From assembly GCA_018269075.1 (NCBI GenBank), contig JAFDVJ010000038.1, positions 1-64,000 on the forward strand: 64,000 nucleotides of DNA. The letters run 5' to 3'. Made by a program: the position numbers and the translations under genes. The stretch is from Acidobacteriota bacterium (GTDB taxonomy: Bacteria > Acidobacteriota > Blastocatellia > Pyrinomonadales > Pyrinomonadaceae). Shown piece by piece: positions 1 through 64,000 of this stretch. The notes under the pieces are model-generated. The model searched no databases, had not been told where the DNA came from, and saw nothing but the letters and a program-made list of their open reading frames with translations. Each line of letters opens with the position of its first letter. Positions within the stretch are counted from its first letter, which is position 1.

Positions 1-50
1 CGCGGCGGCAGGCTGACAGCCTACCGTACAAAATAACTTCCTAAACTTCA
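1..50. repeat. Partial composite REP/word repeat at the window edge
   Basis: The first 30 bases contain a REP-like palindrome core (CAGGCTGACAGCCT, then CCGTAC), followed by two copies of an AACTTC-type word. The same combination of a CAGGCTG..CAGCCTG palindrome and AACTTCC words recurs near 18.3-18.5 kb and 35.6-35.8 kb. This looks like the right part of a third copy cut by the window edge. Confidence 0.45.
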
Positions 51-98
51 TATACGCAAAAACGTATCTGACAGGATCATCGTAATCCCGTTTGTCGG

Positions 99-131
99 AT
101 ATGTCAAGACATATTTGAGATGTGTTATAAT
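99..131 (+). promoter_or_regulatory. Candidate ArsR operator and -10 box
   Basis: A perfect inverted repeat, ATATGT-CAAG-ACATAT, occupies 99-114 and a consensus TATAAT lies at 126-131. The repeat sits where a -35 element would be, so a bound repressor would block the promoter. ArsR/SmtB proteins commonly bind such AT-rich dyads and autoregulate. If TATAAT is the -10 box, transcription would start near 138 and the ATG at 141 would be nearly leaderless. Inference from position and symmetry only. Confidence 0.45.
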
Positions 132-140
132 ATTTTCGTG

Positions 141-515
141 ATGAGCAAGGAAAAGCCTTTCGATATGGAATTGTTTTTTGCCGCGCTGGCCGACCGAACG
201 CGGCTCCGGCTTCTCAATCTGATCGGCAATGAGGAAATCTGCGTCTGTTTTCTGACCGAAGTGATCGACACCAACCAGCCGAAAATCTCACGGCATCTGG
301 CTTATTTGAAAAGGGCCGGACTGGTCAGCGTCCGGCGCGACTGGAAATGGTCGCATTACCGGATCGTCAAACCGCCCCACGAAGGCGCGGCGAAAGTCCT
401 CGAAGCGACGCTGGCCTGGATCAGGGACGAACCCGAAATGCAGCGCGACCGGCAGATGATGGCCAATATCGGATGCCGGCTGTCGGAGATCATCATCGGC
501 AGCAAAACCGTTTAG
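141..515 (+). CDS. ArsR/SmtB-family metalloregulatory repressor
   Basis: Winged-helix repressor of the ArsR/SmtB family, expected to bind DNA as a dimer and release it on binding a metal or metalloid. The helix-turn-helix is clear (ADRTRLRLLNLI near the start, then QPKISRHLAYLKRAGLV). The segment EEICVCFLTEV places a Cys-Val-Cys pair where classical ArsR proteins bind As(III); the usual third Cys is absent there, and another Cys lies near the C terminus (GCRLSE). An in-frame ATG at 120 exists, but a TATAAT at 126-131 makes the ATG at 141 the better start (124 aa). No arsenate reductase, ArsB/Acr3 or ArsM follows, so the target beyond its own promoter is not visible. Family call firm, ligand uncertain. 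Confidence 0.85.
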   Translation: MSKEKPFDMELFFAALADRTRLRLLNLIGNEEICVCFLTEVIDTNQPKISRHLAYLKRAGLVSVRRDWKWSHYRIVKPPHEGAAKVLEATLAWIRDEPEMQRDRQMMANIGCRLSEIIIGSKTV

Positions 516-738
516 AATAATTCGCATTTATTTTTCGAAGAAAGTCGGCCCGCGGCAATTGCCCGGAACGGCGGCTTTCCGGCCGGCCGGATTTTTCTTG
601 ATTATTTCCCGGTTAATTGATAATGTTTTGACCGGTTAATTGCTTCTCGCAGCTCTTTAATCGACGACGTCGATTCCCCCCGACCGGAATCGCGAGCTTT
701 TCGAGTCTGCCGTTGACCGGCGGACGGACGGCGGGACT

Positions 739-1143
739 ATGAAGTGGATCATCAATAAATTGATCAAGAAAAAAGACGTTTACCTGCGGGTCACGACCTG
801 CGAGCGGCTGCTCGTCGACGATCAGCAGCGAATGTTCAACGAGATTTCGGCGCTGCCCGAATGGACCGACGGGATGCCGATCCTCTTCGACAACCGTCTT
901 CTGGATCTGAGCGTCAGCGATTCGAACCTGATCCGCGACTCCGTCCAGGTGCTCCTGAATTTCTGCCGGAAAAATCCCGCGACCAAGATCGCCGGGCTCG
1001 TCGATTCGACCGTCAATTTCGGCTTCGGACGCCAGTTCGAGATCATCTTCGAGATCGAGGGCGGCGTCAAATTCCACCTCTTCCGCGACGAGATCCAGGC
1101 CCTCGGCTGGCTGATGCAGCCGGAACTGGGCTCTCTCGAATAA
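739..1143 (+). CDS. SpoIIAA/STAS-like small protein
   Basis: A 134-residue soluble protein with no signal peptide. The pattern of alternating strands and helices, the central VLLNFCRKNPATKIAGLVDS and the ending FHLFRDEIQALGWL resemble the SpoIIAA-like (STAS-superfamily) proteins, which often end in a helix with a terminal Trp-Leu. The function of these proteins is mostly unknown. It follows the ArsR gene by 220 bp on the same strand. That gap holds two CCGGTTAATTG copies and a GC-rich hairpin but no evident promoter, so co-transcription is unclear. Family assignment is by impression of fold and spacing, not a strong motif. Confidence 0.45.
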   Translation: MKWIINKLIKKKDVYLRVTTCERLLVDDQQRMFNEISALPEWTDGMPILFDNRLLDLSVSDSNLIRDSVQVLLNFCRKNPATKIAGLVDSTVNFGFGRQFEIIFEIEGGVKFHLFRDEIQALGWLMQPELGSLE

Positions 1144-1179
1144 AGCCCGCCGCGATTCGCCCGGCAATCCGCATTCATT

Positions 1180-1278
1180 CTCCGCGCCTCCGCGCCTTTG
1201 CGTTAAAACTCAAGTCTCTATTCGGAAGTTTCCGCGTTGAATCTCGGAGGTTTAACGCCAGAGCGCAAAGTCGCAAAG
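1180..1278. repeat. Inverted word repeat, CTTTGCG family
   Basis: The left arm (about 1180-1210) reads as iterated CCTCCGCG/CCTTTGCG words ending in GTTAAAACT. The right arm (about 1246-1278) is an imperfect reverse complement, GGAGGTTTAACG then GCAAAG words. Together they bracket about 35 bp between two convergent genes. A related compact hairpin is at 11258-11313. Confidence 0.55.
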
Positions 1279-1349
1279 ATATTCGAAAGCAAAAATCAAA
1301 CCGGCAGATATTTCGCCGTTTCGTCCGGCTTTTTCAATTAAGATCGGTT

Positions 1350-2696
1350 TCAAAATTGCGGCCGCTGCCCGTAGGTCGTCAGATCGAGGCGAAAGGCCAG
1401 TCCCTGCCAGTGGGGATCGCCGCGGGCGTGACGTTCCGTGTTCTCTTCGGCGATCCGGCGAAACAGGCGCAGGGCCGCCGCATCGTCGAGCGCCGACGTG
1501 TCCGCCGCCAGATGTTCCCGGAACAGCTCGACGCGCAGGGCCCGCACGCTCGCCGGATCGTGAAAGGCCGCGTTGAGCTCGGCGTTGCCGAACAAAGAGT
1601 AGTGATGCAGATTGCACGAGCCGACGGTCGCCCATTCGTCGTCGACGAGCATCAGCTTGGCGTGGACGTAGACGGGCCGGCGCGCGCCGTCGTCGGCCAC
1701 GCCGGCAAGGCCGCACAGCGTGAAGTTGTCGGAGCCGGCGAGCCGGGCGCGTTCGGCGAGAAACGTCCGGCGCGCGGCCGTTATCTCGGCCGCCGCCGCG
1801 AGCTGCGGCACGGCCGGCAGCAACAGGACGACCGCGACCCCGCGCGCGAGCGCGGCGTCGAGCGCGGCGACGATCTCCGGCACTTCCAGATACTGGTTTT
1901 CGAGATAGATCGTGCGGCGCGCCGCGCGAATCGCCGCGCAGTATTGATCGAGATTCGTCTGCTCACCGGCGGCGCAGTCGAAGTAACTGCCCGGATGGAT
2001 CGTGCGCTGAATCTGCACGTCGGCCGTCCCCTGCACGGGCGGCGTCCGGATCGGAAAAGCGAGATCGACCTCGCTTCCCGTTCCCCAGCGTCCGTCGACG
2101 GCGGCGCGCTCGCTCGCCCCGTTCCACCTTTGCACAAAGTTATGCTGGACGTCGGCCACGGCCGGCCCGGCCAGCTCGACATAGACGTCGTGGTTATGGC
2201 CTTCGCCCCGGTGACCGGGCATCACCAGCGAATGCGGGTTGAGATTGATGCCGCCGACGAAAGCCGCCGCCGTGTCGAGATCCGCGTCGATGAGCCAGCT
2301 TTTTTGATGCTGGCAGTAGCCGGGCGCCGCTCTGTCCCAGCGAATCTTGACGGACGGATAATGCCGGGCGAGCATCTTGAAATGATCGGCCGATCCCCAG
2401 AAGGCATTGGTTCGGAGACCGGCCGTTTCCTCGTCCGGCCGCCAGCAGATAAGGCGCACGTCGATTCCCCGGCGGGCGGCGCTTTCGAGCACGTCGAGCG
2501 GCGCGCCGCGTCCGTCGGGCATCCGAAAAGAGGGCCACATAAAGGTGATCGTCGCCCAAACGCCGTGCCGCGCCGCCTCGATCGCCTGACAGATGCGGCG
2601 AAAGGCCGGTTCGCCGTCGATCCACGGCCGAACGCTGTTACCGCCGCGCGTCGGGTAGCGGCCGCTGTCGACAAAAGGCCGTAAAGATCTCGTCAT
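1350..2696 (-). CDS. Phospholipase D-family protein, cardiolipin synthase-like
   Basis: A 448-residue member of the PLD superfamily with the two HxKx4D catalytic motifs expected for a pseudo-dimeric active site: His130-Lys132-Asp137 (HQKSWLID) and His345-Lys347-Asp352 (HAKLMLVD). Each is followed by the usual Gly-rich and Asn segment (GGINLN, GSCNLH). Such enzymes transfer or hydrolyse phosphodiesters; bacterial relatives include cardiolipin synthases and phosphatidyltransferases. There is no N-terminal membrane segment as in ClsA, which argues for a ClsB-type or hydrolytic enzyme. It stands alone between convergent and divergent repeat-rich gaps. A TATAAT-like sequence on its strand at 2724-2729 lies within the arm of a large inverted repeat and could serve as its -10 box. 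Confidence 0.85.
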   Translation of the reverse strand: MTRSLRPFVDSGRYPTRGGNSVRPWIDGEPAFRRICQAIEAARHGVWATITFMWPSFRMPDGRGAPLDVLESAARRGIDVRLICWRPDEETAGLRTNAFWGSADHFKMLARHYPSVKIRWDRAAPGYCQHQKSWLIDADLDTAAAFVGGINLNPHSLVMPGHRGEGHNHDVYVELAGPAVADVQHNFVQRWNGASERAAVDGRWGTGSEVDLAFPIRTPPVQGTADVQIQRTIHPGSYFDCAAGEQTNLDQYCAAIRAARRTIYLENQYLEVPEIVAALDAALARGVAVVLLLPAVPQLAAAAEITAARRTFLAERARLAGSDNFTLCGLAGVADDGARRPVYVHAKLMLVDDEWATVGSCNLHHYSLFGNAELNAAFHDPASVRALRVELFREHLAADTSALDDAAALRLFRRIAEENTERHARGDPHWQGLAFRLDLTTYGQRPQF

Positions 2697-2714
2697 AAAA
2701 TGATGTCCGTTGGT

Positions 2715-2920
2715 TAATTGTAAATTATAGTTAGTGACAAAACCTGTTGGAATAATGAACGTTAAACCCGCGAACGGTTTTTAATCGATCCACTAAACAC
2801 ACTAAAAACACGAAAGAAATTTAGTGTGTTTAGTGTGTTTAGCGGAAGATCAAAAAAGCGCACGCGACCGGAATCGCCGGTTTTTCCAACAAGTTTTGTC
2901 ACTAACTATAAATTACATTA
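2715..2920. repeat. MITE-like nested inverted repeat
   Basis: Arms of about 36 bp (2715-2750 and 2886-2920) are near-perfect reverse complements and share the core TTGTCACTAACTATAA. In the middle (2788-2845) sits a second hairpin built from CACTAAAAA-type 9-bp words. No ORF lies inside. Both arms carry an outward-facing TATAAT/TATAAA. Structurally this resembles a miniature inverted-repeat element, but no target-site duplication was identified. The central hairpin belongs to a family with copies at 4394-4441, 25517-25585 and 43899-43953. Confidence 0.7.
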
Positions 2921-3033
2921 TGAGACGTTCAGAACGCCATCGCACGCCTTCGGCCGCCCCGGCGCGGCGGACAGCCGCGTTGACGGTTTTCCGGCAGAGG
3001 CGCGGAGATGGAGAGAACTTCGACCTTCCCCCG

Positions 3034-3063
3034 AAACTCCCCTCCTTGCGGGGAGTTTTTTTG
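3034..3063 (+). terminator. Rho-independent terminator on the plus strand
   Basis: Stem AACTCCCC / GGGGAGTT with a 7-base loop, followed by an uninterrupted run of T. No plus-strand gene ends nearby: the flanking genes start at 2696 on the minus strand and 3512 on the plus strand. It would therefore end a short transcript, perhaps one starting in the right arm of the preceding inverted repeat. Confidence 0.7.
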
Positions 3064-3305
3064 TCCGATTCGGTCATTGGAAACCCGTCCGAAACGGGTT
3101 TGCCGCCAACCTTCGGACGGCCCTTTTTCGAGCCGCTCGTCGGGCCGCCGTCGAGCGGTCGCCGACGCCTTCGAAATCGCCGAAAAATTTCGCCTCCGAA
3201 AACCGGACTAACGGACAACCGACTCCGCTCTTTTCTCGCCGGGAACTTATTAGCAAAACTTAAAAAACTTACAATAAACGACTTACAGCTTCGAAAGAGG
3301 CAAAA

Positions 3306-3390
3306 ACTGTGGATATCCACAGTACCCATACTGTGGATATCCACAGTGGGGTACTGTGGGTACCCACAGTATGGTACTGTGGGTACCCAC
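3306..3390. promoter_or_regulatory. Array of four 18-bp palindromes, candidate operator
   Basis: Three perfect 18-bp palindromes, ACTGTGGATATCCACAGT at 3306 and 3330 and ACTGTGGGTACCCACAGT at 3353, are followed by a fourth at 3376 that lacks its last bases. Centres are 23-24 bp apart, near two helical turns, so all face roughly the same side of the helix. TATCCACA matches 8 of 9 bases of a DnaA box, but the GGTACC versions do not. The array ends about 120 bp before the start of the unknown gene at 3512. Confidence 0.55.
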
Positions 3391-3511
3391 GTACTAATTT
3401 AAATAAAAATCCGCTACGATATTTTCGTTCGTCTCCCGGATCGTCTCCCGCACACCGCTTCCGAAGCCGAACGCAGTACAGAATTTCAATAATTTGGAGC
3501 TTAGAAAACGT

Positions 3512-4339
3512 ATGAAAAATGTAAAAACGAACCAAATCGAAAACACAACTGCGGTCACCGAAAACAATGTCGCGATGCCCGCCCCCGAAAAGAAAACCAG
3601 ACGCCGTTCCGAGAGCGGTTTCGCCAAGGTGCTCGAAGCCTTCGCCCGTCTGCGGGCGCTCGCCGTCCACCTCGACCAGACGAGGCTCGGCCCGCCCGAC
3701 GACCTGACGCTCGAAGCGCTCGAACGCGCCTACAACGAAGCCTACGCCCTCCAGACGGCCGTCGGCAACGCCCGCGCGGATTTTCGCACCGCCGCCCTCG
3801 ACCGCCAGCTGCTGATCGACCAGTTCGACGCCATCGCGGCGCAGGCCGTCGGCCAGCTGGCGGGGCGCGGCGCGCATCCCGAAAGCGTCCGCGACGCCCG
3901 CGGCTACGTCGGCAAAATGCGCGGCAAGCGCGTCACGCCGAAAGCCGAGCAGAACCCGGCCTCGCCGCATTTCGACCCGACGGCGCGCAACATCTCGGCC
4001 TCGCAGACGAGCAGCGCGGCGAAGATCCACACCTTTCTCGAATTGATCGACTTTCTCGAAGCGCAGCCCGTTTACGCGACGGTCAGTCTGGCGGGCGTCA
4101 CGACGAGAGAGCTGCGGGCGACGGTCGAACGCGCGCAGTCGCTTCACCTGCTGTCGATCGACAAGGCGGCCGACCTCAAACGCGACCGCGGCCGCCGCAA
4201 CCGGCGGTTCTACTTCGACGAAGACAGCCTCTGCGAGCTCGGCCTGCGCTACAAAGAGCTCGTCAAGGGCGCTTACGGCGTCAGAAGCAATGAATACAAG
4301 GCCGTCCGTTCGATTTCCTTTCGAAAACGTTCCGAATAA
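3512..4339 (+). CDS. Hypothetical protein
   Basis: I do not recognise this 275-residue protein. The N-terminal 35 residues are polar and look disordered (KTNQIENTT, PEKKTRRRSES). Residues about 40-120 are helical and Leu/Ala-rich with Arg and Glu (FAKVLEAFARLRALAV). The last 100 residues contain ELRATVERAQSLHLLSID and a basic stretch, RDRGRRNRRFYFDED, which could fit a winged-helix or other nucleic-acid-binding fold. No signal peptide or membrane segment. The ATG at 3512 is preferred over an in-frame TTG at 3494 because GGAG lies at 3496-3499. It lies directly downstream of four phased palindromes, so it may be autoregulated; that is inference. It is followed by a CACTAAA-type hairpin at 4394. 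Confidence 0.6.
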   Translation: MKNVKTNQIENTTAVTENNVAMPAPEKKTRRRSESGFAKVLEAFARLRALAVHLDQTRLGPPDDLTLEALERAYNEAYALQTAVGNARADFRTAALDRQLLIDQFDAIAAQAVGQLAGRGAHPESVRDARGYVGKMRGKRVTPKAEQNPASPHFDPTARNISASQTSSAAKIHTFLELIDFLEAQPVYATVSLAGVTTRELRATVERAQSLHLLSIDKAADLKRDRGRRNRRFYFDEDSLCELGLRYKELVKGAYGVRSNEYKAVRSISFRKRSE

Positions 4340-4393
4340 GGATCTTCGACGCCCTTCCTTTAAGCTTGTTGGAAAAATGAGCGTTTAAACGAT

Positions 4394-4441
4394 CCGCTAA
4401 AAACACTAAAACCACTAAAGAAATTTAGTGGTTTTAGTGGA
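4394..4441. repeat. CACTAAA-word hairpin
   Basis: CGCTAAAAACACTAAAAC words pair with TTTAGTGGTTTTAGTGG across an AAATT loop. The flank upstream (TTGTTGGAAAAATGA) resembles the flank of the 2.8 kb element (CTGTTGGAATAATGA), so the two copies are related beyond the hairpin. It lies between convergent genes and ends 25 bp from the stop codon at 4466. Confidence 0.6.
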
Positions 4442-4465
4442 GCAGAACATTATGACGGCGTTCCT

Positions 4466-6388
4466 TTAAAGCGCCGTCAGGTCGAGATCGGCGAGCGTGT
4501 CGGTCAGGCTGGCGAGCTGCGGCGCGAATTCGAGGCCCTTGGCGCGGACGGTCAGGATTACCGTCTGGCCGCTTTCGATCCCGGCGAACTTGTAATAGCC
4601 GAAGCTGTTCGTCCTCACCGAAAGCGTTTCGCCGTTTGCTTTCGTCAGCGTCACGGTCGCGTTGGCGACGGCGCGGCCGGTGTTGGTCGCGACGCGGCCG
4701 CCGACGTCGACCGCGGCGGCCGTCGGGACGAGCGTGACGGGGAGCAGGTAATTGATCTGCGTCGTGTTGCCGCCCTGCGTGACCTGCACGGTGAAATTGT
4801 AATTGCCGGTGACGGTCGGCGTGCCGGCGAGCGTCACCGGCGCGGCCGGCGCGAAGTCGGCGGCGTCCTGCTTTGGCAGCCCGGTCAGGCACGGCGCGAC
4901 GCCGGAGATGCCCGCCGGGAGCGCGCCGCTTGTCAGGCAGACGGTCGTGCCGGTCGCGTCGGGGATCAGCGTCTGCGAATAGCTTTGATTGAGGAGCGCG
5001 TCCGGCAGCCGGCCGCGGAAAGCGCCGCCGTTGAGCGTGTTGTTCGCTTCGAACGCGCCGATGTCGACCGCGCCGACGCGCGCCGCGCCGCGCTGGTCGG
5101 AAGCGAGCGCGACCGCCGGATTGTTCGCCGCGCAGCTCAGATCGGCGACGCAGGAATTGCCGTTGTCGATGGCCTGAGAGCCGGCGAGCAGCGGAAACGT
5201 CATCGTCAGACCGCCGTAGAGTCCGAGCGGGCCGAGCCGCGGGTCGAGCGGCGCGGCGGCCGTGCCGGTGCGGTCGGTCGGCTGTGTGAATGACGTCGAG
5301 CCGTCCGTCTTGCCGATCAGGTTGCCGCCGAGCGAAACGAACGAAAGCCTGACGTCGGGGCCGTTGGACGCCGGCACCGAGTTGTTGGAGTTGCCGGCGA
5401 CGATCGTGTTTCTGATATTGACGGGGCCGACGGCGTATATTCCGCCGCCGCTGTTGATCACATTGCCGGCGGTCGAGTTGCCCGTCACCGTGCAGTTCGT
5501 GATGTTGAGCGTGCCGGCGGGAACTGATATGCCGCCGCCGAGCCCGTAGAAGACGGTGCTCGACGCGAAATTGCCGGAAATCGTCGTGTTCGCCAGGTTC
5601 GAGGTCCCGCCCACGATGAAGACGCCGCCCCCCTGTCCGTTTCCGGAGTCGCCGCCGATCACCGTGTTGCCGAAGATCGCGCTGTTCGTTACGGTGCCGG
5701 GACCGTTGATGTAAAGGCCGCCGCCCGCGGCGTTGCTGCCGGCGGCCGCGGCGGTGTTGTTCGAGATCGTGCTGTTGGTCACGAGCAGCGTGCCGGCGCT
5801 GTTGTAAATGCCGCCGCCGTTCACGCCGAGGCCGGAAGCGGTATTGCCGGAGATCGTGCTGCCGGCGACGGTCAGCCGCGCCGCCGCGCCGGAGTTGGAG
5901 ATCCCGCCGCCCAGAAAATCGGAGGAATTGGCCGAGACCGTCGAGCGCGTGACGGTCAGCGTGCCGGAGTTGAGGATCCCGCCGCCGTTCCCGCTGCCCG
6001 TCACTTTGCCTTCGGTGACCGTCAGCCGGTCGAGCGAAAGGTTCGCGCCCGCCGCGACGTTGAAGACGCGGACCAGATTGCCGCCGGAAATCGCGAGCCG
6101 CGTCGCGCCGGGCCCGTTGATCGCGAGCGTGCCGCTCGCGCCGGCGACGGAAAGCTGGCCGAGCGCCGAAGCGAGCGTGATCTTCTGCGAGCCGGCGAAA
6201 ACGGCCGCGTCGAAAACGATCGTGTCGTCGGCGGCCGAAGAGTTGGCCGCCGCGATCGCTTCTCTTAAAGAGCAGTCGGCGTCGCACACGCCGTCGTTCG
6301 TGTCGGCGAGCTTCGTCACCGTCAAAGTTGCGGCCGCCGCCGGGCCGAAACAGAAAAATAAAACAAGTGCAGTCAGTAAATATCTCAT
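4466..6388 (-). CDS. Exported CSLREA/beta-helix protein with C-terminal regulatory-like module
   Basis: A 640-residue secreted protein. Residues 1-20 form a signal peptide (MRYLLTALVLFFCFGPAAAA). Next comes a CSLREA-type head, with the motif CDADCSLREAIAAAN preceded by TLTVTKLADTNDG. About 300 residues of right-handed beta-helix follow, with many GGGI, STISGNTA and NSTISNNTA turns, then a 'choice-of-anchor Q'-like segment (GSQAIDNGNSC, DIGAFEANN), an Ig-like region and a final module of about 85 residues (VGGRV..TNSFGYYKF). The same final module ends the proteins at 30074 and 52811. Such proteins are expected at the cell surface or outside the cell; binding partner and substrate are unknown. 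The gene stands alone, convergent with the preceding unknown gene. Confidence 0.8.
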   Translation of the reverse strand: MRYLLTALVLFFCFGPAAAATLTVTKLADTNDGVCDADCSLREAIAAANSSAADDTIVFDAAVFAGSQKITLASALGQLSVAGASGTLAINGPGATRLAISGGNLVRVFNVAAGANLSLDRLTVTEGKVTGSGNGGGILNSGTLTVTRSTVSANSSDFLGGGISNSGAAARLTVAGSTISGNTASGLGVNGGGIYNSAGTLLVTNSTISNNTAAAAGSNAAGGGLYINGPGTVTNSAIFGNTVIGGDSGNGQGGGVFIVGGTSNLANTTISGNFASSTVFYGLGGGISVPAGTLNITNCTVTGNSTAGNVINSGGGIYAVGPVNIRNTIVAGNSNNSVPASNGPDVRLSFVSLGGNLIGKTDGSTSFTQPTDRTGTAAAPLDPRLGPLGLYGGLTMTFPLLAGSQAIDNGNSCVADLSCAANNPAVALASDQRGAARVGAVDIGAFEANNTLNGGAFRGRLPDALLNQSYSQTLIPDATGTTVCLTSGALPAGISGVAPCLTGLPKQDAADFAPAAPVTLAGTPTVTGNYNFTVQVTQGGNTTQINYLLPVTLVPTAAAVDVGGRVATNTGRAVANATVTLTKANGETLSVRTNSFGYYKFAGIESGQTVILTVRAKGLEFAPQLASLTDTLADLDLTAL

Positions 6389-6639
6389 AGTAAAACAGTC
6401 CTGATTTTCGACTTCTAATAATATAAACGAGATTGCCGGGCGAAAACTGTCATAGCCTGAAAAAAATTTTCAGGCGGCGAACATCCCGTTAACCGGTGAT
6501 CTCTGAAACTCTGAAGCGGCCGCGGCCGGCGTGTTCGAGAAACATTTATAGATTCCCGATTCGGACCACCCTCGAAAAACGGGGAGTCCCGCCGGACGGC
6601 AAAGACGGAATGAGTTTAAAGCGATGCAGGCGGAAAAAA

Positions 6640-6757
6640 ATAGAACGCGGATGACGCGGATGACGCGGATTTACGCGGATTATTTTATGGGTTAAAGCAG
6701 AGAATTAAAGAAAAGATCCGCGGTGATCCGCGTCATCCGCGTCATCCGCGTTCTATT
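6640..6757. repeat. CGCGGATGA-word inverted repeat
   Basis: The left arm (6640-6683) starts ATAGAACGCGGATGACGCGG and iterates the 9-bp word CGCGGATGA. The right arm (6715-6755) is the reverse complement ending in CGCGTTCTAT. The spacer is about 30 bp. It lies upstream of the minus-strand gene starting at 6388 and could form a very stable hairpin in RNA of either strand. Confidence 0.7.
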
Positions 6758-6795
6758 ATCGTTATTGACAAAACGATTTGAAAAATCATCCGATT

Positions 6796-6895
6796 TAAGC
6801 CATCGGAGATGGCGACAGCATAAAGCCGCGGGCGGCAGCCCACGGACGGAGTACGACAGGATTCAGAGCCCGTGAACACGGGCGACGGCCTGATC
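6796..6895. repeat. REP-like GATGGCGACAG / CCCGTG sequence
   Basis: The sequence CCATCGGAGATGGCGACAG is followed by AGCCCGTGAACACGGGC. A close relative is at 39251-39391 (CCATCGAAGATGGCGACAG, CCCGTTTCACGGGC). Small palindromes of this kind are typical of REP-type intergenic repeats. No associated transposase gene is in the window. Confidence 0.5.
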
Positions 6896-6920
6896 GCCAA
6901 CGGCTGTTTTCCCGATAATC

Positions 6921-7214
6921 GAGTCAGAACGCTTGGGCAGCGAGTTATATCGTTATGGCAATGAGTTAGAACGCTTTGGCAATGAGTCAGAACGCTTTGG
7001 CAATGAGTTAGAACGCTTTGGCAATGAGTTAGAACGCTTCGGCAAGCAGTTATATCGCTATGGCTACGAGTTAGAACGTTAAGGCAAGGAGTTATATCGT
7101 TAAGGCAAGGAGTTATATCGTTATGGCAAGGAGTCAGAACGTTATGGCAAGCAGTTAGAACGTTATGGCAAGGAGTTAGAACGTTATGGCAAGGAGTTAG
7201 AACGTTATGGCAAC
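6921..7214. repeat. 21-bp minisatellite, 14 units
   Basis: Fourteen units of exactly 21 bp run without a phase slip; the core is GAGTTAGAACG or GAGTTATATCG, then an NNTGGCAAN tail. Units vary in blocks: CTTTGGCAAT early, TTATGGCAAG late. In one plus-strand frame the units read as heptapeptides like ELERFGN and ELYRYGK, but two units (8 and 9) carry TAA, so it is not one continuous coding frame. Palindromic repeats with unique spacers are absent, so it is not a CRISPR. It ends 97 bp before the gene at 7312. Confidence 0.85.
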
Positions 7215-7311
7215 TAGTTTAAAAATCGCGGCCGGAGGGAACCGGAGCGGGGCGGTTGGTGTCTAAGGAGGGCGGCGGGGTCGGGACGGCTTCGGCGGGA
7301 GGGAGAACGGG

Positions 7312-7773
7312 ATGAGACGTTTAATGGTTTATGCGGCGATCGGGGGGTTGACCTGCTGGCTCGGGATTCTGGCGGCGACGGGGCCGCGGTTTGTGCGGAT
7401 TTTCGGGAACAACTTCAAGTCGGCGGGCAGTCCGGCGGTTTTTATGGACGATTGTCCGGGGTGCGGCGAGATCGGCAATATCCGGATCGATGACGAGCGG
7501 GCGGATCCCGCGCGCGGCGTTTCGGTCGGCGGCCGCTGCGGGCGGCGCGGCGAGCGGATCGTCGAGCGCGGGCGGGTTTTCGGGCCGGACGGGAAGATTA
7601 CCGGCGAAAGATGCGTCGCGCTCGCGCCGGGTTACGCGAAGATCGTCCGGTTCGACGGCGAACGGGTGCTGACGATCACCGTCGCGGCCTTTTCGGAAAC
7701 GCACCTCGCGCTCGCGCGCGAGTTCGAAGCGAGCGCCGAATTCGAAAACTGGCTGGCGCGGCGGAAAAACTGA
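7312..7773 (+). CDS. Hypothetical membrane-anchored protein
   Basis: A 153-residue protein of unknown function. Residues 1-22 (LMVYAAIGGLTCWLGILAAT) form a single hydrophobic segment, either a signal anchor or an uncleaved signal peptide. The remainder is soluble and probably outside the membrane. A CPGCG motif at about residue 49 and two further cysteines (GGRCG, GERCV) could form disulfides or bind a metal. GGGAGG lies 8-13 bases before the ATG. The gene lies between the 21-bp repeat and the M28 peptidase gene on the same strand, separated from the latter by 146 bp. Confidence 0.6.
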   Translation: MRRLMVYAAIGGLTCWLGILAATGPRFVRIFGNNFKSAGSPAVFMDDCPGCGEIGNIRIDDERADPARGVSVGGRCGRRGERIVERGRVFGPDGKITGERCVALAPGYAKIVRFDGERVLTITVAAFSETHLALAREFEASAEFENWLARRKN

Positions 7774-7919
7774 ACCGGGCCCGCGAAAAATCGGGCGCGC
7801 GCGAAAAAACGGCGGCGGGCGGCGAATAAGTGAAACTTTTCCGGCGCGGGTTCCGTCTGTAAGGGTAAATCTTTTCAAGATATTTTCAATTCTTAAAATT
7901 CAGGAGAAACCATTTAGAA

Positions 7920-9671
7920 ATGTTCAGACGCAAATTTATCAGCGCGTTGTTGCTGGCGGCGTTCGTGCTGCCGACGGCGGCGCTCGCGCGCGGCGGGGCG
8001 GTTTATCAGGCTCCGAAGGAAACGATCGACAAGATCAAGGAAGAAGGGATGAAGAACTCGCAGGTGATGGAGACGCTCTCCTACCTGACGAACGTCATCG
8101 GCGGACGGCTGACCAACTCGCCGAATATGAAGCGCGCCAACGAATGGACGCGCGACCAGATGACGAAATGGGGAATGCAGAACGCGCATCTCGAATCGTG
8201 GGGCCCGTTCGGCCGCGGCTGGGAGCTCAAACGCTTTTCCGCGCAGGTCAGCGCGCCCTACTCGTTCCCGCTGATCGCCTACCCGAAAGCGTGGTCGCCG
8301 GGCATCGCGGTCGCGCCGCCCGCGCCCGCGCCCGATCCGAAGGGCAAAAAGAGTAAAATGGACGCGCCGACCCCGCCGCCCTCGACGGTCGTGACGTCGG
8401 ACGTCGTCCTGTTCGACGCGAAGACCGAGGCCGACTACGCGAAATACAAGGGCCAGCTCAAGGGCAAGATCGTCCTGATGTCGGACGTCCGCGAGATCAA
8501 GGCCGATTTCGACGGCTACGGCACGCGGCTCGGCGACAAGGAGCTGCTCGCGATGGCCAACGCGCCCGACCCGGCGAGCGTCCAGCGGCCGACCGGCGGC
8601 CAGCCGAATATGGCGGCGATGCAGTCGCGGCTCGAAAGATTTATGAACGGCATCAAGCGGACCAAGTTTTTGATCGAAGAGGGTGCGGCGCTGGTCGTCG
8701 ACAACAGCGGCAACGGCTCCGGCGGGACGATCTTCGTCTCGGCCGCCTCGGTCGCGGCCGACGTCCCGGCCAATCCGATGGATTTCTTCACGCAGAAACG
8801 GCTCCAGCCGTGGGATAAAGAGGCCGAATCGAAGATGGTTCCGCAGATGACGGTCGCGACCGAAGACTACAACCGGCTGGTGCGGATGATCCAGGCCGGC
8901 GAAAAGGTCCAGATGACGGTCGATCTCGCCGTCCAGTATCACGACGAAGACACGATGGCCTACAATACGGTCGCCGAGATTCCGGGCACCGACCCGACCC
9001 TCAAGGAAGAGCTGGTGATGCTCGGCGGACATATGGACTCGTGGCATTCGGGCACCGGCGCGACCGACAACGCGGCCGGCGTCGCGGTCGCGATGGAGGC
9101 CGCGCGGATCATTCAGACGTTGGGTCTCAAACCGCGCCGGACGATCCGCGTCGCGCTCTGGTCGGGCGAGGAACAGGGCCTTTTCGGCTCGTCGAATTAC
9201 GTCAAACAGCATTTCGGCGAGATGATCGGCGGCCCGAACATCTTCGGCATCCCGCAGCCGAACGCGCCGAAGCCCGAACTGAAAAAGGGCGCCGATTACG
9301 ATAAGCTCTCGGCCTATTACAATCTCGACAACGGGACCGGCAAGATTCGCGGCGTTTACACGCAGGGCAACTCCGAGGTCTGGCCGATCTTCCGCGCGTG
9401 GCTCGCGCCGTTCGCCGATCTCGGCGCGACGACGCTGACGATGCAGAACACCGGCGGCACGGACCATCTCTCGTTCGACCGGATCGGTCTGCCGGGCTTC
9501 CAGTTCATCCAGGACGAGATCGAGTACGACACGCGGACGCACCACTCGAACCAGGACGTCTACGACCGCATTCAGCCGGACGATATGAAGCAGGCCGCGA
9601 CGATTATGGCCGCCTTCGTCTACCAGACCGCGATGATGGACGAGAAAATGCCGCGCAAAGCGATGCGCTGA
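7920..9671 (+). CDS. Exported M28-family zinc aminopeptidase/carboxypeptidase
   Basis: A 583-residue peptidase with a signal peptide (FISALLLAAFVLPTAALARG). The M28 catalytic domain in the second half carries all five expected zinc ligands and the general base: His371 and Asp373 (GGHMDSWH), Asp383 (TDNAAG), Glu417-Glu418 (SGEEQGLFGS), Asp470 (YYNLDNGTG) and His516 (GTDHLSFD). Between signal and catalytic domain lies a PA-like insertion (residues about 130-270). M28 enzymes remove N-terminal residues or dipeptides; a periplasmic or extracellular role in peptide scavenging is likely. AGGAG about 15 bases upstream supports the ATG at 7920. The gene is monocistronic as far as visible, followed by three REP-like repeats. 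Confidence 0.93.
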   Translation: MFRRKFISALLLAAFVLPTAALARGGAVYQAPKETIDKIKEEGMKNSQVMETLSYLTNVIGGRLTNSPNMKRANEWTRDQMTKWGMQNAHLESWGPFGRGWELKRFSAQVSAPYSFPLIAYPKAWSPGIAVAPPAPAPDPKGKKSKMDAPTPPPSTVVTSDVVLFDAKTEADYAKYKGQLKGKIVLMSDVREIKADFDGYGTRLGDKELLAMANAPDPASVQRPTGGQPNMAAMQSRLERFMNGIKRTKFLIEEGAALVVDNSGNGSGGTIFVSAASVAADVPANPMDFFTQKRLQPWDKEAESKMVPQMTVATEDYNRLVRMIQAGEKVQMTVDLAVQYHDEDTMAYNTVAEIPGTDPTLKEELVMLGGHMDSWHSGTGATDNAAGVAVAMEAARIIQTLGLKPRRTIRVALWSGEEQGLFGSSNYVKQHFGEMIGGPNIFGIPQPNAPKPELKKGADYDKLSAYYNLDNGTGKIRGVYTQGNSEVWPIFRAWLAPFADLGATTLTMQNTGGTDHLSFDRIGLPGFQFIQDEIEYDTRTHHSNQDVYDRIQPDDMKQAATIMAAFVYQTAMMDEKMPRKAMR

Positions 9672-9678
9672 GCGTTTT

Positions 9679-9800
9679 GAGTTCCGCCTTCAGGCGGCAT
9701 TTCGTTTCGCGCGATCGTTCCGAGTTCCGCCTTCAGGCGGCCTTCGTTTCATTTCGAATTTATTTCCATTTGAAACGAAAGCCGCCTGAAGGCGGAACTC
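9679..9800. repeat. Three REP units, GAGTTCCGCCTTCAGGCGG
   Basis: The 19-bp unit occurs at 9679 and 9722 in the same orientation and at 9782 in inverse orientation. Each contains the palindrome CCGCCTTCAGGCGG, and flanking CGTTTC words are also inverted between units 2 and 3. This is a typical head-to-tail/inverted REP arrangement directly after the stop codon of the peptidase gene, where it could stabilise or terminate the mRNA. Confidence 0.75.
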
Positions 9801-9884
9801 GAAACTTTTGCGATCCGCAAAAAACCGGACACCGGGCAGTCAAGTTATTGGATCTATTGGATATTTTTTATTCGTGAAACAATT

Positions 9885-10406
9885 ATGAAACTGTCATTAT
9901 TGATGAAAAAACTGGGCTGGCTCTGTTTCGGCCTGATGTGGATTCCGTTCGCGATCGTGATGATCACCGGGCCGCTGCGGGTGGGAAGAGGAAATCTCGG
10001 CGGCCCTTCGTCATCGGCCTCGGTCATTATGGGCGTCTCGTTCTTCCTGTTCATGGCGATGTTCGTCGGGGCGTTCTTTTTCCTGATCGGCTCGCTCGTC
10101 GTCGCCGGCCTCGCGAACCGGCGCGTGCTCGCGACCGGACAGGACGCCCGCGCGCAGATCGTGGCGCTCGCCGACACCGGCACGCGGATCAACCGGCGGC
10201 CGGTCGTCCGGTTCACGCTCCAGGTTCATCCCCAAAGCTCGCCGCCGTTCGTCGCGCAGACGCAGAAAACGCTCTCGATCTTCGAACTCTCGTCGTACCA
10301 GCCCGGCGGCATCGTCCACGTCAAATATATTCCGGGCACCGATCAGGTCGCGGTCGTCGGCCCGCACGTCGAACAAACCGCCGCGCCCGGTTTCGGGCGG
10401 TTTTAG
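9885..10406 (+). CDS. DUF3592-like membrane protein
   Basis: A 173-residue protein with two N-terminal membrane helices (about residues 9-27, LGWLCFGLMWIPFAIVMIT, and about 44-75, SVIMGVSFFLFMAMFVGAFF onward). A small beta-rich domain follows (ATGQDARAQIVALADTGTRI, VRFTLQVHP, VKYIPGTDQVAV). That order resembles DUF3592 proteins, in which a soluble beta domain follows or lies between the helices. No biochemical role is established for the family. The gene is isolated, between REP-like repeats on both sides. Confidence 0.6.
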   Translation: MKLSLLMKKLGWLCFGLMWIPFAIVMITGPLRVGRGNLGGPSSSASVIMGVSFFLFMAMFVGAFFFLIGSLVVAGLANRRVLATGQDARAQIVALADTGTRINRRPVVRFTLQVHPQSSPPFVAQTQKTLSIFELSSYQPGGIVHVKYIPGTDQVAVVGPHVEQTAAPGFGRF

Positions 10407-10485
10407 AGCTGAAGTGCGACTGTCTGTCAGCATCGCGCATCGAACGACCGGTGCGCCGGAAACTCGTTTGCCGAAAACGCGGCGG

Positions 10486-10675
10486 CGGACTGGAGCGCAA
10501 CCGTCCCCGGTTGCCAACGCCGCGCCAGCGGTGTCAAACGCTTCACCGGCTTAGAATATCGAATAAGGCGAAACGCTTGTTCGCGCTGGCGCGCTCATGG
10601 CAACCGGGACGGTTGCGCTCCAGTCCGCTTTCGCGCCGCTGATGAACGGGACGGCCGGCGCTCCAGTCCGCTTTC
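10486..10675. repeat. REP-like ACTGGAGCGC family, three units
   Basis: A 30-bp unit at 10486-10515 (GACTGGAGCGCAACCG then TCCCCGGTTGCC) has a reverse-complement copy at 10599-10628 and a third partial copy at 10648-10675 (GGCGCTCCAGTCCGC). Between the first two, GCGCCAGCG and CGCTGGCGC form a nested inverted repeat. The whole fills the gap between two convergent genes. Confidence 0.65.
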
Positions 10676-10720
10676 GGGCTGCCGCGAACGTGTCCGGCCT
10701 GATGACGATCCGCCGGACAT

Positions 10721-11203
10721 TCAATCGAAATCCGTCGTCAGATCCTTTTCGAGATAGAGCGTTTCGCCGTAAGGGTTGTGATAGTAGGCGGGAATCGGGT
10801 AAAAGCCGTAATGTTCGTAGAGGCCGACGGCTTTGCCCATCTTCGCCGGGAAGGTGTCGAGCCGCATCTTCCGGCAGCCGAGCGCGCGGGCGTCGGCGAG
10901 GATCTGCTCGATCAGCGCGACGCCGAGCCCGCGGCCGCGAAATTCGTCGCGGACGTAAAGCCGCTTCATCTCGCAGATGCCGTCTTCGAGCCGTCGCAAA
11001 GCGATGCAGCCGGCCGGCCGGCCGTCGGCGAGCGCGAGGTACAGACGGCCGTCGGGCCGCGCGTATTTGCCCGGCAGGCCGGCGACTTCCTCGTCGAAGT
11101 TCTGAAAACAGAGGTTCATCCCGAACCACGCTTCATACTCGCGAAAAAGCGCGCGCGCCGTTTCGATCTGTTCGGGGCTTTCGGCTTCGATAATCTCGAT
11201 CAT
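10721..11203 (-). CDS. GNAT-family N-acetyltransferase
   Basis: A 160-residue acetyltransferase of the GNAT fold. The acetyl-CoA-binding motif A is clear: MKRLYVRDEFRGRGLGVALIEQ contains the R/Q-x-x-G-x-G/A loop. A C-terminal YEHYGFYPI is also typical. Substrate not predictable. The reading frame extends upstream to 11287, but ATG 11203 (MIEIIEAESPEQ) begins where homologous sequence would, after an AAAGG-rich stretch; ATG 11224 is an alternative. It is transcribed away from the glycosidase gene's 3' end, with a word-repeat hairpin in the 55 bp before 11313. Confidence 0.85.
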   Translation of the reverse strand: MIEIIEAESPEQIETARALFREYEAWFGMNLCFQNFDEEVAGLPGKYARPDGRLYLALADGRPAGCIALRRLEDGICEMKRLYVRDEFRGRGLGVALIEQILADARALGCRKMRLDTFPAKMGKAVGLYEHYGFYPIPAYYHNPYGETLYLEKDLTTDFD

Positions 11204-11257
11204 CCTTTTATTTTCGCCTTTCATCGGCCCGGCCGGCAACTGCGGCGGGCGTTCGCG

Positions 11258-11313
11258 GCTCCGCGCCCTTGCGTTTCGTTTCCGCAAAGACGCGGAGGCG
11301 CCGAGCCGCGGAG
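11258..11313. repeat. CTCCGCG/GCAAAG word hairpin
   Basis: CTCCGCGCCCTTGCG pairs imperfectly with CGCAAAGACGCGGAG, with further GCCGAGCCGCGGAG words to the right. The right end is 1 bp from the stop codon of the GH39 gene (11315-11317). Same family as the repeat at 1180-1278. Confidence 0.6.
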
Positions 11314-11314
11314 A

Positions 11315-12859
11315 TCATTTTTTCTCGATCGTCAGGAGATAGACGTCGTTTTCGCGCAGATCGAGCGTCTCGGCGAAAGTCTGTTTCGGCCTGATCCGCA
11401 GTTCGAGCGTCCGGATCGGCCGGCCGTCGTTGCGGTCGGCGAGCGCCCTGACCTGCTCGCGCGTCAGCGTCGGCGGCGCGCCCATTTTCAGGTAATCGGT
11501 GTAGACGTCGTTGACGCCGTAGCCGACGCGGTAGACCTTCAGGCGGTATTCGCCCGGCGGCAGATGACGAACCTCGACCGCGACCCGCCCGGCGTCGCGC
11601 GTCGGCTGATCCTTTTTGAAATAGACCTGATCGCTCTCGGTCGTCGACGGCGGCGTGTAGTTCCACAACAAAACCTGCGCGCCGTTCCTGCTGCGCGTCG
11701 CCGTGCTCGACGGATCGCTCGCGACGAGCTCTTCGTCGCCGAGCCGGTTCAGGAATTGATACGCGTAGAACGACGGCTTGCGGAGGCCCTGAAAGTTGAT
11801 CAGCCCGAAACCGCCGTGAAAAGCGTTCGGCACCGGGCCGCCTTCCTCGAAGATGTCGGTAAAGGTCCAGTAGGACATCGAATCGGCGAAGCCCTCGGCG
11901 CCCTTGAGCCGCGAGACGATGTAGGCCGCCGAGAGATACGAATCGTGAACCGGATCGACCTGCGAATAGGACGTGCTCCACTCGGTGTAATGCAGCGGCA
12001 GCGCGGGCATCGCCGACGCCTTGATTTGCGCGCGGACGTCGCGGACGCCGTCGATGATCGCGCCCGGCCGCGTATCGAGAAAGAGCTTCTGCGAACCGTT
12101 CTCGTCGAAGCCGCGGCCCTCGACGCCGTAGTCGTGCGTCGTGATGAAGTCGAGCGGAACCTTGTTTTTCGAGGCGAAATCGATCGTCTCTTTGATCCAC
12201 GCGCGGCCCGCCGTCGCCGGACCGCCGACGCGGTAGTCGGGCGAGACGCGCTTGACGGCGCGGGCGGTCGTCTCGAAGAGCCGGAAATAGTCGGCCTGCG
12301 TGCCGGTGAAGAAAAAGTCGAGATTCGGCTCGTTCCAGATCTCGAAATACCACGTCTTCACCTCGGCTTCGCCGTAGCGCGCGGTCCAGTGGCGGACGAG
12401 CGCCTCGACGAGCCGCGACCACTTGTCGTAATCCTTCGGCGGCGCGATGTTGCCCTTCCACCAGAAGATCGTTTTGTCGTTGCTCTTGAGCGCGTCGGGC
12501 ATAAACCCGAGCTCGACGAAGGGCTTCATCCCGGTGCGCAGGATCGCGTCGTAGACGGCGTCGATATACTGGAAATTATAGACGGCGCGGCCCGCCTTAT
12601 CCTCGCGGTAGACGCCGAGTTCGTCGTGGAGCAGGCCGTGAAAGCGGAGATAGCGGAAACCGCATTCCTGCCGGACGACGGCGAGATCGCGCTGCCAGTC
12701 GGCGCGCAGGCCCTCGGCGGCGCGGCCGGCCCCGACCGTCAGATTATAAAAGCGGTCGGTCGGGCCTTTGACGGCGTCGAAATCGACCGTGATCGTCCGC
12801 GAAAACGCGGCCGTCGCGAGCGTCAGAACGAGAACGGAAACGAATATGTTTTTCATCAT
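11315..12859 (-). CDS. Exported glycoside hydrolase family 39 enzyme
   Basis: A 514-residue GH39-type glycosidase. Signal peptide at residues 1-20 (NIFVSVLVLTLATAAFS). The (beta/alpha)8 catalytic domain follows, with the acid/base Glu177 in YFEIWNEPN and the nucleophile Glu293 in LHYTEWSTSY. The early motif YLRFHGLLHDELGVY is also typical. A C-terminal beta-sandwich of about 120 residues follows (VEVRHLPPGEYRLKVYRVG). GH39 includes beta-xylosidases and alpha-iduronidases; the length and motifs fit beta-xylosidase-like enzymes, but the substrate cannot be fixed from sequence alone. It is likely periplasmic or secreted. Monocistronic, divergent from the CsgG-like gene at 13050. Confidence 0.9.
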   Translation of the reverse strand: MMKNIFVSVLVLTLATAAFSRTITVDFDAVKGPTDRFYNLTVGAGRAAEGLRADWQRDLAVVRQECGFRYLRFHGLLHDELGVYREDKAGRAVYNFQYIDAVYDAILRTGMKPFVELGFMPDALKSNDKTIFWWKGNIAPPKDYDKWSRLVEALVRHWTARYGEAEVKTWYFEIWNEPNLDFFFTGTQADYFRLFETTARAVKRVSPDYRVGGPATAGRAWIKETIDFASKNKVPLDFITTHDYGVEGRGFDENGSQKLFLDTRPGAIIDGVRDVRAQIKASAMPALPLHYTEWSTSYSQVDPVHDSYLSAAYIVSRLKGAEGFADSMSYWTFTDIFEEGGPVPNAFHGGFGLINFQGLRKPSFYAYQFLNRLGDEELVASDPSSTATRSRNGAQVLLWNYTPPSTTESDQVYFKKDQPTRDAGRVAVEVRHLPPGEYRLKVYRVGYGVNDVYTDYLKMGAPPTLTREQVRALADRNDGRPIRTLELRIRPKQTFAETLDLRENDVYLLTIEKK

Positions 12860-13049
12860 AGTTTACCGGGCGGCGAATTCGAAAAGCGGCTCCCGGCGCG
12901 GCGGCCGGGCGGCTTTTCGCGCCTCAAGTTTATCATATCGGGCCGTTTCCGGACACTAAACATTTCCCGCGCGGTCTGCTATATTTGAGCTGTCGACACG
13001 CCGCCCCGAACGGTTCACCGCCGGCTCGCCCCCAGGGAGAAGGAAATCA

Positions 13050-14249
13050 GTGAAAAACAAAGCTCTCGGAATTGACGCATCGGAAACCGGAACAGTCGAA
13101 CCGGCCGCCGGCGGGCCGCGAATCGTCATCCTGCTCGTCGTCCTGCTGCTGGCCGCCGCCTCGACGCCCTTCGCGCCGGGCCAGAAAGCGTCGTCGATCG
13201 TGATCCACGACACGACCGCCGCCGGCGCCGGCGGCGAGAACGCGACGGCCAACCTTCGAAACGAATTCAAAGCGGCGCTCGAACGCGAAAAACCGTGCGT
13301 CGAGACGATGGACGATCAGGATCTCCGCGACGCGATCGAGGACGAGCGCTCGCGCGCGCTGCTCGAGGGCGGCGATTCGAACGACACGCTCGCCGAGATC
13401 GGAAAGCTGCTCGGGTCGGGGATGGTCGTTTCGGTCAAATCGCAGCCCGGCGCGGGCGGATCGTCACAGCTCTCGGCGTTCGCGTTCGACGCGCGCACCT
13501 ACCGGACGGTCGACCGCGAATCGGGCGACGCGAATTCGGCGAAACAGATGGCCGAGAACCTCGTCCGCAGTCTCGGCCCGTATCTCGCCGATCAATGCAA
13601 ACCGCACTGGGCGGGAACGGTCAATTACGTCTCGACGATCGACGAAACGAAGACCAAAACCGACGCCGGCGCGATGCGCGCGGCCGCGCGCAATCTCAAA
13701 CGGACGCTGACCGAAACGTCGACGATGACGGACACGATCAAAGCGTCGCTCCTGCCGCCGAAAGACGGCGAATCGGTCAACGCGACGAGCGCCCGCGTGA
13801 TGCACCGCACGCGATTTATTTACACGAAGAAGTCGAGCACCGCCGGCGAGCTCTACTGCCGGCTGCCGAACCGCAACCCGTTCTGGAAGGGCTTCAGCGA
13901 GGAATATACCGAGACGACGACGCAGCTCGGTCAGGGCACCGGCACGATGCCGGTCTTCATCTCGATCGACGACGACGGCAGTTATACGATCAAGGTCAAC
14001 GCGGCGGCCGGCCCGCTCTACGGAAAATTCGAGACGAAGCGGACCGCGTCGGGCTGCGACGAGACGCCGCCCGCGCCCGCCGACAACGCGATTTCGATGC
14101 CCGAGGGGCGGCTCGAAGCGACGAGCTTCGAGGCGGCCGGCAAGACGAACCCGTCGAACCGCAGCACGCTCGCGGGCTCGCAGACGCTGCCCGACGGGCG
14201 CACGAAGATCACCTGGAACCTGCGGCTCGTCAAGCCGAAGGGAAAATAA
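13050..14249 (+). CDS. Exported protein with CsgG/LpoB-like N-terminal domain
   Basis: A 399-residue protein starting with GTG, supported by AGGGAGAAGGA just upstream. Residues about 24-45 (IVILLVVLLLAAASTPFAPG) form a membrane or signal segment after a polar N terminus. Residues about 48-160 have the pattern of CsgG/LpoB/FlgO-type domains: an initial strand and helix (ANLRNEFKAALEREKPCV), then LLGSGMVVSVK and AFAFDARTYRTVDR. The remaining 230 residues are beta-rich and contain five cysteines, including ELYCRLPN and TASGCDE. No known partner gene is adjacent. Cell-envelope function is inferred from export and domain type; no specific role is claimed. Confidence 0.55.
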   Translation: MKNKALGIDASETGTVEPAAGGPRIVILLVVLLLAAASTPFAPGQKASSIVIHDTTAAGAGGENATANLRNEFKAALEREKPCVETMDDQDLRDAIEDERSRALLEGGDSNDTLAEIGKLLGSGMVVSVKSQPGAGGSSQLSAFAFDARTYRTVDRESGDANSAKQMAENLVRSLGPYLADQCKPHWAGTVNYVSTIDETKTKTDAGAMRAAARNLKRTLTETSTMTDTIKASLLPPKDGESVNATSARVMHRTRFIYTKKSSTAGELYCRLPNRNPFWKGFSEEYTETTTQLGQGTGTMPVFISIDDDGSYTIKVNAAAGPLYGKFETKRTASGCDETPPAPADNAISMPEGRLEATSFEAAGKTNPSNRSTLAGSQTLPDGRTKITWNLRLVKPKGK

Positions 14250-14269
14250 GGAAAAACGCCGCTCGCCCG

Positions 14270-14917
14270 CTATTTGACGAACCCGAGTTTGGCGAGCTTT
14301 TCGATCGTGATCGATTCTTCGGGCGCGCGGCCGTAGAGCAGGATGCGCTCGACGTATTTGGCGATCACGTCGGCTTCGAGATTGACCTCGTCGCCCGTCC
14401 CGAGCGTCGACAGATTCGTCAATTGCCAGGTTTTCGGGATCACGGCGATCTCGAAATGGTCCGCACCGAGATTAGCGATCGTCAGCGAGATGCCCTCGAC
14501 GGCAACCGAGCCCTTGTAGACGAGATACTGTCCGATCTCGCGCGGAAACGCGACCCGCACGGTCCAGAAATCGCCGCCCGGCACGGCCGCGAGAAATTTT
14601 CCGCGGGCGTCGACGTGACCCTGCACGATGTGGCCGCCCAAACGCGTCGCCGGCGTGACGGCGCGTTCGAGGTTGACGCGCGCGCCGGTTTTCAGACGCC
14701 CGAGCGTCGAGCGGTCGAGCGTTTCCTGCGAGACGTCGGCCGTGAACGAATCCGGCCGGACGTCGAGCGCCGTCAGGCAGACGCCGTTGACGGCGATCGA
14801 ATCGCCCTCGTGCGTGCCTTCGGTGACGAGCCGCGCGCCGATCCTGATCTTCGCGCCGGCGGCGTGTTTTTCGAGCGCGGCGATCCGGCCGAGCTCCTCG
14901 ATGATTCCCGTGAACAT
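14270..14917 (-). CDS. ribE: Riboflavin synthase, alpha subunit
   Basis: A 215-residue enzyme that converts two molecules of 6,7-dimethyl-8-ribityllumazine to riboflavin and a pyrimidine product, in the cytosol. It begins with the diagnostic MFTGIIEELG and contains two lumazine-binding repeats: VNGVCLTALDVRPDSFTADV with a downstream GGHIVQGHVD, and the second VAVEGISLTIANLG with DEVNLEADVIAKYVER. Length is typical. Other rib genes are not nearby and no FMN riboswitch is evident upstream, so it is apparently unlinked. It is convergent with the 13050 gene, 20 bp apart, without an obvious shared terminator. Confidence 0.96.
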   Translation of the reverse strand: MFTGIIEELGRIAALEKHAAGAKIRIGARLVTEGTHEGDSIAVNGVCLTALDVRPDSFTADVSQETLDRSTLGRLKTGARVNLERAVTPATRLGGHIVQGHVDARGKFLAAVPGGDFWTVRVAFPREIGQYLVYKGSVAVEGISLTIANLGADHFEIAVIPKTWQLTNLSTLGTGDEVNLEADVIAKYVERILLYGRAPEESITIEKLAKLGFVK

Positions 14918-15047
14918 AAATTTCGTCTTTCGGCTGATGAATTAAACTTTCATTATGAGCTTATCCGAAAACAATGTCTAAGGCCGGATCGCCGATAAAA
15001 ATCTTACTAATAAATCTATTTATTTAATATTATTCAGTCTTAACATT

Positions 15048-15236
15048 TCGGCCCGGCAGTCTTAAATTAGACTTGTCAGCCGGGAAAGGGTTGACAAAAT
15101 TTGAAAAATATCAGGAGGTAAGGCGTTACAAAACGCAAAAACCTTGGATTGTTAGCCACAATTCATCTTTAATAAGTTTAAGTTGTTGTACCCAAAAACT
15201 AAAAAGGCTTTGAGCGATCAAAGCCTTTTTTCTTTT
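15048..15236 (+). ncRNA. Candidate small RNA ending in a strong terminator
   Basis: This gap of about 340 bp has no plausible ORF. It contains a hairpin at about 15052-15083 (CCCGGCAGTCT ... AGACTTGTCAGCCGGG), a TTGACA at 15091, an AGGAGG at 15113 not followed by a start codon, a small GCGTT/AACGC hairpin, and a terminator at 15201-15236. The order hints at a structured plus-strand RNA. The terminator also serves the minus strand, so the RNA is only a candidate. Confidence 0.3.
15201..15236. terminator. Bidirectional rho-independent terminator
   Basis: AAAAAGGCTTTGA / TCAAAGCCTTTTTT with a 4-base GCGA loop forms a perfect stem with A/T runs on both sides. On the minus strand it lies 24 bp after the stop codon of the gene at 15260-16084 and is its natural terminator. 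Confidence 0.85.
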
Positions 15237-15259
15237 GGCCGCGAGTGACGGGCGGCCGG

Positions 15260-16084
15260 CTATTTGACGAGCTTGTCGAACAGCTCCATCGCTTTTTCGA
15301 TGTTGTCGGGGTTGCGGTGAAAGCCCCCGTGATCGCCGTTCGGGTCTTCGAGCGCGAGCTTGACCGTGCCGCCGTATTTCTCGACGAACTTCGCCGACCG
15401 CCGCATTGCCGGGCAGCCGTCGCGGTCCGGGTTCTGATCGCGCGCGCCGCAGAACGTCATCCATCTGACGCCGTCGAACGGTTTCGCGCCGAATTTGCCT
15501 TCCGTGATCTCGCGGTACAGCGGATAATCTTCGCCGGCTCCGCCCGCGTTCGAAAGCACGAGGCCGAAATAATCGTTCTTCGCCGCGTGGTCGAAGAGCG
15601 CCAGATAGTAGGAATTGGCCGACCCGCGGCTGAAGCCGTGAAACAGCGCGCGGCCTTTTTCGATCTTCAGCGCTTTGAGAGCGGCCGCCAGATTGTCGTA
15701 GGCCTCGCGCGGCGAGTAATAATCCGCCGGCGGGCGATTGCCCTCGAACCACCACTGCAGCGCGACGATTCCGTGGCCGTGTTTTTCGGCCTTTTCCTTC
15801 CATAAAAAGAATTCGTCGAAGGCGTAGCTCAGACTGCCGTGCATCGTCGCGATGACGGTCTTTTTATCGGCCTTCGGCGGGAACCAGACGAGATAAAAGC
15901 TTTTCCCGTCGGCCGTCGGGTAGATCTTCACGCCGTTGTCGAGCGCGAACCGGTAGCGCTCGGGATTATGATCGCGGCCGCGTTTGACGAGCTCCTGCAC
16001 GCCGGCCGGCAGCTCCGTCTGCGAAAAACCGCTGCCGGCCAGCGCCAGCAAACCGAATAAAACGAGCAACACTTTTCTTAACAT
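15260..16084 (-). CDS. Exported alpha/beta-hydrolase
   Basis: A 274-residue protein with a signal peptide (LLVLFGLLALAGSGFSQ) and an alpha/beta-hydrolase core. HGFSRGSAN supplies the G-x-S-x-G nucleophile elbow, ATMHGSL is a plausible oxyanion strand, and the C-terminal GDHGGFHRN carries the likely catalytic His; the acid would be an Asp such as in GARDQNPDRDG. That last segment with several Asp and a Cys is reminiscent of poly(3-hydroxybutyrate) depolymerase/feruloyl esterase-like families, but the substrate is unknown. GAGGT 8 bases before the ATG supports the start. Monocistronic with its own terminator. Confidence 0.75.
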   Translation of the reverse strand: MLRKVLLVLFGLLALAGSGFSQTELPAGVQELVKRGRDHNPERYRFALDNGVKIYPTADGKSFYLVWFPPKADKKTVIATMHGSLSYAFDEFFLWKEKAEKHGHGIVALQWWFEGNRPPADYYSPREAYDNLAAALKALKIEKGRALFHGFSRGSANSYYLALFDHAAKNDYFGLVLSNAGGAGEDYPLYREITEGKFGAKPFDGVRWMTFCGARDQNPDRDGCPAMRRSAKFVEKYGGTVKLALEDPNGDHGGFHRNPDNIEKAMELFDKLVK

Positions 16085-16189
16085 AAACTTACCTCGTTTC
16101 CTTTGACGCGCGGGCCGGATCGAAAGTCGAAAAAATTCGCGGCCGCCGTTTTATGTATGCTGCGTTACAGACCGCCGTTTCCCGTTCGC

Positions 16190-16274
16190 TCTATCATTTG
16201 GACAATTGAATTTGTTTATTTGGTAGAAAACCTTGAATACGGGCTTTGTCGGCGAGACAGAGCCCGATTTTTTT
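16190..16274 (+). ncRNA. Candidate short transcript with terminator
   Basis: A plus-strand terminator at 16240-16274 (CGGGCTTTGTC / GACAGAGCCCG, then seven T) lies between the divergent start of the 16084 gene and the 3' end of the 17317-16325 gene. Its T-run is on the plus strand only, so it does not serve either neighbour. The 50 bases before it are AT-rich (ATTGAATTTGTTTATTTGG) and could hold a promoter. It shares an AAAACCTTG motif with the RNA candidate at 15.1 kb. Confidence 0.35.
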
Positions 16275-16324
16275 CGGATGAGACGACTCTGGACGGACGG
16301 CGTTTCGATCGCAGGTGCGCGGCT

Positions 16325-17317
16325 TCAGGCTTTTTCGATCTGCGAGAGCTTGCGGACGTCGATCGTGATCGGCTCGTCCGGGCCGGTCTGGTTGTAGATA
16401 TTGGAGAATTTATAGCCGAACCTGATCTCGTCGACCTTGTAGGACGTGCGGGTGTGAACCGACTGCGCGAAGGTCTCGTCGATGCCGCTGATGAGAACGA
16501 TGATCTCGGCGTCGTTTTCCTGAAAATCCTTTTCCGTGCAGCCGTAAAGCGGCGAGTCCTCGTCGATCGGATGGACGATCGTCCACGAGAGCGGCAGAAA
16601 CGAAACTTTTTCGCGTTCGAGTCTGAGCAAATCGAAGCGCCGCGAGAGACTGCCGCCGTCTTCGACGAAACGCGCGTATAAAACCTGCGCCTTGAGCTCG
16701 ATGAGCTGGTTGTTGCGGTTGTTGACGAGCCGGAACATCAATCCCGTGAGGCCGCGATACGGCGCGACGATCGCGTTTTCGCTGAAGATGATCTTCGCTT
16801 CGGGCCGCGAAAAACGCGCGAAGACGAGTCCCGTGATGAGCGCGTTGGCGAGCAGGCTGTAATAGGATTCGAGCGTCACGAGGAGGTTCGGCACGATGCC
16901 GACCGGATGAATCGTCCCGTAGCCGATCGTCGCGAACGTCTGCACGCTGAAAAAGAAACCGCGCAGGAAGACGTTCTGCATCGGCAATTCGGACGTGTCG
17001 ATCAGCGCGCCGTCGCCGATCACCGCGTACAGCGTACCGAACACGAGATTGCTGAAAAAATACAAAAGCAGGACGAGCAGCAGAAACCGCGTCCACGACA
17101 TCGTCAGCAGATAATGATAAAGATTGAGCACCGACGCCGCGCGCAGACCGCGGCGCTGGACGTTGAACGAACCGTCGCGGTTGAGAAACCGCAGCCGCGT
17201 CTCGCGCGCGACCTTGTCGCCGAAGCCGAGATCGCGGTCCTGTTCCGAGAGGCTCGTCCCCATCGCCGACGTCCGGCCCAAAGAGATTTTCTGAACTATT
17301 GCTTCTTCTTCGGTCAT
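16325..17317 (-). CDS. KirBac-type inward-rectifier potassium channel
   Basis: A 330-residue channel. Residues about 1-60 are cytosolic and polar. The first membrane helix is about 76-100 (RFLLLVLLLYFFSNLVFGTLYAVI), followed by the pore helix and K+ filter at residues 130-135 (TIGYGT). The second helix is about 140-168 (VPNLLVTLESYYSLLANALI). The C-terminal 160 residues form the Kir-type beta-sandwich (NNQLIELKAQVLYARF, DAEIIVLISGIDETFAQSVHTRTSY). Bacterial Kir channels conduct K+ across the inner membrane and respond to lipids and pH. Size and domain order are complete. No other ion-transport gene is adjacent. Confidence 0.94.
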   Translation of the reverse strand: MTEEEAIVQKISLGRTSAMGTSLSEQDRDLGFGDKVARETRLRFLNRDGSFNVQRRGLRAASVLNLYHYLLTMSWTRFLLLVLLLYFFSNLVFGTLYAVIGDGALIDTSELPMQNVFLRGFFFSVQTFATIGYGTIHPVGIVPNLLVTLESYYSLLANALITGLVFARFSRPEAKIIFSENAIVAPYRGLTGLMFRLVNNRNNQLIELKAQVLYARFVEDGGSLSRRFDLLRLEREKVSFLPLSWTIVHPIDEDSPLYGCTEKDFQENDAEIIVLISGIDETFAQSVHTRTSYKVDEIRFGYKFSNIYNQTGPDEPITIDVRKLSQIEKA

Positions 17318-17407
17318 CGTATCGAATTTACAATTTTCGACCGGATAAAAGCAAAAACGCCTTCTCCCCGGGCCTCACGCCGGAAATCGCGGCGTCGAAC
17401 CGGCCGG

Positions 17408-18196
17408 CTATTGTCCGTCCAGTTCGGCGGCCTTTTTCTCGTCGGCTTCGGCGGCCGAAGTTTTACCGATTTTCCGGTAAGCCATCGCGCGGTATTTGTA
17501 ACCGCTCGCCCGGTACGGCACGAGCTCGATCGCGCGCGTAAAATCATCGATCGCCGGCGCGGTCCGGCCGAGATAAAAATAGCTCAGACCGCGTTCTTCA
17601 TAGCCGTCCGCCAGATACTCGTCGCTCGCGTTGCCGACCGAAATATAGCGATCGAGATCTTCGATCGCCTGCTCGTACTGGCGCGAGCGATAATAGCAGA
17701 CGGCCCGGTTGTAGTTGGCCTCGACGTTTTCGGGTTCGAGATCGATCGACCGGGTGAAATCGGCGATGCAGGAATCGTAATTCTTCTGCCCCATAAAAGC
17801 CCGGCCGCGGCCGAAATACGCGCCGGCGTTTTGATAGAGCCGGATCGATTTGTTGAAATCATCGATCGCGGCGTCGAGCTGCCCGAGCTGAACCTTGCAG
17901 TTTCCGCGGTTCCGGTAGCCGTCGGAAAGATATTCCTTGTTCTTGATGTTGAAGGCGACATATTGCGTGTAGGCCTCGACCGCCTCAGCGTACTGCTGAT
18001 TTTTCTGCAGCGCCAGACCGAGATTGTAATAGGCCTCCTCATCGTTCGGATTATTCCTGATCAGTTCCCGATTGTATCGGATCCGGCATTCATAATCGCG
18101 GTCGGCGCAGTCGCCGTTTTGCGCCGCAACGAAAAAGGCTCCGCCGACGATCGTCAGCAAGAGCCCGGCAATTTGCAAAAACCGAGATTTTTTCAT
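17408..18196 (-). CDS. Exported TPR-repeat protein
   Basis: A 262-residue protein with an N-terminal hydrophobic segment (LQIAGLLLTIVGGAFFVAA) and then about five tetratricopeptide repeats, for example NDEEAYYNLGLALQKNQQYA, DGYRNRGNCKVQLGQLDAAI, GAYFGRGRAFMGQKNYDSCI and VEANYNRAVCYYRSRQYEQA. TPR domains bind other proteins; it is probably anchored in or exported across the inner membrane. The ATG at 18196 has GGGAG 11 bases upstream and is preferred over an in-frame TTG at 18220. It follows the repeat-rich gap after the large oxidoreductase gene. No partner is apparent. Confidence 0.8.
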   Translation of the reverse strand: MKKSRFLQIAGLLLTIVGGAFFVAAQNGDCADRDYECRIRYNRELIRNNPNDEEAYYNLGLALQKNQQYAEAVEAYTQYVAFNIKNKEYLSDGYRNRGNCKVQLGQLDAAIDDFNKSIRLYQNAGAYFGRGRAFMGQKNYDSCIADFTRSIDLEPENVEANYNRAVCYYRSRQYEQAIEDLDRYISVGNASDEYLADGYEERGLSYFYLGRTAPAIDDFTRAIELVPYRASGYKYRAMAYRKIGKTSAAEADEKKAAELDGQ

Positions 18197-18328
18197 AATC
18201 GTTTCACTCCCATTAATCAAATAAAGCCACGATCGGGGGAAGGTAAACGCTGTTATTATTATATTTCTTATCGCCCCGCAAAGCGAGTTTTATCGCACCG
18301 CCAGGCAGTAAATTTACGGTATGAAAAG

Positions 18329-18531
18329 TTGGGAAGTTTAGGAAGTTTGGGAAGTTTGGGAAGTTTGGGAAGAAGACGTACAATCGGCTGTCAGCCGGTT
18401 GACAGGCGACAGCCTGTAAATACGCTTCACACCCGCGCGGCACGGCGACAAACCAACAGTTTGTCGGATAAAAAAAGGAAGTTCGGGAAGAAATCAACCA
18501 ACTTCCCAAACTTCCCAAACTTCCCGAACTT
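18329..18531. repeat. Composite element: GGAAGTTTG words bracketing a REP core
   Basis: The left arm (18329-18373) iterates the 9-bp word GGAAGTTTG. The right arm (about 18476-18531) carries its reverse complement, CTTCCCAAA. Between them is a REP-like core: GGCTGTCAGCC, CAGGCGACAGCCTG and CAACAGTTTGTCGG. The same architecture recurs at 35637-35830. The right arm ends immediately before the stop codon of the gene that ends at 18532. No ORF of its own. Confidence 0.75.
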
Positions 18532-21500
18532 TTAAACGGTTTGCGCCGCTTCCTGTTTGAAGATCCGGTCGAGCCACATATTGGTGAGCTTTTCCTGAAT
18601 CGAATTGGCGCGCAGCCGGTCGTTGAGATTTCGGAAATCGACGAAATCGAGCTGCTGATCCTGATTGAAGCAGGAAAAGACGAAAAATTCCTCGCCGGTG
18701 TGCGGGTTGACGTGCCGCTGGAGACACTGCGCGCAGACTTCCTTCATCATACACTGCATCGGCGAGTTGATCGACCCGATCGCCGTGTGGTTTTCCTTCA
18801 GATAAGGCTTCAAAACCGTGTAGCGCGCTTCCTTGACGCCGTTCATCATCCGGTCCGAGCCGATCGCGATGATCCGGTCGACGTCTTTGAGCTCGACGGT
18901 TTTCGCGCCCAGCTTCCCTTCGGCGTAGGCGATCATCGCCTGCACGATGTTGCCGCGAAAATGCGCGTCCTGCGGCCGCTGCGGTTCGATCTCGACGCCG
19001 AAATCGGTCGACCAGATGACCTGATCGGTCGCGTTTTCGATCTCTTCGCGCTTGTAGAGATCGGCGCCGTTTTTGTAGCCGGCGAAATAGATCACGCGGT
19101 TGTTCTTTTCGCGCAGCGCCTTCGCGATCGAGAAGAGCACGGCGTTGCCGAGACCGCCGCCGGCGAGCAGGACGGTTTCGTTTTCGGGGATCTCGGTCGG
19201 CGTGCCGGTCGGGCCCATCACGACGACTTCCTCGCCCTCCTTGAGATGCGCGCAGAGCCGCGACGACGTGCCCATTTCGAGCACGATCATCGAGAGCAGT
19301 CCCTTTTCGCGGTCGACCCACGCGCCGGTCAGCGCGAGGCCTTCCATCAGCAGCCGGCGGCCGCCGATGACCGGCGCGGTCGTTTCGAAGTTCTGAAGCC
19401 GGTAAAACTGTCCGGGCTCGAACTTGCGGGCCTGGAGCGGCGCTTTGACGATCACGTCGACGATCGTCGGCGTCAGCCGCTCGATCCTGACGACCGTCGC
19501 GCGCAGCTGTTCGTCGAGCGTCGCTTCGAGCCGGTCGAAGATCGCGTCCTTCTCGGGCTGCGGCAGCGCGCCGCGCGCCGCGAGCTCGTCGGCGAACAGA
19601 TCGACGACCCGCCGGTAGCCGAATTTGGCCGAAGCCATCGCCTTGACGACGTTGCCGGCGTACTGCGGGTGGTTGTCGCCGTAGTAGGAGATAAACTTGC
19701 CGTCCTTTTCGTAGGACGTGAAAAAGCCGGTCTCGCCCTTCGCCGCTTCGACCGCGTGGAACCGGCCGTCGCCGTTCTTTTCGAGCTTGAACGGCCGGAA
19801 AAACTGCCGCCATTCGTCGAGCTCGAACGTGCCCGGATTTTCCTTTTCGTAGATCACGTTCGGACTCGTCCCGGCGGCGACGCAGACGGTCCGCGCCGGA
19901 AACGTCTCGAACTCGCCCGTCCGCCCGAACTTGCCGGTTTCCGGATCGTAACTCTGCTTTTCGAAAACGAGCGCCCGGACCGCGCCGTATTCGTCCGGGA
20001 CGGCCTCGGTCGGCGACATCAGCTCGACGAAATCGATGCCCTCTTCGAACGCTTTCTGGATCTCCTCGTGGTTCAGGCGATACGCCGGCGAATCCTGCAG
20101 ACGCTTGCGGTAGACGAGCGAAACGCCGCCCCAGCTCTTCAAAAGCGGCACGAAATTCGGCAGCTCGCCGGCCGCCGCCGCGCGCTTGCGTTCTTCGCGG
20201 AGCGCCCGGCCGTGGACGAGAAACTCGCCGAAGATCTTTTTCTCTTCGTCGTCGAACGCCGCCCACGCCGCTTCCTCGCCGCGGTCGTCGCAGACCGCTT
20301 CGAAGTTTTCGAGCATCTTTTCGACCTGCACCGGATAGTAGGCCAGCAGTTCGGTCGCCGTGTCGATGCCGGTCAGACCGCCGCCGATGACGACCGCCGG
20401 CAGCCGCACCTGCAGGTTCGAGAGCGTGTCTTTCTTAAACGCGCCCGTCAACTGCAGCGCCATCAGGAAATCCGACGCCTTGCGGATGCCGCGGATCAGG
20501 TTGTTCTTCATCGGGACGATCGTCGGCCGGCCCGCGCCGGTCGCGATCGCGATGTGATCAAAGCCGTAGCTCCACGCGTCGTCGATCGACAGCGTGCCGC
20601 CGAACCGGACGCCGCCGTAAGCGCGGAAACGCTTGCGGCGAAACAGCATCAGCTGCATCATCGTCAGAAAATTCTTGTCCCAGCGGACCGTGATGCCGTA
20701 TTCCGAGACGCCGCCGAAGCCCGAGAGAATCCGCTCGTCGAGGTCGCCGGCGATCTCCGAGATCTCGCGGATCGGCTTCGGACAGGTCTTGCCGAGATCG
20801 CCCGTCCAGGCGACCGGCAGCGGCTCGATCTTGAGGCCGTCGATGCCGACGACGCCGAAGCCTTCGTTGAGAAGATAATGCGAAAGCGTGTAGCCGGCCG
20901 GCCCGAGGCCGACGACGAGCACGTTTTTGCCGTTGTACGGGAGCTGATACGGGCGTTTCGCGTTCAAAGGGTTCCAGCGCGTCAGCAGATTGTAGATCTC
21001 GAAGCCGTACGGCAGATCCAAAACGTCCGTGAGGCTCGCCGTTTCCGCGAGCGGAATGTTGACCGGCTCCTGTTTCTGGAAGATGCAGCCCTTCATACAG
21101 TCGTTGCAGATGCGGTGGCCGGTGCCGGCGCACATCGGGTTGTCGAGCGTCACCAAAGCGAGCGAAGCGATCGAGTCGCCGCGCTTTTTCATCAGGTGCA
21201 TTTCCGAGATCTTTTCGTCGAGCGGGCAGCCCTCGGTCTTGATGCCGAGCGGGTTGCGCTTCGGCGCGCCGTCCTTTTCGCGGAGGCCCGTCGAGCACGA
21301 ATCCTTGTCGCGCTCGTGGCAGATCATACAGTAATCGATCTCGTAGAGCGCGTCGCGCATCGTGCCGCGGTCGTCGGTCAGCTTAAAACCGTCGCGGCGG
21401 CGCATCGCTTCGTCGCGGCCGCGCATAATGTTGTGGAGCTTCGGCTCGGGATGGATCAGATGCACGAGATTCTGGTAATCGAGCGGGTGCGGAACGCGGA

Positions 21501-22245
21501 AGGCGTGCCATTTCTTTTTGCGGCCGTGAAACTGGATCGCCGACCACGCTTCGAGCATCTGAAGAACGGCCTTGATCTGAAGGAGCTCGCCCGCGCCTTC
21601 GAGCTCGATGATCAGACGCTCGAAAACGCGGCCGAAGGTCTTGTCTTTGAGCTTGTCGTACGCCTGCACGATCCGGTTGAGCGTCGCCCGGACGTCGGCC
21701 GTGATCTCCTGATTCTTCGTCAGGACTTCCTCGGCGGCGACGAGCTTGTCGACGATGTAGGCGACCGCGAGCTCTTCGTCGTAAACGAGCGCTTCGTCGA
21801 AGGCCGCGAACTTCAGCTCGCGCAGCGCTTCCGACAGCTCGGCTTCATCGAGCGCGGCCGCTTTTTCGGCCGGATATTTCTTGATCGCGCGGCGCTGGAC
21901 GAAAAACTTGTACTTCCAGATCGGATCCTGCCCGGTGATCTCGCGTTCGAGCTGCTCGCGCTCGCGCGTGATGCCGAACATCTTCGCAATAAAGCGCGAC
22001 AGGTACGGCGCGGAATCGGTCAGGATGTTCGATTCGACGCGCTTTTCGTAGCCTTCGCCGGCGGCCTCGATATATTTGGTCAGCGCTTCGTGCAGCAGCG
22101 CGTTGTCGGTTTTTAATTCGTCGTAAAACTTTTCGGCCAGCTCGCGGAGCCTGCCGGCGTCGAATAAATCTGAAAATTTAAAGCCGGCCACGCCGAGATC
22201 GAAATCGTGATTTAAATAAGTTTCTTGATCGGAAATCGCAGTCAT
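18532..22245 (-). CDS. Large Fe-S flavoprotein: NfnB/GltD-like plus PyrK-like fusion
   Basis: A 1237-residue fusion. Residues 1-300 are helical and unlike any domain I can name. Residues about 300-410 are Cys-rich (CMICHERDKDSC, GCPLDE, MCAGTGHRICNDCMKGC), in the position of the Fe-S region of GltD/NfnB-type subunits. Then comes an FAD-binding GxGPAG motif (VLVVGLGPAGYTLSHYLL), followed by a second nucleotide-binding motif (AVVIGGGLTGIDTATELL). From about 930 it matches the PyrK/ferredoxin-reductase type (VVRIERLTPTIVDVIV, FEPGQFYRLQNFE, VLLAGGGLGNAVLFSIAKAL) and ends with a C-x5-C-x2-C 2Fe-2S cluster (CMMKEVCAQC). It probably moves electrons between NAD(P)H and another acceptor; substrate unknown. 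Single gene, divergent from the Wzz/kinase gene. Confidence 0.75.
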   Translation of the reverse strand: MTAISDQETYLNHDFDLGVAGFKFSDLFDAGRLRELAEKFYDELKTDNALLHEALTKYIEAAGEGYEKRVESNILTDSAPYLSRFIAKMFGITREREQLEREITGQDPIWKYKFFVQRRAIKKYPAEKAAALDEAELSEALRELKFAAFDEALVYDEELAVAYIVDKLVAAEEVLTKNQEITADVRATLNRIVQAYDKLKDKTFGRVFERLIIELEGAGELLQIKAVLQMLEAWSAIQFHGRKKKWHAFRVPHPLDYQNLVHLIHPEPKLHNIMRGRDEAMRRRDGFKLTDDRGTMRDALYEIDYCMICHERDKDSCSTGLREKDGAPKRNPLGIKTEGCPLDEKISEMHLMKKRGDSIASLALVTLDNPMCAGTGHRICNDCMKGCIFQKQEPVNIPLAETASLTDVLDLPYGFEIYNLLTRWNPLNAKRPYQLPYNGKNVLVVGLGPAGYTLSHYLLNEGFGVVGIDGLKIEPLPVAWTGDLGKTCPKPIREISEIAGDLDERILSGFGGVSEYGITVRWDKNFLTMMQLMLFRRKRFRAYGGVRFGGTLSIDDAWSYGFDHIAIATGAGRPTIVPMKNNLIRGIRKASDFLMALQLTGAFKKDTLSNLQVRLPAVVIGGGLTGIDTATELLAYYPVQVEKMLENFEAVCDDRGEEAAWAAFDDEEKKIFGEFLVHGRALREERKRAAAAGELPNFVPLLKSWGGVSLVYRKRLQDSPAYRLNHEEIQKAFEEGIDFVELMSPTEAVPDEYGAVRALVFEKQSYDPETGKFGRTGEFETFPARTVCVAAGTSPNVIYEKENPGTFELDEWRQFFRPFKLEKNGDGRFHAVEAAKGETGFFTSYEKDGKFISYYGDNHPQYAGNVVKAMASAKFGYRRVVDLFADELAARGALPQPEKDAIFDRLEATLDEQLRATVVRIERLTPTIVDVIVKAPLQARKFEPGQFYRLQNFETTAPVIGGRRLLMEGLALTGAWVDREKGLLSMIVLEMGTSSRLCAHLKEGEEVVVMGPTGTPTEIPENETVLLAGGGLGNAVLFSIAKALREKNNRVIYFAGYKNGADLYKREEIENATDQVIWSTDFGVEIEPQRPQDAHFRGNIVQAMIAYAEGKLGAKTVELKDVDRIIAIGSDRMMNGVKEARYTVLKPYLKENHTAIGSINSPMQCMMKEVCAQCLQRHVNPHTGEEFFVFSCFNQDQQLDFVDFRNLNDRLRANSIQEKLTNMWLDRIFKQEAAQTV

Positions 22246-22483
22246 ATAAGTTTATAAATTGAAAAATGCCAAAAATTTGCCAAACGAAAATTATACCATC
22301 GCGGCTTTTGCGCGAACAAAAGGACGGCCGCGCGCGAGGGCGATTTTTTTTGCCTTGAGCGCAAAAAAATTGTATATTTTCAGATATTTGTTAAAAATCG
22401 ACGGATAAAGCCGGGGCAAATGTGTTATAAAAGTAGTTTTGCCGCTGTGCGTCGAAAATTTTAGAGTTTTATCGAGTAATTAT
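22246..22483 (+). promoter_or_regulatory. Divergent promoter region; TATAAA-type -10
   Basis: AT-rich gap of 238 bp between two divergent genes. A TGTGTTATAAAAG sequence has its TATAAA at 22426-22431, about 50 bases before the ATG at 22484; the same TGTGTTATAA string forms the presumed -10 of the ArsR gene. No clear -35 element was found. Nothing else stands out. Confidence 0.35.
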
Positions 22484-25006
22484 ATGGACAAAGACGAGCG
22501 ACTGATTCCTGTGCCGACGGCCAAGGAAGTGCAGCTTTCCACCCACGAATATCCGGCGGCCTACTCGCCGATCTACGAAGAGGACGGTTTCAGCGAACAG
22601 CGTTCGCTCCGCGAATATTTCAACGTCGTCTACAAGCGGCTCCCGCTGATCCTCGCGCTGTCGATCGTCGTCACGTCGATCGTCGCGTTTTATATGTATC
22701 GCCAGCCCTCGCAGTACGAATCGTCGACGACGCTGCTGATCGAGCCGCCGCGTCCGAAGGTGACGTCCAAAGATTCGATCAATATCAACTTCGGCGGCGA
22801 CGCCAACTACACCAACACGCAGCTCAAGCTCCTCCAGAATCCCGATCTGATGCGCGACGTCGTGATCCGGCTCGGACTGCACCGCGACCCGAATCTGTTC
22901 GCCAACCAGAACAAAGGCATTCTGGCGACGCTGCGCGCGCTGTTTTCGGGCGACAAGGCCAAGACCGAAAAGGAATCGTCGCTCCCGCTGCTGACCGAAA
23001 ACAACGATTCGTCCGACTCGAAAAACGAGGTCCAGCTGACGACCGAAGAGCGCGAGCGCGCCGAAAACTACGCGGCCATTCTGCTCGGCGGCCTGCGCAT
23101 CGAGCCGGTCGAAAAGACGAATCTCGTCAATCTCAGCATCCAGAGCACGAACGCCGATCTCTGCCCGAAGGTCGCCGATATGACGGCGGATCTCTTTATC
23201 GAGAAAAATGCCGATCGCGAAATGAGCGGCGGCAGGGCCAATCTCGAAAAGCTCACCAATTCGATCGACGAGCTGCGCAATACGATCACCAATCAGGAGT
23301 CCGAGCTGATCAATCTCCTGCGCGGCAGCGATCTGCCCTTGCAGGAAAAAGGCGGCGACTTTCGCAACAGCGCGCTGCAGACGCTTTACACGCAGTATCA
23401 GGACGCCAAAAACGAGCGCCTGAAGATCGAAGCGCGCTATAACACGGCTCTTCAGGCCAACAACCGCGGCGAGGGCACCAATATTCCCGATCTGACCGAC
23501 AGCAAGATCTATCAGGAAACCGTCCGGCTCAACACCGAGCGCAAGGCCAAACTGCAGGACGAGATCCGCAACGTCGACAAGCAGATCCAGGACGAGGAAA
23601 CCAGCCTCGCCGCGCTCCGCACGAAATACACGGACGATTATCCGAAAGTCCGCGAAACCATCGCGAAAATCCAGAACCTCAAAGACTATAAGGTCAAACG
23701 CGAGCAGGAAGTGACCGAAACGATCGCCCGCGACCAGAAAAAAATGGAGAAGGACGCCGTCGGCGGGGCGCTGGTCGCCTTAAAATCGCAGCTCGACGCC
23801 GCCCAGAAACGCGAGGCCCAGCTTTACGCGGGCTACCAGAACGAAGAGCAGAAAGCGAATTTCGAAGGCCAGCAGGAAACCAAGCTGATCACGCTCAAAC
23901 GCGAGATCGAAACCAACCGCGGCCTGCTCGACACCTACACGCAGCGCCAGAAGGAACAGGAGCTCGCGATCAGCAGCGGCAAGCCGGAAAATCTGAAGGT
24001 CACGACCAACGCGATCAAGCCGGGCGGCCCGATCGGACCGCAGCGGACGCGCAACATCATCGTCGCGTTTCTCGTCTCGCTCGCCGCCGGCATCGGTCTC
24101 GCGTTCCTGCTCGATTATCTCGACGATTCGATCCGCACGTCGGACGACGTCGGCCGTCATCTCGGCCTGCCGACGCTCGCGCTGATCCCGCACCAGACGT
24201 CGAACGAAAAACGCAAGCTCGCGCTCGCCACGAAAAACGGCGGCAACACGTCGATGGCGCTCGTCGCGCTCGAAGACACGCGCTCGGCGATGGCCGAAGC
24301 CTACCGCCACCTGCGGACGTCGCTCCTCTTCTCGTCGGCCGGCAAACCGCCGCAGACGATCCTCGTGACCTCGTCGCAGCCCTCGGAAGGCAAGACGACG
24401 ACCGCGATCAACACCGCGATCACGCTCGCGCAGTCGGGCGCCGACGTCGTGATCATCGACTGCGACCTGCGCCGCCCGCGTCTGCACAGTCATTTCAACC
24501 TCGAAAACTCGGTCGGTCTGACGAATTATTTGTCGGGCGAGAAGAACACCGAGCTGATGATGAAGCCGTATCCGGGCCTGCCGAAGATGAAGATCATCAC
24601 GAGCGGCCCGATCCCGCCGAACCCGGCCGAGCTTTTGAGCTCACACGAGATGAAGAACCTGCTCCAATTCCTGCGCGGCAACTTCAAGCACGTGATCATC
24701 GACTCGCCGCCGGCGATCTCGTTCACCGACGCGGCGATTCTCTCGACGCTCGTCGACGGCGTCGTGCTCGTCGCGATGGCCGGCAAGAGCTCGATCCACC
24801 TGATGCGGCGCTTCAAACAGCGGCTCTCGAACATCGGCGCGCGGATCTACGGCGTCGTCCTCAACGGCATCAAGTCCGACTCGGTCGAATACGGCTATTA
24901 CGGCTACGGCTACACTTACAACTATTACGCGACGCCCGAGGACGATTCGACGCCGCTCATGGAAAACGTCGAAAAAGCGGCGTCGATCCACGACACGAAG
25001 AGCTAG
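22484..25006 (+). CDS. Wzz-domain BY-type tyrosine autokinase
   Basis: An 840-residue polysaccharide co-polymerase fused to a bacterial tyrosine kinase. Helix 1 (KRLPLILALSIVVTSIVAFYM) and helix 2 (IIVAFLVSLAAGIGLAFLLDYL) flank a periplasmic Wzz domain with long coiled coils. The cytosolic kinase has Walker A (SSQPSEGKTTTA), Walker A' (VVIIDCDLRRPR) and Walker B (VIIDSPPA), then a C-terminal tyrosine cluster (EYGYYGYGYTYNYY) for autophosphorylation. Such proteins set chain length in Wzy-dependent exopolysaccharide or capsule export. The upstream frame extends to 22439, but ATG 22484 (MDKDERLIP) is the natural start. No glycosyltransferases adjoin; the rfb genes lie 10 kb away. Confidence 0.93.
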   Translation: MDKDERLIPVPTAKEVQLSTHEYPAAYSPIYEEDGFSEQRSLREYFNVVYKRLPLILALSIVVTSIVAFYMYRQPSQYESSTTLLIEPPRPKVTSKDSININFGGDANYTNTQLKLLQNPDLMRDVVIRLGLHRDPNLFANQNKGILATLRALFSGDKAKTEKESSLPLLTENNDSSDSKNEVQLTTEERERAENYAAILLGGLRIEPVEKTNLVNLSIQSTNADLCPKVADMTADLFIEKNADREMSGGRANLEKLTNSIDELRNTITNQESELINLLRGSDLPLQEKGGDFRNSALQTLYTQYQDAKNERLKIEARYNTALQANNRGEGTNIPDLTDSKIYQETVRLNTERKAKLQDEIRNVDKQIQDEETSLAALRTKYTDDYPKVRETIAKIQNLKDYKVKREQEVTETIARDQKKMEKDAVGGALVALKSQLDAAQKREAQLYAGYQNEEQKANFEGQQETKLITLKREIETNRGLLDTYTQRQKEQELAISSGKPENLKVTTNAIKPGGPIGPQRTRNIIVAFLVSLAAGIGLAFLLDYLDDSIRTSDDVGRHLGLPTLALIPHQTSNEKRKLALATKNGGNTSMALVALEDTRSAMAEAYRHLRTSLLFSSAGKPPQTILVTSSQPSEGKTTTAINTAITLAQSGADVVIIDCDLRRPRLHSHFNLENSVGLTNYLSGEKNTELMMKPYPGLPKMKIITSGPIPPNPAELLSSHEMKNLLQFLRGNFKHVIIDSPPAISFTDAAILSTLVDGVVLVAMAGKSSIHLMRRFKQRLSNIGARIYGVVLNGIKSDSVEYGYYGYGYTYNYYATPEDDSTPLMENVEKAASIHDTKS

Positions 25007-25013
25007 AAATGGA

Positions 25014-25090
25014 GAATCCCGAGAAGGGGAGAAAGAGAGAAAGGGAGAAAGGGAGAAGGGGAGACGATCGAATGTTTCGAATCGTCTCCC
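25014..25090. repeat. GAGAAAGG words with terminal hairpin
   Basis: Five to six 8-bp words of the type GAGAAAGG/GAGAAGGG (25018-25062) are followed by GGGGAGACGAT ... ATCGTCTCCCC, a hairpin of about 33 bp. The array begins about 10 bp after the stop codon of the kinase gene. The same word family lies at 36868-37050 and inside purL at 51463. Confidence 0.65.
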
Positions 25091-25170
25091 CCTTTCGCAT
25101 TGTATTTTTTTGGTCGAAATTGTCGTCTCGGAAATGTTCCGACAACCCGGATTAAACGAAAATCAGCCGG

Positions 25171-25405
25171 CTCCAAAAACACAGCTTCCGACTCCAAAAA
25201 CACAGCCTCCGACTCCAAAAACACAGCTTCCGATCGTAAAAACACAGCTTCCGATCGTAAAAACACAGCCTCCGATCGTAAAAACACAGCTTCCGAATGC
25301 CAAAACACAGCTTCCGAATGCAAAAACACAGCTTCCGACTCCAAAAACACAGCTTCCGACTCCAAAAATACAACCGCCGAATCAAAAAAAACAGCTTCCG
25401 ACCAG
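25171..25405. repeat. 21-bp minisatellite with A-tracts, about 11 units
   Basis: Units are CTTCCG, a variable 5-base block, then an A-rich AAAAACACAG end. The variable block changes in runs (ACTCC twice, ATCGT three times, AATGC twice, ACTCC twice), a sign of local duplication. The A5 tract recurs every 21 bp. All six frames are nearly free of stops, so several long ORFs cross it; none has coding character outside the array. A solo unit lies at 25687-25707 in the otherwise featureless 340-bp stretch before the next gene. Confidence 0.85.
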
Positions 25406-25516
25406 AACTGTTCGGCACGATCATTGCTCAAACGCAGTTTTAATGATTTTTGAGACAAAACGCCGCCAAATTTGCCGGGAACTGAAAAGCCCGGCCGGCG
25501 AGCGGTTGTTTTTCGG

Positions 25517-25585
25517 TCCACCAAAAACACCAAAAACACTAAAAAGACACGAAACAAATTTAGTGTTTTTGGTGTTTTTGGTGGA
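25517..25585. repeat. CACCAAAAA-word hairpin
   Basis: TCCACCAAAAACACCAAAAA words pair with GGTGTTTTTGGTGGA around an AAATT loop. Same family as the hairpins at 2.8, 4.4 and 43.9 kb. It stands between the 21-bp array and a solo copy of the array unit. Confidence 0.65.
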
Positions 25586-25923
25586 TAAAACCAGTTGTTC
25601 GCCGTGCTGACGAATCAAATTAAATCGAAAACGCGGTTCCCGAACGAATCGCTGCGCCGGTCAATTACCGTGCCGAACAACTCTGGCTTCCGACTCCCAA
25701 AACACAGTCGGTAAATAATCCTCGAATCAAATCGATTGAAAGAGTTTTTGAAACCGCCGCCGGCTTTCTTCGGAAACCCGATCGGCCGGCCTTGTGCCCG
25801 CTTCGCTTTAATTTACAGGTCGCACCCAATCTTTTATCATTGACTGATCCAACGGAAAAGCCGGGCAGGTCAAATATTTACCGGATGTCGGATTAAACCT
25901 TACGAAGTTTGTTTTTTTTAACA

Positions 25924-28900
25924 ATGGATTTGTTCCGTTACATTTCAGCCGGGCAGCCGCGGCATTCCCGCCGCAGAATTCTGTTGCGGATAAATTTCCT
26001 GCTGCTTTTCGGTTTGCTCCAGTTTAATCCGGAGGTTTCGGCGCAGTATCGCTTCGATCGATGGACGACCGACAACGGATTGCCGCAAAATTCGGTTTAT
26101 TCGATCCAGCAAACGGCGGACGGTTATTTATGGCTCACGACGCTCGACGGGCTGGTCAGATTCGACGGCGTGAGATTTACGGTTTTCAGCAAAGCCGATT
26201 CGCCGAATCTGCCGTCCAACCGGTTTATCAAACTGCTGGCCGACGACGAAGGCGAAACGATTTTCGCCGGCACGGACGAGGTCGGACTGGTGCGGCGGCA
26301 AAACGGCGAATTTCGCACTTTTACGGTCGCCGACGGTTTGCCCGCGAACGGGATTCACGACATTCAAAAAGACGCGGACGGCAGTATTTTGATTACCACT
26401 CACGGCGGCGCGGCGCGGCTGCGGCGCGACGGGAGCCTGACGGTCGAGCGCGAACAGAGTTTTCGAGAATTCAAAATTTATCTCGCGCCGTCGGGCGCGC
26501 GCTGGGAGCTCGACGCCGGCGGGCTGCGAAAGATCAGGGACGGGCAAACGACGCATTTCGATCTGCCGTTCGAGGTCAAACCCGGCGGTTACGAGCTCGG
26601 TTTCGTGCCGCTCTTCGAAGACCGCGAAGGCGCTTTGTGGCTGCCTTATGAAGGCCGGATCTATCGATTTAAGGACGGCGCGATTTCGGTTTTTGCGCGC
26701 CCGCAGCAAACGCCGGCGAGCGCGGTCCGAAGCATCGCCGAGGACCGGGCGGGAAACGTCTGGTTCGGCACGGAAAAAGAAGGCGCGTGCCGGCTGGCGG
26801 AAAATCGTTTCGAGTGTTTCACGACCGCCGACGGGCTTTCGAGCAATTTTATTCACAGCATTTTTCTCGACCGCGAAAAAACGCTCTGGTTCGGAACGAA
26901 CGAGGGCGGCCTCGACCGGCTGACCGACCGCGTCGTTTCGCCGCTTTCGGTGCGCGACGGTCTGGTCAATGAAAATGTTTATCCGCTGCTTGAAACCCGC
27001 GCGGGCGATGTCTGGATCGGCACTTTCGGCGGTCTGTCGCATTACGAAAACGGCAAAATCACGAATTACACGAAACGCGAAGGCCTGCTTTACGACGCCG
27101 TTCAGTCTTTATACAGGGACGAAACGGGACGACTCTGGATCGGCAGCGTGGGCGGCGTGCAGTTTTTGGAAAACGGGAAATTCACCGATTTCACGCGCGA
27201 TCTGAATTTCAAAATCGGCGAAACCGATTTTTGGGACATTCACCGGGACCGGCACGGCACGCTCTGGTTCGCGACCCGCAGCGGGCTGATCAAATTTGCC
27301 GGCGGCACGGCGACGCGGCTGACGACGGCCGACGGTTTGCCGCATAATAACGTCAAGATCATCGACGAGACGCGCAGCGGCGAGCTTTGGATCGGAACCG
27401 ACAACGGTCTGGCGAAAATTTCCGAATCCGGGGTCGAAGTGCTGGGCGGCCTGGCCGGAAAAAGCGTCCGCACGATTTACGAAGACGCGGACGGGACGGT
27501 TTGGATCGGAACTTACGAAGGCGGATTGACGCGGCTCAAAAACGGGACCGCTCCGACCAATTACACCGCCGCCGACGGTTTGTTCAGCAACGGCGTCTTC
27601 GCGATCATCGAAGACCGCCGCGGCAATTTCTGGATGTCGAGCAATCAGGGCATCTACCGCGTCGCCCGCCGCGAGCTCGAAGACTTCGCCGACGGGAAAA
27701 TTAAAAAAATAACCTCGACGGCTTACGGCAAATCCGACGGAATGCTGAACGTCGAATGCAACGGCGGACGACAGCCCGCCGGCTTTCGCGCCGCCGACGG
27801 ACGGCTCTGGTTTCCGACGCAGGACGGCATCGCGATCATCAATCCCGATTCCGTCCCGTTTAATCCGAACCCGCCGCCCGTCGTGATCGAATCGGTCAAA
27901 ATCGACAATCTATTGGCGGAAACGCCGGCGGCGAACGGTTCCGGCATTGTCGTTTCGCCCGATCAGAATAATCTGGAAATCGCTTACACGGGTCTGAGCT
28001 TTATCAAACCGGAGCAAATTCGTTTTCGCTACCGGATCGAAAATCTGGATGCGAACTGGACCGAAGCCGGAACGCGGCGAACGGCTTATTTTTCGCGCCT
28101 TCCGCCGGGCGAATTCACGTTTCGCGTCGCCGCCGCCAACAGCGACAACGTCTGGAACGAACAGGGCGCGGCGATCAGGATCGTCGTTCTGCCGCCGTTT
28201 TATCGAACCTGGTGGTTCACCGCGCTGACGGTTCTCGGCTTGGCGGCGGCCGGCGTTTTGTTGTATCGTTTTCGGGTCGATCAAATCAAACGCAAATACG
28301 CCCTCGAAACGGCTTTTTCACGAAAACTGATCGATTCGCAGGAGCGCGAGCGCAAACGCTTTGCCGCCGAGATGCACGACGGGCTCGGACAGAGCTTCGT
28401 GATCATCAAAAACCGCGCCCGTCTGAGCCTGAAGCAGATCGACAACGAGGCGGCGACGCTCGACCATCTGGAAAAAATTTCGGAAACGGCGTCGCAGGCG
28501 CTCGAAGAAACGCGCGAGATCGCTTTTAATCTGCGCCCGCACCTGCTCGACCGCTTGGGTTTGACGAAAACGATCGAATCGATGATCGATAAAGTTTCGA
28601 GCGCGAGCGGGATCGAATTTGAAACGACGCTCGACCCGATCGACGGGCTGCTCGACAAGGATTCGGAAATTCTGCTTTACCGCATCGTGCAGGAAGCCGT
28701 CAGCAACATCGTCAAACATTCCGAAGCCGCAAAAGCGACGGTGACGGTCGAACATCGCGCCGCGCAGATAAAGCTGCAGATTTCCGACGACGGGCGCGGT
28801 TTCGATGCGGCCGGCGAAAACGATTTGTCGAAGGGCGGTTTCGGTCTGGTCGGAATTGCCGAAAGAACGCGGCTTTTGAACGGCCGAATGCGCGTCGAAG

Positions 28901-28953
28901 CCGAAGCCGGAAAAGGAACGCTCGTGAGCGTCGAAATCAATTTGAGAAAATGA
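25924..28953 (+). CDS. Propeller-type hybrid sensor histidine kinase
   Basis: About 1009 residues. An N-terminal signal/anchor (ILLRINFLLLFGLLQFN) precedes a large periplasmic double propeller: repeats such as TTDNGLPQNSVYSIQQTADG, YLWLTT.DGLVRF and GxLWIGT recur about 13 times. A Y_Y_Y domain (FRYRIENLDANWTEAG), one membrane helix (WWFTALTVLGLAAAGVLLYRF) and a HisKA_3 domain follow, with phospho-acceptor His in AAEMHDGLGQ. The ATPase has N box EAVSNIVKHSE and G boxes DDGRGFD and GGFGLVGIAER. It should phosphorylate the regulator whose gene overlaps its end by 4 bp. ATG 25924 is chosen over an in-frame TTG at 25909. No clear ribosome-binding site. Confidence 0.92.
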   Translation: MDLFRYISAGQPRHSRRRILLRINFLLLFGLLQFNPEVSAQYRFDRWTTDNGLPQNSVYSIQQTADGYLWLTTLDGLVRFDGVRFTVFSKADSPNLPSNRFIKLLADDEGETIFAGTDEVGLVRRQNGEFRTFTVADGLPANGIHDIQKDADGSILITTHGGAARLRRDGSLTVEREQSFREFKIYLAPSGARWELDAGGLRKIRDGQTTHFDLPFEVKPGGYELGFVPLFEDREGALWLPYEGRIYRFKDGAISVFARPQQTPASAVRSIAEDRAGNVWFGTEKEGACRLAENRFECFTTADGLSSNFIHSIFLDREKTLWFGTNEGGLDRLTDRVVSPLSVRDGLVNENVYPLLETRAGDVWIGTFGGLSHYENGKITNYTKREGLLYDAVQSLYRDETGRLWIGSVGGVQFLENGKFTDFTRDLNFKIGETDFWDIHRDRHGTLWFATRSGLIKFAGGTATRLTTADGLPHNNVKIIDETRSGELWIGTDNGLAKISESGVEVLGGLAGKSVRTIYEDADGTVWIGTYEGGLTRLKNGTAPTNYTAADGLFSNGVFAIIEDRRGNFWMSSNQGIYRVARRELEDFADGKIKKITSTAYGKSDGMLNVECNGGRQPAGFRAADGRLWFPTQDGIAIINPDSVPFNPNPPPVVIESVKIDNLLAETPAANGSGIVVSPDQNNLEIAYTGLSFIKPEQIRFRYRIENLDANWTEAGTRRTAYFSRLPPGEFTFRVAAANSDNVWNEQGAAIRIVVLPPFYRTWWFTALTVLGLAAAGVLLYRFRVDQIKRKYALETAFSRKLIDSQERERKRFAAEMHDGLGQSFVIIKNRARLSLKQIDNEAATLDHLEKISETASQALEETREIAFNLRPHLLDRLGLTKTIESMIDKVSSASGIEFETTLDPIDGLLDKDSEILLYRIVQEAVSNIVKHSEAAKATVTVEHRAAQIKLQISDDGRGFDAAGENDLSKGGFGLVGIAERTRLLNGRMRVEAEAGKGTLVSVEINLRK

Positions 28954-29603
28954 ATTCAGAAATTCGCATTGTCATCGCCGACGATCACCCGATCGTGCGG
29001 CAGGGACTGCGGCAGATCATCGAAATCGAACCGCAAATGAAAATCGTCGGCGAAGCCGGAGACGGCAACGCGGCGCTCGCGATGATCGAAGAACTGCAGC
29101 CGGATGTGGCGATTCTCGATGTCGATATGCCGCATCAGGACGGCTTCGAGGTCGCCCGCCGGCTGTTGGCGGCGCGCAGCGCGACGAAGATAATTTTCCT
29201 GACGATCCACCGCGAAGCGGCGATGTTTCACGCCGCGCTCGAACTGGGTGCGCGCGGCTATGTCCTCAAAGACAGCGCGATCGACGACATCGTCGCGGCG
29301 ATCAACGAAACGAACGCGGGCGGAAATTTCACGAGCCTGCCGATGAGCAGCTACATCCTCAAACGCGGTTCGTCCAATCAGTTTCCCGACAGTCAACCGC
29401 CCGGTTTGGAGCAGCTGACGCCGACCGAGCGCCGAATTCTGAAACTGCTCGCCGAATACAAAACCAACAAGGAAATCGCCGGCGAATTATCGGTCAGCCC
29501 GCGCACCGTCGAAACTCACCGCGCCCGCATCTGTCAAAAACTGAACCTGAGCGGCTCACACGCTTTGATGAAATTCGCCCTGCAATTCAAATCGCTTCTT
29601 TAA
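28950..29603 (+). CDS. NarL/FixJ-family response regulator
   Basis: A 217-residue two-domain regulator. The receiver (residues 1-120) has the acidic pair in IADDHPI, phospho-acceptor Asp in AILDVDMPHQDG and Lys in GYVLKDS. The LuxR-type DNA-binding domain (about 150-210) has LTPTERRILKLLAEYKTNKE and VSPRTVETHRARICQKLNL. The ATG overlaps the kinase stop (ATGA), so the two are translationally coupled and form a cognate pair. Candidate binding sites are the ACGTAGT repeats just downstream. Likely controls the following receiver and protease genes; that is inference. Confidence 0.95.
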   Translation: MNSEIRIVIADDHPIVRQGLRQIIEIEPQMKIVGEAGDGNAALAMIEELQPDVAILDVDMPHQDGFEVARRLLAARSATKIIFLTIHREAAMFHAALELGARGYVLKDSAIDDIVAAINETNAGGNFTSLPMSSYILKRGSSNQFPDSQPPGLEQLTPTERRILKLLAEYKTNKEIAGELSVSPRTVETHRARICQKLNLSGSHALMKFALQFKSLL

Positions 29604-29628
29604 TTTCCGCATTTTGTCCGTAGAAATT

Positions 29629-29658
29629 ACGTAGTATTACTGACAAAAATGACGTAGT
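29629..29658. promoter_or_regulatory. Two ACGTAGT direct repeats, candidate regulator site
   Basis: ACGTAGT occurs at 29629 and at 29652, 23 bp apart (about two helical turns), each preceded by an ATTACGTAGT/ATGACGTAGT-like flank. They lie in the 117-bp gap between the NarL-type regulator gene and the single-domain receiver gene, in a good position for an activator. Direct repeats at that spacing fit a LuxR-type dimer pair, but binding is not shown. Confidence 0.4.
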
Positions 29659-29720
29659 TCTCGGTCTATCCATCCGTATCGGGCCCGCTTACAATTTCTC
29701 TACTGTTCGGTAAATGCCTG

Positions 29721-30077
29721 ATGACAAACAGAGTTTTAATTGTCGAAGACCAGGAGCCGATGCGTGAGCTCTTGAAATTGACGCTCTCCGGCTGCGCCGA
29801 AATCGTCGGCGAATGCACGGACGGCGCACAGGCGCTGGCCGCTTACCGGCGGCTTCGTCCCGATTGGGTTTTGATGGATGTCGAACTGCCCCGGCTCGAC
29901 GGAATCGCCGCCGCCGGACAAATTATTGAGGAGGATCCGGCGGCGCGCGTCGTGATGGTGACGAATCACAAAGACGCCGGTTTACGCCGGGCGGCGCGAA
30001 CGGCGGGAGCCTGCGGCTATGTTCTCAAGGAGAATTTACTCGAACTGCTCGATATTTTGGAAGGCCCGAAAAGATGA
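29721..30077 (+). CDS. Single-domain response regulator receiver
   Basis: A 118-residue CheY-like protein consisting only of a receiver domain. IVEDQEPM carries the acidic pair, WVLMDVELPRLDG the phospho-acceptor Asp, VMVTNHKD the conserved Thr position and GYVLKEN the Lys. No output domain. Its stop overlaps the start of the protease gene by 4 bp, so the two are cotranslated. Possibly a phosphate sink or shuttle in the same pathway as the kinase at 25924; the target is unknown. Confidence 0.9.
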   Translation: MTNRVLIVEDQEPMRELLKLTLSGCAEIVGECTDGAQALAAYRRLRPDWVLMDVELPRLDGIAAAGQIIEEDPAARVVMVTNHKDAGLRRAARTAGACGYVLKENLLELLDILEGPKR

Positions 30078-33000
30078 GAAAAGAATATATGATTAACGGA
30101 AATTTTCGCTCTCTCGCAATCGTCGCAGCGGTTTGGACGGTGGTCGGCGCGAGTGTTTGGTTCAGTTTGCCGCAATCCGCGGCAAACAAGCCGGGCGCGC
30201 CGCCAATCGCCGATCAGAATCTGCCGGACCAGCCCGACACGATTTATCTGAACGCCCGGCCGATCGACGTCAAATCGGAAGAAGCGCAGAATTTGCGCCG
30301 GGCATCGCCCGCGGCGGCGGGCGGACGCGGTTTGCGGCTCGTGAAATTCGCGGGCGCGATTCGGCCGGAATGGGTCGAGGCGGTCAAAGATTCCGGTTTT
30401 GAAATCGTCGATTACATTCCGAATTCGGCTTATCTCGTCTGGGGCGACGAGGATTCGGCGCGGCGGCTGCGCGAAGCGAATTTTCTCGAATGGGACGCCG
30501 CCTATCTGCCCGAATTCAAACTTCAGCCGGGCCTTTTGGCGGCGGAAGAAAACGCGCCGCCGAAATTGAAAACCGAAAAAATTCAGATTCAGCTGTACCG
30601 CGACGAAACGGAAAACGCCGCCACCTTGAAGCTGCTCGACAACCTTAAAACTTCCGAATTTCTTCAACGCACCGACATTTCGCATTACGTCGATCTGATC
30701 GTCGCGCTCGACGCGGACGGCGTCCGGCAGATCGCCGACCGCGCCGACGTGATTTCGATTCATTCGTGGATCGAACCCGTAAAAAACGACGAACGGCAGG
30801 CCCGCATCGTCACCGGCTTTTTGTCCGGCAATCAGCCCGTCGCCGGAAATTATCTCGATTATCTGGCGAGCAAAGGCTTTACGCAGCAGCAGTTCGACGC
30901 CGCGACGTTTGCGGTCAACGTGGTCGATCAGGGGATTGACAACGGCACCACTTCACCGAATCATTTCGCGCTCTACCGGCTCGGCGCGCCGCAAAACGGG
31001 ACGCGGATGTACTTCAGCCGCATCGTCGGCACGCCCGGAACGGACGGCGGGCACGGCTGCCGCGGACACGGCACGATCGACGCGCACATCATCGGCGGCT
31101 ACGTTCCGACGGGCGCCCCGTTCAACGCTTTCCCGCATTCGGACGCGAACGGTTTTCGCTACGACCTCGGCATCGCGCCGTTCGTCAATCTCGGCTCGTC
31201 GGTGATTTTCGACCCCAATTGGACGAATCCGAATCTGAGCGATCTCGAATCGCAGGCCTATCAATCTTTCGCCCGCATCAGCAACAACAGCTGGGGCGGG
31301 GGCGCCGACGGTATCTATGACGCCGATTCGCAGCTTTACGATTTTCTGGTGCGCGACGCGCAGCAGCCCGACTCGACTTTTCCGACTTTGGGAAATCAGC
31401 AATACGCCATCATTTTCGCCAGCGGAAATGCGGGGCCGAACGCCTCGACGCTGAGTCGAGAATCGTCGGCGAAAAATGTCATCTCGGTCGGCGCGTCCGA
31501 AGGCGTTTTGTCGCTCGGCGGCACGGACGGATGCAATTTAACCGATTCGGGGTCGGACAACGCCAGTGAAATGGCGGGCTTTTCCTCGCGCGGACCGACC
31601 GCCGACGGGCGCCGGAAACCCGACCTCGTCGCGCCCGGCACGCGCATCACGGGCGGCGTTGCCCAAGCCTCGCCGCCGATCGTTCCGGTCTCGGGCAACG
31701 GCGCGGCGGACACGTGTTTTGTCGGCGGCAGCGTGTGCGGCGGCACGGGCGGCGGTTTGTTCTTTCCGGCGAATCAGCAGTGGTATACGACTTCTTCGGG
31801 GACGAGCCACGCGACTCCGGCGGTGTCGGGCGGCGCGGCTCTCGTCAGGCAGTATTTGAGCAACCTGGACGGGTCAACGCCCTCGCCGGCAATGACCAAA
31901 GCGATTTTGCTGAATTCGGCGAGCCGTCTGACCGGCGCGGGCGCCAACGATAATCTCTGGTCGAACTCGCAGGGAATGGGTTTGATGAATCTCGACCGCG
32001 CTTTTAATTCGATGGCCGGAAACCGGATTCTGCGCGACCAGGCCGACATTTTCACCGCCTCGGGACAAACCCGCTTCTTCAGCGGGCTGGTTTCGGACCC
32101 GGCGCAGCCGATCCGAATTTCGCTCGCCTGGACGGACGCGCCCGGCTCGACGGCGGGAAACGCCTACGTCAACAATCTCGACCTCGAAGTTTACCTGAAC
32201 GGGCAGCTTTACCGCGGCAATAATTTCAGCGGCGGAAATTCGGTGACGGGCGGCACGGCCGACGCGCGAAACAACGCCGAAAGCGTTTTTCTGCCCGCGC
32301 AGCCCGCCGGCACGCGAATCAGCATCATCGTCCGCGCCGCCAACATCGCGGGCGACGGCGTGCCGGGAAATCCGGGGACGCTCGATCAGGATTTCGCCCT
32401 GTTCGCCGCGAACCTTACCCAATCGTCCGCCTCTTTCCTGGAAAACACGGATCTTTCGATCGTCGCCGAATCGGTTTCTCCGGCGAATAACCAGCCGGAT
32501 ATCGGCGAATCGCTGACGGTCAATTTCGAGCTGAAAAATTTCGGCGGAGTCAATACGCAGGCCGCGATCGTTACTTTGCGCAGCACGGGCGGCATCACGA
32601 ACACGAGCGCGGCGCAGAATTACGGCGCAATCGGGGCCAACGGCGGCACGGCCGCGCGGCGGTTCAGCTTCAGCGTCCCGACGCTCGCGGGCTGCGGCAG
32701 CTCGATCACGCTGACCTTCGACGTGCAGGAGCAGGACAACAATTTCACCGTCACGAGAACTTACCAACTCCCGACATTGGGAACACAGCAGCCTTTAGCC
32801 GAAAATTTTGACGGCGTAACCGCGCCCGCCGTGCCTTCGGGCTGGATCTGCACGCCCGGAAACGGGACCTGCCAGACCGACACTTTTCAGCCGAATTCCG
32901 CGCCGAATACAATCGAAATGCACCAACTGGCCGGGGCGGCGGGCATCACCGTTTTGGAATCGCCCGAATTCAACGTCAACAGCGCCGTCGCCACGCTCGA

Positions 33001-34624
33001 TTTCGTTTATCGGAACAATGTCTTAACCGGCGACGGAATGGTGCTGGAGATAAAAATCGGGGCGGCGGGCGCGTATCAGGACATCATCGCGGCGGGCGGC
33101 GCGTTCACGGCCGGCGGTTACAATACCACGCTGCCCGCCGAGAACCCGCTTGCCGGGCGGCAGGCGTTCGGTGTTTCGGGTTTGACCTTTGTTCCGGTGA
33201 CGGTGGCGCTGCCGCCGTCGGCCGCCGGCAACGCCGTTCGCCTGCGCTGGCGCGGCGGGTTTAATCAACGCCAGTTTAACCGGCGAATGTATGTCGACTC
33301 GATTCGCGTCGCCGACAAGCTCTGCGCGACGCAGCCGGGCGTGATTCTGGCCCAGCCGCCGACGGCCTGGTACACCGGCGACGGCGACACGCGAAATCAT
33401 TTCGGCGCGAACGACGCCGTCGCCAACGGCACCGTCGGCTACGCGCTCGGCAAAGTCGGGCAGGCGTTCGATCTGACGAACACGGGCAATTCGCTTTCGA
33501 TTCCGGCGGCCGCCGTTCCGTCGGGCGCGGCGCCGCGGACCGTCGAATTCTGGGTTTATACGCGCCCCGATTCGTGGGGCACGGTCTCGGTCTCCAAAAC
33601 GCTTTTTGCACACGGCACGACCGGCACGCGCCGCGGTTTCAATGTTTATCTGGACAGTTTCCCGAATCTTGAATTTACGACCTTTGACGGTCTTTCCACC
33701 TTCACCGTCGACAGCGGACTCGCGCAGCCCGAAGGCTGGTGGCACGCCGCCGCCGTGTATGACGGCGCGACGACTCTGCGGTTCTACGTCAACGGCGTCG
33801 AGCGCGGGTCGCACGCGCTCGGCGGGCCGCTCGATACGGCCGTCGCGAATTTGAGCATCGGCAGCGGAGGCTTTTTGACCGGCGAGTTCAACGGCCTGAT
33901 CGACGAATTCACCATTTACAATCGCGTCTTGTCCGCGACCGAAGTCGCCGCGATTTACAACGCCGGAATCAACGGCAAAATCAAACAAAAACCGACCGCC
34001 GCCGGAGCGAACTCGACGGTGCGGGTCGGCGAAGCGACCGCCGTTTTCCCGACCGTCAATCAGTTTGGCGACACTTCGAGCATCACGCTCGACCCGGCGA
34101 CGCTGCCCGCGCTGCCCGGCGGATACACTCATTCCGGTTTGGCTTACGAACTCGAAACGCTGACCGATTTTTCCGGCACCGTCAATTTGTGTTTCAATTT
34201 GCCGGCGTTCAACGACTCGGACCAATTCGACAGATTCCGCGTTCTCCACCGCGAAAACTCGAACTGGACGATTCTGCCGACGACGCGCAATTTCGCCGGT
34301 CGTCAGATCTGCGCCCCGACCGGTTCGTTTTCGCCCTTTGCGCTCGCCTTCGCATCGACGCCGACCGCGGCGAATGTGTCGGTCGGCGGACGGGTTTTCA
34401 CGGCCGACGGCAGCGGCCTGGGCTCCGCCCGCGTCACGCTGACGGATGCAAACGGCAATGTTCGAACCGGCCGGACCAATACGTTCGGCTATTTCCGCTT
34501 CACGGAAGTCGCGGCGGGCGCGGTTTACGTCGTCAATGTCTCGTCAAAATGCTGTCAATTCGCCCCGCAAGTCGTTTCGGTGAACGAAGAGATCATTGAT
34601 TTGAACCTGTTTGCCGCGCCGTAG
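30074..34624 (+). CDS. Exported S8 subtilisin-like protease with LamG and C-terminal module
   Basis: A 1516-residue multi-domain protease. A signal/anchor (LAIVAAVWTVVGASVWFSL) is followed by a propeptide-like region. The S8 catalytic domain carries Asp285 (VNVVDQGID), His332 (RGHGTIDAH), oxyanion Asn452 (SGNAGPN) and Ser578 (SSGTSHATPAVSGG). Next is a P-domain-like jelly roll (about 640-790), then a CARDB-like segment, a further beta domain, and a LamG/concanavalin-like domain (AWYTGDGDTRNHFG, GLIDEFTIYNR). The last 85 residues are the VGGRV...TNTFGYFRF module shared with two beta-helix proteins. The start overlaps the previous gene by 4 bp (ATGA); ATG 30089 is an alternative. Probably secreted and under the adjacent two-component system. 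Confidence 0.93.
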   Translation: MRKEYMINGNFRSLAIVAAVWTVVGASVWFSLPQSAANKPGAPPIADQNLPDQPDTIYLNARPIDVKSEEAQNLRRASPAAAGGRGLRLVKFAGAIRPEWVEAVKDSGFEIVDYIPNSAYLVWGDEDSARRLREANFLEWDAAYLPEFKLQPGLLAAEENAPPKLKTEKIQIQLYRDETENAATLKLLDNLKTSEFLQRTDISHYVDLIVALDADGVRQIADRADVISIHSWIEPVKNDERQARIVTGFLSGNQPVAGNYLDYLASKGFTQQQFDAATFAVNVVDQGIDNGTTSPNHFALYRLGAPQNGTRMYFSRIVGTPGTDGGHGCRGHGTIDAHIIGGYVPTGAPFNAFPHSDANGFRYDLGIAPFVNLGSSVIFDPNWTNPNLSDLESQAYQSFARISNNSWGGGADGIYDADSQLYDFLVRDAQQPDSTFPTLGNQQYAIIFASGNAGPNASTLSRESSAKNVISVGASEGVLSLGGTDGCNLTDSGSDNASEMAGFSSRGPTADGRRKPDLVAPGTRITGGVAQASPPIVPVSGNGAADTCFVGGSVCGGTGGGLFFPANQQWYTTSSGTSHATPAVSGGAALVRQYLSNLDGSTPSPAMTKAILLNSASRLTGAGANDNLWSNSQGMGLMNLDRAFNSMAGNRILRDQADIFTASGQTRFFSGLVSDPAQPIRISLAWTDAPGSTAGNAYVNNLDLEVYLNGQLYRGNNFSGGNSVTGGTADARNNAESVFLPAQPAGTRISIIVRAANIAGDGVPGNPGTLDQDFALFAANLTQSSASFLENTDLSIVAESVSPANNQPDIGESLTVNFELKNFGGVNTQAAIVTLRSTGGITNTSAAQNYGAIGANGGTAARRFSFSVPTLAGCGSSITLTFDVQEQDNNFTVTRTYQLPTLGTQQPLAENFDGVTAPAVPSGWICTPGNGTCQTDTFQPNSAPNTIEMHQLAGAAGITVLESPEFNVNSAVATLDFVYRNNVLTGDGMVLEIKIGAAGAYQDIIAAGGAFTAGGYNTTLPAENPLAGRQAFGVSGLTFVPVTVALPPSAAGNAVRLRWRGGFNQRQFNRRMYVDSIRVADKLCATQPGVILAQPPTAWYTGDGDTRNHFGANDAVANGTVGYALGKVGQAFDLTNTGNSLSIPAAAVPSGAAPRTVEFWVYTRPDSWGTVSVSKTLFAHGTTGTRRGFNVYLDSFPNLEFTTFDGLSTFTVDSGLAQPEGWWHAAAVYDGATTLRFYVNGVERGSHALGGPLDTAVANLSIGSGGFLTGEFNGLIDEFTIYNRVLSATEVAAIYNAGINGKIKQKPTAAGANSTVRVGEATAVFPTVNQFGDTSSITLDPATLPALPGGYTHSGLAYELETLTDFSGTVNLCFNLPAFNDSDQFDRFRVLHRENSNWTILPTTRNFAGRQICAPTGSFSPFALAFASTPTAANVSVGGRVFTADGSGLGSARVTLTDANGNVRTGRTNTFGYFRFTEVAAGAVYVVNVSSKCCQFAPQVVSVNEEIIDLNLFAAP

Positions 34625-34637
34625 ACTGAAAAATCCC

Positions 34638-34668
34638 TGACGGGCACGATCACGGATCGCGCCCGTCA
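34638..34668 (+). terminator. Hairpin after the protease gene
   Basis: TGACGGGC / GCCCGTCA stem with an inner GATC..GATC palindrome, 14 bp after the stop codon. There is no T-run, so termination is uncertain. Confidence 0.4.
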
Positions 34669-34782
34669 AACCGGAGCGAATCTCAAGTAAGCCCGACCGG
34701 TCTTCCGGATGAAAATCGTCCCGGAAAAACGTTGATGATTTCCGTTTGCCGATTTCCGATCATCAATAATCTCTAAACCGGC

Positions 34783-35622
34783 TCATTTGAGAAATTCGGC
34801 GAGCGCCGTTTCCCAGTGCGGGAGCGGGGCGAGACCGAATCTTTCGCTGAAAAGACAGGCGAGCTTCGATGATTTCGGACGCGGCGCCGGACGTTTCAGG
34901 CTGTCGGCCGCCGCCGGTTTGAGGAGCTTTTTGTTGTAGCCGCGGAGCTCGCAGACCTTTTCCGCGAAACCGGCGTAGGACGTCCCCAGACCGGAGTTCG
35001 TGACGTGATAGATCGCCGGCAGATCGAGCTCGACGAGCTCGCGCAGGCGGCGGGCGAGATCGTTCGCGAAGGTCGGCGTGCCGTAGGAATCGAAGATCGC
35101 CTTGACCGGCTTGCCGTCGGCCAGCAGCTTGTCCATCACGCTCAGGAAATTCGTTCCGCCGTGGCCGTAGATCCAGCCCGAACGGACGATCATCGTCCGC
35201 GCGTAGGCACGGTGCGCGAGATTTTCGCCGAGAAACTTCATCTGCCCGTAAACGCCCTGCGGATTCGGCGTGTCGCGCTGCGTGTAGAAATCGGTCTTCG
35301 CGCCGTCGAACACGTAATCGGTCGAGATCGTCGCGAAACGGCAGCCGATCTTCTTCGCGGCGTGCGCGAGATTCTCGACGCCCGCGACGTTGGCCGCAAA
35401 GCATTTGTCCTCTTCCTTTTCGCTGCCGTCGACGTCCGTATAGGCCGCGCAGTTGATGACCGCGTCGAATTTTTCCTCTTCGAACAGCTCGAAGACCCGG
35501 AGCTGATCGGCGATGTCGAGCTCGTCCCGCGTCAGCGCGACCGTCTCGTCGCCGATCGACCGGCAGAATTTCGCCGTCGCCCGCGCGACCATCCCGTTCG
35601 CGCCCGTAATCAAAATTTTCAT
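34783..35622 (-). CDS. rfbD: dTDP-4-dehydrorhamnose reductase
   Basis: A 279-residue short-chain dehydrogenase/reductase that reduces dTDP-4-keto-L-rhamnose to dTDP-L-rhamnose using NAD(P)H. The N-terminal nucleotide site is MKILITGANGMVARATAKF. STDYVFDG and the catalytic Tyr-x3-Lys (VYGQMKFLGE) follow at the expected positions. NCAAYTDVDGSE is diagnostic for RfbD. Its neighbour on the same strand, 208 bp upstream, is rfbB, with a composite repeat between them. rfbA and rfbC are not in the window. The product feeds rhamnose into surface polysaccharides. Confidence 0.93.
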   Translation of the reverse strand: MKILITGANGMVARATAKFCRSIGDETVALTRDELDIADQLRVFELFEEEKFDAVINCAAYTDVDGSEKEEDKCFAANVAGVENLAHAAKKIGCRFATISTDYVFDGAKTDFYTQRDTPNPQGVYGQMKFLGENLAHRAYARTMIVRSGWIYGHGGTNFLSVMDKLLADGKPVKAIFDSYGTPTFANDLARRLRELVELDLPAIYHVTNSGLGTSYAGFAEKVCELRGYNKKLLKPAAADSLKRPAPRPKSSKLACLFSERFGLAPLPHWETALAEFLK

Positions 35623-35636
35623 AATTTTTATAGCTG

Positions 35637-35830
35637 AGGAAGGTTTGGAAGTAAGGGTCTTTGCTTCCGTAATTTCTCAGACTTCGATCGGTTGTGCGGC
35701 GGGCTGTCGGCCGGCCGCGCATCGTTTGGGTGCGAAGCGTTTTTTCAGGCTGTCGCCTGTCAACAGTCTGACAGACTGTTGTACGTTTTCTTCCAAAACT
35801 TCCAAAACTTCCAAAACTTCCAAAACTTCC
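35637..35830. repeat. Composite element: CTTCCAAAA words and REP core, second copy
   Basis: The right arm (35790-35830) is five CTTCCAAAA words; a short GGAAGGTTTGGAAG lies on the left at about 35638-35651. Between them is the REP core CAGGCTGTCGCCTGTCAACA and CAGTCTGACAGACTG, matching the core at 18.4 kb. The right arm stops exactly at the rfbB stop codon (35831-35833), so the array is the immediate 3' flank of that gene. Confidence 0.75.
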
Positions 35831-36847
35831 CTAACTCAATTCCCCGTACATTTTCCGGTAATAATCCCGATACGCACCGTTGCGGATATGATCGACCCAG
35901 GCCTGATTTTCGCGGTACCAGTCGATCGTCCGGCGGAGGCCGTCTTCCCAACTCGTCAGCGGCCGCCAGCCGAGCTCGTTCTCGGTCTTGTCGGCCTCGA
36001 TCGCGTAGCGGCGGTCGTGGCCGAGCCGGTCGGCGACGAACTTGATGAGGCTGTGCGGCTTGCCCAAAATATCGAGAATCGTCTTGACAACGTCGATGTT
36101 GTACTGCTCGTTGCGCGCGCCGATGTTGTAGATCTCGCCGGCGCGGCCGCGCTCGCAGGCGAGCCAGATCGCGCGCGCGTGATCCTCGACGTAGATCCAG
36201 TCGCGGACGTTGCGGCCGTCGCCGTAAACCGGCAGCGGTTCGTCGTTCATCGCGTTGGCGATCATCAGCGGGATCAGCTTTTCGGGAAACTGGCGCGGCC
36301 CGTAATTGTTGCCGCAGCGCGTGATGACCGTGTCGAGCCCGAACGTTTCGCGGGCCGCGCGGACGAAATGCTCGGCCGCCGCCTTTGACGCCGCGTAGGG
36401 CGAATTCGGTTTCAGCGGCGAAAGCTCCGTGAAATACAGATTGCTGTCGTCGGGCAAACTGCCCATCACCTCGTCGGTCGAGATCTGGACGAATCTTTTC
36501 ACTTTCTTCGCGCGCGCCGCGTCGAGCAGGACCTGCGTGCCGAGGACGTTCGTCAGCACGAACTCGCCCGCCGACGAGATCGAGCGGTCGACGTGCGATT
36601 CGGCCGCGAAATTGAAGACCGCCTCCGCGCCGTCCGGGAGCGCGTCGAGCACGGCCGCCTTGTCGCAGATGTCGCCCTTCACGAACCGGTGCCGCGCCGG
36701 GTCGAGCCCCTTCAGGTTCTCGGGATTTCCCGCATAGGTCAAAGCGTCGAAATCGACGATCTCGACGTCCGTAGTCGTCTCCAGAATCAGATGAATAAAG
36801 GCGGAGCCGATAAAGCCTGCGCCGCCCGTGACGAAAATGGTTCTCAT
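35831..36847 (-). CDS. rfbB: dTDP-glucose 4,6-dehydratase
   Basis: A 338-residue NAD-dependent enzyme that turns dTDP-D-glucose into dTDP-4-dehydro-6-deoxyglucose, the first committed step toward dTDP-rhamnose. It has the GxxGxxG site (VTGGAGFIGSAFI), the motif NFAAESHVDRSI, STDEVMG and the catalytic Tyr-x3-Lys in SPYAASKAAAEH. Further along, TRCGNNYGPRQFPEKLIPLMI is a family signature. Complete length. With rfbD it forms a probable minus-strand transcription unit interrupted by a composite repeat. Word repeats also flank its start. Confidence 0.96.
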   Translation of the reverse strand: MRTIFVTGGAGFIGSAFIHLILETTTDVEIVDFDALTYAGNPENLKGLDPARHRFVKGDICDKAAVLDALPDGAEAVFNFAAESHVDRSISSAGEFVLTNVLGTQVLLDAARAKKVKRFVQISTDEVMGSLPDDSNLYFTELSPLKPNSPYAASKAAAEHFVRAARETFGLDTVITRCGNNYGPRQFPEKLIPLMIANAMNDEPLPVYGDGRNVRDWIYVEDHARAIWLACERGRAGEIYNIGARNEQYNIDVVKTILDILGKPHSLIKFVADRLGHDRRYAIEADKTENELGWRPLTSWEDGLRRTIDWYRENQAWVDHIRNGAYRDYYRKMYGELS

Positions 36848-36867
36848 AATGATTGGTCTTTGTTCAA

Positions 36868-37050
36868 GAAGGGGAGAAGAGTTTCTGAGAAGAGGAGAGG
36901 AGGAGAAGAGGAGAAGAGGAGATTTGGTCTGTAAATCGAGACCTGCATTTATAATTTAAAAGCTTTCACAAAGAAAATCTTCTCTCCCCTTCTCCTCTTT
37001 CTTCTCCTCCTCTCCTCTTCTCCTCTTCTCCTCTTCTCAGAAACTCTTCT
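36868..37050. repeat. GAAGAGGA-word inverted pair
   Basis: Plus-orientation words (AAGAAGGGGAGAAGAG, GAGGAGAAGAGG) fill 36868-36921. The reverse-complement array fills about 36981-37050 (CTCCTCTTCTCCTCTTCTC). Both ends share TTTCTGAGAAGAG/CTTCTCAGAAAC. The spacer of about 60 bp is AT-rich and may hold the rfbB promoter. The pair fills the gap between the rfbB start and the PH-protein stop, ending 15 bp from that stop. Confidence 0.7.
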
Positions 37051-37064
37051 TAGAAATTCCCTTT

Positions 37065-37646
37065 CTACTTATCAAGCAGCCGCATCTGCTTGAGCAGCGC
37101 GTCGGCGTATTTCTTCGGGGTGTTGATGTTTTTCAGGATGACCTTGCCGCCGTCCTCGCTCGCGTTGTCGATGACGAGATTGCCGAAGCCGAGCATCCGC
37201 TGGGCGATCGTCGAGGCGACCGAGACGTCCTGGATCGAGCGCAGCGGAATATTGCGCGAATTTTGAAAGATAAAGCCCTCGTCGATCTCGACCTTCGCGT
37301 CGGTCAGCGTGTAGCGGACCATCTTCTGCCGCAGATGATAATAAGCCGGGATCAGAAAGAGCGCGAGCCCGAGCAGGACGGCGAGCCACGTCGGCACGAC
37401 CGGCAGAAAGACGCTGAAAAAAGCGACCAGCACGAGCGCGCCGAGCGCCGCCAGCACATAGCCCAGCTTGACGAACATCAGCGTCGGGCTGATCGAAAAG
37501 ACCCTGACCTCCTCGCTCTCGACCGGTTCTTCGGAAGTCGATTTACGCGCGATCCGCGTTTCCTCCTCGGCTTCGAGCGCGGTTCCGCATTTCTGGCAGT
37601 AAATTGCCTCGTCCGAATTCTTTGCGCCGCATTTCGTACAGAACAT
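37065..37646 (-). CDS. Zinc-ribbon membrane protein with PH-like domain
   Basis: A 193-residue protein. It starts with a zinc ribbon (MFCTKCGAKNSDEAIYCQKCG, two CxxC pairs). Two membrane helices follow (about 57-105, VKLGYVLAALGALVLVAFFSVFLP and WLAVLLGLALFLIPAYY), then a bacterial PH (YdbS/YdbT-like) domain (VRYTLTDAKVEIDEGFIFQ, IPLRSIQDVSVASTI). Such proteins are inner-membrane and of unknown biochemical role. The frame is open upstream to 37814, but that extension is encoded by word repeats, so ATG 37646 is chosen. A GAGAGTG array lies 8 bp upstream of the ATG, in the place of a Shine-Dalgarno. Confidence 0.82.
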   Translation of the reverse strand: MFCTKCGAKNSDEAIYCQKCGTALEAEEETRIARKSTSEEPVESEEVRVFSISPTLMFVKLGYVLAALGALVLVAFFSVFLPVVPTWLAVLLGLALFLIPAYYHLRQKMVRYTLTDAKVEIDEGFIFQNSRNIPLRSIQDVSVASTIAQRMLGFGNLVIDNASEDGGKVILKNINTPKKYADALLKQMRLLDK

Positions 37647-37654
37647 ATCTTTTT

Positions 37655-37737
37655 GAGTGGAGAGTGGAGAGTGGAGAGTGGAGAGTTTCAGACAAAATCC
37701 TTTACTCTCCACTCTCCACTCCCCACTCGCTACTCGC
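37655..37737. repeat. GAGAGTG-word inverted pair
   Basis: Four to five 7-bp GGAGAGT words (37655-37686) face a reverse-complement array (ACTCTCCACTCTCCACTCCC, 37701-37737) across a 15-base spacer. The hairpin would form in the 5' leader of the PH-domain gene and include the ribosome-binding region. Confidence 0.7.
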
Positions 37738-37762
37738 CTATCATACATCAGTTGAGATTTTC

Positions 37763-37797
37763 GCACAAAAAAAGCGGCCGGCAGCGCTGCCGGCCGC
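37763..37797 (-). terminator. Rho-independent terminator for the transglycosylase gene
   Basis: Perfect 12-bp stem GCGGCCGGCAGC / GCTGCCGGCCGC (37774-37797); on the minus strand it is followed by seven T. It lies about 190 bp after the stop codon at 37984. Confidence 0.8.
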
Positions 37798-37957
37798 GAG
37801 TCTTTTTCAGACAAGAGGAGAAGAGACCCACACTCTCCGCGTGAAAGACTTTGAAAACTATCCCGTTTTGAATAAATTATCCCGCATTAAAACTTCTATC
37901 CCGTCCCGTTTATTTTAACCGCCGCGATCAACCTAAATCCTCTCAATGCAGACCAAT

Positions 37958-37981
37958 CCGAAATCCGAAATCCGAAATCGA
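37958..37981. repeat. GAAATCC-word array
   Basis: Three 7-bp words of the type CGAAATC. On the minus strand it begins 2 bp after the stop codon of the transglycosylase gene. Same family as the arrays at 48005, 48701 and within hemW at 59933. Confidence 0.65.
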
Positions 37982-37983
37982 CA

Positions 37984-38829
37984 TTATTGGTTGACGAGCC
38001 GCATCCGGCCGTCGGGCATTTTGATCGCGAGCGCGTTCGGTTCGTAGACCGTCAGCGGCTTTGACTCCTTCTGCTCGAGCTTGACGGCCTGCTGGATCGA
38101 CACTTTCTTGACCGATTTGATGTAGTTCGGGTTCGTGATCGAGCTGTAGCGCGCCGTGATCCGGCGGACGTATTCCTGCGTTTCGCGAAACGGCGGCACC
38201 TGGTTGCCGTAGCGCATCACCGCGCCTTCGCCCGCGTTGTAGCCGGCGAGCGCGAGCACGACGTCGCCGCCGAACGTGTTGAGCAGCCAGCGCATATATT
38301 TGACGCCGCCCTCGATGTTCTGCTGCGGATTGTAAATGTCCGTCACGCCGAACCGCCGCGCCGTCGCCGGCATCAGCTGCATCAAACCGCTCGCGCCTTT
38401 ATACGAAGTCGCGCGCAGCTTGAACGACGATTCCTGATGCATCTGCGAATAGATCAGCAGCGGATCGATGCCGTAGCGGCGGCACGAATCGACGATGTAG
38501 GAATCGATTTCCTCGCTGCCGGTCGTGAATCCGCGCATCGCGCTGCCGGCGGCCATCGTCATCTTCGTGTAGCTGGCGTTCGAGATTTCCGGCTTCGCGC
38601 CGAGACCGTCCTGGACGTTCATCGTCTGGACGGTTTTCTGAACCACTCTTTTTTCGCCCGTCTTCGTTTTCTTGGTTTTAACGGCCGGCGCCTGCGCGAT
38701 GGTCGGTCTGGAAACGACCTGTACGCCGCCCGTCGTATCGAAATTGTCGAAAACCCGGGAACGTGTCTGAGCCGCTGAGGAAATTGTTAAAATAAAGCCG
38801 ACAGTGATATAAAGAAGGGTCTTTTTCAT
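37984..38829 (-). CDS. Lytic transglycosylase, SLT domain
   Basis: A 281-residue exported murein lytic transglycosylase. Signal peptide 1-20 (TLLYITVGFILTISSAAQ), a linker of about 85 residues, then the SLT domain from about 108 (IDSYIVDSCRRYGIDPLLIYSQM). Catalytic Glu133 lies in HQESSF, followed by the family motifs GASGLMQLMPATARRFGV, NIEGGVKYMRWLL and ALAGYNAGEGAV. It cleaves peptidoglycan between MurNAc and GlcNAc, forming 1,6-anhydro ends, in the periplasm. It has a complete length and its own terminator. Monocistronic. Confidence 0.94.
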   Translation of the reverse strand: MKKTLLYITVGFILTISSAAQTRSRVFDNFDTTGGVQVVSRPTIAQAPAVKTKKTKTGEKRVVQKTVQTMNVQDGLGAKPEISNASYTKMTMAAGSAMRGFTTGSEEIDSYIVDSCRRYGIDPLLIYSQMHQESSFKLRATSYKGASGLMQLMPATARRFGVTDIYNPQQNIEGGVKYMRWLLNTFGGDVVLALAGYNAGEGAVMRYGNQVPPFRETQEYVRRITARYSSITNPNYIKSVKKVSIQQAVKLEQKESKPLTVYEPNALAIKMPDGRMRLVNQ

Positions 38830-39110
38830 ATATGCAATTTTGATTTCTACTATGGGGTTCTAGCCGGTTTTGGTGATTGGATTTTATTGCCTGAAGCGCC
38901 CGAATTTTCGGGGCGTCTATTTATTTAACATTGCTAAAGCCGCCCGAATTCCACAAAAAGGCCAACCATTTTAAACATTTTTGGCAAAAATGATTTTTTC
39001 TTGGTCATATCGTACGTTTCCGCCATTTCTTTAATAAAAAATCACTTACCGCGAAAATTTTTTTTCGCGCCTGCTTTCCGATCGCCCGGTCTTCGACTAT
39101 TCTTAAACTG

Positions 39111-39510
39111 TAGTCTTGAGTCTTGAGTCTTGAGTCTTGAGTCTTAAGTCTTGAGTCGGTCGATAACCGCGAAGATCTTCGGAACTGCGGGCAATCGAAA
39201 AAAGACTCAAGAGATAAATCTTCAGGTTTTTGAAAAAATAATGCCGTTTTCAGCCATCGAAGATGGCGACAGAAAACAAATGCGCCACGCCGCTCTGTCG
39301 CCCGTTTCACGGGCTCGGATCATTGTTGCGATCTGACCACGGGTTGCACCCGTGGCTATTAACTGGTGCCCGTTTCACGGGCTTTTAAGGAATACTTTAT
39401 TGACGGCTTTTATTTTTCGAAGACTCAAGACTCAAGACTCAAGACTCAAGACTCAAGACTTAAGACTCAAGACTTAAGACTTAAGACTCAAGACTTAAGT
39501 CTCAGGACTC
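39111..39510. repeat. GACTCAA-word inverted pair enclosing a REP segment
   Basis: The left array (39111-39157) iterates AGTCTTG. The right array (39420-39510) carries about 12 copies of GACTCAA/GACTTAA in inverse orientation. The enclosed 260 bp contain the REP-like sequence described separately. This is the largest inverted pair in the window. The right array ends 9 bp before the ATG at 39520. The remaining gap (38830-39110) shows nothing I can name. Confidence 0.75.
39251..39391. repeat. REP-like cluster, GATGGCGACAG and CCCGTTTCACGGGC
   Basis: CCATCGAAGATGGCGACAG, two CCCGTTTCACGGGC palindromes and one CCACGGGTTGCACCCGTGG palindrome. The first element also occurs at 6796. Several short perfect palindromes in one place suggest REP/BIME-type elements. 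Confidence 0.55.
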
Positions 39511-39519
39511 GGAATTCCA

Positions 39520-40767
39520 ATGCTCTACCTGTCGCAAATTCTAGGCCGCCCGATTTACGACGCCGTCGGCGACAAGATCGCGTCCGTGCGCGACGTCATC
39601 GTGCGCTACGGCGATGAGGATTACCCGTCGCTCGTCGGCGTCGTCGGCCGTTATCGCCGCCGCGATTTCTTTATCTCGCGCCGGCGCATCGCGTCGATCG
39701 CCGAGACCGGCGTCCGGATGAATTCGGAAAAGATCAATCTCAAGCCGTTCACGCGGCGGCTCAACGAGGTGCTGCTCGCGAAGGACGTGCTCGACAATCA
39801 GCTGATCGACGTCGACGGCAAGCGCGTCGTCCGCGTCAACGACGTCCAGATCATCGACGTCGGCAGCGAATGGCGCGTTTCCGGCGCCGATGTCAGCCTT
39901 CAGGGTTTTCTGCGGCGGCTGATGCCGAAAGGGTTTTACGGCAGCCGGAAAACGGTCGAGGTGATCGACTGGGCCGACGTCGGCTATCTCGCGACCGATT
40001 CGTCGTCGGCGATCGTCAAGCTCAAATCGTCGAAGGACAAGCTCTCGCGCCTGCACCCGGTCGAGATCGCGCAGCTCGCCGAATCGCTTTCCCCGGTTCA
40101 CCGGACCGAGATCGTCGAATCGCTCGACGACGAGATCGCCGCCGACACGCTCGAAGAGATGTCGACCGAAAATCAGGCCCGCATTCTCGAAGAGATGGAC
40201 GAAGAGCGCGCCGCCGACATTCTCGAAGAGATGTCGCCCGACGACGCCGTCGACGTGCTCGGCGAGATGGACGAGGAAAAGGCGCAGGAGCTCTTCAACC
40301 TGATGGAGGACGACGAAAAGGCCGACGTCGCCGAGCTGATGGAGTTCGACCACGACACGGCCGGCGGTCTGATGACGACCGAATTCGTCACCTTTCCGAA
40401 AGATCTGACGGTCGGGCAGGCGATCGCGCGGCTCCGCGAGATGGCGGAAACGCCGAATATGATCTATTACCTCTACATCGTCGAGGAAGAGAATTCGTGG
40501 AAGATCTGCGGCGTGATCTCGCTCCGCGGGCTGATCCTCGCCGATCCGACGCTCCCGCTTTCGGAAGCGATGCGCGCGCAGTTTCAGTTCGCGCACCCGG
40601 ACGACGACGCCGACGAAGCGGCGCAGATGATCGCCGAATACAACCTGCTGGCGCTGCCCGTGATCGACGACGAAGGCGACATCGCCGGCATCGTCACCGT
40701 CGACGACGCGATGGAAATCCTCCTCCCGAAAAACCTCGGCCGTCGCCTACCGCGGCTTTTCGGTTAA
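39520..40767 (+). CDS. Soluble MgtE-like protein with PRC-barrel and CBS domains
   Basis: A 415-residue cytosolic protein. Residues 1-75 and about 85-155 look like PRC-barrel segments (LSQILGRPIYDAVGDKI, VLDNQLIDVDGKRVVRVNDV). Then comes the MgtE_N superhelix (LHPVEIAQLAESLSPVHRTE, LEEMSTENQARILEEMDEERA repeats) and a CBS pair (HDTAGGLMTTEFVTFPKDLT, EYNLLALPVIDDEGDIAGIV). The transmembrane Mg2+ channel of true MgtE is absent: the protein ends after the second CBS. It may be a Mg2+ or nucleotide sensor acting on another transporter. No transporter gene adjoins. Upstream, a word-repeat array takes the place of a normal Shine-Dalgarno. Confidence 0.85.
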   Translation: MLYLSQILGRPIYDAVGDKIASVRDVIVRYGDEDYPSLVGVVGRYRRRDFFISRRRIASIAETGVRMNSEKINLKPFTRRLNEVLLAKDVLDNQLIDVDGKRVVRVNDVQIIDVGSEWRVSGADVSLQGFLRRLMPKGFYGSRKTVEVIDWADVGYLATDSSSAIVKLKSSKDKLSRLHPVEIAQLAESLSPVHRTEIVESLDDEIAADTLEEMSTENQARILEEMDEERAADILEEMSPDDAVDVLGEMDEEKAQELFNLMEDDEKADVAELMEFDHDTAGGLMTTEFVTFPKDLTVGQAIARLREMAETPNMIYYLYIVEEENSWKICGVISLRGLILADPTLPLSEAMRAQFQFAHPDDDADEAAQMIAEYNLLALPVIDDEGDIAGIVTVDDAMEILLPKNLGRRLPRLFG

Positions 40768-40787
40768 TAGATTCAGATAATGAACAC

Positions 40788-43169
40788 TTAATTCTCCGCC
40801 GGACCGACCTTCGCGAGCAGCTCGTCGAAGCGCGGATCGGCGCGGAGGCTGTCGACGACCGGTTCGACTTTGAGAAACGGGAGAAAGCCCGAACGTTCGC
40901 GCCGCGCCTGCTCGAACCATTCGAAGGCCCGGTCGAAATCGCCGAGACCGGCGTGGATGATCGCGAAATTATAGGCCGGCACGTATCTTTCCTTGTCGAT
41001 GTCCTCGAGACTCGCCAATACTTCGAGCGCCTGCACGCGCTTGCCGGCGACGGCGTAGGCGAAGCCGAGATACGATTCGAACGCGAGCCCGCCCTGCGAG
41101 AATTTGACGGCGTCGCTGAGCGCCGCGATCGCTTTTTCGAGCCGGCCCTGCTGAAGATAGGCGAGCCCGAGATTGCGGTGCGCGAAGGTCGAATTCGCGT
41201 CCATTTCGAGCGCCTTGTGACATTCCTCGATCGCCTTTTCGTAATCGCGCGCGAAATAATGGGCATAGCCGAGACTGATGTGCGAGAACGGCGACAGCGG
41301 ATCGAGCTGCTGCGCGCGCCGGCAGTTTTCGATCGCCTCCGCGTGACGGCCGACCGCCTTAAGATAAAACCCGTAGCCGTCGTAGGCGTTCGGAAAGTTC
41401 GGGTTGAGCCTGATCGCGCGCAAAAACTGGCTCTCCGCCGCCGGCAGATCCCAGTCGTACAGAAGCTCTGCGAAACCGAGCGAGCAGTGCGCTTCGGCGA
41501 GCCCCTCGTCGAGTTCGAGCGCCTTGAGCGCGGCGGCCTTCGCGCGCGGGTAGGCGTCGTGCGGCCGCCAGCCGCCGGTCGACGAGGCGAGCAGCCCGTA
41601 AGCCTCGGAAATTCCCGTGTAGACGAGTGCGTAGTTCGGATCGAGCTCGACCGCCATCTGAAAATATTCGATGCCTTTTTTGATCCATTCCTCGGTCCGC
41701 TTCGAGGTCACGAAATAACGGCCCTTGAGATAGCAGCGATAGGCCTCGGTGTTTTCGGTGTAATGCTTGGCGAGCTGTTTGCGGTCCTCGCCCGAGAGCC
41801 GGAGCTTGAGTTTCTCGCTGATGTCGGCGGCGATCTCGTCGAGCAGCGTGAAGATGTCGGTCATCTCGCGCCGGTAGCTCTCGCCCCAGAGCTGCGCCTC
41901 GTTGGCGACGTCGACGAGCTCGGCGTTGACGATCAGCGATTCGCCGAGCTGCTGGACGCGGCCCGCGAAAACGGCGCGGACGCCCAGTTCTTCGCCGATC
42001 CGCTGCGGATCGGCGGGCCGGCCCTTGTAGCGAAAGACCGTGCTCCGCGGCACGACGCGCAGTTTCGGCAGCTTCGAGAGCGAATTGATGATGCCTTCGG
42101 TGATGCCGTCGGCGAGATATTCGGTCTCGGCGTCGGCGGCGCCGTTGACGAGCGGCAGGACGGCCAGCGAATCGATCGCCCGGCGCGTCCGGACGCGGCG
42201 CGGCGCGGGCGCGGCTTTCGGCAGCAGCCGCGTCGCCGGCTCCGGCGGCTGAAGTTCGCCGCTCACCGAAAACGGCCCGTTCGAGATGTGAATGCGCTGC
42301 AGCTCGGTCTCGAATTCGAGCCGCTGGCGGAGCTGCCGGAGCTCGTCGCCGAGTTCGCTCATCGTCTGAAAACGCGCGCCGCATTCCTTATTGAGCGCCC
42401 GGCGGACGATCCGCTCGAAATCCGGCGGAAGCTGGGCGGCGCTGCCGGCGAACGGCGCGGGCTCGGTCGTCAGAATCGCGGCGATCACGTCCGGCACGGT
42501 CGCGCCGGTGAACGGCAGTTTCCGCGAGATCATCTCGTAAAGCACCGCGCCGAGACTGAAAACGTCGCTCCGCGCGTCGAGCTCGAGCCCGCGCGCCTGT
42601 TCGGGCGACATATAAAACGGCGTCCCGAGAATCATTCCCTGCGCCGTGATCGGACGGGGCGGCGGCGCGTCGGCCGTTCGTTCGGCTTCAAAGCCGGTCA
42701 GCTTGGCGATCCCGAAATCGAGCACCTTCACGTAGCCGTCGCGGCGGATCATAATGTTTTCGGGCTTGACGTCGCGGTGAATGATGCCCGCTTCGTGGGC
42801 GGCGACCAGCGCGTCGGCGGTCTGAACCGCGATGTCGAGAATCTCGTTCGGGCGGAGCCGCGCATTCTGCATTTTGCGGCGCAGCGTTTCGCCCTCGACG
42901 AATTCGGTCGCGATAAAATGCGTCCGGTCGTGCTCGCCGATGTCGAAGATGGTCAGGATGTTCGGATGATTGAGAGCGGACGCGGCATAGGCCTCGCGGC
43001 GGAAACGCTCGATCGCCGAGGCGTCCTTGAGCAGGCTTTCGGGCAGGATCTTGATCGCCACGTCGCGCCGCAGGCGCGTGTCCGAAGCGCGATAAATCTC
43101 GCCCATCCCGCCCGCGCCGATCGACGACAAGACCTTGTAATGCCCGATTTTTTCCCCGATGACTATCAC
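40788..43169 (-). CDS. Ser/Thr protein kinase with TolB-like and TPR domains
   Basis: A 793-residue protein that starts with GTG. The kinase domain (about 10-290) is complete: glycine loop IGAGGMGEIY, Lys40 in VAIK, HRDVKPEN with Asp133, DFG at 151-153 and MSPEQARG. Residues about 340-480 match the TolB/FlgO-like domain often found after kinases in Acidobacteria (DSLAVLPLVNGAADAETEYLADGITEGI, LGVRAVFAGRVQQLGESLIV). The last 300 residues are TPRs (DPNYALVYTGISEAYGLL, HAEAIENCRRAQQLDPLSPF). No transmembrane helix is evident. Targets unknown. Convergent with the 39520 gene, 20 bp apart. Confidence 0.93.
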   Translation of the reverse strand: MIVIGEKIGHYKVLSSIGAGGMGEIYRASDTRLRRDVAIKILPESLLKDASAIERFRREAYAASALNHPNILTIFDIGEHDRTHFIATEFVEGETLRRKMQNARLRPNEILDIAVQTADALVAAHEAGIIHRDVKPENIMIRRDGYVKVLDFGIAKLTGFEAERTADAPPPRPITAQGMILGTPFYMSPEQARGLELDARSDVFSLGAVLYEMISRKLPFTGATVPDVIAAILTTEPAPFAGSAAQLPPDFERIVRRALNKECGARFQTMSELGDELRQLRQRLEFETELQRIHISNGPFSVSGELQPPEPATRLLPKAAPAPRRVRTRRAIDSLAVLPLVNGAADAETEYLADGITEGIINSLSKLPKLRVVPRSTVFRYKGRPADPQRIGEELGVRAVFAGRVQQLGESLIVNAELVDVANEAQLWGESYRREMTDIFTLLDEIAADISEKLKLRLSGEDRKQLAKHYTENTEAYRCYLKGRYFVTSKRTEEWIKKGIEYFQMAVELDPNYALVYTGISEAYGLLASSTGGWRPHDAYPRAKAAALKALELDEGLAEAHCSLGFAELLYDWDLPAAESQFLRAIRLNPNFPNAYDGYGFYLKAVGRHAEAIENCRRAQQLDPLSPFSHISLGYAHYFARDYEKAIEECHKALEMDANSTFAHRNLGLAYLQQGRLEKAIAALSDAVKFSQGGLAFESYLGFAYAVAGKRVQALEVLASLEDIDKERYVPAYNFAIIHAGLGDFDRAFEWFEQARRERSGFLPFLKVEPVVDSLRADPRFDELLAKVGPAEN

Positions 43170-43329
43170 GCTCTTGAGTCATCGATTATACCACTCATTT
43201 CACGGATGAAACAGTTTTAAAGTACGTTTTTTCAGCCGCTCCGAACGCCGCTTTTTCGGGCGCGGCGGAGCCCGGCCCGCCGGTTTCGATGTTTTCCTCT
43301 CGTCATTTAAAGGCTTTTCCATCGCTCAG

Positions 43330-43832
43330 CTGTTTTTTTGACGCTGACACCGTTTTTTTCGCGGCTGACAGCGTATTTTCCGGCGCTGTCGCCGGTTTTT
43401 ATGCGATTGACGGTTGTTTTTTGGCGATTGCCGGTTGTTTTTTCTCATCTGACCGCTGTTTTTTTCGATTCGTCGACTGTTTTTTTGCGTCTGTCGGTCG
43501 TGTTTCCGCATCTGTCGCCGGTTTTTATGCAATTAACGGCCGGTATTTCCCGCTGCCGGCGAATTTGACTCGCCGGTCGGCGTTTTTTTCGCGATTGATG
43601 GCTGTTGTTTCGCGATTGACGGGTGTTTTTTTTCGATTGACGGTTGTTTTTTCGGGGTTGACGGTTGTTTTTTTCGATCTGCCGGCCGTGTTTTCGTATC
43701 TGTCGATCGTTTTATGCAGGTGTCGGCGGATTTTATGCAGGTGTCGGCGCTTTTTACTCGGTTGTCGCCGCTTTTTACGCGATTGTCACCGCTTTTTACT
43801 CGGTTGTCGCCGCTTTTTACGCGTCTGTCGGC
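43330..43832. repeat. 21-bp minisatellite with T-tracts, 24 units
   Basis: About 24 degenerate units of 21 bp: a G/C start, a TTTTT-TTTTTTTT tract, a variable middle and a GTCGGC or TGACGG end. One 1-bp phase slip near 43581. The last four units alternate ACTCGGTTG and ACGCGATTG types, showing recent pairwise duplication. T-tracts recur every 21 bp. This is the largest feature in the 857-bp gap between two genes; the flanks hold no ORF with coding character. Confidence 0.85.
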
Positions 43833-43898
43833 GTATTTTTCGAATCCGCGGTCTCGAATTTCAAATCATCGTTCGAGTTGCGAACGATTGTTTAATCG

Positions 43899-43953
43899 TC
43901 CACGAAAAACACGAAAGACACGAAATCGTTTCGTGTCTTTCGTGTTTTTCGCG
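43899..43953. repeat. CACGAAA-word hairpin
   Basis: CCACGAAAAACACGAAAGAC pairs with GTGTCTTTCGTGTTTTTCG across an ATCG loop. Fourth member of the CACNAAA hairpin family (2.8, 4.4 and 25.5 kb). Confidence 0.65.
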
Positions 43954-43980
43954 AATAACGCTTTTTTTCTCAAAAACCAT

Positions 43981-44026
43981 AAGACTCAAGACTTCAGACT
44001 CAAGACTTCAGACTCAAGACTTCAGA
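43981..44026. repeat. GACTCAA/GACTTCA-word array at a stop codon
   Basis: Six to seven 7-bp words, alternating AGACTCA and AGACTTC. On the minus strand the array begins at the stop codon of the clostripain-like gene: TAG is read across the junction with the first AGTCTGA word. Confidence 0.7.
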
Positions 44027-45943
44027 CTATTCGATCGTCACTTCCTTGAACTCGTCGTTCGAATTGCCGGCGTAATCCGTGACCGTGAAGCCGATCAGGT
44101 ATTTGCCGGGCGCGACGTCCATCCGGCCGACGGTGATGTCGTCGTCCTCGGTGACGTTGAGAATGTCGTCCGCATCGTCGGACGCGATCAGCTCGATTTC
44201 GCCCTTCGCGTCGACCGCGACGTAGACCGGCCGGAGCGCGTCGCCCGCTTCGACGTCGACCTCGCGCCCGCGACTGCCCTTATATTCGAAGGCGTAGACG
44301 AATTCGCCGACGACCTCTTCCTGATTGAAGTCGAGATAAAAGTAGAGCGTGACGTCGTGCCACTGCTTCGTGCCGCGGTAACGAATCTGCGCCGGGACTT
44401 CGACGTAGAAGGTATCCTGTCCCTCGTCGAGCTCCTCGAACTTCGTGATCGGACAGATCATCTCCTTCTTACCGTCGCCGATCGAGAACCAGCTGCCGTC
44501 CCATTCTTCATGCAGCAGGCCCTTCTCGTCCGGCTCGGTCGGGACCGCGCCGATGATGATCGCGCCGTCGTCGTGCGATTCGGCGAGCACGAACGTCGCT
44601 TCGTCGATGTCGTCGGCCTTGACGTGCGCCGTCACCGTGACGACGTCCTGTTTGGCGATGTCCGTGTCGGAGCTCTCGACCGGCGCGAGCTCCGGCGCCT
44701 GCTGGTCGCCGGTCGTGATGCCCATGAATTCGCCGATGAACGGCGTCCATTTATTGGTCTGCGAAAAGGGCGTCGTCAGATAGTCGCCGTTGGCCTTTTT
44801 CTGGTCCGGCGGAAAATAGATCGACATCCCGTTCGAGTTAGGCCGCGCCGTGCCGTTGATCTTGTAGACGACGGCCGCCTTGACCGCCGCGATTACGCCG
44901 TCGGCCGCCTTGACGGTCTCGGCGTCGGGCTGCCGGCGCTTGATGTTCTCGGCGTAATCGACGAGATCGTAGTAGTAGAGATGATACGCGCCCTGAATGC
45001 CGTATTCTTCGGTCTTCGAGCGCGCTTCCGACGTCTTCATCCAGTTCTGACGCCCCGCGCCGGTCTTCATGAACGACTGGCCGGCGACGGCGAGATTGCC
45101 GGTCGCGGCTTCGAGCGCCGGGACCTTGTCGAGATCGATCACGCCGAGCGTCACGCTCAGCTTGCGGTTGCCCTGCTTCGGCCCGAGATAATAATTCTTG
45201 TAAACGTCGACGATCGTGCGACCGAGCGCGAGGCCGTCCATCTGCGGATTTTTGGCGAGCGCCGTCAGGATCGGCGTGTAGTCCCAGCCGTTGCCCGGTT
45301 CGAGCTCCTCGGACGCGACCATCGCTTTGCCGTAGGGCGCGATCGACTTGGCGGCTTCGAGGTTCGCCATCAGACAGGCGTCGAAGCCGATCAGCTCGAA
45401 TTTTCCGGTCGTCGCCGTGACGTCCTTGAAGACCACCGGCAGCTCGGCCGCCGTCAGCGAGTCTTCCCCGGCGCTCTCGTCGTGGACGATGCCCATCCAG
45501 CCCGCGCCGTGATCGCCGAAAACGAGGCCGTAATGTTTGGCCGGAAACTCGGCGGTCGCCGTCAGCAGATATTTCCTGAGCGTCGCCGGATCGCCCATGT
45601 TCGCCTCGCCCCAGTCGGCGAGCTCGCGGAGACGGCCCTTTTCGATGACCATATATTTGGCGGTCGTCCAGTTTTTGAGGCCGCCGACCGGGCGGTCCGT
45701 GTAGCCGTCCTCGTCGTCGCCCTTCGCGCTCCGGTCGCAGAGGACGATCAGGTTGACGTTCGGCGTCGTCCCGACCGCCATCATCTCTTCGAGATCGTTA
45801 AGCTGCGGCGCTTCGAGATTGTTGTCCGAATCCATATAAAACAGGATCGTCCATTCGGCCTTCGCCGCGTCCTGCGCGAAGGAAATCTGGGACAGCGAAA
45901 AAATCAGCGCCGTTAAAACGGCGACCATCCATTTGCTTTTCAT
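44027..45943 (-). CDS. Exported clostripain-family (C11) cysteine peptidase
   Basis: A 638-residue secreted peptidase. Signal peptide 1-23 (VAVLTALIFSLSQISFA). The C11 domain shows WTILFYMDSDNNLE, catalytic His145 in FGDHGAGWMG and Cys190 in GFDACLMANLE, with SEELEPGNGWDYTPI downstream. About 260 C-terminal residues are beta-rich (VTVTAHVKADDIDEATFVLAES, VGRMDVAPGKYLIGFTVTDY) and probably serve in binding. C11 enzymes cut after Arg or Lys; specificity here is inferred from family only. The stop codon lies at the edge of a word-repeat array. The next gene on the same strand starts 455 bp upstream, with a terminator in the gap. Confidence 0.92.
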   Translation of the reverse strand: MKSKWMVAVLTALIFSLSQISFAQDAAKAEWTILFYMDSDNNLEAPQLNDLEEMMAVGTTPNVNLIVLCDRSAKGDDEDGYTDRPVGGLKNWTTAKYMVIEKGRLRELADWGEANMGDPATLRKYLLTATAEFPAKHYGLVFGDHGAGWMGIVHDESAGEDSLTAAELPVVFKDVTATTGKFELIGFDACLMANLEAAKSIAPYGKAMVASEELEPGNGWDYTPILTALAKNPQMDGLALGRTIVDVYKNYYLGPKQGNRKLSVTLGVIDLDKVPALEAATGNLAVAGQSFMKTGAGRQNWMKTSEARSKTEEYGIQGAYHLYYYDLVDYAENIKRRQPDAETVKAADGVIAAVKAAVVYKINGTARPNSNGMSIYFPPDQKKANGDYLTTPFSQTNKWTPFIGEFMGITTGDQQAPELAPVESSDTDIAKQDVVTVTAHVKADDIDEATFVLAESHDDGAIIIGAVPTEPDEKGLLHEEWDGSWFSIGDGKKEMICPITKFEELDEGQDTFYVEVPAQIRYRGTKQWHDVTLYFYLDFNQEEVVGEFVYAFEYKGSRGREVDVEAGDALRPVYVAVDAKGEIELIASDDADDILNVTEDDDITVGRMDVAPGKYLIGFTVTDYAGNSNDEFKEVTIE

Positions 45944-46035
45944 ATCATCTGCTCCTCGTTTTTCCCGCCCGGAAAACGCCGTCCCGCTTTGCGGAGACGC
46001 TTCGTCGATCGGGGGTTTTGGTTTCGACCCCGGGA

Positions 46036-46065
46036 GAAAAAAATGGCCCGCCCGGCGAGCGGGCC
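46036..46065 (-). terminator. Rho-independent terminator of the lipoprotein gene
   Basis: GGCCCGCTCGCCGGGCGGGCC-type stem (46045-46065) followed on the minus strand by ATTTTTTT. It starts 13 bp after the stop codon at 46078. Confidence 0.85.
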
Positions 46066-46077
46066 CGGCGAATCCGG

Positions 46078-46398
46078 CTAGTTCTTCCGGTAAACCACGC
46101 CGTTCAGCGTCATTTCCGAACCTTCCGGCTCCTTGTCGATGTGGAAGGTGTTGCTGATGCCCATCAGCGAGATCGTAAAGGTGTGGTTCGCCTCGTCAAA
46201 CTCGGCGCCGCCGCCGTCGACCGACTTGCCGCCGATCTTGAAGCCGGCGCGGCCGTCGCTGTTCAGATAAAGCGTCGACCCGTCGGCGCCCGTCCAGTTG
46301 CCCTGATACTTGACCGGCGCCGGCTTTCCGCCGCCGCAGGCCAGCACCAATCCCAGAAAGAGCGCGAAAATAATCGCTAAAACCGTCGTGTTTTTCAT
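46078..46398 (-). CDS. Small lipoprotein
   Basis: A 106-residue lipoprotein. Residues 1-22 (MKNTTVLAIIFALFLGLVLAC) end in a lipobox, LVLAC, with GGG after the acylated Cys, so outer-membrane or periplasmic anchoring is expected. The mature part is one small beta-rich domain (YQGNWTGADGSTLYLNSDGR, FTISLMGISNTFHID). Function unknown. GGGAG 8 bases upstream supports ATG 46398 over an earlier in-frame start at 46428. It lies 82 bp after the DUF4436 gene on the same strand, and the two may be cotranscribed. Confidence 0.75.
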   Translation of the reverse strand: MKNTTVLAIIFALFLGLVLACGGGKPAPVKYQGNWTGADGSTLYLNSDGRAGFKIGGKSVDGGGAEFDEANHTFTISLMGISNTFHIDKEPEGSEMTLNGVVYRKN

Positions 46399-46435
46399 AA
46401 TTTCTCCCTCAATAATTTTCTTCGACAATACAAGT

Positions 46436-46476
46436 TTCGGTCTTCGGTCTTTGAACCCGAAGATCGAAGACCGGTT
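46436..46476. repeat. GAAGATC-word hairpin
   Basis: TTTCGGTCTTCGGTCTT faces GAAGATCGAAGACCGG across a short loop. Words are 7 bp (GAAGATC, GAAGACC). It lies 4 bp after the stop codon of the DUF4436 gene. The same words occur inside purL at 51508-51552. Confidence 0.6.
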
Positions 46477-46480
46477 TCCG

Positions 46481-47449
46481 TTATTTGGCCGCCGGCCGCA
46501 GCAGCCACGTAAAGAGAATCGTCAGCAGGCCGAGCGCGAGAATCACTTCCGCGCCGAAAAACGCCCCGTAATCGCTGTAGGTCCCGACCGGCGGCACGCC
46601 CGGCTGGGCGTTGCGGACGGCGACGAACGAGAAGATCAACGTCGCGATGAACGAAAACATCGCGATCTCGACCTTGCGCCCGCGGATGACGACGCTCAGA
46701 ACCAGCAGCAGGACGGCGATCGAAACGCCCCACATCAAAATCATCACGAAGATCGAGAAGAATTTGACGAGCGGCGCGCGCGCGATCGTCATTTGATAAT
46801 CCATATAGGTTTCGTCGCTGTCGGCCGATTTTTTCGTGTCGATCTTGAAGCCGGCCAGCACCGGGGCGAAATCGAACGTGAAGGGTATGTCGACCTCGTC
46901 CTCACCATCTTCGGCCTTCGGCTCGGGCTTGGCTTCGGGTTTCGGCTCGGCGGCCGGCGTTTCGCCTTCCGTCTTCGGCTTGTCGGCCGGTTTTTCGGCC
47001 GCCTTTTCCGGCTTGGCCGTGAACCAGAAGATCAGATCGGCCTTGTGCGAGTCGAACGGGTAATCCGAGACTTCGCTGTCGTACATATTCAGCACGACCT
47101 CGGTCGGCGTCATTTTCTTGCCCTTGTCGAAGCTCACTTCGCTCTTCCCGTTCGAGCTGTTGACGTCGAGCTTCAGACTGCGCGCGAGCGTGCCGTCTTC
47201 CTTCTCGAACTTGCCGTGCGGGATGAATTCGAGGCGGACGCTGACGTCGCCCTTGATCGGGTCGATCGACAGGATCTTGCCGATCGTCTCGATGTAATTC
47301 CCATCTTTCGGGCCGTTGGTCGAAGGTTTGGCCGGACTGCTCTGCGGCTGGGCCTGAAAAGAATTGGCGGCGGTCACCAGACCGAGCGTCAAAGCCAGCA
47401 GTAAAAATACGCGGATCGGCTTTATCCCGCGTCCGAGTTTGAATGACAT
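46481..47449 (-). CDS. DUF4436-family membrane protein
   Basis: A 322-residue protein. An N-terminal segment (IRVFLLLALTLGLVTAANSF) is a signal or anchor. The periplasmic beta domain follows (IGKILSIDPIKGDVSVRLEFIP, MYDSEVSDYPFDSHKADLIF), interrupted by a Pro/Glu/Lys linker (about 145-195, e.g. KPKTEGETPAAEPKPEA). Three C-terminal helices close it (about 232-320, FFSIFVMILMWGVSIAVLLL; IAMFSFIATLIFSFVAV; AEVILALGLLTILFTWLL). This order matches DUF4436 proteins; function unknown. AGGAGG lies between an upstream ATG (47485) and ATG 47449, so the latter is the start. Confidence 0.8.
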   Translation of the reverse strand: MSFKLGRGIKPIRVFLLLALTLGLVTAANSFQAQPQSSPAKPSTNGPKDGNYIETIGKILSIDPIKGDVSVRLEFIPHGKFEKEDGTLARSLKLDVNSSNGKSEVSFDKGKKMTPTEVVLNMYDSEVSDYPFDSHKADLIFWFTAKPEKAAEKPADKPKTEGETPAAEPKPEAKPEPKAEDGEDEVDIPFTFDFAPVLAGFKIDTKKSADSDETYMDYQMTIARAPLVKFFSIFVMILMWGVSIAVLLLVLSVVIRGRKVEIAMFSFIATLIFSFVAVRNAQPGVPPVGTYSDYGAFFGAEVILALGLLTILFTWLLRPAAK

Positions 47450-48103
47450 AACTGAAAAGTTTCCTCCTGATGTGTTCATATTCAAAAATTAAACCGGCAA
47501 AATCTGCCGTGATGCTTAAAACCGAACCGATTGAACCGCCCGGAACGCGTCGTCCCGACTGACCTTCAACCGGCTAAACGATATCGAAAAGAAAAAAGGG
47601 TCATCGCCGCGAAAAAAATATTATCCCGCGACGACCGCCGAAAACGGCCTCTGAAATTCCTCGGGCGCCCGGACCGCGACGGGTCGCGCGGAACGGGCGA
47701 AGGCGAAATTCGACGGAAAATCACCGGCAGCCGGAACGTTCGCGAAACGCTCCGACCGGAAAGGCGCAAGAACTTTTTCCGTCGTTCGAAAAAGCCGCAT
47801 ATCGATTGTTGTATTGAAATCGGTTAAAACTTGTCTTTCAGTATAAGCCGAAACTCGATTTTGTAAAGGAAAATTTTGCGCTTTGCGCCCGAAAACGCGG
47901 GAACCGGCGATCGATCGCCGGCGGCGTCGAAACCTTTCGCCCGGTTCGCGCGTAAAAGCCGAAAAACTTGTCTTCGCAAGGCCCGCATTGGTAAACTGAG
48001 AGCGATTTCGGATTTCGGATTTCGGATTTCGGATTTCGGATTACTCGTTTCGGCGAAGACGGTTCGGTTCTACTTTAAATCTATTGGCAAGGAGTTTAGG
48101 AAT
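47450..48103. other. Gene-free stretch of 654 bp
   Basis: No convincing gene. It contains the presumed promoters of the two divergent flanking genes and, at 48005-48043, an array of four to five GGATTTC words. The rest is GC-rich and without clear structure. The plus-strand frame is open into the redoxin gene through the word array, but the real start with a good ribosome-binding site is at 48104. Confidence 0.6.
48005..48043. repeat. GGATTTC-word array, 5' side of the redoxin gene
   Basis: Five copies of the 7-bp word GGATTTC, plus orientation, 60 bp before the ATG at 48104. Together with the copy at 48701 in the same orientation it brackets the redoxin gene as direct repeats. Confidence 0.7.
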
Positions 48104-48700
48104 ATGAAGCGGAAAAGCATTTTACTGGCGGCCCTGCTGGCGGCCTTCGTTTTTGTGTTGGGCGGCGACGTCGACGCGCAGCAGACCTTTGCGGTCGGCG
48201 CGAAGCTCGACAATTTCAAATTGAAGGACACCGACGGCCGGGAACGCTCGCTCGACGAGCTGAAGGGCGAAAAGGGCACGGTGCTCGTTTTCCTGTCGGC
48301 GCAGTGTCCGGTCGTGCGCGGCTACAACGAGCGCATCAAACAGATCGCGGCCGATTACGCCGGCAAGGGCATCAACTTCGTCGGCATCAATTCGAACGCC
48401 ACCGAATCGCTCGACTGGGTCAAATCGAACGCGGCCGAGATCGGCTACAAATTCCCCGTCCTGATCGACACCGGCAACGCGCTCGCCGACCGGCTCGGCG
48501 CGAGCGTGACGCCCGAAGTCTATTTTCTCGACGCGCAGAACGTCCTGCTCTACCACGGCGCGATCGACAACGACAAAACCGGCCGGGCGATCACGACGAA
48601 CTATCTGAAAACGGCGTTCGACGCCTCGCTCGACGGCCGGAAGATCGAAAAAACCTCGGCCCTCGCGTTCGGCTGCAGCATCAAACGCAAAGGGGATTAG
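48104..48700 (+). CDS. Exported redoxin/AhpC-TSA-like protein
   Basis: A 198-residue thioredoxin-fold protein with a signal peptide (ILLAALLAAFVFVLGGDVDA). The redoxin part has FKLKDTDGRERSLDEL, VLVFLSAQCPVVRGYN with Cys68, and the cis-Pro region GASVTPEVYFLD. Only one Cys of the usual CxxC is present (CPVV), so it is more like a thiol-specific peroxidase or a single-Cys redoxin than a TlpA disulfide reductase. A second Cys lies near the end (AFGCSIKRK). AAGGAG at 48089 supports ATG 48104. GGATTTC arrays lie on both sides; the stop TAG overlaps the start of the 3' array. Confidence 0.85.
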   Translation: MKRKSILLAALLAAFVFVLGGDVDAQQTFAVGAKLDNFKLKDTDGRERSLDELKGEKGTVLVFLSAQCPVVRGYNERIKQIAADYAGKGINFVGINSNATESLDWVKSNAAEIGYKFPVLIDTGNALADRLGASVTPEVYFLDAQNVLLYHGAIDNDKTGRAITTNYLKTAFDASLDGRKIEKTSALAFGCSIKRKGD

Positions 48701-48736
48701 GGATTTCGGATTTCGGATTTCGGATTTCGGATTTGG
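48701..48736. repeat. GGATTTC-word array, 3' side of the redoxin gene
   Basis: Five GGATTTC words start within 1-2 bp of the TAG stop codon (48698-48700; GATTAGGGATTTCGG). Same orientation as the array at 48005. Confidence 0.7.
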
Positions 48737-48824
48737 CGTGATGGGGCGATTAAGGCGGCGGATTGAGCCGCCGCGCCGGGCAATTATTGAGAAGTTGTTT
48801 GAAGACTTCGGGAATGAAAGACCA

Positions 48825-48922
48825 TCAATTATCAAATCTCAATTATCAATTTATTCAGAGGGCGGGAAACGTATCAAACCCTCTGAAGTCAATTGATAAT
48901 TGAGATTTGATAATTGATAATT
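48825..48922. repeat. AATTATCAA-word inverted pair
   Basis: The left arm (48825-48852, ATTATCAAATCTCAATTATC) has a reverse-complement right arm (48889-48922, TGATAATTGAGATTTGATAA). Inside is a CAGAGGG/CCCTCTG stem. The element could end the redoxin mRNA and lies 48 bp before the next gene. Confidence 0.7.
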
Positions 48923-48970
48923 TTGATTCGCGACTTTGCGAGTATTCAAACGGCTTCTGAGCAGAAATCG

Positions 48971-49561
48971 ATGAAAAAAAACTTGATCGGGGCTTTTAGA
49001 GTGTTGGTTTGCGGGGTTTTGAGCGGGTCGCTGCTGGCGGCGGGCGCGGCGGCGCAGACGAAGCCGCGGCCGAAAACTTCGCCGAAACCGAAGACGAAGA
49101 TCATCAAGCTGCCGCCGCGCGAGGTCGTTTCCGAGGTCACGCAGATCGACGAGGCGGGCCTCAGGGCGGCCGTCAAACCGAACGGCAAGCCGCTGCTCGT
49201 CAATTTCTGGGCGACGTGGTGCGACCCGTGCCGCGAGGAGTTTCCCGATCTCGTCAAGATCGACGCCGATTATAAAGGCCGGATCGATTTCATCACCGTC
49301 TCGCTCGACGATCTCGCGGAAATCAACCGCGACGTGCCGAAATTTCTGGCCGCGATGAACGCGCCGATGCGGGCTTACCTGCTCAAGGTCGAGGACGAGG
49401 GCGCGGCGATCGCGGCGATCACCAAAGACTGGCAGGGCGGCCTGCCGTTCACGATCCTCTACAACGAAAAGGGCGAGATCGCCTATTTCCGGCAGGGAAA
49501 GATCAAAATCGACGTTCTGCGCGGAGAACTCGACAAGCTCGTCACGACGGCGTCGAAATAA
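48971..49561 (+). CDS. TlpA-family thiol-disulfide oxidoreductase
   Basis: A 196-residue thioredoxin-like protein. A signal/anchor segment (FRVLVCGVLSGSLLAAGAAA) and a Lys/Pro-rich linker (KPRPKTSPKPKTK) lead into the domain, which has LLVNFWATWCDPCREEFP with Cys84 and Cys87 and the cis-Pro motif GGLPFTILYNEKGEIAYF. TlpA/ResA proteins reduce disulfides in the periplasm, for example in cytochrome maturation. ATG 48971 is the start; the upstream frame is read through a repeat-derived region. It is probably independent of the redoxin gene because of the hairpin between them. Confidence 0.92.
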   Translation: MKKNLIGAFRVLVCGVLSGSLLAAGAAAQTKPRPKTSPKPKTKIIKLPPREVVSEVTQIDEAGLRAAVKPNGKPLLVNFWATWCDPCREEFPDLVKIDADYKGRIDFITVSLDDLAEINRDVPKFLAAMNAPMRAYLLKVEDEGAAIAAITKDWQGGLPFTILYNEKGEIAYFRQGKIKIDVLRGELDKLVTTASK

Positions 49562-49664
49562 TCTCCGAAACAATCCGTTTCTTCAGCTTGGTTTTCGCCT
49601 GTTTTTATGATAGTTTCATAGCTGCAACATAATTTCATATCAACATCGACAGGAGCAGATTTCT

Positions 49665-50165
49665 ATGTATCGAAAAATCGAGGATTTTCAAAACGAATGG
49701 GCTTATGAAACGGAGATGACGACGAAGCTGTTCAATAATCTGACGGACGCGTCGCTCGCTCAAAAGGTGACCGACGAGGGCCGCACGCTCGGGTTTCTGG
49801 CGTGGCACATCGTCCTCACGGTCGGCGAGATGCCGTCGCACGTCGGCCTGAAAGTCGAGGCTCCGGCCGAGGACGCGCCGGTTCCGACCGCGGCGCGGGA
49901 AATCGCCGAAGCGTTCGCAAAGGCCGCCAAGTCACTGGGCGAAGAGGTCGCCAGAAACTGGACCGACGAAACGCTGCTCGCCGAGGACGAGATGTACGGC
50001 CAGACGTGGAAGCGCGGGATGACGCTCCGCGCGCTGATCAACCACCAGACGCATCACCGCGGTCAGGTCACGGTGCTGATGCGGCAGGCCGGCGTTCCGG
50101 TCGTCGGCGTTTACGGCCCAACGAAGGAAGAGTGGGAAAAGATGGGGATGGCCGCGCTGGCGTAG
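49665..50165 (+). CDS. DinB-family protein
   Basis: A 166-residue four-helix-bundle protein of the DinB/YfiT-like group. The metal-binding histidines are in place: His48 (LAWHIVLTVGEMP), His127 and His131 (NHQTHHRGQVTVLMRQAG). Members bind a divalent metal and some are thiol transferases; the specific substrate is not evident. CAGGAG before the ATG supports the start. A terminator follows 25 bp after the stop. Monocistronic. Confidence 0.88.
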   Translation: MYRKIEDFQNEWAYETEMTTKLFNNLTDASLAQKVTDEGRTLGFLAWHIVLTVGEMPSHVGLKVEAPAEDAPVPTAAREIAEAFAKAAKSLGEEVARNWTDETLLAEDEMYGQTWKRGMTLRALINHQTHHRGQVTVLMRQAGVPVVGVYGPTKEEWEKMGMAALA

Positions 50166-50189
50166 GTCGAAACCGGCCGGTTCGGGACG

Positions 50190-50227
50190 AAGCGTGAAGT
50201 TTAACGAAAACTTCACGCTTTTCTTTT
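50190..50227 (+). terminator. Rho-independent terminator after the dinB-like gene
   Basis: AAGCGTGAAGTTT / AAACTTCACGCTT stem with a short loop, then TTCTTTT. Confidence 0.88.
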
Positions 50228-50300
50228 GGCGACATATTCGACATCGCGGGCGAAAACGGGTTAAAATGACAGTTTCATTTTTCGCTCAGAAACCGAACCG

Positions 50301-52586
<2,286 letters not shown>

Positions 52587-52596
52587 GCGCGAAGAC

Positions 52597-52650
52597 GCGC
52601 GCCGCCCGCGAAAATTCTCTCCGAAAACGCTTTTCTCGCGGGCGGCGCGC
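52597..52650. repeat. GC-rich hairpin after purL
   Basis: CGCGCGCCGCCCGCGA pairs with TCGCGGGCGGCGCGC across about 16 bases. No T-run; it could act as a barrier or a rho-dependent end. It starts 10 bp after the stop codon. Confidence 0.6.
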
Positions 52651-52810
52651 TCCGCTCTTCGTTAACCTCTTTCCCTTCTTCAAAAAAACTTCAGAAAAAC
52701 TTCAGAATAATTTCAGGAAATACTAAAGATTCGCGCGCGCGTTCGGGCTTATCCTGACTTCACCACACGATAAGGTTTTCGATTTCTTTCCGATTATTGC
52801 CGAGGTTTTT

Positions 52811-55800
52811 ATGATGAGAAACTTTTTTGTTCCGGGCTTTTTTCTGGCGTTTTTTCTTCTTTTGACGGGCGCGGCGCGCGGCGCGACCTTCACGGTCACC
52901 AACACCAGCGATTCGGGCGCGGGCAGTTTCCGGCAGGCGATTCTGGACGCCAACGGCGGCGGGATCGACACGATCAATTTCAACATCCCCGGCGGCGGCG
53001 TCAAAAAGATCGCGCCGCTCACCGAGCTGCCCGACATCATCGGCGGATCGGTGATCATCGACGCGACGACGCAGCCCGGCTGGTCGGTCGGCAACCTGAT
53101 GATCGAGCTGAGCGGCGAAAATCTCGGCGCGAATACCAGCGGGCTCCGGTTTGTCAGCGTTTTCGTTCTGAGCGGCACAACGCCGCAGAGCTTCGTCCGA
53201 GGCCTCGCGATCACCAATTTTCAGAATGACGGCGTCTACATCCAGGATTCGGTCAACATCACGATCGAGGGCTGTCACATCGGCGTCGATCCGAGCGGAA
53301 CGGTCGACCGCGGCAACGAGGTCGGCGTCGAGATCCGGGTCGGCGGCTTTTCGACCAACAACATCACGATCGGCGGCACGACGGCCGCGACGCGCAACGT
53401 CATCTCGGGCAACAATTTTCTCGGCATCGAGATCTTCGGCGGCAACAATTATTTCATCAAGGGCAATTACATCGGCACCGACAAAAGCGGCGTCGTCGCG
53501 CTGCCGAACGGCGTCGCGATGCAGGTGACGGCCATTCTGACGACGATCGGCGGCGCGACCGCGGCCGAACGCAACGTCATTTCCGGCAACAACGGCCGCG
53601 CGATCGTTCTCGACAGCTCGCAGAACACCGTCCGGAACAACTATATCGGCGTCGCGGCCGACGGCTTCACGCCGCTCGGCAACGGCAGCAAGGGCATCGA
53701 CGTCATCAATTCGATCAATCTCATCAACATCGGCAGCCACCTGCTCGCCGACAACGTGATCGCCAACAACAAGGGCGCGGGCATCGCGACGTTTCCGGGC
53801 AACAACCGGCCGACCGGCGTGCGCATTTCGGGCAATTCGATCTACAACAACCAGAACGGCTTCGGCGCGGACGAGCTCGGCATCGACCTCGAAGACGACG
53901 GCGTGACCGAAAACGACGCGGGCGACCCGGACACGGGGCCGAACAATTTTCAGAATTTCCCCGTCCTGACCGCGGCGACGGTCGGCGCGGCCGGCACGAC
54001 CGTCACGGGCACGCTCAACAGCACGCCGAACACTTCTTTCCGCGTCGAATTTTTCGCGAGCGACACGAACCTTCGCGAGGGCAAAAACTTTCTCGGATTT
54101 CAGAACGTGACGACCGACGCCGGCGGCGATGCGGCCTTCAGCGCGACCGTCGCCGGTTTCGCGTATTTCGGCCAGTTCGTGACGGCGACCGCGACGCGCA
54201 ATGCCGCGCCGCTCGACACCTCGGAATTTTCCGCGCCGGTCGCCGCGCAGCTGACGACATTCACGGTCACCAACACCAACAACTCCGGCGCGGGCTCGCT
54301 CCGGCAGGCGATCATCGACGCGAACGCGGCGGCCGACCCGAACGTCATCGAATTCGCGATCACGCCGATCAACACGGCGGTCAAAACGATCAGCCCGACC
54401 TCCGCGCTACCGACGATCGTCAATCCGGTCGCGATCAACGGTTCCAGCCAGAGTTTCGCCGCCTGCGGAATCCCGAAAGTCGAGCTCGACGGAACCAACG
54501 CCGGCCCGTCCGCCGACGGCCTGTTCGTGACCGCCGACAACGTGCTCGTGCAGGGACTCGCGATCAACCGTTTCGGCGGCGACGGCATCACGCTTTCGAC
54601 GAGCAACAATTCGACGCTCAAATGCCTGCTCGTCGGCACGAACAGCGGCGGCAGCGCGATCGCGGCCAACGACAACAACGGCATTCTGGTCAGCAGTTCC
54701 AACAACAACGTCGTCGAAAACAACACGATCTCCGGCAACGGCCTGTCGGGCCTGCGGCTTCTGAATGCCGACAACAACATCATTCAAAACAACATCATCG
54801 GCCTCGACCGCCGCGAGCTTTCGGTCATTCCGAACTCGTCGAGCGGCGTCTTCATCACCGGCAGCTCCAACAACAACCTCGTCGGCGGCACCGAAACCGG
54901 CACCGGCAACACGATCTCCGGCAACGCCGTGACGGGCCTGACGATCTCCGGCGCGACGGCGACCGGCAACTTCGTCAAGGGCAATTTCATCGGCGTCGAT
55001 TCCTCCGGCGGCGGAACCGTCTTCGACAACGGCGGCCCCGGCGTTCTGATCACGGCATCAGCCGCCGGCAACGACATCGGCGGCACCGAAGCGAGCGCGG
55101 GCAACGTCATCGGGCAGAACGTCGGCGAGGGCGTCTGGGTCGACACGACCGGCGGCACAGGCAACCGCATCTTAGGCAATTCGATCTCCGGCAACCGGAA
55201 TCTCGGGATCGATCTCGGCGCGGCCGGCGTCACCGCCAACGACGCCGGCGACCCGGACACGGGCGCCAACGATCTGCAGAATTTCCCCGTCGTCACGGCC
55301 GCCGAATCCTTTTTCGGCGGGCTGCAGGTGACCGGTTCCCTGAACAGCGGCGCGAATACGGCTTACCGCGTCGAGGTCTTTTCGAGCCCGTCGTGCGACG
55401 GCTCCGGCAACGGCGAGGGGCAGAATTTTATCGGCGCGTTCGACGTCGCCACCAACACGAGCGGCAACGCGTCGTTCACCGAGACCTTCAACACGGCGGT
55501 CGCCGTCGGCCAATTCGTGACGGCGACCGCGACGCGACGCTTCGCGCCGACCGACACCTCGGAGTTTTCCGTCTGCCGGGCGGTGACGAGCCTTTCGATC
55601 CCGAGCCTGACCGTCACGAACACCAACGACACGGGCGCGGGCAGTCTCCGGCAGGCGATCACGGACGCGAACGCGACGCCCGCCCCCGACGAGATCGTCT
55701 TCAACATTCCCGGCGCGGGCGTTCGGACGATCAACCTCAATACTTCCCTGCCCGCGACGACCGCGCCGGTCGTCATCGACGGCCTTTCGCAGCCGGGCGC

Positions 55801-57970
55801 GACCTGTTCCGCACCGCTCGTCGAAATTCTCGGCGTCGGTGCGGGCGCGACCGCCGGCGACGGTCTTCATATTTCCGGCTCGGGCTCGATCAACGGCCTC
55901 GTCATCGGCAATTTTTCGGGCGACGGCATCGAGTTCGACACGGTCGGCCACAACATCGTCAAATGCAGCCGGATCGGCACCGACGTGACGGGCCTGATCA
56001 CGACCGGTCACGGCATCGGCAGCAACGGCATTTATCTCAACGAGGTCGGCGACAACGTGATCGGCGGCCCGAACGGCGACGGAAACGTGATCCACGCGGC
56101 CGGCAATTCGACGTTTTTCGACGGCGACATCCGGGGCCTGTTCTCCGGCAACAACATCATTCAGGGCAACATCATCGGCGGTCGGGCCAACGGCAATGCG
56201 GGCAGCGGCGGGCGCACCGGCATCATTCTGACCAACGGGACGGGCAGCCTGATCGGCGGGCCGACGGCGGGCGCGCGCAATTTCATCAGCACGGTTCAGA
56301 CCGGCGTTTTTCTGCAGAACAGCGGCGGTAACACGGTGCAGGGCAATTACTTCGGGCTGAATCTGGCGGGCGAGACCGCCGGCGCGGGCCAGAACACGCG
56401 GGTCGGCGTCGACATCGACAACGCCGCCAACAACCAGATCGTCGGCAACGTCGTTTCGAACACGCGCGGCAGCACTTTCAGCGCCGGCATCGAAGTTTCC
56501 GGCAGTCTTTCGCAGAACACGATCGTCAAGGGCAATCTGATCGGCACCAACGCCGCCGGCACGACCGACGCCGGCAACGTGATCGGGATCTCGATCACCG
56601 AAGGCTCGTCCGTCATCGTCGGCGGATCGGCGGCGGCCGACCGGAACGTCATCGCCGGCAACGACACGGAAGGCGTGACGATCGGCAACGTCTCGGCCAA
56701 TCTCTTCACGGACGCGCAGATTCAGGGCAACTACATCGGGCTCGCGGCCGACGGAACGACGGTCCTCGCTAACGGCCGCGGCATCCACACGCAGCTCAAC
56801 GCCTCGACCGTCATCATTTCCGGCAACGTCATCGCGGGCAATACCGCGGCCGGGATCGAGGTCGAAACAAGCGGCGTGCAGATCCGCGGCAACCTGATCG
56901 GAACCGACGCCGGCGGCACGCTCGCCCGGGGGAACGGCACCGGCATTCTGCTCGATTCCGGCTCGCTCGGAACGAAGATCGGCGGCCCGAGCACTTCCCT
57001 GCGCAACGTCGTCTCGGGCAACGGCGTCGGGATCGATATGCCGGCCGGGTCGACCGCCGCCGACGGCAGTCTGATCCAGAATAATTTCATCGGCACGGCC
57101 GCGAACGGGACGGCCGCGCTCGGCAACTCGGGCAACGGCGTCGATCTCGATTCTGACAATAATTCGATCCTCAGCAACACGATCGCCTTCAACGGCAGCA
57201 AGGGGCTCGTCGTCCTCGCGAATTCGACCGGCAACCGGATCTCGGCCAACTCGATTCATTCGAACACGAATCTCGGCATCGATCTCGGCAACGACGGCGT
57301 CACGCCGAACGATCCGAACGACGCCGATCTCGCCAATAACCTGCAGAATTATCCGGTGCTCGCCTCGGCCACCGCGACCGCCGTCGCGGGTACGCTCAAC
57401 AGCACGCCGAACACGCAGTTCACGCTCGAATTCTTTCTCAGCCCGACGGCCGACCCGACCAATTTCGGCGAGGGGCAGACCTATCTCGGCGCGCTCGGGG
57501 TGACGACGAACGGCGCGGGCAGCGCGACCTTCAGCTTCACGACGCCGTTCGCCCTGCCGAACGCGCAGTTCGTCGCGGCGACGGCGACCAACAAGACTAC
57601 GAACGACACGTCCGAGTTCTCGCAGGTCCGCCAGGTGCTCGTGCCGACCGCCGCCAACCTCGGTCTCGGCGGCCGCGTCGTCAATGAAACGGGCCGCGGA
57701 ATCGCGCGCGCCGTCGTCACGCTCGTCGGCCCCGACGGCGTCATCCGGACGACGCAGACCAACCCGTTCGGCTATTACCGCTTCGCGGATCTGCCGGCCG
57801 GGCAGTCCTACGTCCTCGGCGTCGCGCATAAATCCTACGATTTCGAGCCGTCGGGCTTCGTCCTCGTGCTCGACGAACAGCTCGACGATTTCACGATCGC
57901 CGGCCGCCGCCGCGCGCCGCCGGACGCGAAAGCCGACGAGGAAACCGCCAATCCGACCCGCGAACAATAA
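52811..57970 (+). CDS. Giant exported beta-helix protein with C-terminal module
   Basis: A 1719-residue secreted protein. Signal peptide 1-23 ([15 protein letters not shown]). Three large blocks each begin with a TFTVTNTxDSGAGSxRQAI head (residues about 24, 484 and 932) and continue with right-handed beta-helix turns (NVISGNNxxGI, NxIxGNYIGTD, GNxISGN). Blocks are separated by Ig-like segments such as [19 protein letters not shown] (about 400) and its relatives near 860 and 1530. The C terminus repeats the [13 protein letters not shown] module of the proteins at 4466 and 30074, here extended by a polar tail of about 20 residues. Likely a surface or adhesin-type protein; ligand unknown. A bidirectional terminator follows. 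Confidence 0.85.
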
Positions 57971-57977
57971 AAAAAAG

Positions 57978-58000
57978 AGGCCGTCGAAACGGCCTTTTTT
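57978..58000. terminator. Bidirectional terminator
   Basis: AGGCCGT-CGAA-ACGGCCT stem with A7 before and T6 after. It serves the 1719-residue gene on the plus strand (stop at 57970) and the methyltransferase gene on the minus strand (stop at 58023). Confidence 0.9.
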
Positions 58001-58022
58001 CATTTTTTACGCTTCCGAAAAC

Positions 58023-58628
58023 TCAGAAAATCCGAACGAACGGCACGAAGCCGGCCACGCGCGCGGAATATTTTTCGTAATCGTCCGGAAAAGCCTCGCG
58101 CAGGAGCTTTTCCTCGGCGACGGTGCGGATCTTCGTGCCGACCAGAAAAATCGCGACCGCCGCGATCGTCACGAGCCAGTGACTGAGCGCGAACGCGGTC
58201 GCGACGAGCATCCCGAGCATCGCCGCGTAGATCGGATGGCGGACGATCCGGTAAACGCCGCTCGTCACCAGTTCGTGATCCTCGATCAGCCGCGCCCCGA
58301 AGCTCCACTGCCGGCCGAGCTCGCGGATCGCCGAATTCGCCATCCAGACCGACCCGAGCGCGAGCGCGACGGCGACCAGCTGCAAAATAACGTTCAAAAC
58401 GAACTGCCCGTCGACGAACGGCGAGAAAACCGGCGTCCGGCGAACGGCCCAGACGAGCCCGAACGCGACCGCCTGCAAAGCGATCCCGGCAAAAGATTTC
58501 GGCGCGCTTTTCGCGTCCTTTCCGGCCTCCGGCTTTTTCCGGAGCAGAAAAGTGCCCGCAAAAACGAACCACGTCAGGATCAGGATGCCGAACGAACCGA
58601 GCGTCGCGTAATAAGAAATCAGTTCCAT
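58023..58628 (-). CDS. Isoprenylcysteine carboxyl methyltransferase-family membrane protein
   Basis: A 201-residue integral membrane protein with four to five helices (SYYATLGSFGILILTWFVFAG; AGIALQAVAFGLVWAV; FVLNVILQLVAVALALGSVW; AAMLGMLVATAFALSHWLVT; IAAVAIFLVGTKI). The ICMT/PEMT-type signature lies in ELVTSGVYRIVRHPIYAAML and RTVAEEKLLREAFPDDYEKY, near the cytosolic SAM site. Bacterial members methylate unknown substrates, possibly lipids; prenylated protein substrates are not expected in bacteria. Monocistronic. Confidence 0.85.
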   Translation of the reverse strand: MELISYYATLGSFGILILTWFVFAGTFLLRKKPEAGKDAKSAPKSFAGIALQAVAFGLVWAVRRTPVFSPFVDGQFVLNVILQLVAVALALGSVWMANSAIRELGRQWSFGARLIEDHELVTSGVYRIVRHPIYAAMLGMLVATAFALSHWLVTIAAVAIFLVGTKIRTVAEEKLLREAFPDDYEKYSARVAGFVPFVRIF

Positions 58629-58720
58629 AATTTTTTCTCCGTCGAATGACGGAAATTCTTTACGGCACGGATTTATTTTTGTTCCGGGAAAATCGCCGCG
58701 ATCGACGGACGGTCGTTAAA

Positions 58721-59719
58721 CTACCGGGATTTTTTCAACGCCTGAATAAATTTCGACTGCCGCAGACGGTCTTCGATTGCGGCGCGGGTCTTCTCGTCGC
58801 CGATAAATTTGTCAAAGGCTTTCCACGCCCCGCGTTCGTCGCCCAGATAGAACAGGTCGACGACATAGGCTAAAGAGGTACGGTGAAAATCCAGCCACAA
58901 TCCGGGATCGGACTCCTTATTTTGTTTTTTATCCGATTCCAGTTTTTTATTGGTCTCGATGAGCCATTTTCCAGTTTCCGCGAAATTTTCCTTGACGAAA
59001 TCCTGCTGAAGATTTTTGGCCGGAAGATATTGGCCGGCTCGTTCGTCGTATTTGAAAACGGCACGCGGTTCGGGCGAACAGGAGCCGCAGTCGTCCATAA
59101 AATAGCGAAACGCGGAATCGAACTGAACGAGCTCGTAAACGCCGTCGCCGTCGGCATCGAAGATCTCCATCGGATCGCGAAACCTGCCGAAATCCTCGCT
59201 CCGGAAAATGCTGCGCGGCGTTCCGTTCGAAATATCGGTGATCCAGTAATTCGTGCAGCAGACGCCGCCCGGCCCGAGCGCGACGACATAAATTTCCTTC
59301 GATTTCGCGCCCCGCAGATGCGAGACGCCGATCAGATTCGAATGATAATCGTCCGGCGTCAGCGTCGTAAAGCCAAAGATCGCCTTTCCTTTTCTGTCGA
59401 TCGTCTGCGGCGCGAATTTTTTGATCGTCACCTGAAATTCGTCGGCCTCGATCGAATAGGTCTTCTCCTTGAAATCTTCTTCCGTGAAATTATGCTCGGC
59501 GATAACGGGAAATTTCTGGTCGATCGTGACGCCCGGATAGGATTCGTCATCGTCCGGCGGCGCGGGTGTCGGAGTCTCGTTCGGGGAAGCGGCGATGTGG
59601 TCGGCGGCCGTCGTCTGAGCGGATAAATCGGCCGGTGCCGGCGGCTGATCTTGAACCGCCGGCGTCCGGCAGCCCGTCTGCAAAAACAAAAAAGCGAGCG
59701 CGAGGAGTATTTTTTTCAC
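58721..59719 (-). CDS. Lipoprotein with calcium-type DxDxDG motif
   Basis: A 332-residue lipoprotein starting with GTG. The signal ends in a lipobox, LFLQTGC. A Pro/Thr-rich linker (APADLSAQTTAADH to APPDDD) leads into a soluble domain I cannot assign. It includes GPGGVCCTNYWITDIS and IFDADGDGVYELVQFD; the latter is an FG-GAP/EF-hand-like DxDxDG loop that could bind Ca2+, next to a Cys-rich CGSCSPEP. The C terminus is helical. Envelope location is well supported by the lipobox; the role is unknown. Divergent from hemW. Confidence 0.7.
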   Translation of the reverse strand: MKKILLALAFLFLQTGCRTPAVQDQPPAPADLSAQTTAADHIAASPNETPTPAPPDDDESYPGVTIDQKFPVIAEHNFTEEDFKEKTYSIEADEFQVTIKKFAPQTIDRKGKAIFGFTTLTPDDYHSNLIGVSHLRGAKSKEIYVVALGPGGVCCTNYWITDISNGTPRSIFRSEDFGRFRDPMEIFDADGDGVYELVQFDSAFRYFMDDCGSCSPEPRAVFKYDERAGQYLPAKNLQQDFVKENFAETGKWLIETNKKLESDKKQNKESDPGLWLDFHRTSLAYVVDLFYLGDERGAWKAFDKFIGDEKTRAAIEDRLRQSKFIQALKKSR

Positions 59720-59809
59720 TTTTCAACCTCCGGGATTCAACCTCATTACAACATAAATCCGACTGCCGGACAAGATCTTTTTTCGCGGCAAAATGATAGA
59801 ATTCAATTG

Positions 59810-60949
59810 ATGAAAGCCGGCATTTATCTTCACGTCCCGTTCTGCAAATCGCGCTGTTCCTACTGCGATTTCGCGACCGACGTCTACCGCTCGGCGGAAG
59901 CCGTCGACCGCTACGTCGACGCTCTCGTCCGGGAAATCCGAAATCCGAAATCCGAAATCCGAAATCCGAAATCCGAGATCGACACCGTTTATTTCGGCGG
60001 CGGCACGCCGTCGCTGCTCGCGCCGTCGCAGCTCGAACGGATCGTCGGCGCGCTTCACGAAAGATTCGCGGTCGACGCGGAGATCGAATTCACGCTCGAG
60101 ATGAACCCGGCGACGGTGACGGCGGAAAAGCTCCGCGATTATCGAAGCCTCGGCGTCAACCGCGCGAGCTTCGGCGTCCAGACGTTCGACGACCGCGCCC
60201 TGAAATTACTCGCGCGCGGCCACGACGCCCGGGACGCGCGCCAAACGTTCGAGCTTTTGCGCGCCGCCGGTTTCGACAACATTTCGTTCGACCTGATCGC
60301 CGGTCTGCCCGGCCAGACGCTCGAAGATTGGACGAGGAATCTCGACGAGGCGCTGCGGATGAAGCCCGAGCATCTCTCGCTTTATCTCCTCGAAATCCAC
60401 GAGGGCACGCCGCTCGCCGAACAGGTCCGGAGCGGCCGCCGGCCCGCGCCCGACGACGAGCTCGCCGCCGCGATGTACGAGACGATGCTCGACCGGACGG
60501 CCGCCGCCGGCCTGCCGCAATACGAGATCTCGAACTTCGCCCGGCCGGGTTTCGAAGCCCGTCACAACTCGAAATACTGGCGCTGCGAGCCGGTCTTCGC
60601 GTTCGGCGTTTCGGCGCATTCGTTCGACGGCCGGACGCGCCGCGCCAACGAACGCGACACGAACCGCTACGTGTACCTGATCGAGCGCGGCGAATCGCCG
60701 GTCGTCGAGGAAATCGAGCTCGACGCCGAGCAACTTTCCGCCGAGTTCGCGTTTCTAAGCTTACGTCTGACCGAGGGATTGAATTTCAAAGACTACCAAA
60801 CTCGCTTCGGTATTGATCTTAACCGCCAATACGCGCAGGAATTTGAGCGTCTCGAAGAATACGGTCTGATCGCGATCGATCAGGGCGTTTTACGACTTAC
60901 ACAAAAAGGAATGGTCTATTCAAACGAGGTTTTCTCGGTTTTCGTTTAG
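59810..60949 (+). CDS. hemW: HemW-type radical SAM protein, with repeat insertion
   Basis: A 379-residue radical SAM protein of the HemW/HemN-like family. The [4Fe-4S] motif is C12-x3-C16-x2-C19 (FCKSRCSYCDF), followed by FGGGTPSLL, FTLEMNPATVT, NRASFGVQTFDD and DLIAGLPGQT; the C-terminal HemN domain has YEISNFARPG and HNSKYWR. HemW is a heme chaperone for respiratory enzymes rather than a coproporphyrinogen oxidase. Between ALVREI and DTVYFGGGTPS lie 14 residues, RNPKSEIRNPKSEI, encoded by six perfect 7-bp GAAATCC words. That is a loop of variable length in the family, so function is probably kept. The lipoprotein gene is divergent. Confidence 0.93.
   Translation: MKAGIYLHVPFCKSRCSYCDFATDVYRSAEAVDRYVDALVREIRNPKSEIRNPKSEIDTVYFGGGTPSLLAPSQLERIVGALHERFAVDAEIEFTLEMNPATVTAEKLRDYRSLGVNRASFGVQTFDDRALKLLARGHDARDARQTFELLRAAGFDNISFDLIAGLPGQTLEDWTRNLDEALRMKPEHLSLYLLEIHEGTPLAEQVRSGRRPAPDDELAAAMYETMLDRTAAAGLPQYEISNFARPGFEARHNSKYWRCEPVFAFGVSAHSFDGRTRRANERDTNRYVYLIERGESPVVEEIELDAEQLSAEFAFLSLRLTEGLNFKDYQTRFGIDLNRQYAQEFERLEEYGLIAIDQGVLRLTQKGMVYSNEVFSVFV
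59933..59974. repeat. Six GAAATCC words in hemW
   Basis: Six exact copies of GAAATCC (42 bp) and a degenerate seventh (GAGATCG). Six times seven is divisible by three, so the reading frame is preserved. Same family as the arrays at 37958, 48005 and 48701. Confidence 0.9.
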
Positions 60950-60989
60950 GGGAAACCGCTTTCATTGATCCGACACCAGGAGAAAAATT

Positions 60990-62201
60990 ATGCAACACAG
61001 AAATTCGAAAACGATGCTGCAGCGCCTTCTGCTGATTGCTTTACTCGTCGTTTTCGCCATCACACCGCTCGTCGCGCAAACGCAGGCCGAGCTCGACGAA
61101 GCCGCGGAAAAAGTCGGCGTTTTGTTCAAACAGCAGAAGTTTACCGAAGCACTGCCGTATGCCGAAAAACTCGTCAAGGCTTATCCGGACGACGCCGATC
61201 TGCAGTTCATCTACGGCTTTTGCCTGCTCGGCAAATCGAAAAACACGGCCGACAAGGAAGAAGCCCGCCAGCTCGTCGTCAAGGCGCGTCAGGCGTTCGT
61301 CAGGGCCAAACAGCTCGGCTCGAAGGAAAACATTCTCGACGCGCTGATCGCTTCGATTCCCGAAGACGGCGTGGTCGGCGGCAAGTTTTCCAAAAACGAG
61401 GAAGCCGAAAACGCAATGAACGAGGCCGAAGCCTTTTTCTCGCAGGGCAAGATGGACGAAGCGCTCGCCGCTTATCAGAAAGCGTTCAAGCTCGACCCGA
61501 AGATTTACGAGGCGGCGCTTTTCAGCGGCGACGTTTATACGCAGAAAGGCGATTACGAAAACGCCGAAGTCTGGTATAAAACGGCGATCATCATCGATCC
61601 GAACCGCGAAACCGCTTACCGCTACTCGGCGACGCCGCTGATGAAGCAGAAGAAAATCGAGCAGGCGCGCGACCGCTACATCGAAGCCTATATCGTCGAA
61701 CCGTACAGCCGGTTCGCGATCAGCGGACTGACGCAGTGGGGACAGGCGACGGGCACGCGGCTCGGCCACCCGCGCATCGACGTGCCGGAAATCACGATCG
61801 GCCCGGACGGCAAATCGAAATCGACGATCAACGTCAACCCGCTCGCCGACGACGGCTCGATGGCGTGGGCGATGTACGTCGCGACCCGCGAAATCTGGCG
61901 TAAGGAAAAATTCGCGAAGACCTTTCCGAACGAAAAAGCCTATCGTCACAGCCTGCCGGAAGAAGCCGAAGCGCTGCGCGAGGTGATCAGGATGGTGCAG
62001 TCTCAGAAAGCCAGGATCAAAAAGCTCGATCCGCAGCTCGAAACGCTGATCAAGCTCGATCAGGACGGCGTGCTCGAAGCCTACATCCTGATGGCGATGC
62101 CCGACAAAGGCATCGCGCAGGACCACGCCGAATATCTCGCGAAAAACCGCGACAAGCTGCGTCAATACGTCCTCAAATACGTGATCGGTGCCGGTAATTA
62201 A
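60990..62201 (+). CDS. Exported TPR-repeat protein
   Basis: A 403-residue protein with a signal peptide (LQRLLLIALLVVFAITPLVAQ) and tetratricopeptide repeats in the first 230 residues (AEKVGVLFKQQKFTEALPYA, AEAFFSQGKMDEALAAYQKA, ALFSGDVYTQKGDYENAEVW, YRYSATPLMKQKKIEQARDR). The rest is helical without a recognised domain (RHSLPEEAEALREVIRMVQSQ). AGGAG 9 bases before the ATG supports the start. It lies 40 bp after hemW and could be cotranscribed. Function unknown. Confidence 0.85.
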   Translation: MQHRNSKTMLQRLLLIALLVVFAITPLVAQTQAELDEAAEKVGVLFKQQKFTEALPYAEKLVKAYPDDADLQFIYGFCLLGKSKNTADKEEARQLVVKARQAFVRAKQLGSKENILDALIASIPEDGVVGGKFSKNEEAENAMNEAEAFFSQGKMDEALAAYQKAFKLDPKIYEAALFSGDVYTQKGDYENAEVWYKTAIIIDPNRETAYRYSATPLMKQKKIEQARDRYIEAYIVEPYSRFAISGLTQWGQATGTRLGHPRIDVPEITIGPDGKSKSTINVNPLADDGSMAWAMYVATREIWRKEKFAKTFPNEKAYRHSLPEEAEALREVIRMVQSQKARIKKLDPQLETLIKLDQDGVLEAYILMAMPDKGIAQDHAEYLAKNRDKLRQYVLKYVIGAGN

Positions 62202-62209
62202 GAAAAGCG

Positions 62210-62240
62210 AAAAGCGGAGTCGAAAAACTCCGCTTTTCCG
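62210..62240 (+). terminator. Hairpin terminator after the TPR gene
   Basis: AAAAGCGGAGT / ACTCCGCTTTT stem, loop CGAAAA, then CCGTCTCG. The T-run is within the stem, so it may be only moderately efficient. Confidence 0.65.
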
Positions 62241-62260
62241 TCTCGTTATCCATAACGCGA

Positions 62261-62665
62261 TCAGCGCGCGTAGCCGAGCAGCGACAGATATTCCTTAACT
62301 TTCCGCCGGGCTTTAAAACATCGTAAAAAAGCCCAGACCGACGGGATCAGAAAGAACAGCCCAACCGGCGTCATCTGAAAAAACGACGAGCGGTCGCCCG
62401 AAAAAAGCGCCATCAGGTCGATCGCGATGCAAAACACGCCGATGCCGCCGAAAACGACGCTCGCCGCGATCCATTTCGCGCCGCTCCGGTTGAAATAATC
62501 GTCGCGCGCGATTTTCCGGCAGCAGTTCAGACAGGTCGGAAACTGGAGCCGCGTTTCCCGGTAGGTGAGCAGCACCACGTAATAGCCCGTTAATTTGCTG
62601 TCGATGAATATTTCCGAAGTCGTTTTGGCGTATGATTTCCGGCAGATCGGACAGGTATTTCGCAT
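62261..62665 (-). CDS. Small zinc-ribbon membrane protein
   Basis: A 134-residue protein. Two CxxC pairs (NTCPICRKSY and PTCLNCCRKI) probably bind zinc. Two membrane helices follow (WIAASVVFGGIGVFCIAIDLMAL and VGLFFLIPSVWAFLRCF) and a basic C-terminal tail (KARRKVKEYLSLLGY). No known family. It starts 29 bp after the HD-GYP gene on the same strand, close enough to be in one transcript, but a functional link is not shown. Confidence 0.65.
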   Translation of the reverse strand: MRNTCPICRKSYAKTTSEIFIDSKLTGYYVVLLTYRETRLQFPTCLNCCRKIARDDYFNRSGAKWIAASVVFGGIGVFCIAIDLMALFSGDRSSFFQMTPVGLFFLIPSVWAFLRCFKARRKVKEYLSLLGYAR

Positions 62666-62694
62666 AATCGATCAATGAGTTTTTTTTGTCCGGC

Positions 62695-63834
62695 TCAATG
62701 CACCATCTCGAACTGCTGGCGCGAGTAGACGAGCTCGGCGACGACCGATTGAAACGACGAGATCTCCTGTTTCTCCATCAGCGAGCGCTGGCGGAGGATT
62801 TCCCAGTCCTCTTTCGGGATGACCTTGAACGCCTCGACGATCAGCGGATCGAACTGCGTGCCGGCGCAGCGTTCGAGCTCTTCGAGCGCCGCCTGGTAGG
62901 AGCGTCCGCGCCGGTAGACGCGGTCCGAGACCATCGCGTCGAACGCGTCGACGACCGCGAAGATCCGCGCGCCGATGTCGATGTCCTCGCCGCGCAGGCC
63001 GTACGGGTAGCCGTCGCCGTCCCAGCGTTCGTGGTGCTGCGCGACGACGCGCGCCGCGCCTTCGAGAAACTTGATGTTCCGGAGAATCTTCTGACCGTGA
63101 AGCGGATGGAGCTTCATCTTCGCCCATTCGTCCTCGTTGAGCTTCGCCGGTTTTCGCAGGATCGCGTCCGGGACGCCGATCTTGCCGATGTCGTGAAGCA
63201 GCGCGCCGAGTTCGAGATCGCGCAGCTTTTCCTTTTCGAGTCCGAGCTCGTAGCCGAGCCGCAGGCTGAACGTGACGACCCGCTCGGAATGGCCGTGGGT
63301 TTCGAAATCACGCGTTTCGAGCGCCTGGACGAGCGCTTTGAGCGTGATCCGGTACGAGCTTTCGATCTCTTCCGAAGCGCGGTCGATCTCGGTCGCGCGC
63401 TCGGCGGCGAGATTTTCGAGATGAAACTGGTAGCGGTCCTTGAGACATTTCGACTCGTAATTCTCGGTCGCGCGTTTGAGCGCCGTTTCGATATTTTCGA
63501 ATTCGAGCGGCTTGAACAGGTAATCGAAAGCGCCGGCCCGAAAGGCTTTGACGATCTCTTCGGCCGGAACTCGTTCGCCGAGCAGGATGACCGCCGAATG
63601 CGGCGCGATCGTCCGCATCTGCGGGATGATCTGCAGGCTGTCGGATTTGAGCAAACTCGCATTGCACAAAACGACGCTGTACTCTTTTTGCCGGAGCTTC
63701 CATAAAGCCGACTCGCTCGTCTCGACCCGGTCGCAGTTGTAATTCGACCGCAAAAGCCTGCCCAAAAAATTCGCCGTTTCGACATTTTCATCGACCAGCA
63801 GAATATTTTTTTCAGTTTCGATTAAATCGAACAT
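62695..63834 (-). CDS. HD-GYP protein with degenerate receiver domain
   Basis: A 379-residue protein. Residues about 8-125 form a receiver domain with LVDENVET and Lys in DYLFKPLE, but the phospho-acceptor position is Asn58 (SVVLCNASLL) instead of Asp. A helical linker leads to an HD-GYP domain with all signature motifs: THGHSERV, LLHDIGKIGVPD, HHERWDGDGYPYGL and VDAFDAM. HD-GYP enzymes hydrolyse cyclic di-GMP. With Asn in the receiver the protein cannot be switched by ordinary phosphorylation. ATG 63834 (MFDLIETEKN) is chosen over an upstream in-frame ATG at 63939. Confidence 0.92.
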   Translation of the reverse strand: MFDLIETEKNILLVDENVETANFLGRLLRSNYNCDRVETSESALWKLRQKEYSVVLCNASLLKSDSLQIIPQMRTIAPHSAVILLGERVPAEEIVKAFRAGAFDYLFKPLEFENIETALKRATENYESKCLKDRYQFHLENLAAERATEIDRASEEIESSYRITLKALVQALETRDFETHGHSERVVTFSLRLGYELGLEKEKLRDLELGALLHDIGKIGVPDAILRKPAKLNEDEWAKMKLHPLHGQKILRNIKFLEGAARVVAQHHERWDGDGYPYGLRGEDIDIGARIFAVVDAFDAMVSDRVYRRGRSYQAALEELERCAGTQFDPLIVEAFKVIPKEDWEILRQRSLMEKQEISSFQSVVAELVYSRQQFEMVH

Positions 63835-64000
63835 AGATGAATGATCCAGGTATTTTGGGATGATTACGATGCGGAAGAATTTTGATAAATCGGAACGCTT
63901 TAACGATACAGTTGCTAAAAAGGCAAGACAACTATGCAAAGTTTAATATAAAACAACATAGTTTTGCAACAGGTTTTTCGAGATCCAAATTATTCCGGGA

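What the first reader, a model, noticed from the sequence alone, without database searches (positions are those of the whole stretch)
3306..3390. Four phased 18-bp palindromes upstream of an unknown gene
Perfect dyads ACTGTGG(AT/GT)(AT/AC)CCACAGT with 23-24 bp centre spacing are a strong sign of a cooperatively bound dimeric protein. The half-site resembles a DnaA box but the paired, perfect symmetry does not. The adjacent unknown protein has a basic C-terminal segment and could be the binder.
Basis: partly seen in the sequence, partly recalled or inferred. Interest (0 to 1): 0.6.

Follow-up and report, generated by a model that had tools for sequence, protein, structure and literature searches.

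The report
Four-site operator of a sensor system
The four palindromes look like a control switch bound by a response regulator encoded elsewhere in the genome, a common type of bacterial gene control, but here multiplied into an unusual four-copy block that sits in front of four different genes.

Summary
The dyads are real: three perfect 18-mers (3306, 3330, 3353) and a fourth (3376-3393) with a degenerate outer end; centres 24, 23 and 23 bp apart. The genome (7.4 Mb, Pyrinomonadaceae) holds exactly four such arrays, before at least three unrelated genes, so the adjacent unknown protein is unlikely to be the binder. One array lies inside a gene set: NarL/LuxR-type response regulator (RR), propeller histidine kinase (HK), array, propeller protein, VIT/VWA protein, TPR protein. 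In relatives TGTGG-N4-CCACA is the most recurrent short dyad around the orthologous RR/HK genes (27 of 36 loci), is denser in genomes with the RR than without, and also precedes SIMPL-domain genes. A -10-like hexamer lies 33 bp from the promoter-proximal dyad in all four own arrays; in relatives with single dyads such hexamers peak at 56 bp (33+23, one array step). Best explanation: operator sites of this two-component system's RR, most likely activating. Tandem dyads occur in 1 of 162 class genomes. Binding, direction of control and signal are inferred. New member of a known kind; the four-fold array and its spread to other promoters are the unusual part.

The parts
3306..3323 (.). dyad 1, perfect 18-bp palindrome (distal)
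3330..3347 (.). dyad 2, perfect 18-bp palindrome
3353..3370 (.). dyad 3, perfect 18-bp palindrome; its centre lies 56 bp from the -10-like hexamer centre, the offset that also peaks in relatives
3376..3393 (.). dyad 4 (promoter-proximal), 3 mismatches to the 18-mer; centre 33 bp from the -10-like hexamer
3212..3305 (+). AT-rich flank shared with the C55 array and, 89% over 179 bp together with the array, with the C126 array; not clearly shared with C112
3415..3420 (+). -10-like hexamer TACGAT, 33 bp from dyad 4 centre; same offset in all four own arrays (TACGAT, TACGAT, TAGAGT, GATAAT)
   Evidence: promoter function inferred
3427..3511 (+). presumed 5' untranslated leader; 57 of 60 bases identical to the C55 paralogue over 3424-3483
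   Evidence: transcription start inferred
3512..4339 (+). presumed target gene: 275-aa helical protein of unknown function, one of four paralogues in the genome

Best explanation
The array is a four-site operator for the NarL/LuxR-type response regulator encoded at G000:C126:41966-42724, partner of the propeller-type sensor histidine kinase next to it. When phosphorylated, dimers of the regulator bind the ACTGTGG-N4-CCACAGT dyads. The promoter-proximal dyad is centred about 42-43 bp before the presumed start site, the position from which LuxR-type activators contact RNA polymerase; the next dyad sits one step (23 bp) further, and the stacked sites raise occupancy. The same element drives the propeller/VWA/TPR operon next to the regulator, the window gene, its C55 paralogue and an unrelated unknown gene at C112. 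SHOWN: arrays, their four locations, the shared -10 offset, and co-occurrence of the dyad with the regulator in relatives. INFERRED: binding, phosphorylation dependence, activation rather than repression, cooperativity, start sites.
For: (1) One of the four arrays lies inside the RR-HK-[array]-PROP-VWA-TPR gene set; the RR is PF00072 + PF00196 GerE and has no close paralogue in the genome (next own hit 1.1e-13). (2) The only exact 18-mers in 39 relatives are G001:C11 (between HK and PROP), G010:C112 (just upstream of the RR orthologue), and G001:C40 with a -10-like hexamer at 33 bp. (3) Unbiased dyad scan of 36 relative loci: TGTGG-N4-CCACA in 27 of 36; the next word of any spacing 20 and of spacing 4 12 (both GC-only words); mean for spacing 4 0.66; the next word with 3 G/C and 2 A/T at spacing 4 has 9. 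Five more loci have a one-mismatch dyad in place. All 7 genomes with PROP-VWA-TPR have a dyad at or after the HK end, 5 exact and 2 with one mismatch. (4) Density 0.67/Mb in 53 RR+ relatives against 0.35/Mb in 65 RR-; reversed control 0.27 against 0.22; Mann-Whitney p = 2.8e-7 against 0.11. (5) Hexamer at 33 bp in 4 of 4 own arrays; in relatives a peak at 56 bp = 33+23 (7 of 99 flanks at exactly 56; 3 of 2000 rotations reach it at any offset) and a weaker one at 33. (6) Exact dyads upstream of the SIMPL gene in 6 of 12 genomes with a clear orthologue.
Against: No binding or expression data. Two genomes without a detected RR orthologue (G008, 90% complete; G006, 74%) still have the dyad before SIMPL. 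Four of 36 RR/HK loci have no suitable dyad (L075, L076, L078, L101). In the own genome the SIMPL orthologue (84% identical) and the RR itself have no upstream dyad. The 33-bp offset is only weakly enriched in relatives (32-34 bp: 5 of 99; 150 of 2000 rotations reach it). In G001 the dyad at PROP is not at 33 bp from the nearest -10-like sequence. The own promoters are partly homologous, so 4 of 4 is not four independent observations. Seven of the 27 dyads lie 0.3-1.7 kb upstream of the RR and may serve other genes.
Confidence: 0.72

Rival explanations
1. Same regulator, but the array represses: dimers on dyad 4 cover the -35 region and the array silences the genes until the signal changes.
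For: Dyad 4 overlaps where a -35 element would lie; multiple tandem operators are also known for repressors (recalled).
Against: The position near -42 and the recurrence at 56 bp suit activator positions; a site at 56 bp lies too far upstream to block polymerase simply.
Confidence: 0.15
2. Another transcription factor, not this RR, binds the dyad, and the RR/HK operon is merely one of its targets.
For: Dyads persist before SIMPL in two genomes with no detected RR; DNA-binding proteins elsewhere in the genomes were not surveyed.
Against: The dyad accompanies the RR/HK genes in 27 of 36 relative loci in varied arrangements and is denser in RR+ genomes.
Confidence: 0.1
3. The unknown protein at 3512 is the binder and autoregulates.
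For: Adjacency at C101 and C55; basic stretches in the protein.
Against: Arrays before unrelated genes; the gene occurs in 2 of 40 genomes while the dyad is widespread; no family match; predicted helical protein with no confident fold match.
Confidence: 0.03
4. A mobile or replication element (iterons, REP-like repeat, DnaA-box cluster).
For: A portable block of at least 179 bp at 89% identity or more in three places; AT-rich flank; half-site one base from a DnaA box (motif recalled).
Against: Four places only, shared spacing, all with a -10-like hexamer at the same offset; single dyads before regulatory and envelope genes in relatives.
Confidence: 0.03

Closest known systems
lux box of LuxR-type regulators (V. 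fischeri type)
   Same: Dyad bound by a GerE-type HTH dimer; PMC7585371 (passages read) gives a 20-nt box located 42.5 nt upstream of the start; in the lux-box sequence as I recall it CTGT/ACAG lie at the same distance from the centre as here.
   Different: Here the regulator carries a receiver domain and has a kinase partner; half-site ends TGTGG; four dyads in tandem; start site not mapped.
UvrY/GacA 18-bp inverted repeat
   Same: 18-bp palindrome bound by a response regulator of the same family; PMC4682653 (passages read) gives TGTAAGNNNNNNCTTACA.
   Different: Different half-site and spacing; there the site is far upstream (about -183 at csrB) of sRNA genes; here close to a presumed promoter and in arrays.
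NarL/NarP 7-2-7 heptamer sites (recalled)
   Same: Same regulator family; inverted repeats of 16-18 bp, several sites per promoter.
   Different: TACYYMT heptamers, not ACTGTGG; no array of identical dyads.
CRP/FNR-class sites (recalled)
   Same: Palindromic, position near -41.5, TGTG...CACA letters.
   Different: Spacing differs (TGTGA-N6-TCACA against TGTGG-N4-CCACA); the linked regulator is a response regulator.

Membership tests
NarL/FixJ (LuxR-type HTH) response regulator, for the proposed binder | Receiver domain | tested here: met
   PF00072 E 2.1e-16, 60.5 bits against cutoff 30.2
NarL/FixJ (LuxR-type HTH) response regulator, for the proposed binder | GerE helix-turn-helix after the receiver | tested here: met
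   PF00196 E 6.1e-9, 35.8 bits against 23.5, residues 146-188 of 253; about 60 residues follow the HTH
NarL/FixJ (LuxR-type HTH) response regulator, for the proposed binder | Cognate histidine kinase of HisKA_3 type beside it | tested here: inconclusive
   HATPase_c above cutoff (34 against 26.4), HisKA_3 just below (23.7 against 24.0), Reg_prop above
Operator of a NarL/LuxR-type regulator, for the array | Bound by the regulator | not testable with these tools
   needs gel shift, DAP-seq or ChIP
Operator of a NarL/LuxR-type regulator, for the array | Conserved dyad near the regulator's own genes in relatives | tested here: met
   27 of 36 loci exact, 32 of 36 with up to one mismatch
Operator of a NarL/LuxR-type regulator, for the array | Fixed position relative to promoter | tested here: inconclusive
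   33 bp to a -10-like hexamer in 4 of 4 own arrays; in relatives 56 bp enriched, 33 bp weakly; start sites unmapped
DnaA-box cluster / origin | Asymmetric TTATNCACA 9-mers at an origin (motif recalled) | tested here: not met
   half-sites read ATATCCACA or GTACCCACA, symmetric, at four places
Dispersed repeat family (REP-like) | Many copies scattered in intergenic DNA | tested here: not met
   15 exact cores, all in four arrays

The most novel reading that the evidence does not exclude
In this one lineage a single ancestral operator of a widespread Pyrinomonadaceae propeller-kinase/NarL-type two-component system was multiplied four-fold with a 23-bp step that equals the distance between two promoter positions used by single sites in relatives. 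The promoter block then spread to expanding families of unknown helical proteins, rewiring an envelope-related regulon into a multi-site, possibly all-or-none switch.
Probability: 0.35. Interest if true: 0.55.

Novelty: new member of a known kind. Interest (0 to 1): 0.42.

Why it matters
It proposes a binding motif and regulon for an uncharacterised two-component system found in 53 of the 118 other family genomes examined, and gives target-gene handles (SIMPL, VIT/VWA, TPR, helical proteins) to genes of unknown function. It is also a compact natural example of promoter copying, testable with purified protein and a reporter. Two searches of the open-access paper library listed no paper on such a system in this group; subscription papers were not searched.

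Tried and rejected
Adjacent protein as binder: rejected. Mobile or dispersed repeat and DnaA cluster: rejected. RNA element: Rfam matches over the array are microRNA hairpin models far below their gathering scores, set aside as chance from palindromes. Fold of the window protein: AlphaFold2 mean pLDDT 82.8, all helical, no Foldseek match at E <= 0.001; PDB sequence search gave at best E 0.12. Wider distribution of the window protein: 4 loci in genome contigs, one Pyrinomonadaceae and three Bacteroidetes/Paludibacter, 23-28% identity, no function. Paper searches: one search listed three papers, none on this group (one, PMC4682653, used for comparison); none; seven, unrelated by title and start of abstract; searches used for comparison. 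Only search listings and the passages were read.

My first propeller-protein query was out of frame; its PROP hits are void and were redone.

Full report
WHAT IS THERE. Three perfect 18-bp dyads (3306-3323, 3330-3347, 3353-3370) and a fourth with a degenerate distal end (3376-3393) lie 5' of an ATG at 3512. At up to 3 mismatches the window has 4 matches against 0.33 expected, and 0 of 100 shuffles reach 4. Centre spacings are 24, 23 and 23 bp, about 2.2-2.3 helical turns, so the dyads are regular but not on one face.

GENOME-WIDE. The own genome (7,405,842 bases, 169 contigs, 86% complete) contains 11 exact 18-mers and 15 exact TGTGG-N4-CCACA cores, all in four arrays: C101 (the window), C55, C112 and C126. 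A search with a 246-bp block finds C55 at 92% over nearly its whole length, C126 at 89% over 179 bp and C112 at 79% over 115 bp. The aligned arrays share spacing. The genes behind them differ: the 275-aa unknown protein (C101), its paralogue (C55), an unrelated 230-aa unknown (C112; it starts about 640 bp after the -10-like hexamer, so its link is less certain), and a propeller-protein operon (C126). A third paralogue (C161, 83% identical) starts 57 bases from a contig end, so its upstream region is missing; the most distant paralogue (C42) has no exact dyad. C101 and C55 are 60 of 60, 51 of 60 and 57 of 60 identical in three consecutive 60-base steps over 3304-3483, but mostly 37-46 of 60 through the coding region after 3604.

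THE LIKELY BINDER. At C126 the gene order is RR, HK, array, PROP, VWA, TPR. Pfam: RR = Response_reg + GerE; HK = Reg_prop propeller, Y_Y_Y below cutoff, HisKA_3 just below cutoff, HATPase_c; PROP = Reg_prop; VWA = VIT + VWA; TPR = TPR repeats. In 39 relatives only two had an exact 18-mer (3 of 40 with the own genome): G001 at the same HK/PROP junction plus one before another gene, and G010 just upstream of the orthologous RR. This pointed to the RR as binder. The RR has orthologues in 53 of 118 other family genomes (set listed, partial ones included). I fetched the loci of 35 of these 53, plus the HK locus of G001: 499,810 bases in 36 loci.

TEST 1, DE NOVO DYADS. Among all 5-bp inverted repeats with spacers 0-10, TGTGG-N4-CCACA is in the most loci, 27 of 36; the next is 20 (CGCGC-N6, a GC-only word); spacer-4 words average 0.66. 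Of words with three G/C and two A/T at spacer 4, the next has 9. Two of the 36 loci (G001, G010) had been pointed out by their dyads; without them it is 25 of 34. By place: 14 within 250 bp upstream of the RR (14 of 35), 7 further upstream (0.3-1.7 kb), 6 at or after the HK end. Five further loci have a one-mismatch dyad near the RR or HK end (L077, L089, L094, L095, L104); four have none that fits (L075, L076, L078, L101). All seven genomes seen with the PROP-VWA-TPR set (own included) have the dyad at or after the HK end, five exact, two with one mismatch.

TEST 2, DENSITY. TGTGG-N4-CCACA occurs 3.3 times per genome (0.67/Mb) in 53 RR+ relatives and 1.3 times (0.35/Mb) in 65 RR- genomes; the reversed control pattern gives 0.27 and 0.22/Mb; Mann-Whitney p = 2.8e-7 and 0.11. 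The own genome was left out of this count. Relatedness among genomes was not corrected for.

TEST 3, PROMOTER GEOMETRY. In all four own arrays a -10-like hexamer is centred 33 bp after the centre of dyad 4 (TACGAT, TACGAT, TAGAGT, GATAAT; 4, 4, 4 and 5 of 6 letters of TATAAT). With a usual start about 7 bp after the hexamer this puts dyad 4 near -42 (inference), matching the lux-box place quoted in PMC7585371 (passages). In 104 oriented flanks of dyads from relatives, hexamers with 5 or 6 of 6 letters peak at 56 bp (8), then at 33 and 55 bp (4 each), mean 0.76 per offset. After removing similar flanks (99 left), 7 fall at 56; 3 of 2000 random rotations reach that at any offset; 32-34 bp has 5, reached by 150 of 2000 rotations. 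As 56 = 33 + 23, the second dyad of the array sits where single dyads sit in relatives. SIMPL sites, which are related to one another, supply at least 5 of the 8 hits at 56 (L169, L172, L176, L182, L188), so these are not all independent.

OTHER TARGETS. Of 20 further dyad regions fetched from 10 relatives, five precede a SIMPL-like membrane protein (L169, L172, L176, L179, L182; PF04402 confirmed for the three tested); four, all of one genus, precede a short membrane-anchored protein (L166, L168, L170, L174), in three of these beside what looks like lysyl-tRNA synthetase (recalled, not tested). The others are singletons, and at least one (L165) lies inside a reading frame. A search with the SIMPL protein finds 12 genomes with a clear orthologue among 60; the exact dyad is upstream in 6 (G003, G008, G059, G058, G009, G006), absent in 4 (G000, G021, G002, G014), undetermined in 2 (G082, G001). 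G008 and G006 have no detected RR; G021 and G014 have neither RR nor any exact dyad.

HOW UNUSUAL. A second dyad 5-30 bp after a first occurs in 1 of 162 class genomes, the own one. The single dyad at the HK/PROP junction is shared by genus mates, so the array probably arose by multiplication there or at a target gene and was copied with its flank (C126, C101, C55); the direction of copying was not determined.

MECHANISM. Most likely the RR, phosphorylated by the propeller kinase on an unknown cue, binds the dyads as dimers and activates. Shown: the sequence facts above. Inferred: binding, phosphorylation, activation, cooperativity. Several target proteins have membrane anchors or extracytoplasmic-type domains, which suggests an envelope or surface response, a weak inference.

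COMPARISON AND VERDICT. This works like other NarL/LuxR-type operator systems (lux box; the UvrY 18-bp repeat, PMC4682653 passages) and differs in half-site, arrayed form and linked regulator. It is a new member of a known kind. The unknown 275-aa protein remains unknown: no Pfam or NCBIfam match, helical model with no confident fold match, remote relatives in Bacteroidetes.

Noticed in passing
window 3424-3483 with L005 and L012: The presumed 5' leader of the window gene is nearly identical to that of the C55 paralogue (57 of 60) although the proteins are about 60% identical, and the C161 copy matches 55 of 55 at its leader end; either RNA-level constraint or recombination between paralogues.
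   Followed up: partly
L006:5306-5998 (G000:C112): The C112 target belongs to a multi-copy family (9 matches in the own genome, matches in 30 of 119 family genomes) of unknown proteins; only this copy has the array.
   Followed up: partly
window 2790-2850 and 4385-4440: Short inverted repeats built on 'tttagtg..cactaaa' flank the gene on both sides; a similar one lies downstream of the C42 paralogue, so they look like a separate dispersed hairpin repeat.
   Followed up: no
L067:936-8417: A 2494-aa TPR protein ends the RR-HK-PROP-VWA set and is kept with it in relatives.
   Followed up: no
L067:15967-16725: The response regulator carries about 60 conserved residues after its GerE helix-turn-helix, which I recall as unusual for NarL-type regulators.
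   Followed up: no
L084, L090, L093, L096, L099: The RR start codon lies only a few bases after the -10-like hexamer, suggesting leaderless transcripts.
   Followed up: no

Follow-up and report, generated by a model that had tools for sequence, protein, structure and literature searches.

The window, meaning the whole 64,000-nucleotide stretch of DNA that was analysed, belongs to an uncultured member of the Pyrinomonadaceae (Acidobacteriota), labelled G000, whose genome comprises 7.4 Mb in 169 contigs. The plus-strand gene at positions 59810-60949 encodes a radical SAM protein of 379 amino acids and was identified as hemW by its score against TIGR00539 (heme chaperone HemW; 282.6 bits, curated cut-off 205.4). 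The CxxxCxxC motif is present, with C12, C16 and C19 invariant, and the predicted fold matched E. coli HemN (1olt) best. Within this gene, also on the plus strand, six perfect GAAATCC words occupy 59933-59974, and the perfect period-7 run reaches 59976 (44 nt, the six words plus GA) before giving way to a diverged GATCG. This array (59933-59976) encodes EIRNPKSEIRNPKSE, and the translation across it reads ...REIRNPKSEIRNPKSEIDTVYFGGGTP.

The array encodes approximately residues 42-56 of HemW. The predicted model (mean pLDDT 91.9) places a coil at 45-55 between helix 29-44 and strand 56-64, and the coil has lower pLDDT within an otherwise confident structure. The original observation of six perfect in-frame words between a helix and a strand of HemW was confirmed in both respects, by recount and protein family score for the words and by the model for their position. 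The model also supports the site being a length-tolerant loop.

Abundance and placement of the word in the genome

Two-word matches were found 12 times in the window, compared to 0 in dinucleotide-preserving shuffles, and none is expected by chance. When the 21-mer of three GAAATCC words was counted, G000 gave 1062 overlapping hits over the two strands, compared to 0 for the reversed control. The three genomes of the same genus (G001, G002 and G003) had 10, 6 and 5 hits, respectively, and the 21-mer was present at all in just 22 of the 119 family genomes, which are fragmentary MAGs. Placement statistics were obtained from a 1.60-Mb sample of G000 (L192-L291) with genes called by a home-made caller. 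Perfect arrays of at least 3 copies in this sample were mostly of period 7 (n = 292, including 184 of GAAATCC), with 29 of period 8, 34 of period 9 and none of period 10 or 11. GAAATCC runs of at least 14 nt numbered 216, of which 102 were 32-33 nt long, and the median of 4.6 copies indicates a preference for about four units. Arrays from two other genera, built of different words (GACTCCA in G004 and AAAATCC in G014), likewise centred on 32-33 nt. We do not claim that a need for four G-tracts in a quadruplex sets the copy number, as the AT-only word AAAAATT reaches 4.4 copies, albeit in few cases.

The hemW array is longer than this modal length and its source is a MAG, and both points would fit an assembly error in which the copy number is wrong or the array chimeric. 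We consider such an artefact extremely improbable, as the reading frame is intact through the array, the locus is deep within a 121.8-kb contig, and relatives that were assembled independently have this loop occupied as well.

Three further copies of the word were located in the window, none of them within a called gene. A gap of 4 nt separates the end of the copy at 37955-37979 (plus strand) from the stop codon of 37984-38646, a minus-strand gene, and the copy at 48701-48734 (minus strand) immediately follows the stop codon of 48104-48700, a plus-strand gene. The third, at 48004-48042 (minus strand, GATTTCG on the plus strand), has no called stop codon adjacent. These sites and the 21-mer counts bear out the proposal that the word recurs outside genes. 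Across the 1.6 Mb, 92 of 208 perfect GAAATCC runs were at a stop codon, all in the same orientation (coding strand ATTTCGG). In the intergenic arrays GATTTCG reads along the gene, and the median gap between array and stop was 3-4 nt when the neighbouring gene on that side terminates towards the array. Among non-genic period-7 arrays of the TRF set, 121 of 392 began at most 5 nt from a stop, compared to 3.2% of random non-genic sites. Stop-codon placement was less strict for the G004 and G014 arrays than in G000.

Further words of 7, 8 and 9 nt displayed the same post-stop placement, and a total of 195 post-stop arrays in fixed orientation was counted among the 1159 genes of the G000 sample. 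Of the 114 located before a same-strand gene, 50 also have an inverted partner at most 400 nt away. In the window, inverted pairs of short 7-, 8- or 9-mer arrays that could form hairpins were observed at 2791/2820, 18329/18500, 25519/25559, 36887/37000, 37655/37704, 39112/39420, 43901/43929 and 48824/48891. Inverted doublets as a single hairpin mobile element were set aside because arrays adjoin stops and convergent genes alone therefore yield doublets; the arrays may still form hairpins. The window also contains long tandem arrays with a 21-nt period at 6920-7219, 25167-25402 and 43332-43830.

Arrays within genes

Coding sequence makes up about 80% of the sample, but only 30 of the 216 GAAATCC runs (about 14%) lie wholly within called genes, indicating depletion. 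About twenty sampled genes contain such an array internally, hemW being one of them, and the in-gene units, 14-44 nt long, are plain tandem arrays. As 7 and 3 share no common factor, the repeated word encodes the same peptide cycle in every frame of a strand, EIRNPKS in the three forward frames and GFRISDF in the three reverse frames. GAAATCC lacks stop codons in all six frames, which allows in-gene runs to be read through. The same is true of about half of all heptamers, and the property is therefore permissive rather than a special design. By a hand count of the internal cases, the coding strand carried GAAATCC in 17 and GGATTTC in 4 (p = 0.007). Selection against the hydrophobic peptide or selection against a G-rich coding strand would explain this bias; either would suffice.

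In-frame arrays occur in genes for unrelated proteins, including hemW, thrC, kinases and others. Three protein kinases (L199:7831-7863, L277:15476-15508 and L192:3750-3777) have the array just before a common LDNIVLKALRK-like motif, in one case reversed. The threonine synthase of G000 (L237:5651-6970, minus strand) has a GAAATCC array before PSGNFGN. We compared 29 threonine synthase sequences, including that of G000 (relatives L292-L321), and found arrays at the same place in five genomes with different words: GAAATCC in G000, AAAATCC in G032, AAAAATC in G033, a mixture in G041, and AAAATGG with AAAATCC in G110. The segment is 45, 45, 47 (G000), 52 and 59 residues long in these five, compared to 38-42 in the rest. 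No array was present at this place in G003, G002 or G111. As G110 and G111 belong to the same genus, the threonine synthase array was gained or lost recently.

Seven is not divisible by three, and a perfect 44-nt run belongs to the slippage-prone kind; gain or loss of one word in hemW would shift the frame, and the array could be a contingency locus that switches HemW on and off. This is very unlikely: all homologue frames recovered were open with no internal stops, loop content turns over instead of staying slippage-prone, and similar arrays reside in other housekeeping genes.

The HemW loop across the family

HemW was recovered from 112 of the 119 family genomes, and 109 loops were readable. 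A significant lag-7 signal (p of at most 0.01) was present in 22 of the 109, and the other lags from 4 to 12 gave 0-4 each. The words differ among genomes and include GAAATCC, AAAATCC, GAAATTC, AAAAGTC, GAAAACC, AAAAACC and GACTCCA, among others. When the loop word formed a run of at least 12 nt, it was resident elsewhere in its own genome in 8 of 10 cases, compared to 66 of 535 other genome-word pairs (pooled Fisher p = 3e-6, which is indicative as the rows are related). G047 and G065 have a GAAATTC array in the loop, yet neither genome contains a perfect 21-mer of this word, so the resident pool is not always visible. As the loops of relatives are filled by 7-base words of their own, the HemW loop is a site where repeats find refuge again and again, and not an isolated oddity. 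Other repeat-like peptides were also noted in this loop (PPALAGG...NWPAxxAxGS and VGAGLVP[AT]RE; L033, L040, L046 and L050 from G045, G064, G084 and G081, and L068 and L080 from G009 and G005).

HemWs of the same genus (64-70% identical) carry other words, which suggests that the perfect copies reflect a recent expansion, as originally proposed. The ordinary loop has 10-13 residues; it has 15 in G000 and G002 and 22 in G001, G003 and G012. Together with the predicted structure, these homologues support a loop that tolerates changes in length. Homologues had been expected to lack the 14 residues or to differ by multiples of three words. The first expectation did not hold, as most keep a loop of ordinary length and the array sits in a pre-existing loop, which it makes slightly longer. 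The second held in part: some relatives differ by exactly 7 residues, or three words (15 versus 22), but many differences are not multiples of 7. Overall, the original interpretation is partly supported; it did not include the different heptamers in the loops of relatives, the usual post-stop site of the word or the other genes with internal arrays.

RNPKSE-like peptides are found in the HemW loops of several relatives, as might be expected if the loop were an old functional feature of the protein whose codons repeat by accident. However, similarity among loops follows the DNA words, lag 7 is conspicuous in the DNA, and unrelated loops are found in a sister clade and in many members of the same clade. 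The same residues in diverged codons across the class were looked for among the HemW homologues and were not encountered. The homologue survey thus rejects an old conserved feature, to which we give almost no credence.

A quick HemW tree was built without the loop. All 22 period-7 loops fell into one clade of 65 sequences (SH-aLRT 100), and none fell into its sister clade of 42 sequences. The G002 loop holds a diverged array and equals the G000 loop in length and phase, with 32 of 45 positions identical. Across genomes, the array peptides tend to finish in a like phase, with I or V before D/E at the strand boundary in HemW and NP before V in threonine synthase. These observations are also what would be expected had a single ancient period-7 array, present in the ancestor of the clade, been overwritten in place by resident words through conversion or slippage, with losses. 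As drawn, however, the tree requires 12 array changes, at least 4 of them forced by supported branches; threonine synthase differs even within one genus; and selection for a conserved hydrophobic or proline residue could also produce the shared phase. We regard a single ancient array as unlikely, and the HemW arrays may either have been gained many times or descend from one old array whose words turned over.

In our judgement the best reading, and a probable one, is that the resident heptamer colonised tolerant loops in a nearly neutral manner. GAAATCC would be a simple heptamer repeat that multiplied recently in this Pyrinomonadaceae genome. Its main niche is the position just after a stop codon, where the G-rich strand (GATTTCG) is the coding one, similar to known post-stop G-rich heptamer repeats. 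Arrays in genes would survive only when the word is free of stops in all frames, the total length keeps the frame, and EIRNPKS lands in a variation-tolerant loop. The HemW loop after helix 1 would have been colonised repeatedly in the family by the resident heptamer of each genome. The data show directly that the word is amplified, that it favours post-stop sites, that the array lies in the loop, that arrays recur in relatives and in a second gene, and that loop words match genome words; we infer that colonisation was nearly neutral and recent, and in what order these events took place. Candidate routes into genes are slippage starting from a short seed, gene conversion at ectopic sites and a mobile carrier. 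Active transfer of the resident heptamer into tolerant loops of conserved proteins, by copying or conversion within the genome, is conceivable but rather doubtful; unrelated proteins in a cell would then have a lineage-specific peptide in common, rewritten when the dominant word changes. RAYT/REP mobilisation, in which repeats flank the transposase, was rejected: ten Y1_Tnp matches exist in the genome, but no array was found within 500 bp at the five inspected.

With one loop, many genomes and different words, the system is a natural replicated experiment in how old proteins acquire new residues from simple repeats, and it gives clear predictions on frame, orientation and position. The identical peptide in all frames shows why units that are not divisible by three can enter genes. 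For annotation, RNPKSE and FRISDFG peptides in such genomes should be treated as footprints of repeats and not as domains.

Comparison with known repeats

The GGGNATC heptamers of Xanthomonas and Nostoc (Rehm et al. 2015, PMC4692102) occur genome-wide with about four units preferred and are mostly non-coding. Their G-rich strand lies on the coding strand near the stop codon and is avoided on the coding strand within ORFs. GAAATCC has all of these properties, as a dispersed heptamer of about 4 units that is found post-stop and is depleted in ORFs, with the G-rich strand coding. Unlike the Rehm repeats, which have three Gs per heptamer, GGATTTC has two Gs per tract, its placement is much tighter (median 3-4 nt from the stop), and families of 8 and 9 nt occur beside it. 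In-frame arrays in conserved-protein loops traced across a family extend beyond that system.

The TAACTGA direct repeats of Beggiatoaceae (MacGregor 2015, PMC4679880) are likewise heptamers at many sites (well over a hundred), mostly intergenic and with a minority in ORFs. They precede start codons, their forward copies carry stops, and the intragenic ones are mostly at protein ends, whereas GAAATCC lies behind stops and in internal loops. Heptanucleotides, the unit length of GAAATCC, also dominate the long prokaryotic simple sequence repeats of 5-11 nt described by Mrazek et al. (2007), as cited in PMC4679880, and the cyanobacterial STRRs (PMC2670836), and slippage was proposed. Our literature search yielded no account of a single protein loop whose words turn over across a family, and nothing on tandem repeats behind stop codons in Acidobacteria or on tandem repeats in Pyrinomonadaceae.

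According to the review in PMC10969869, the Rickettsia palindromic elements (Ogata et al. 2000) are palindromes of about 150 bp that lie in frame in unrelated conserved genes. As far as that account describes them, they resemble the present arrays in being dispersed, in frame in unrelated genes, stereotyped in peptide and apparently tolerated, and they differ from a 7-nt tandem repeat that is readable in six frames. The phenomenon combines a variant of the known heptamer repeats with in-frame tolerance of the kind seen in the Rickettsia palindromic elements.
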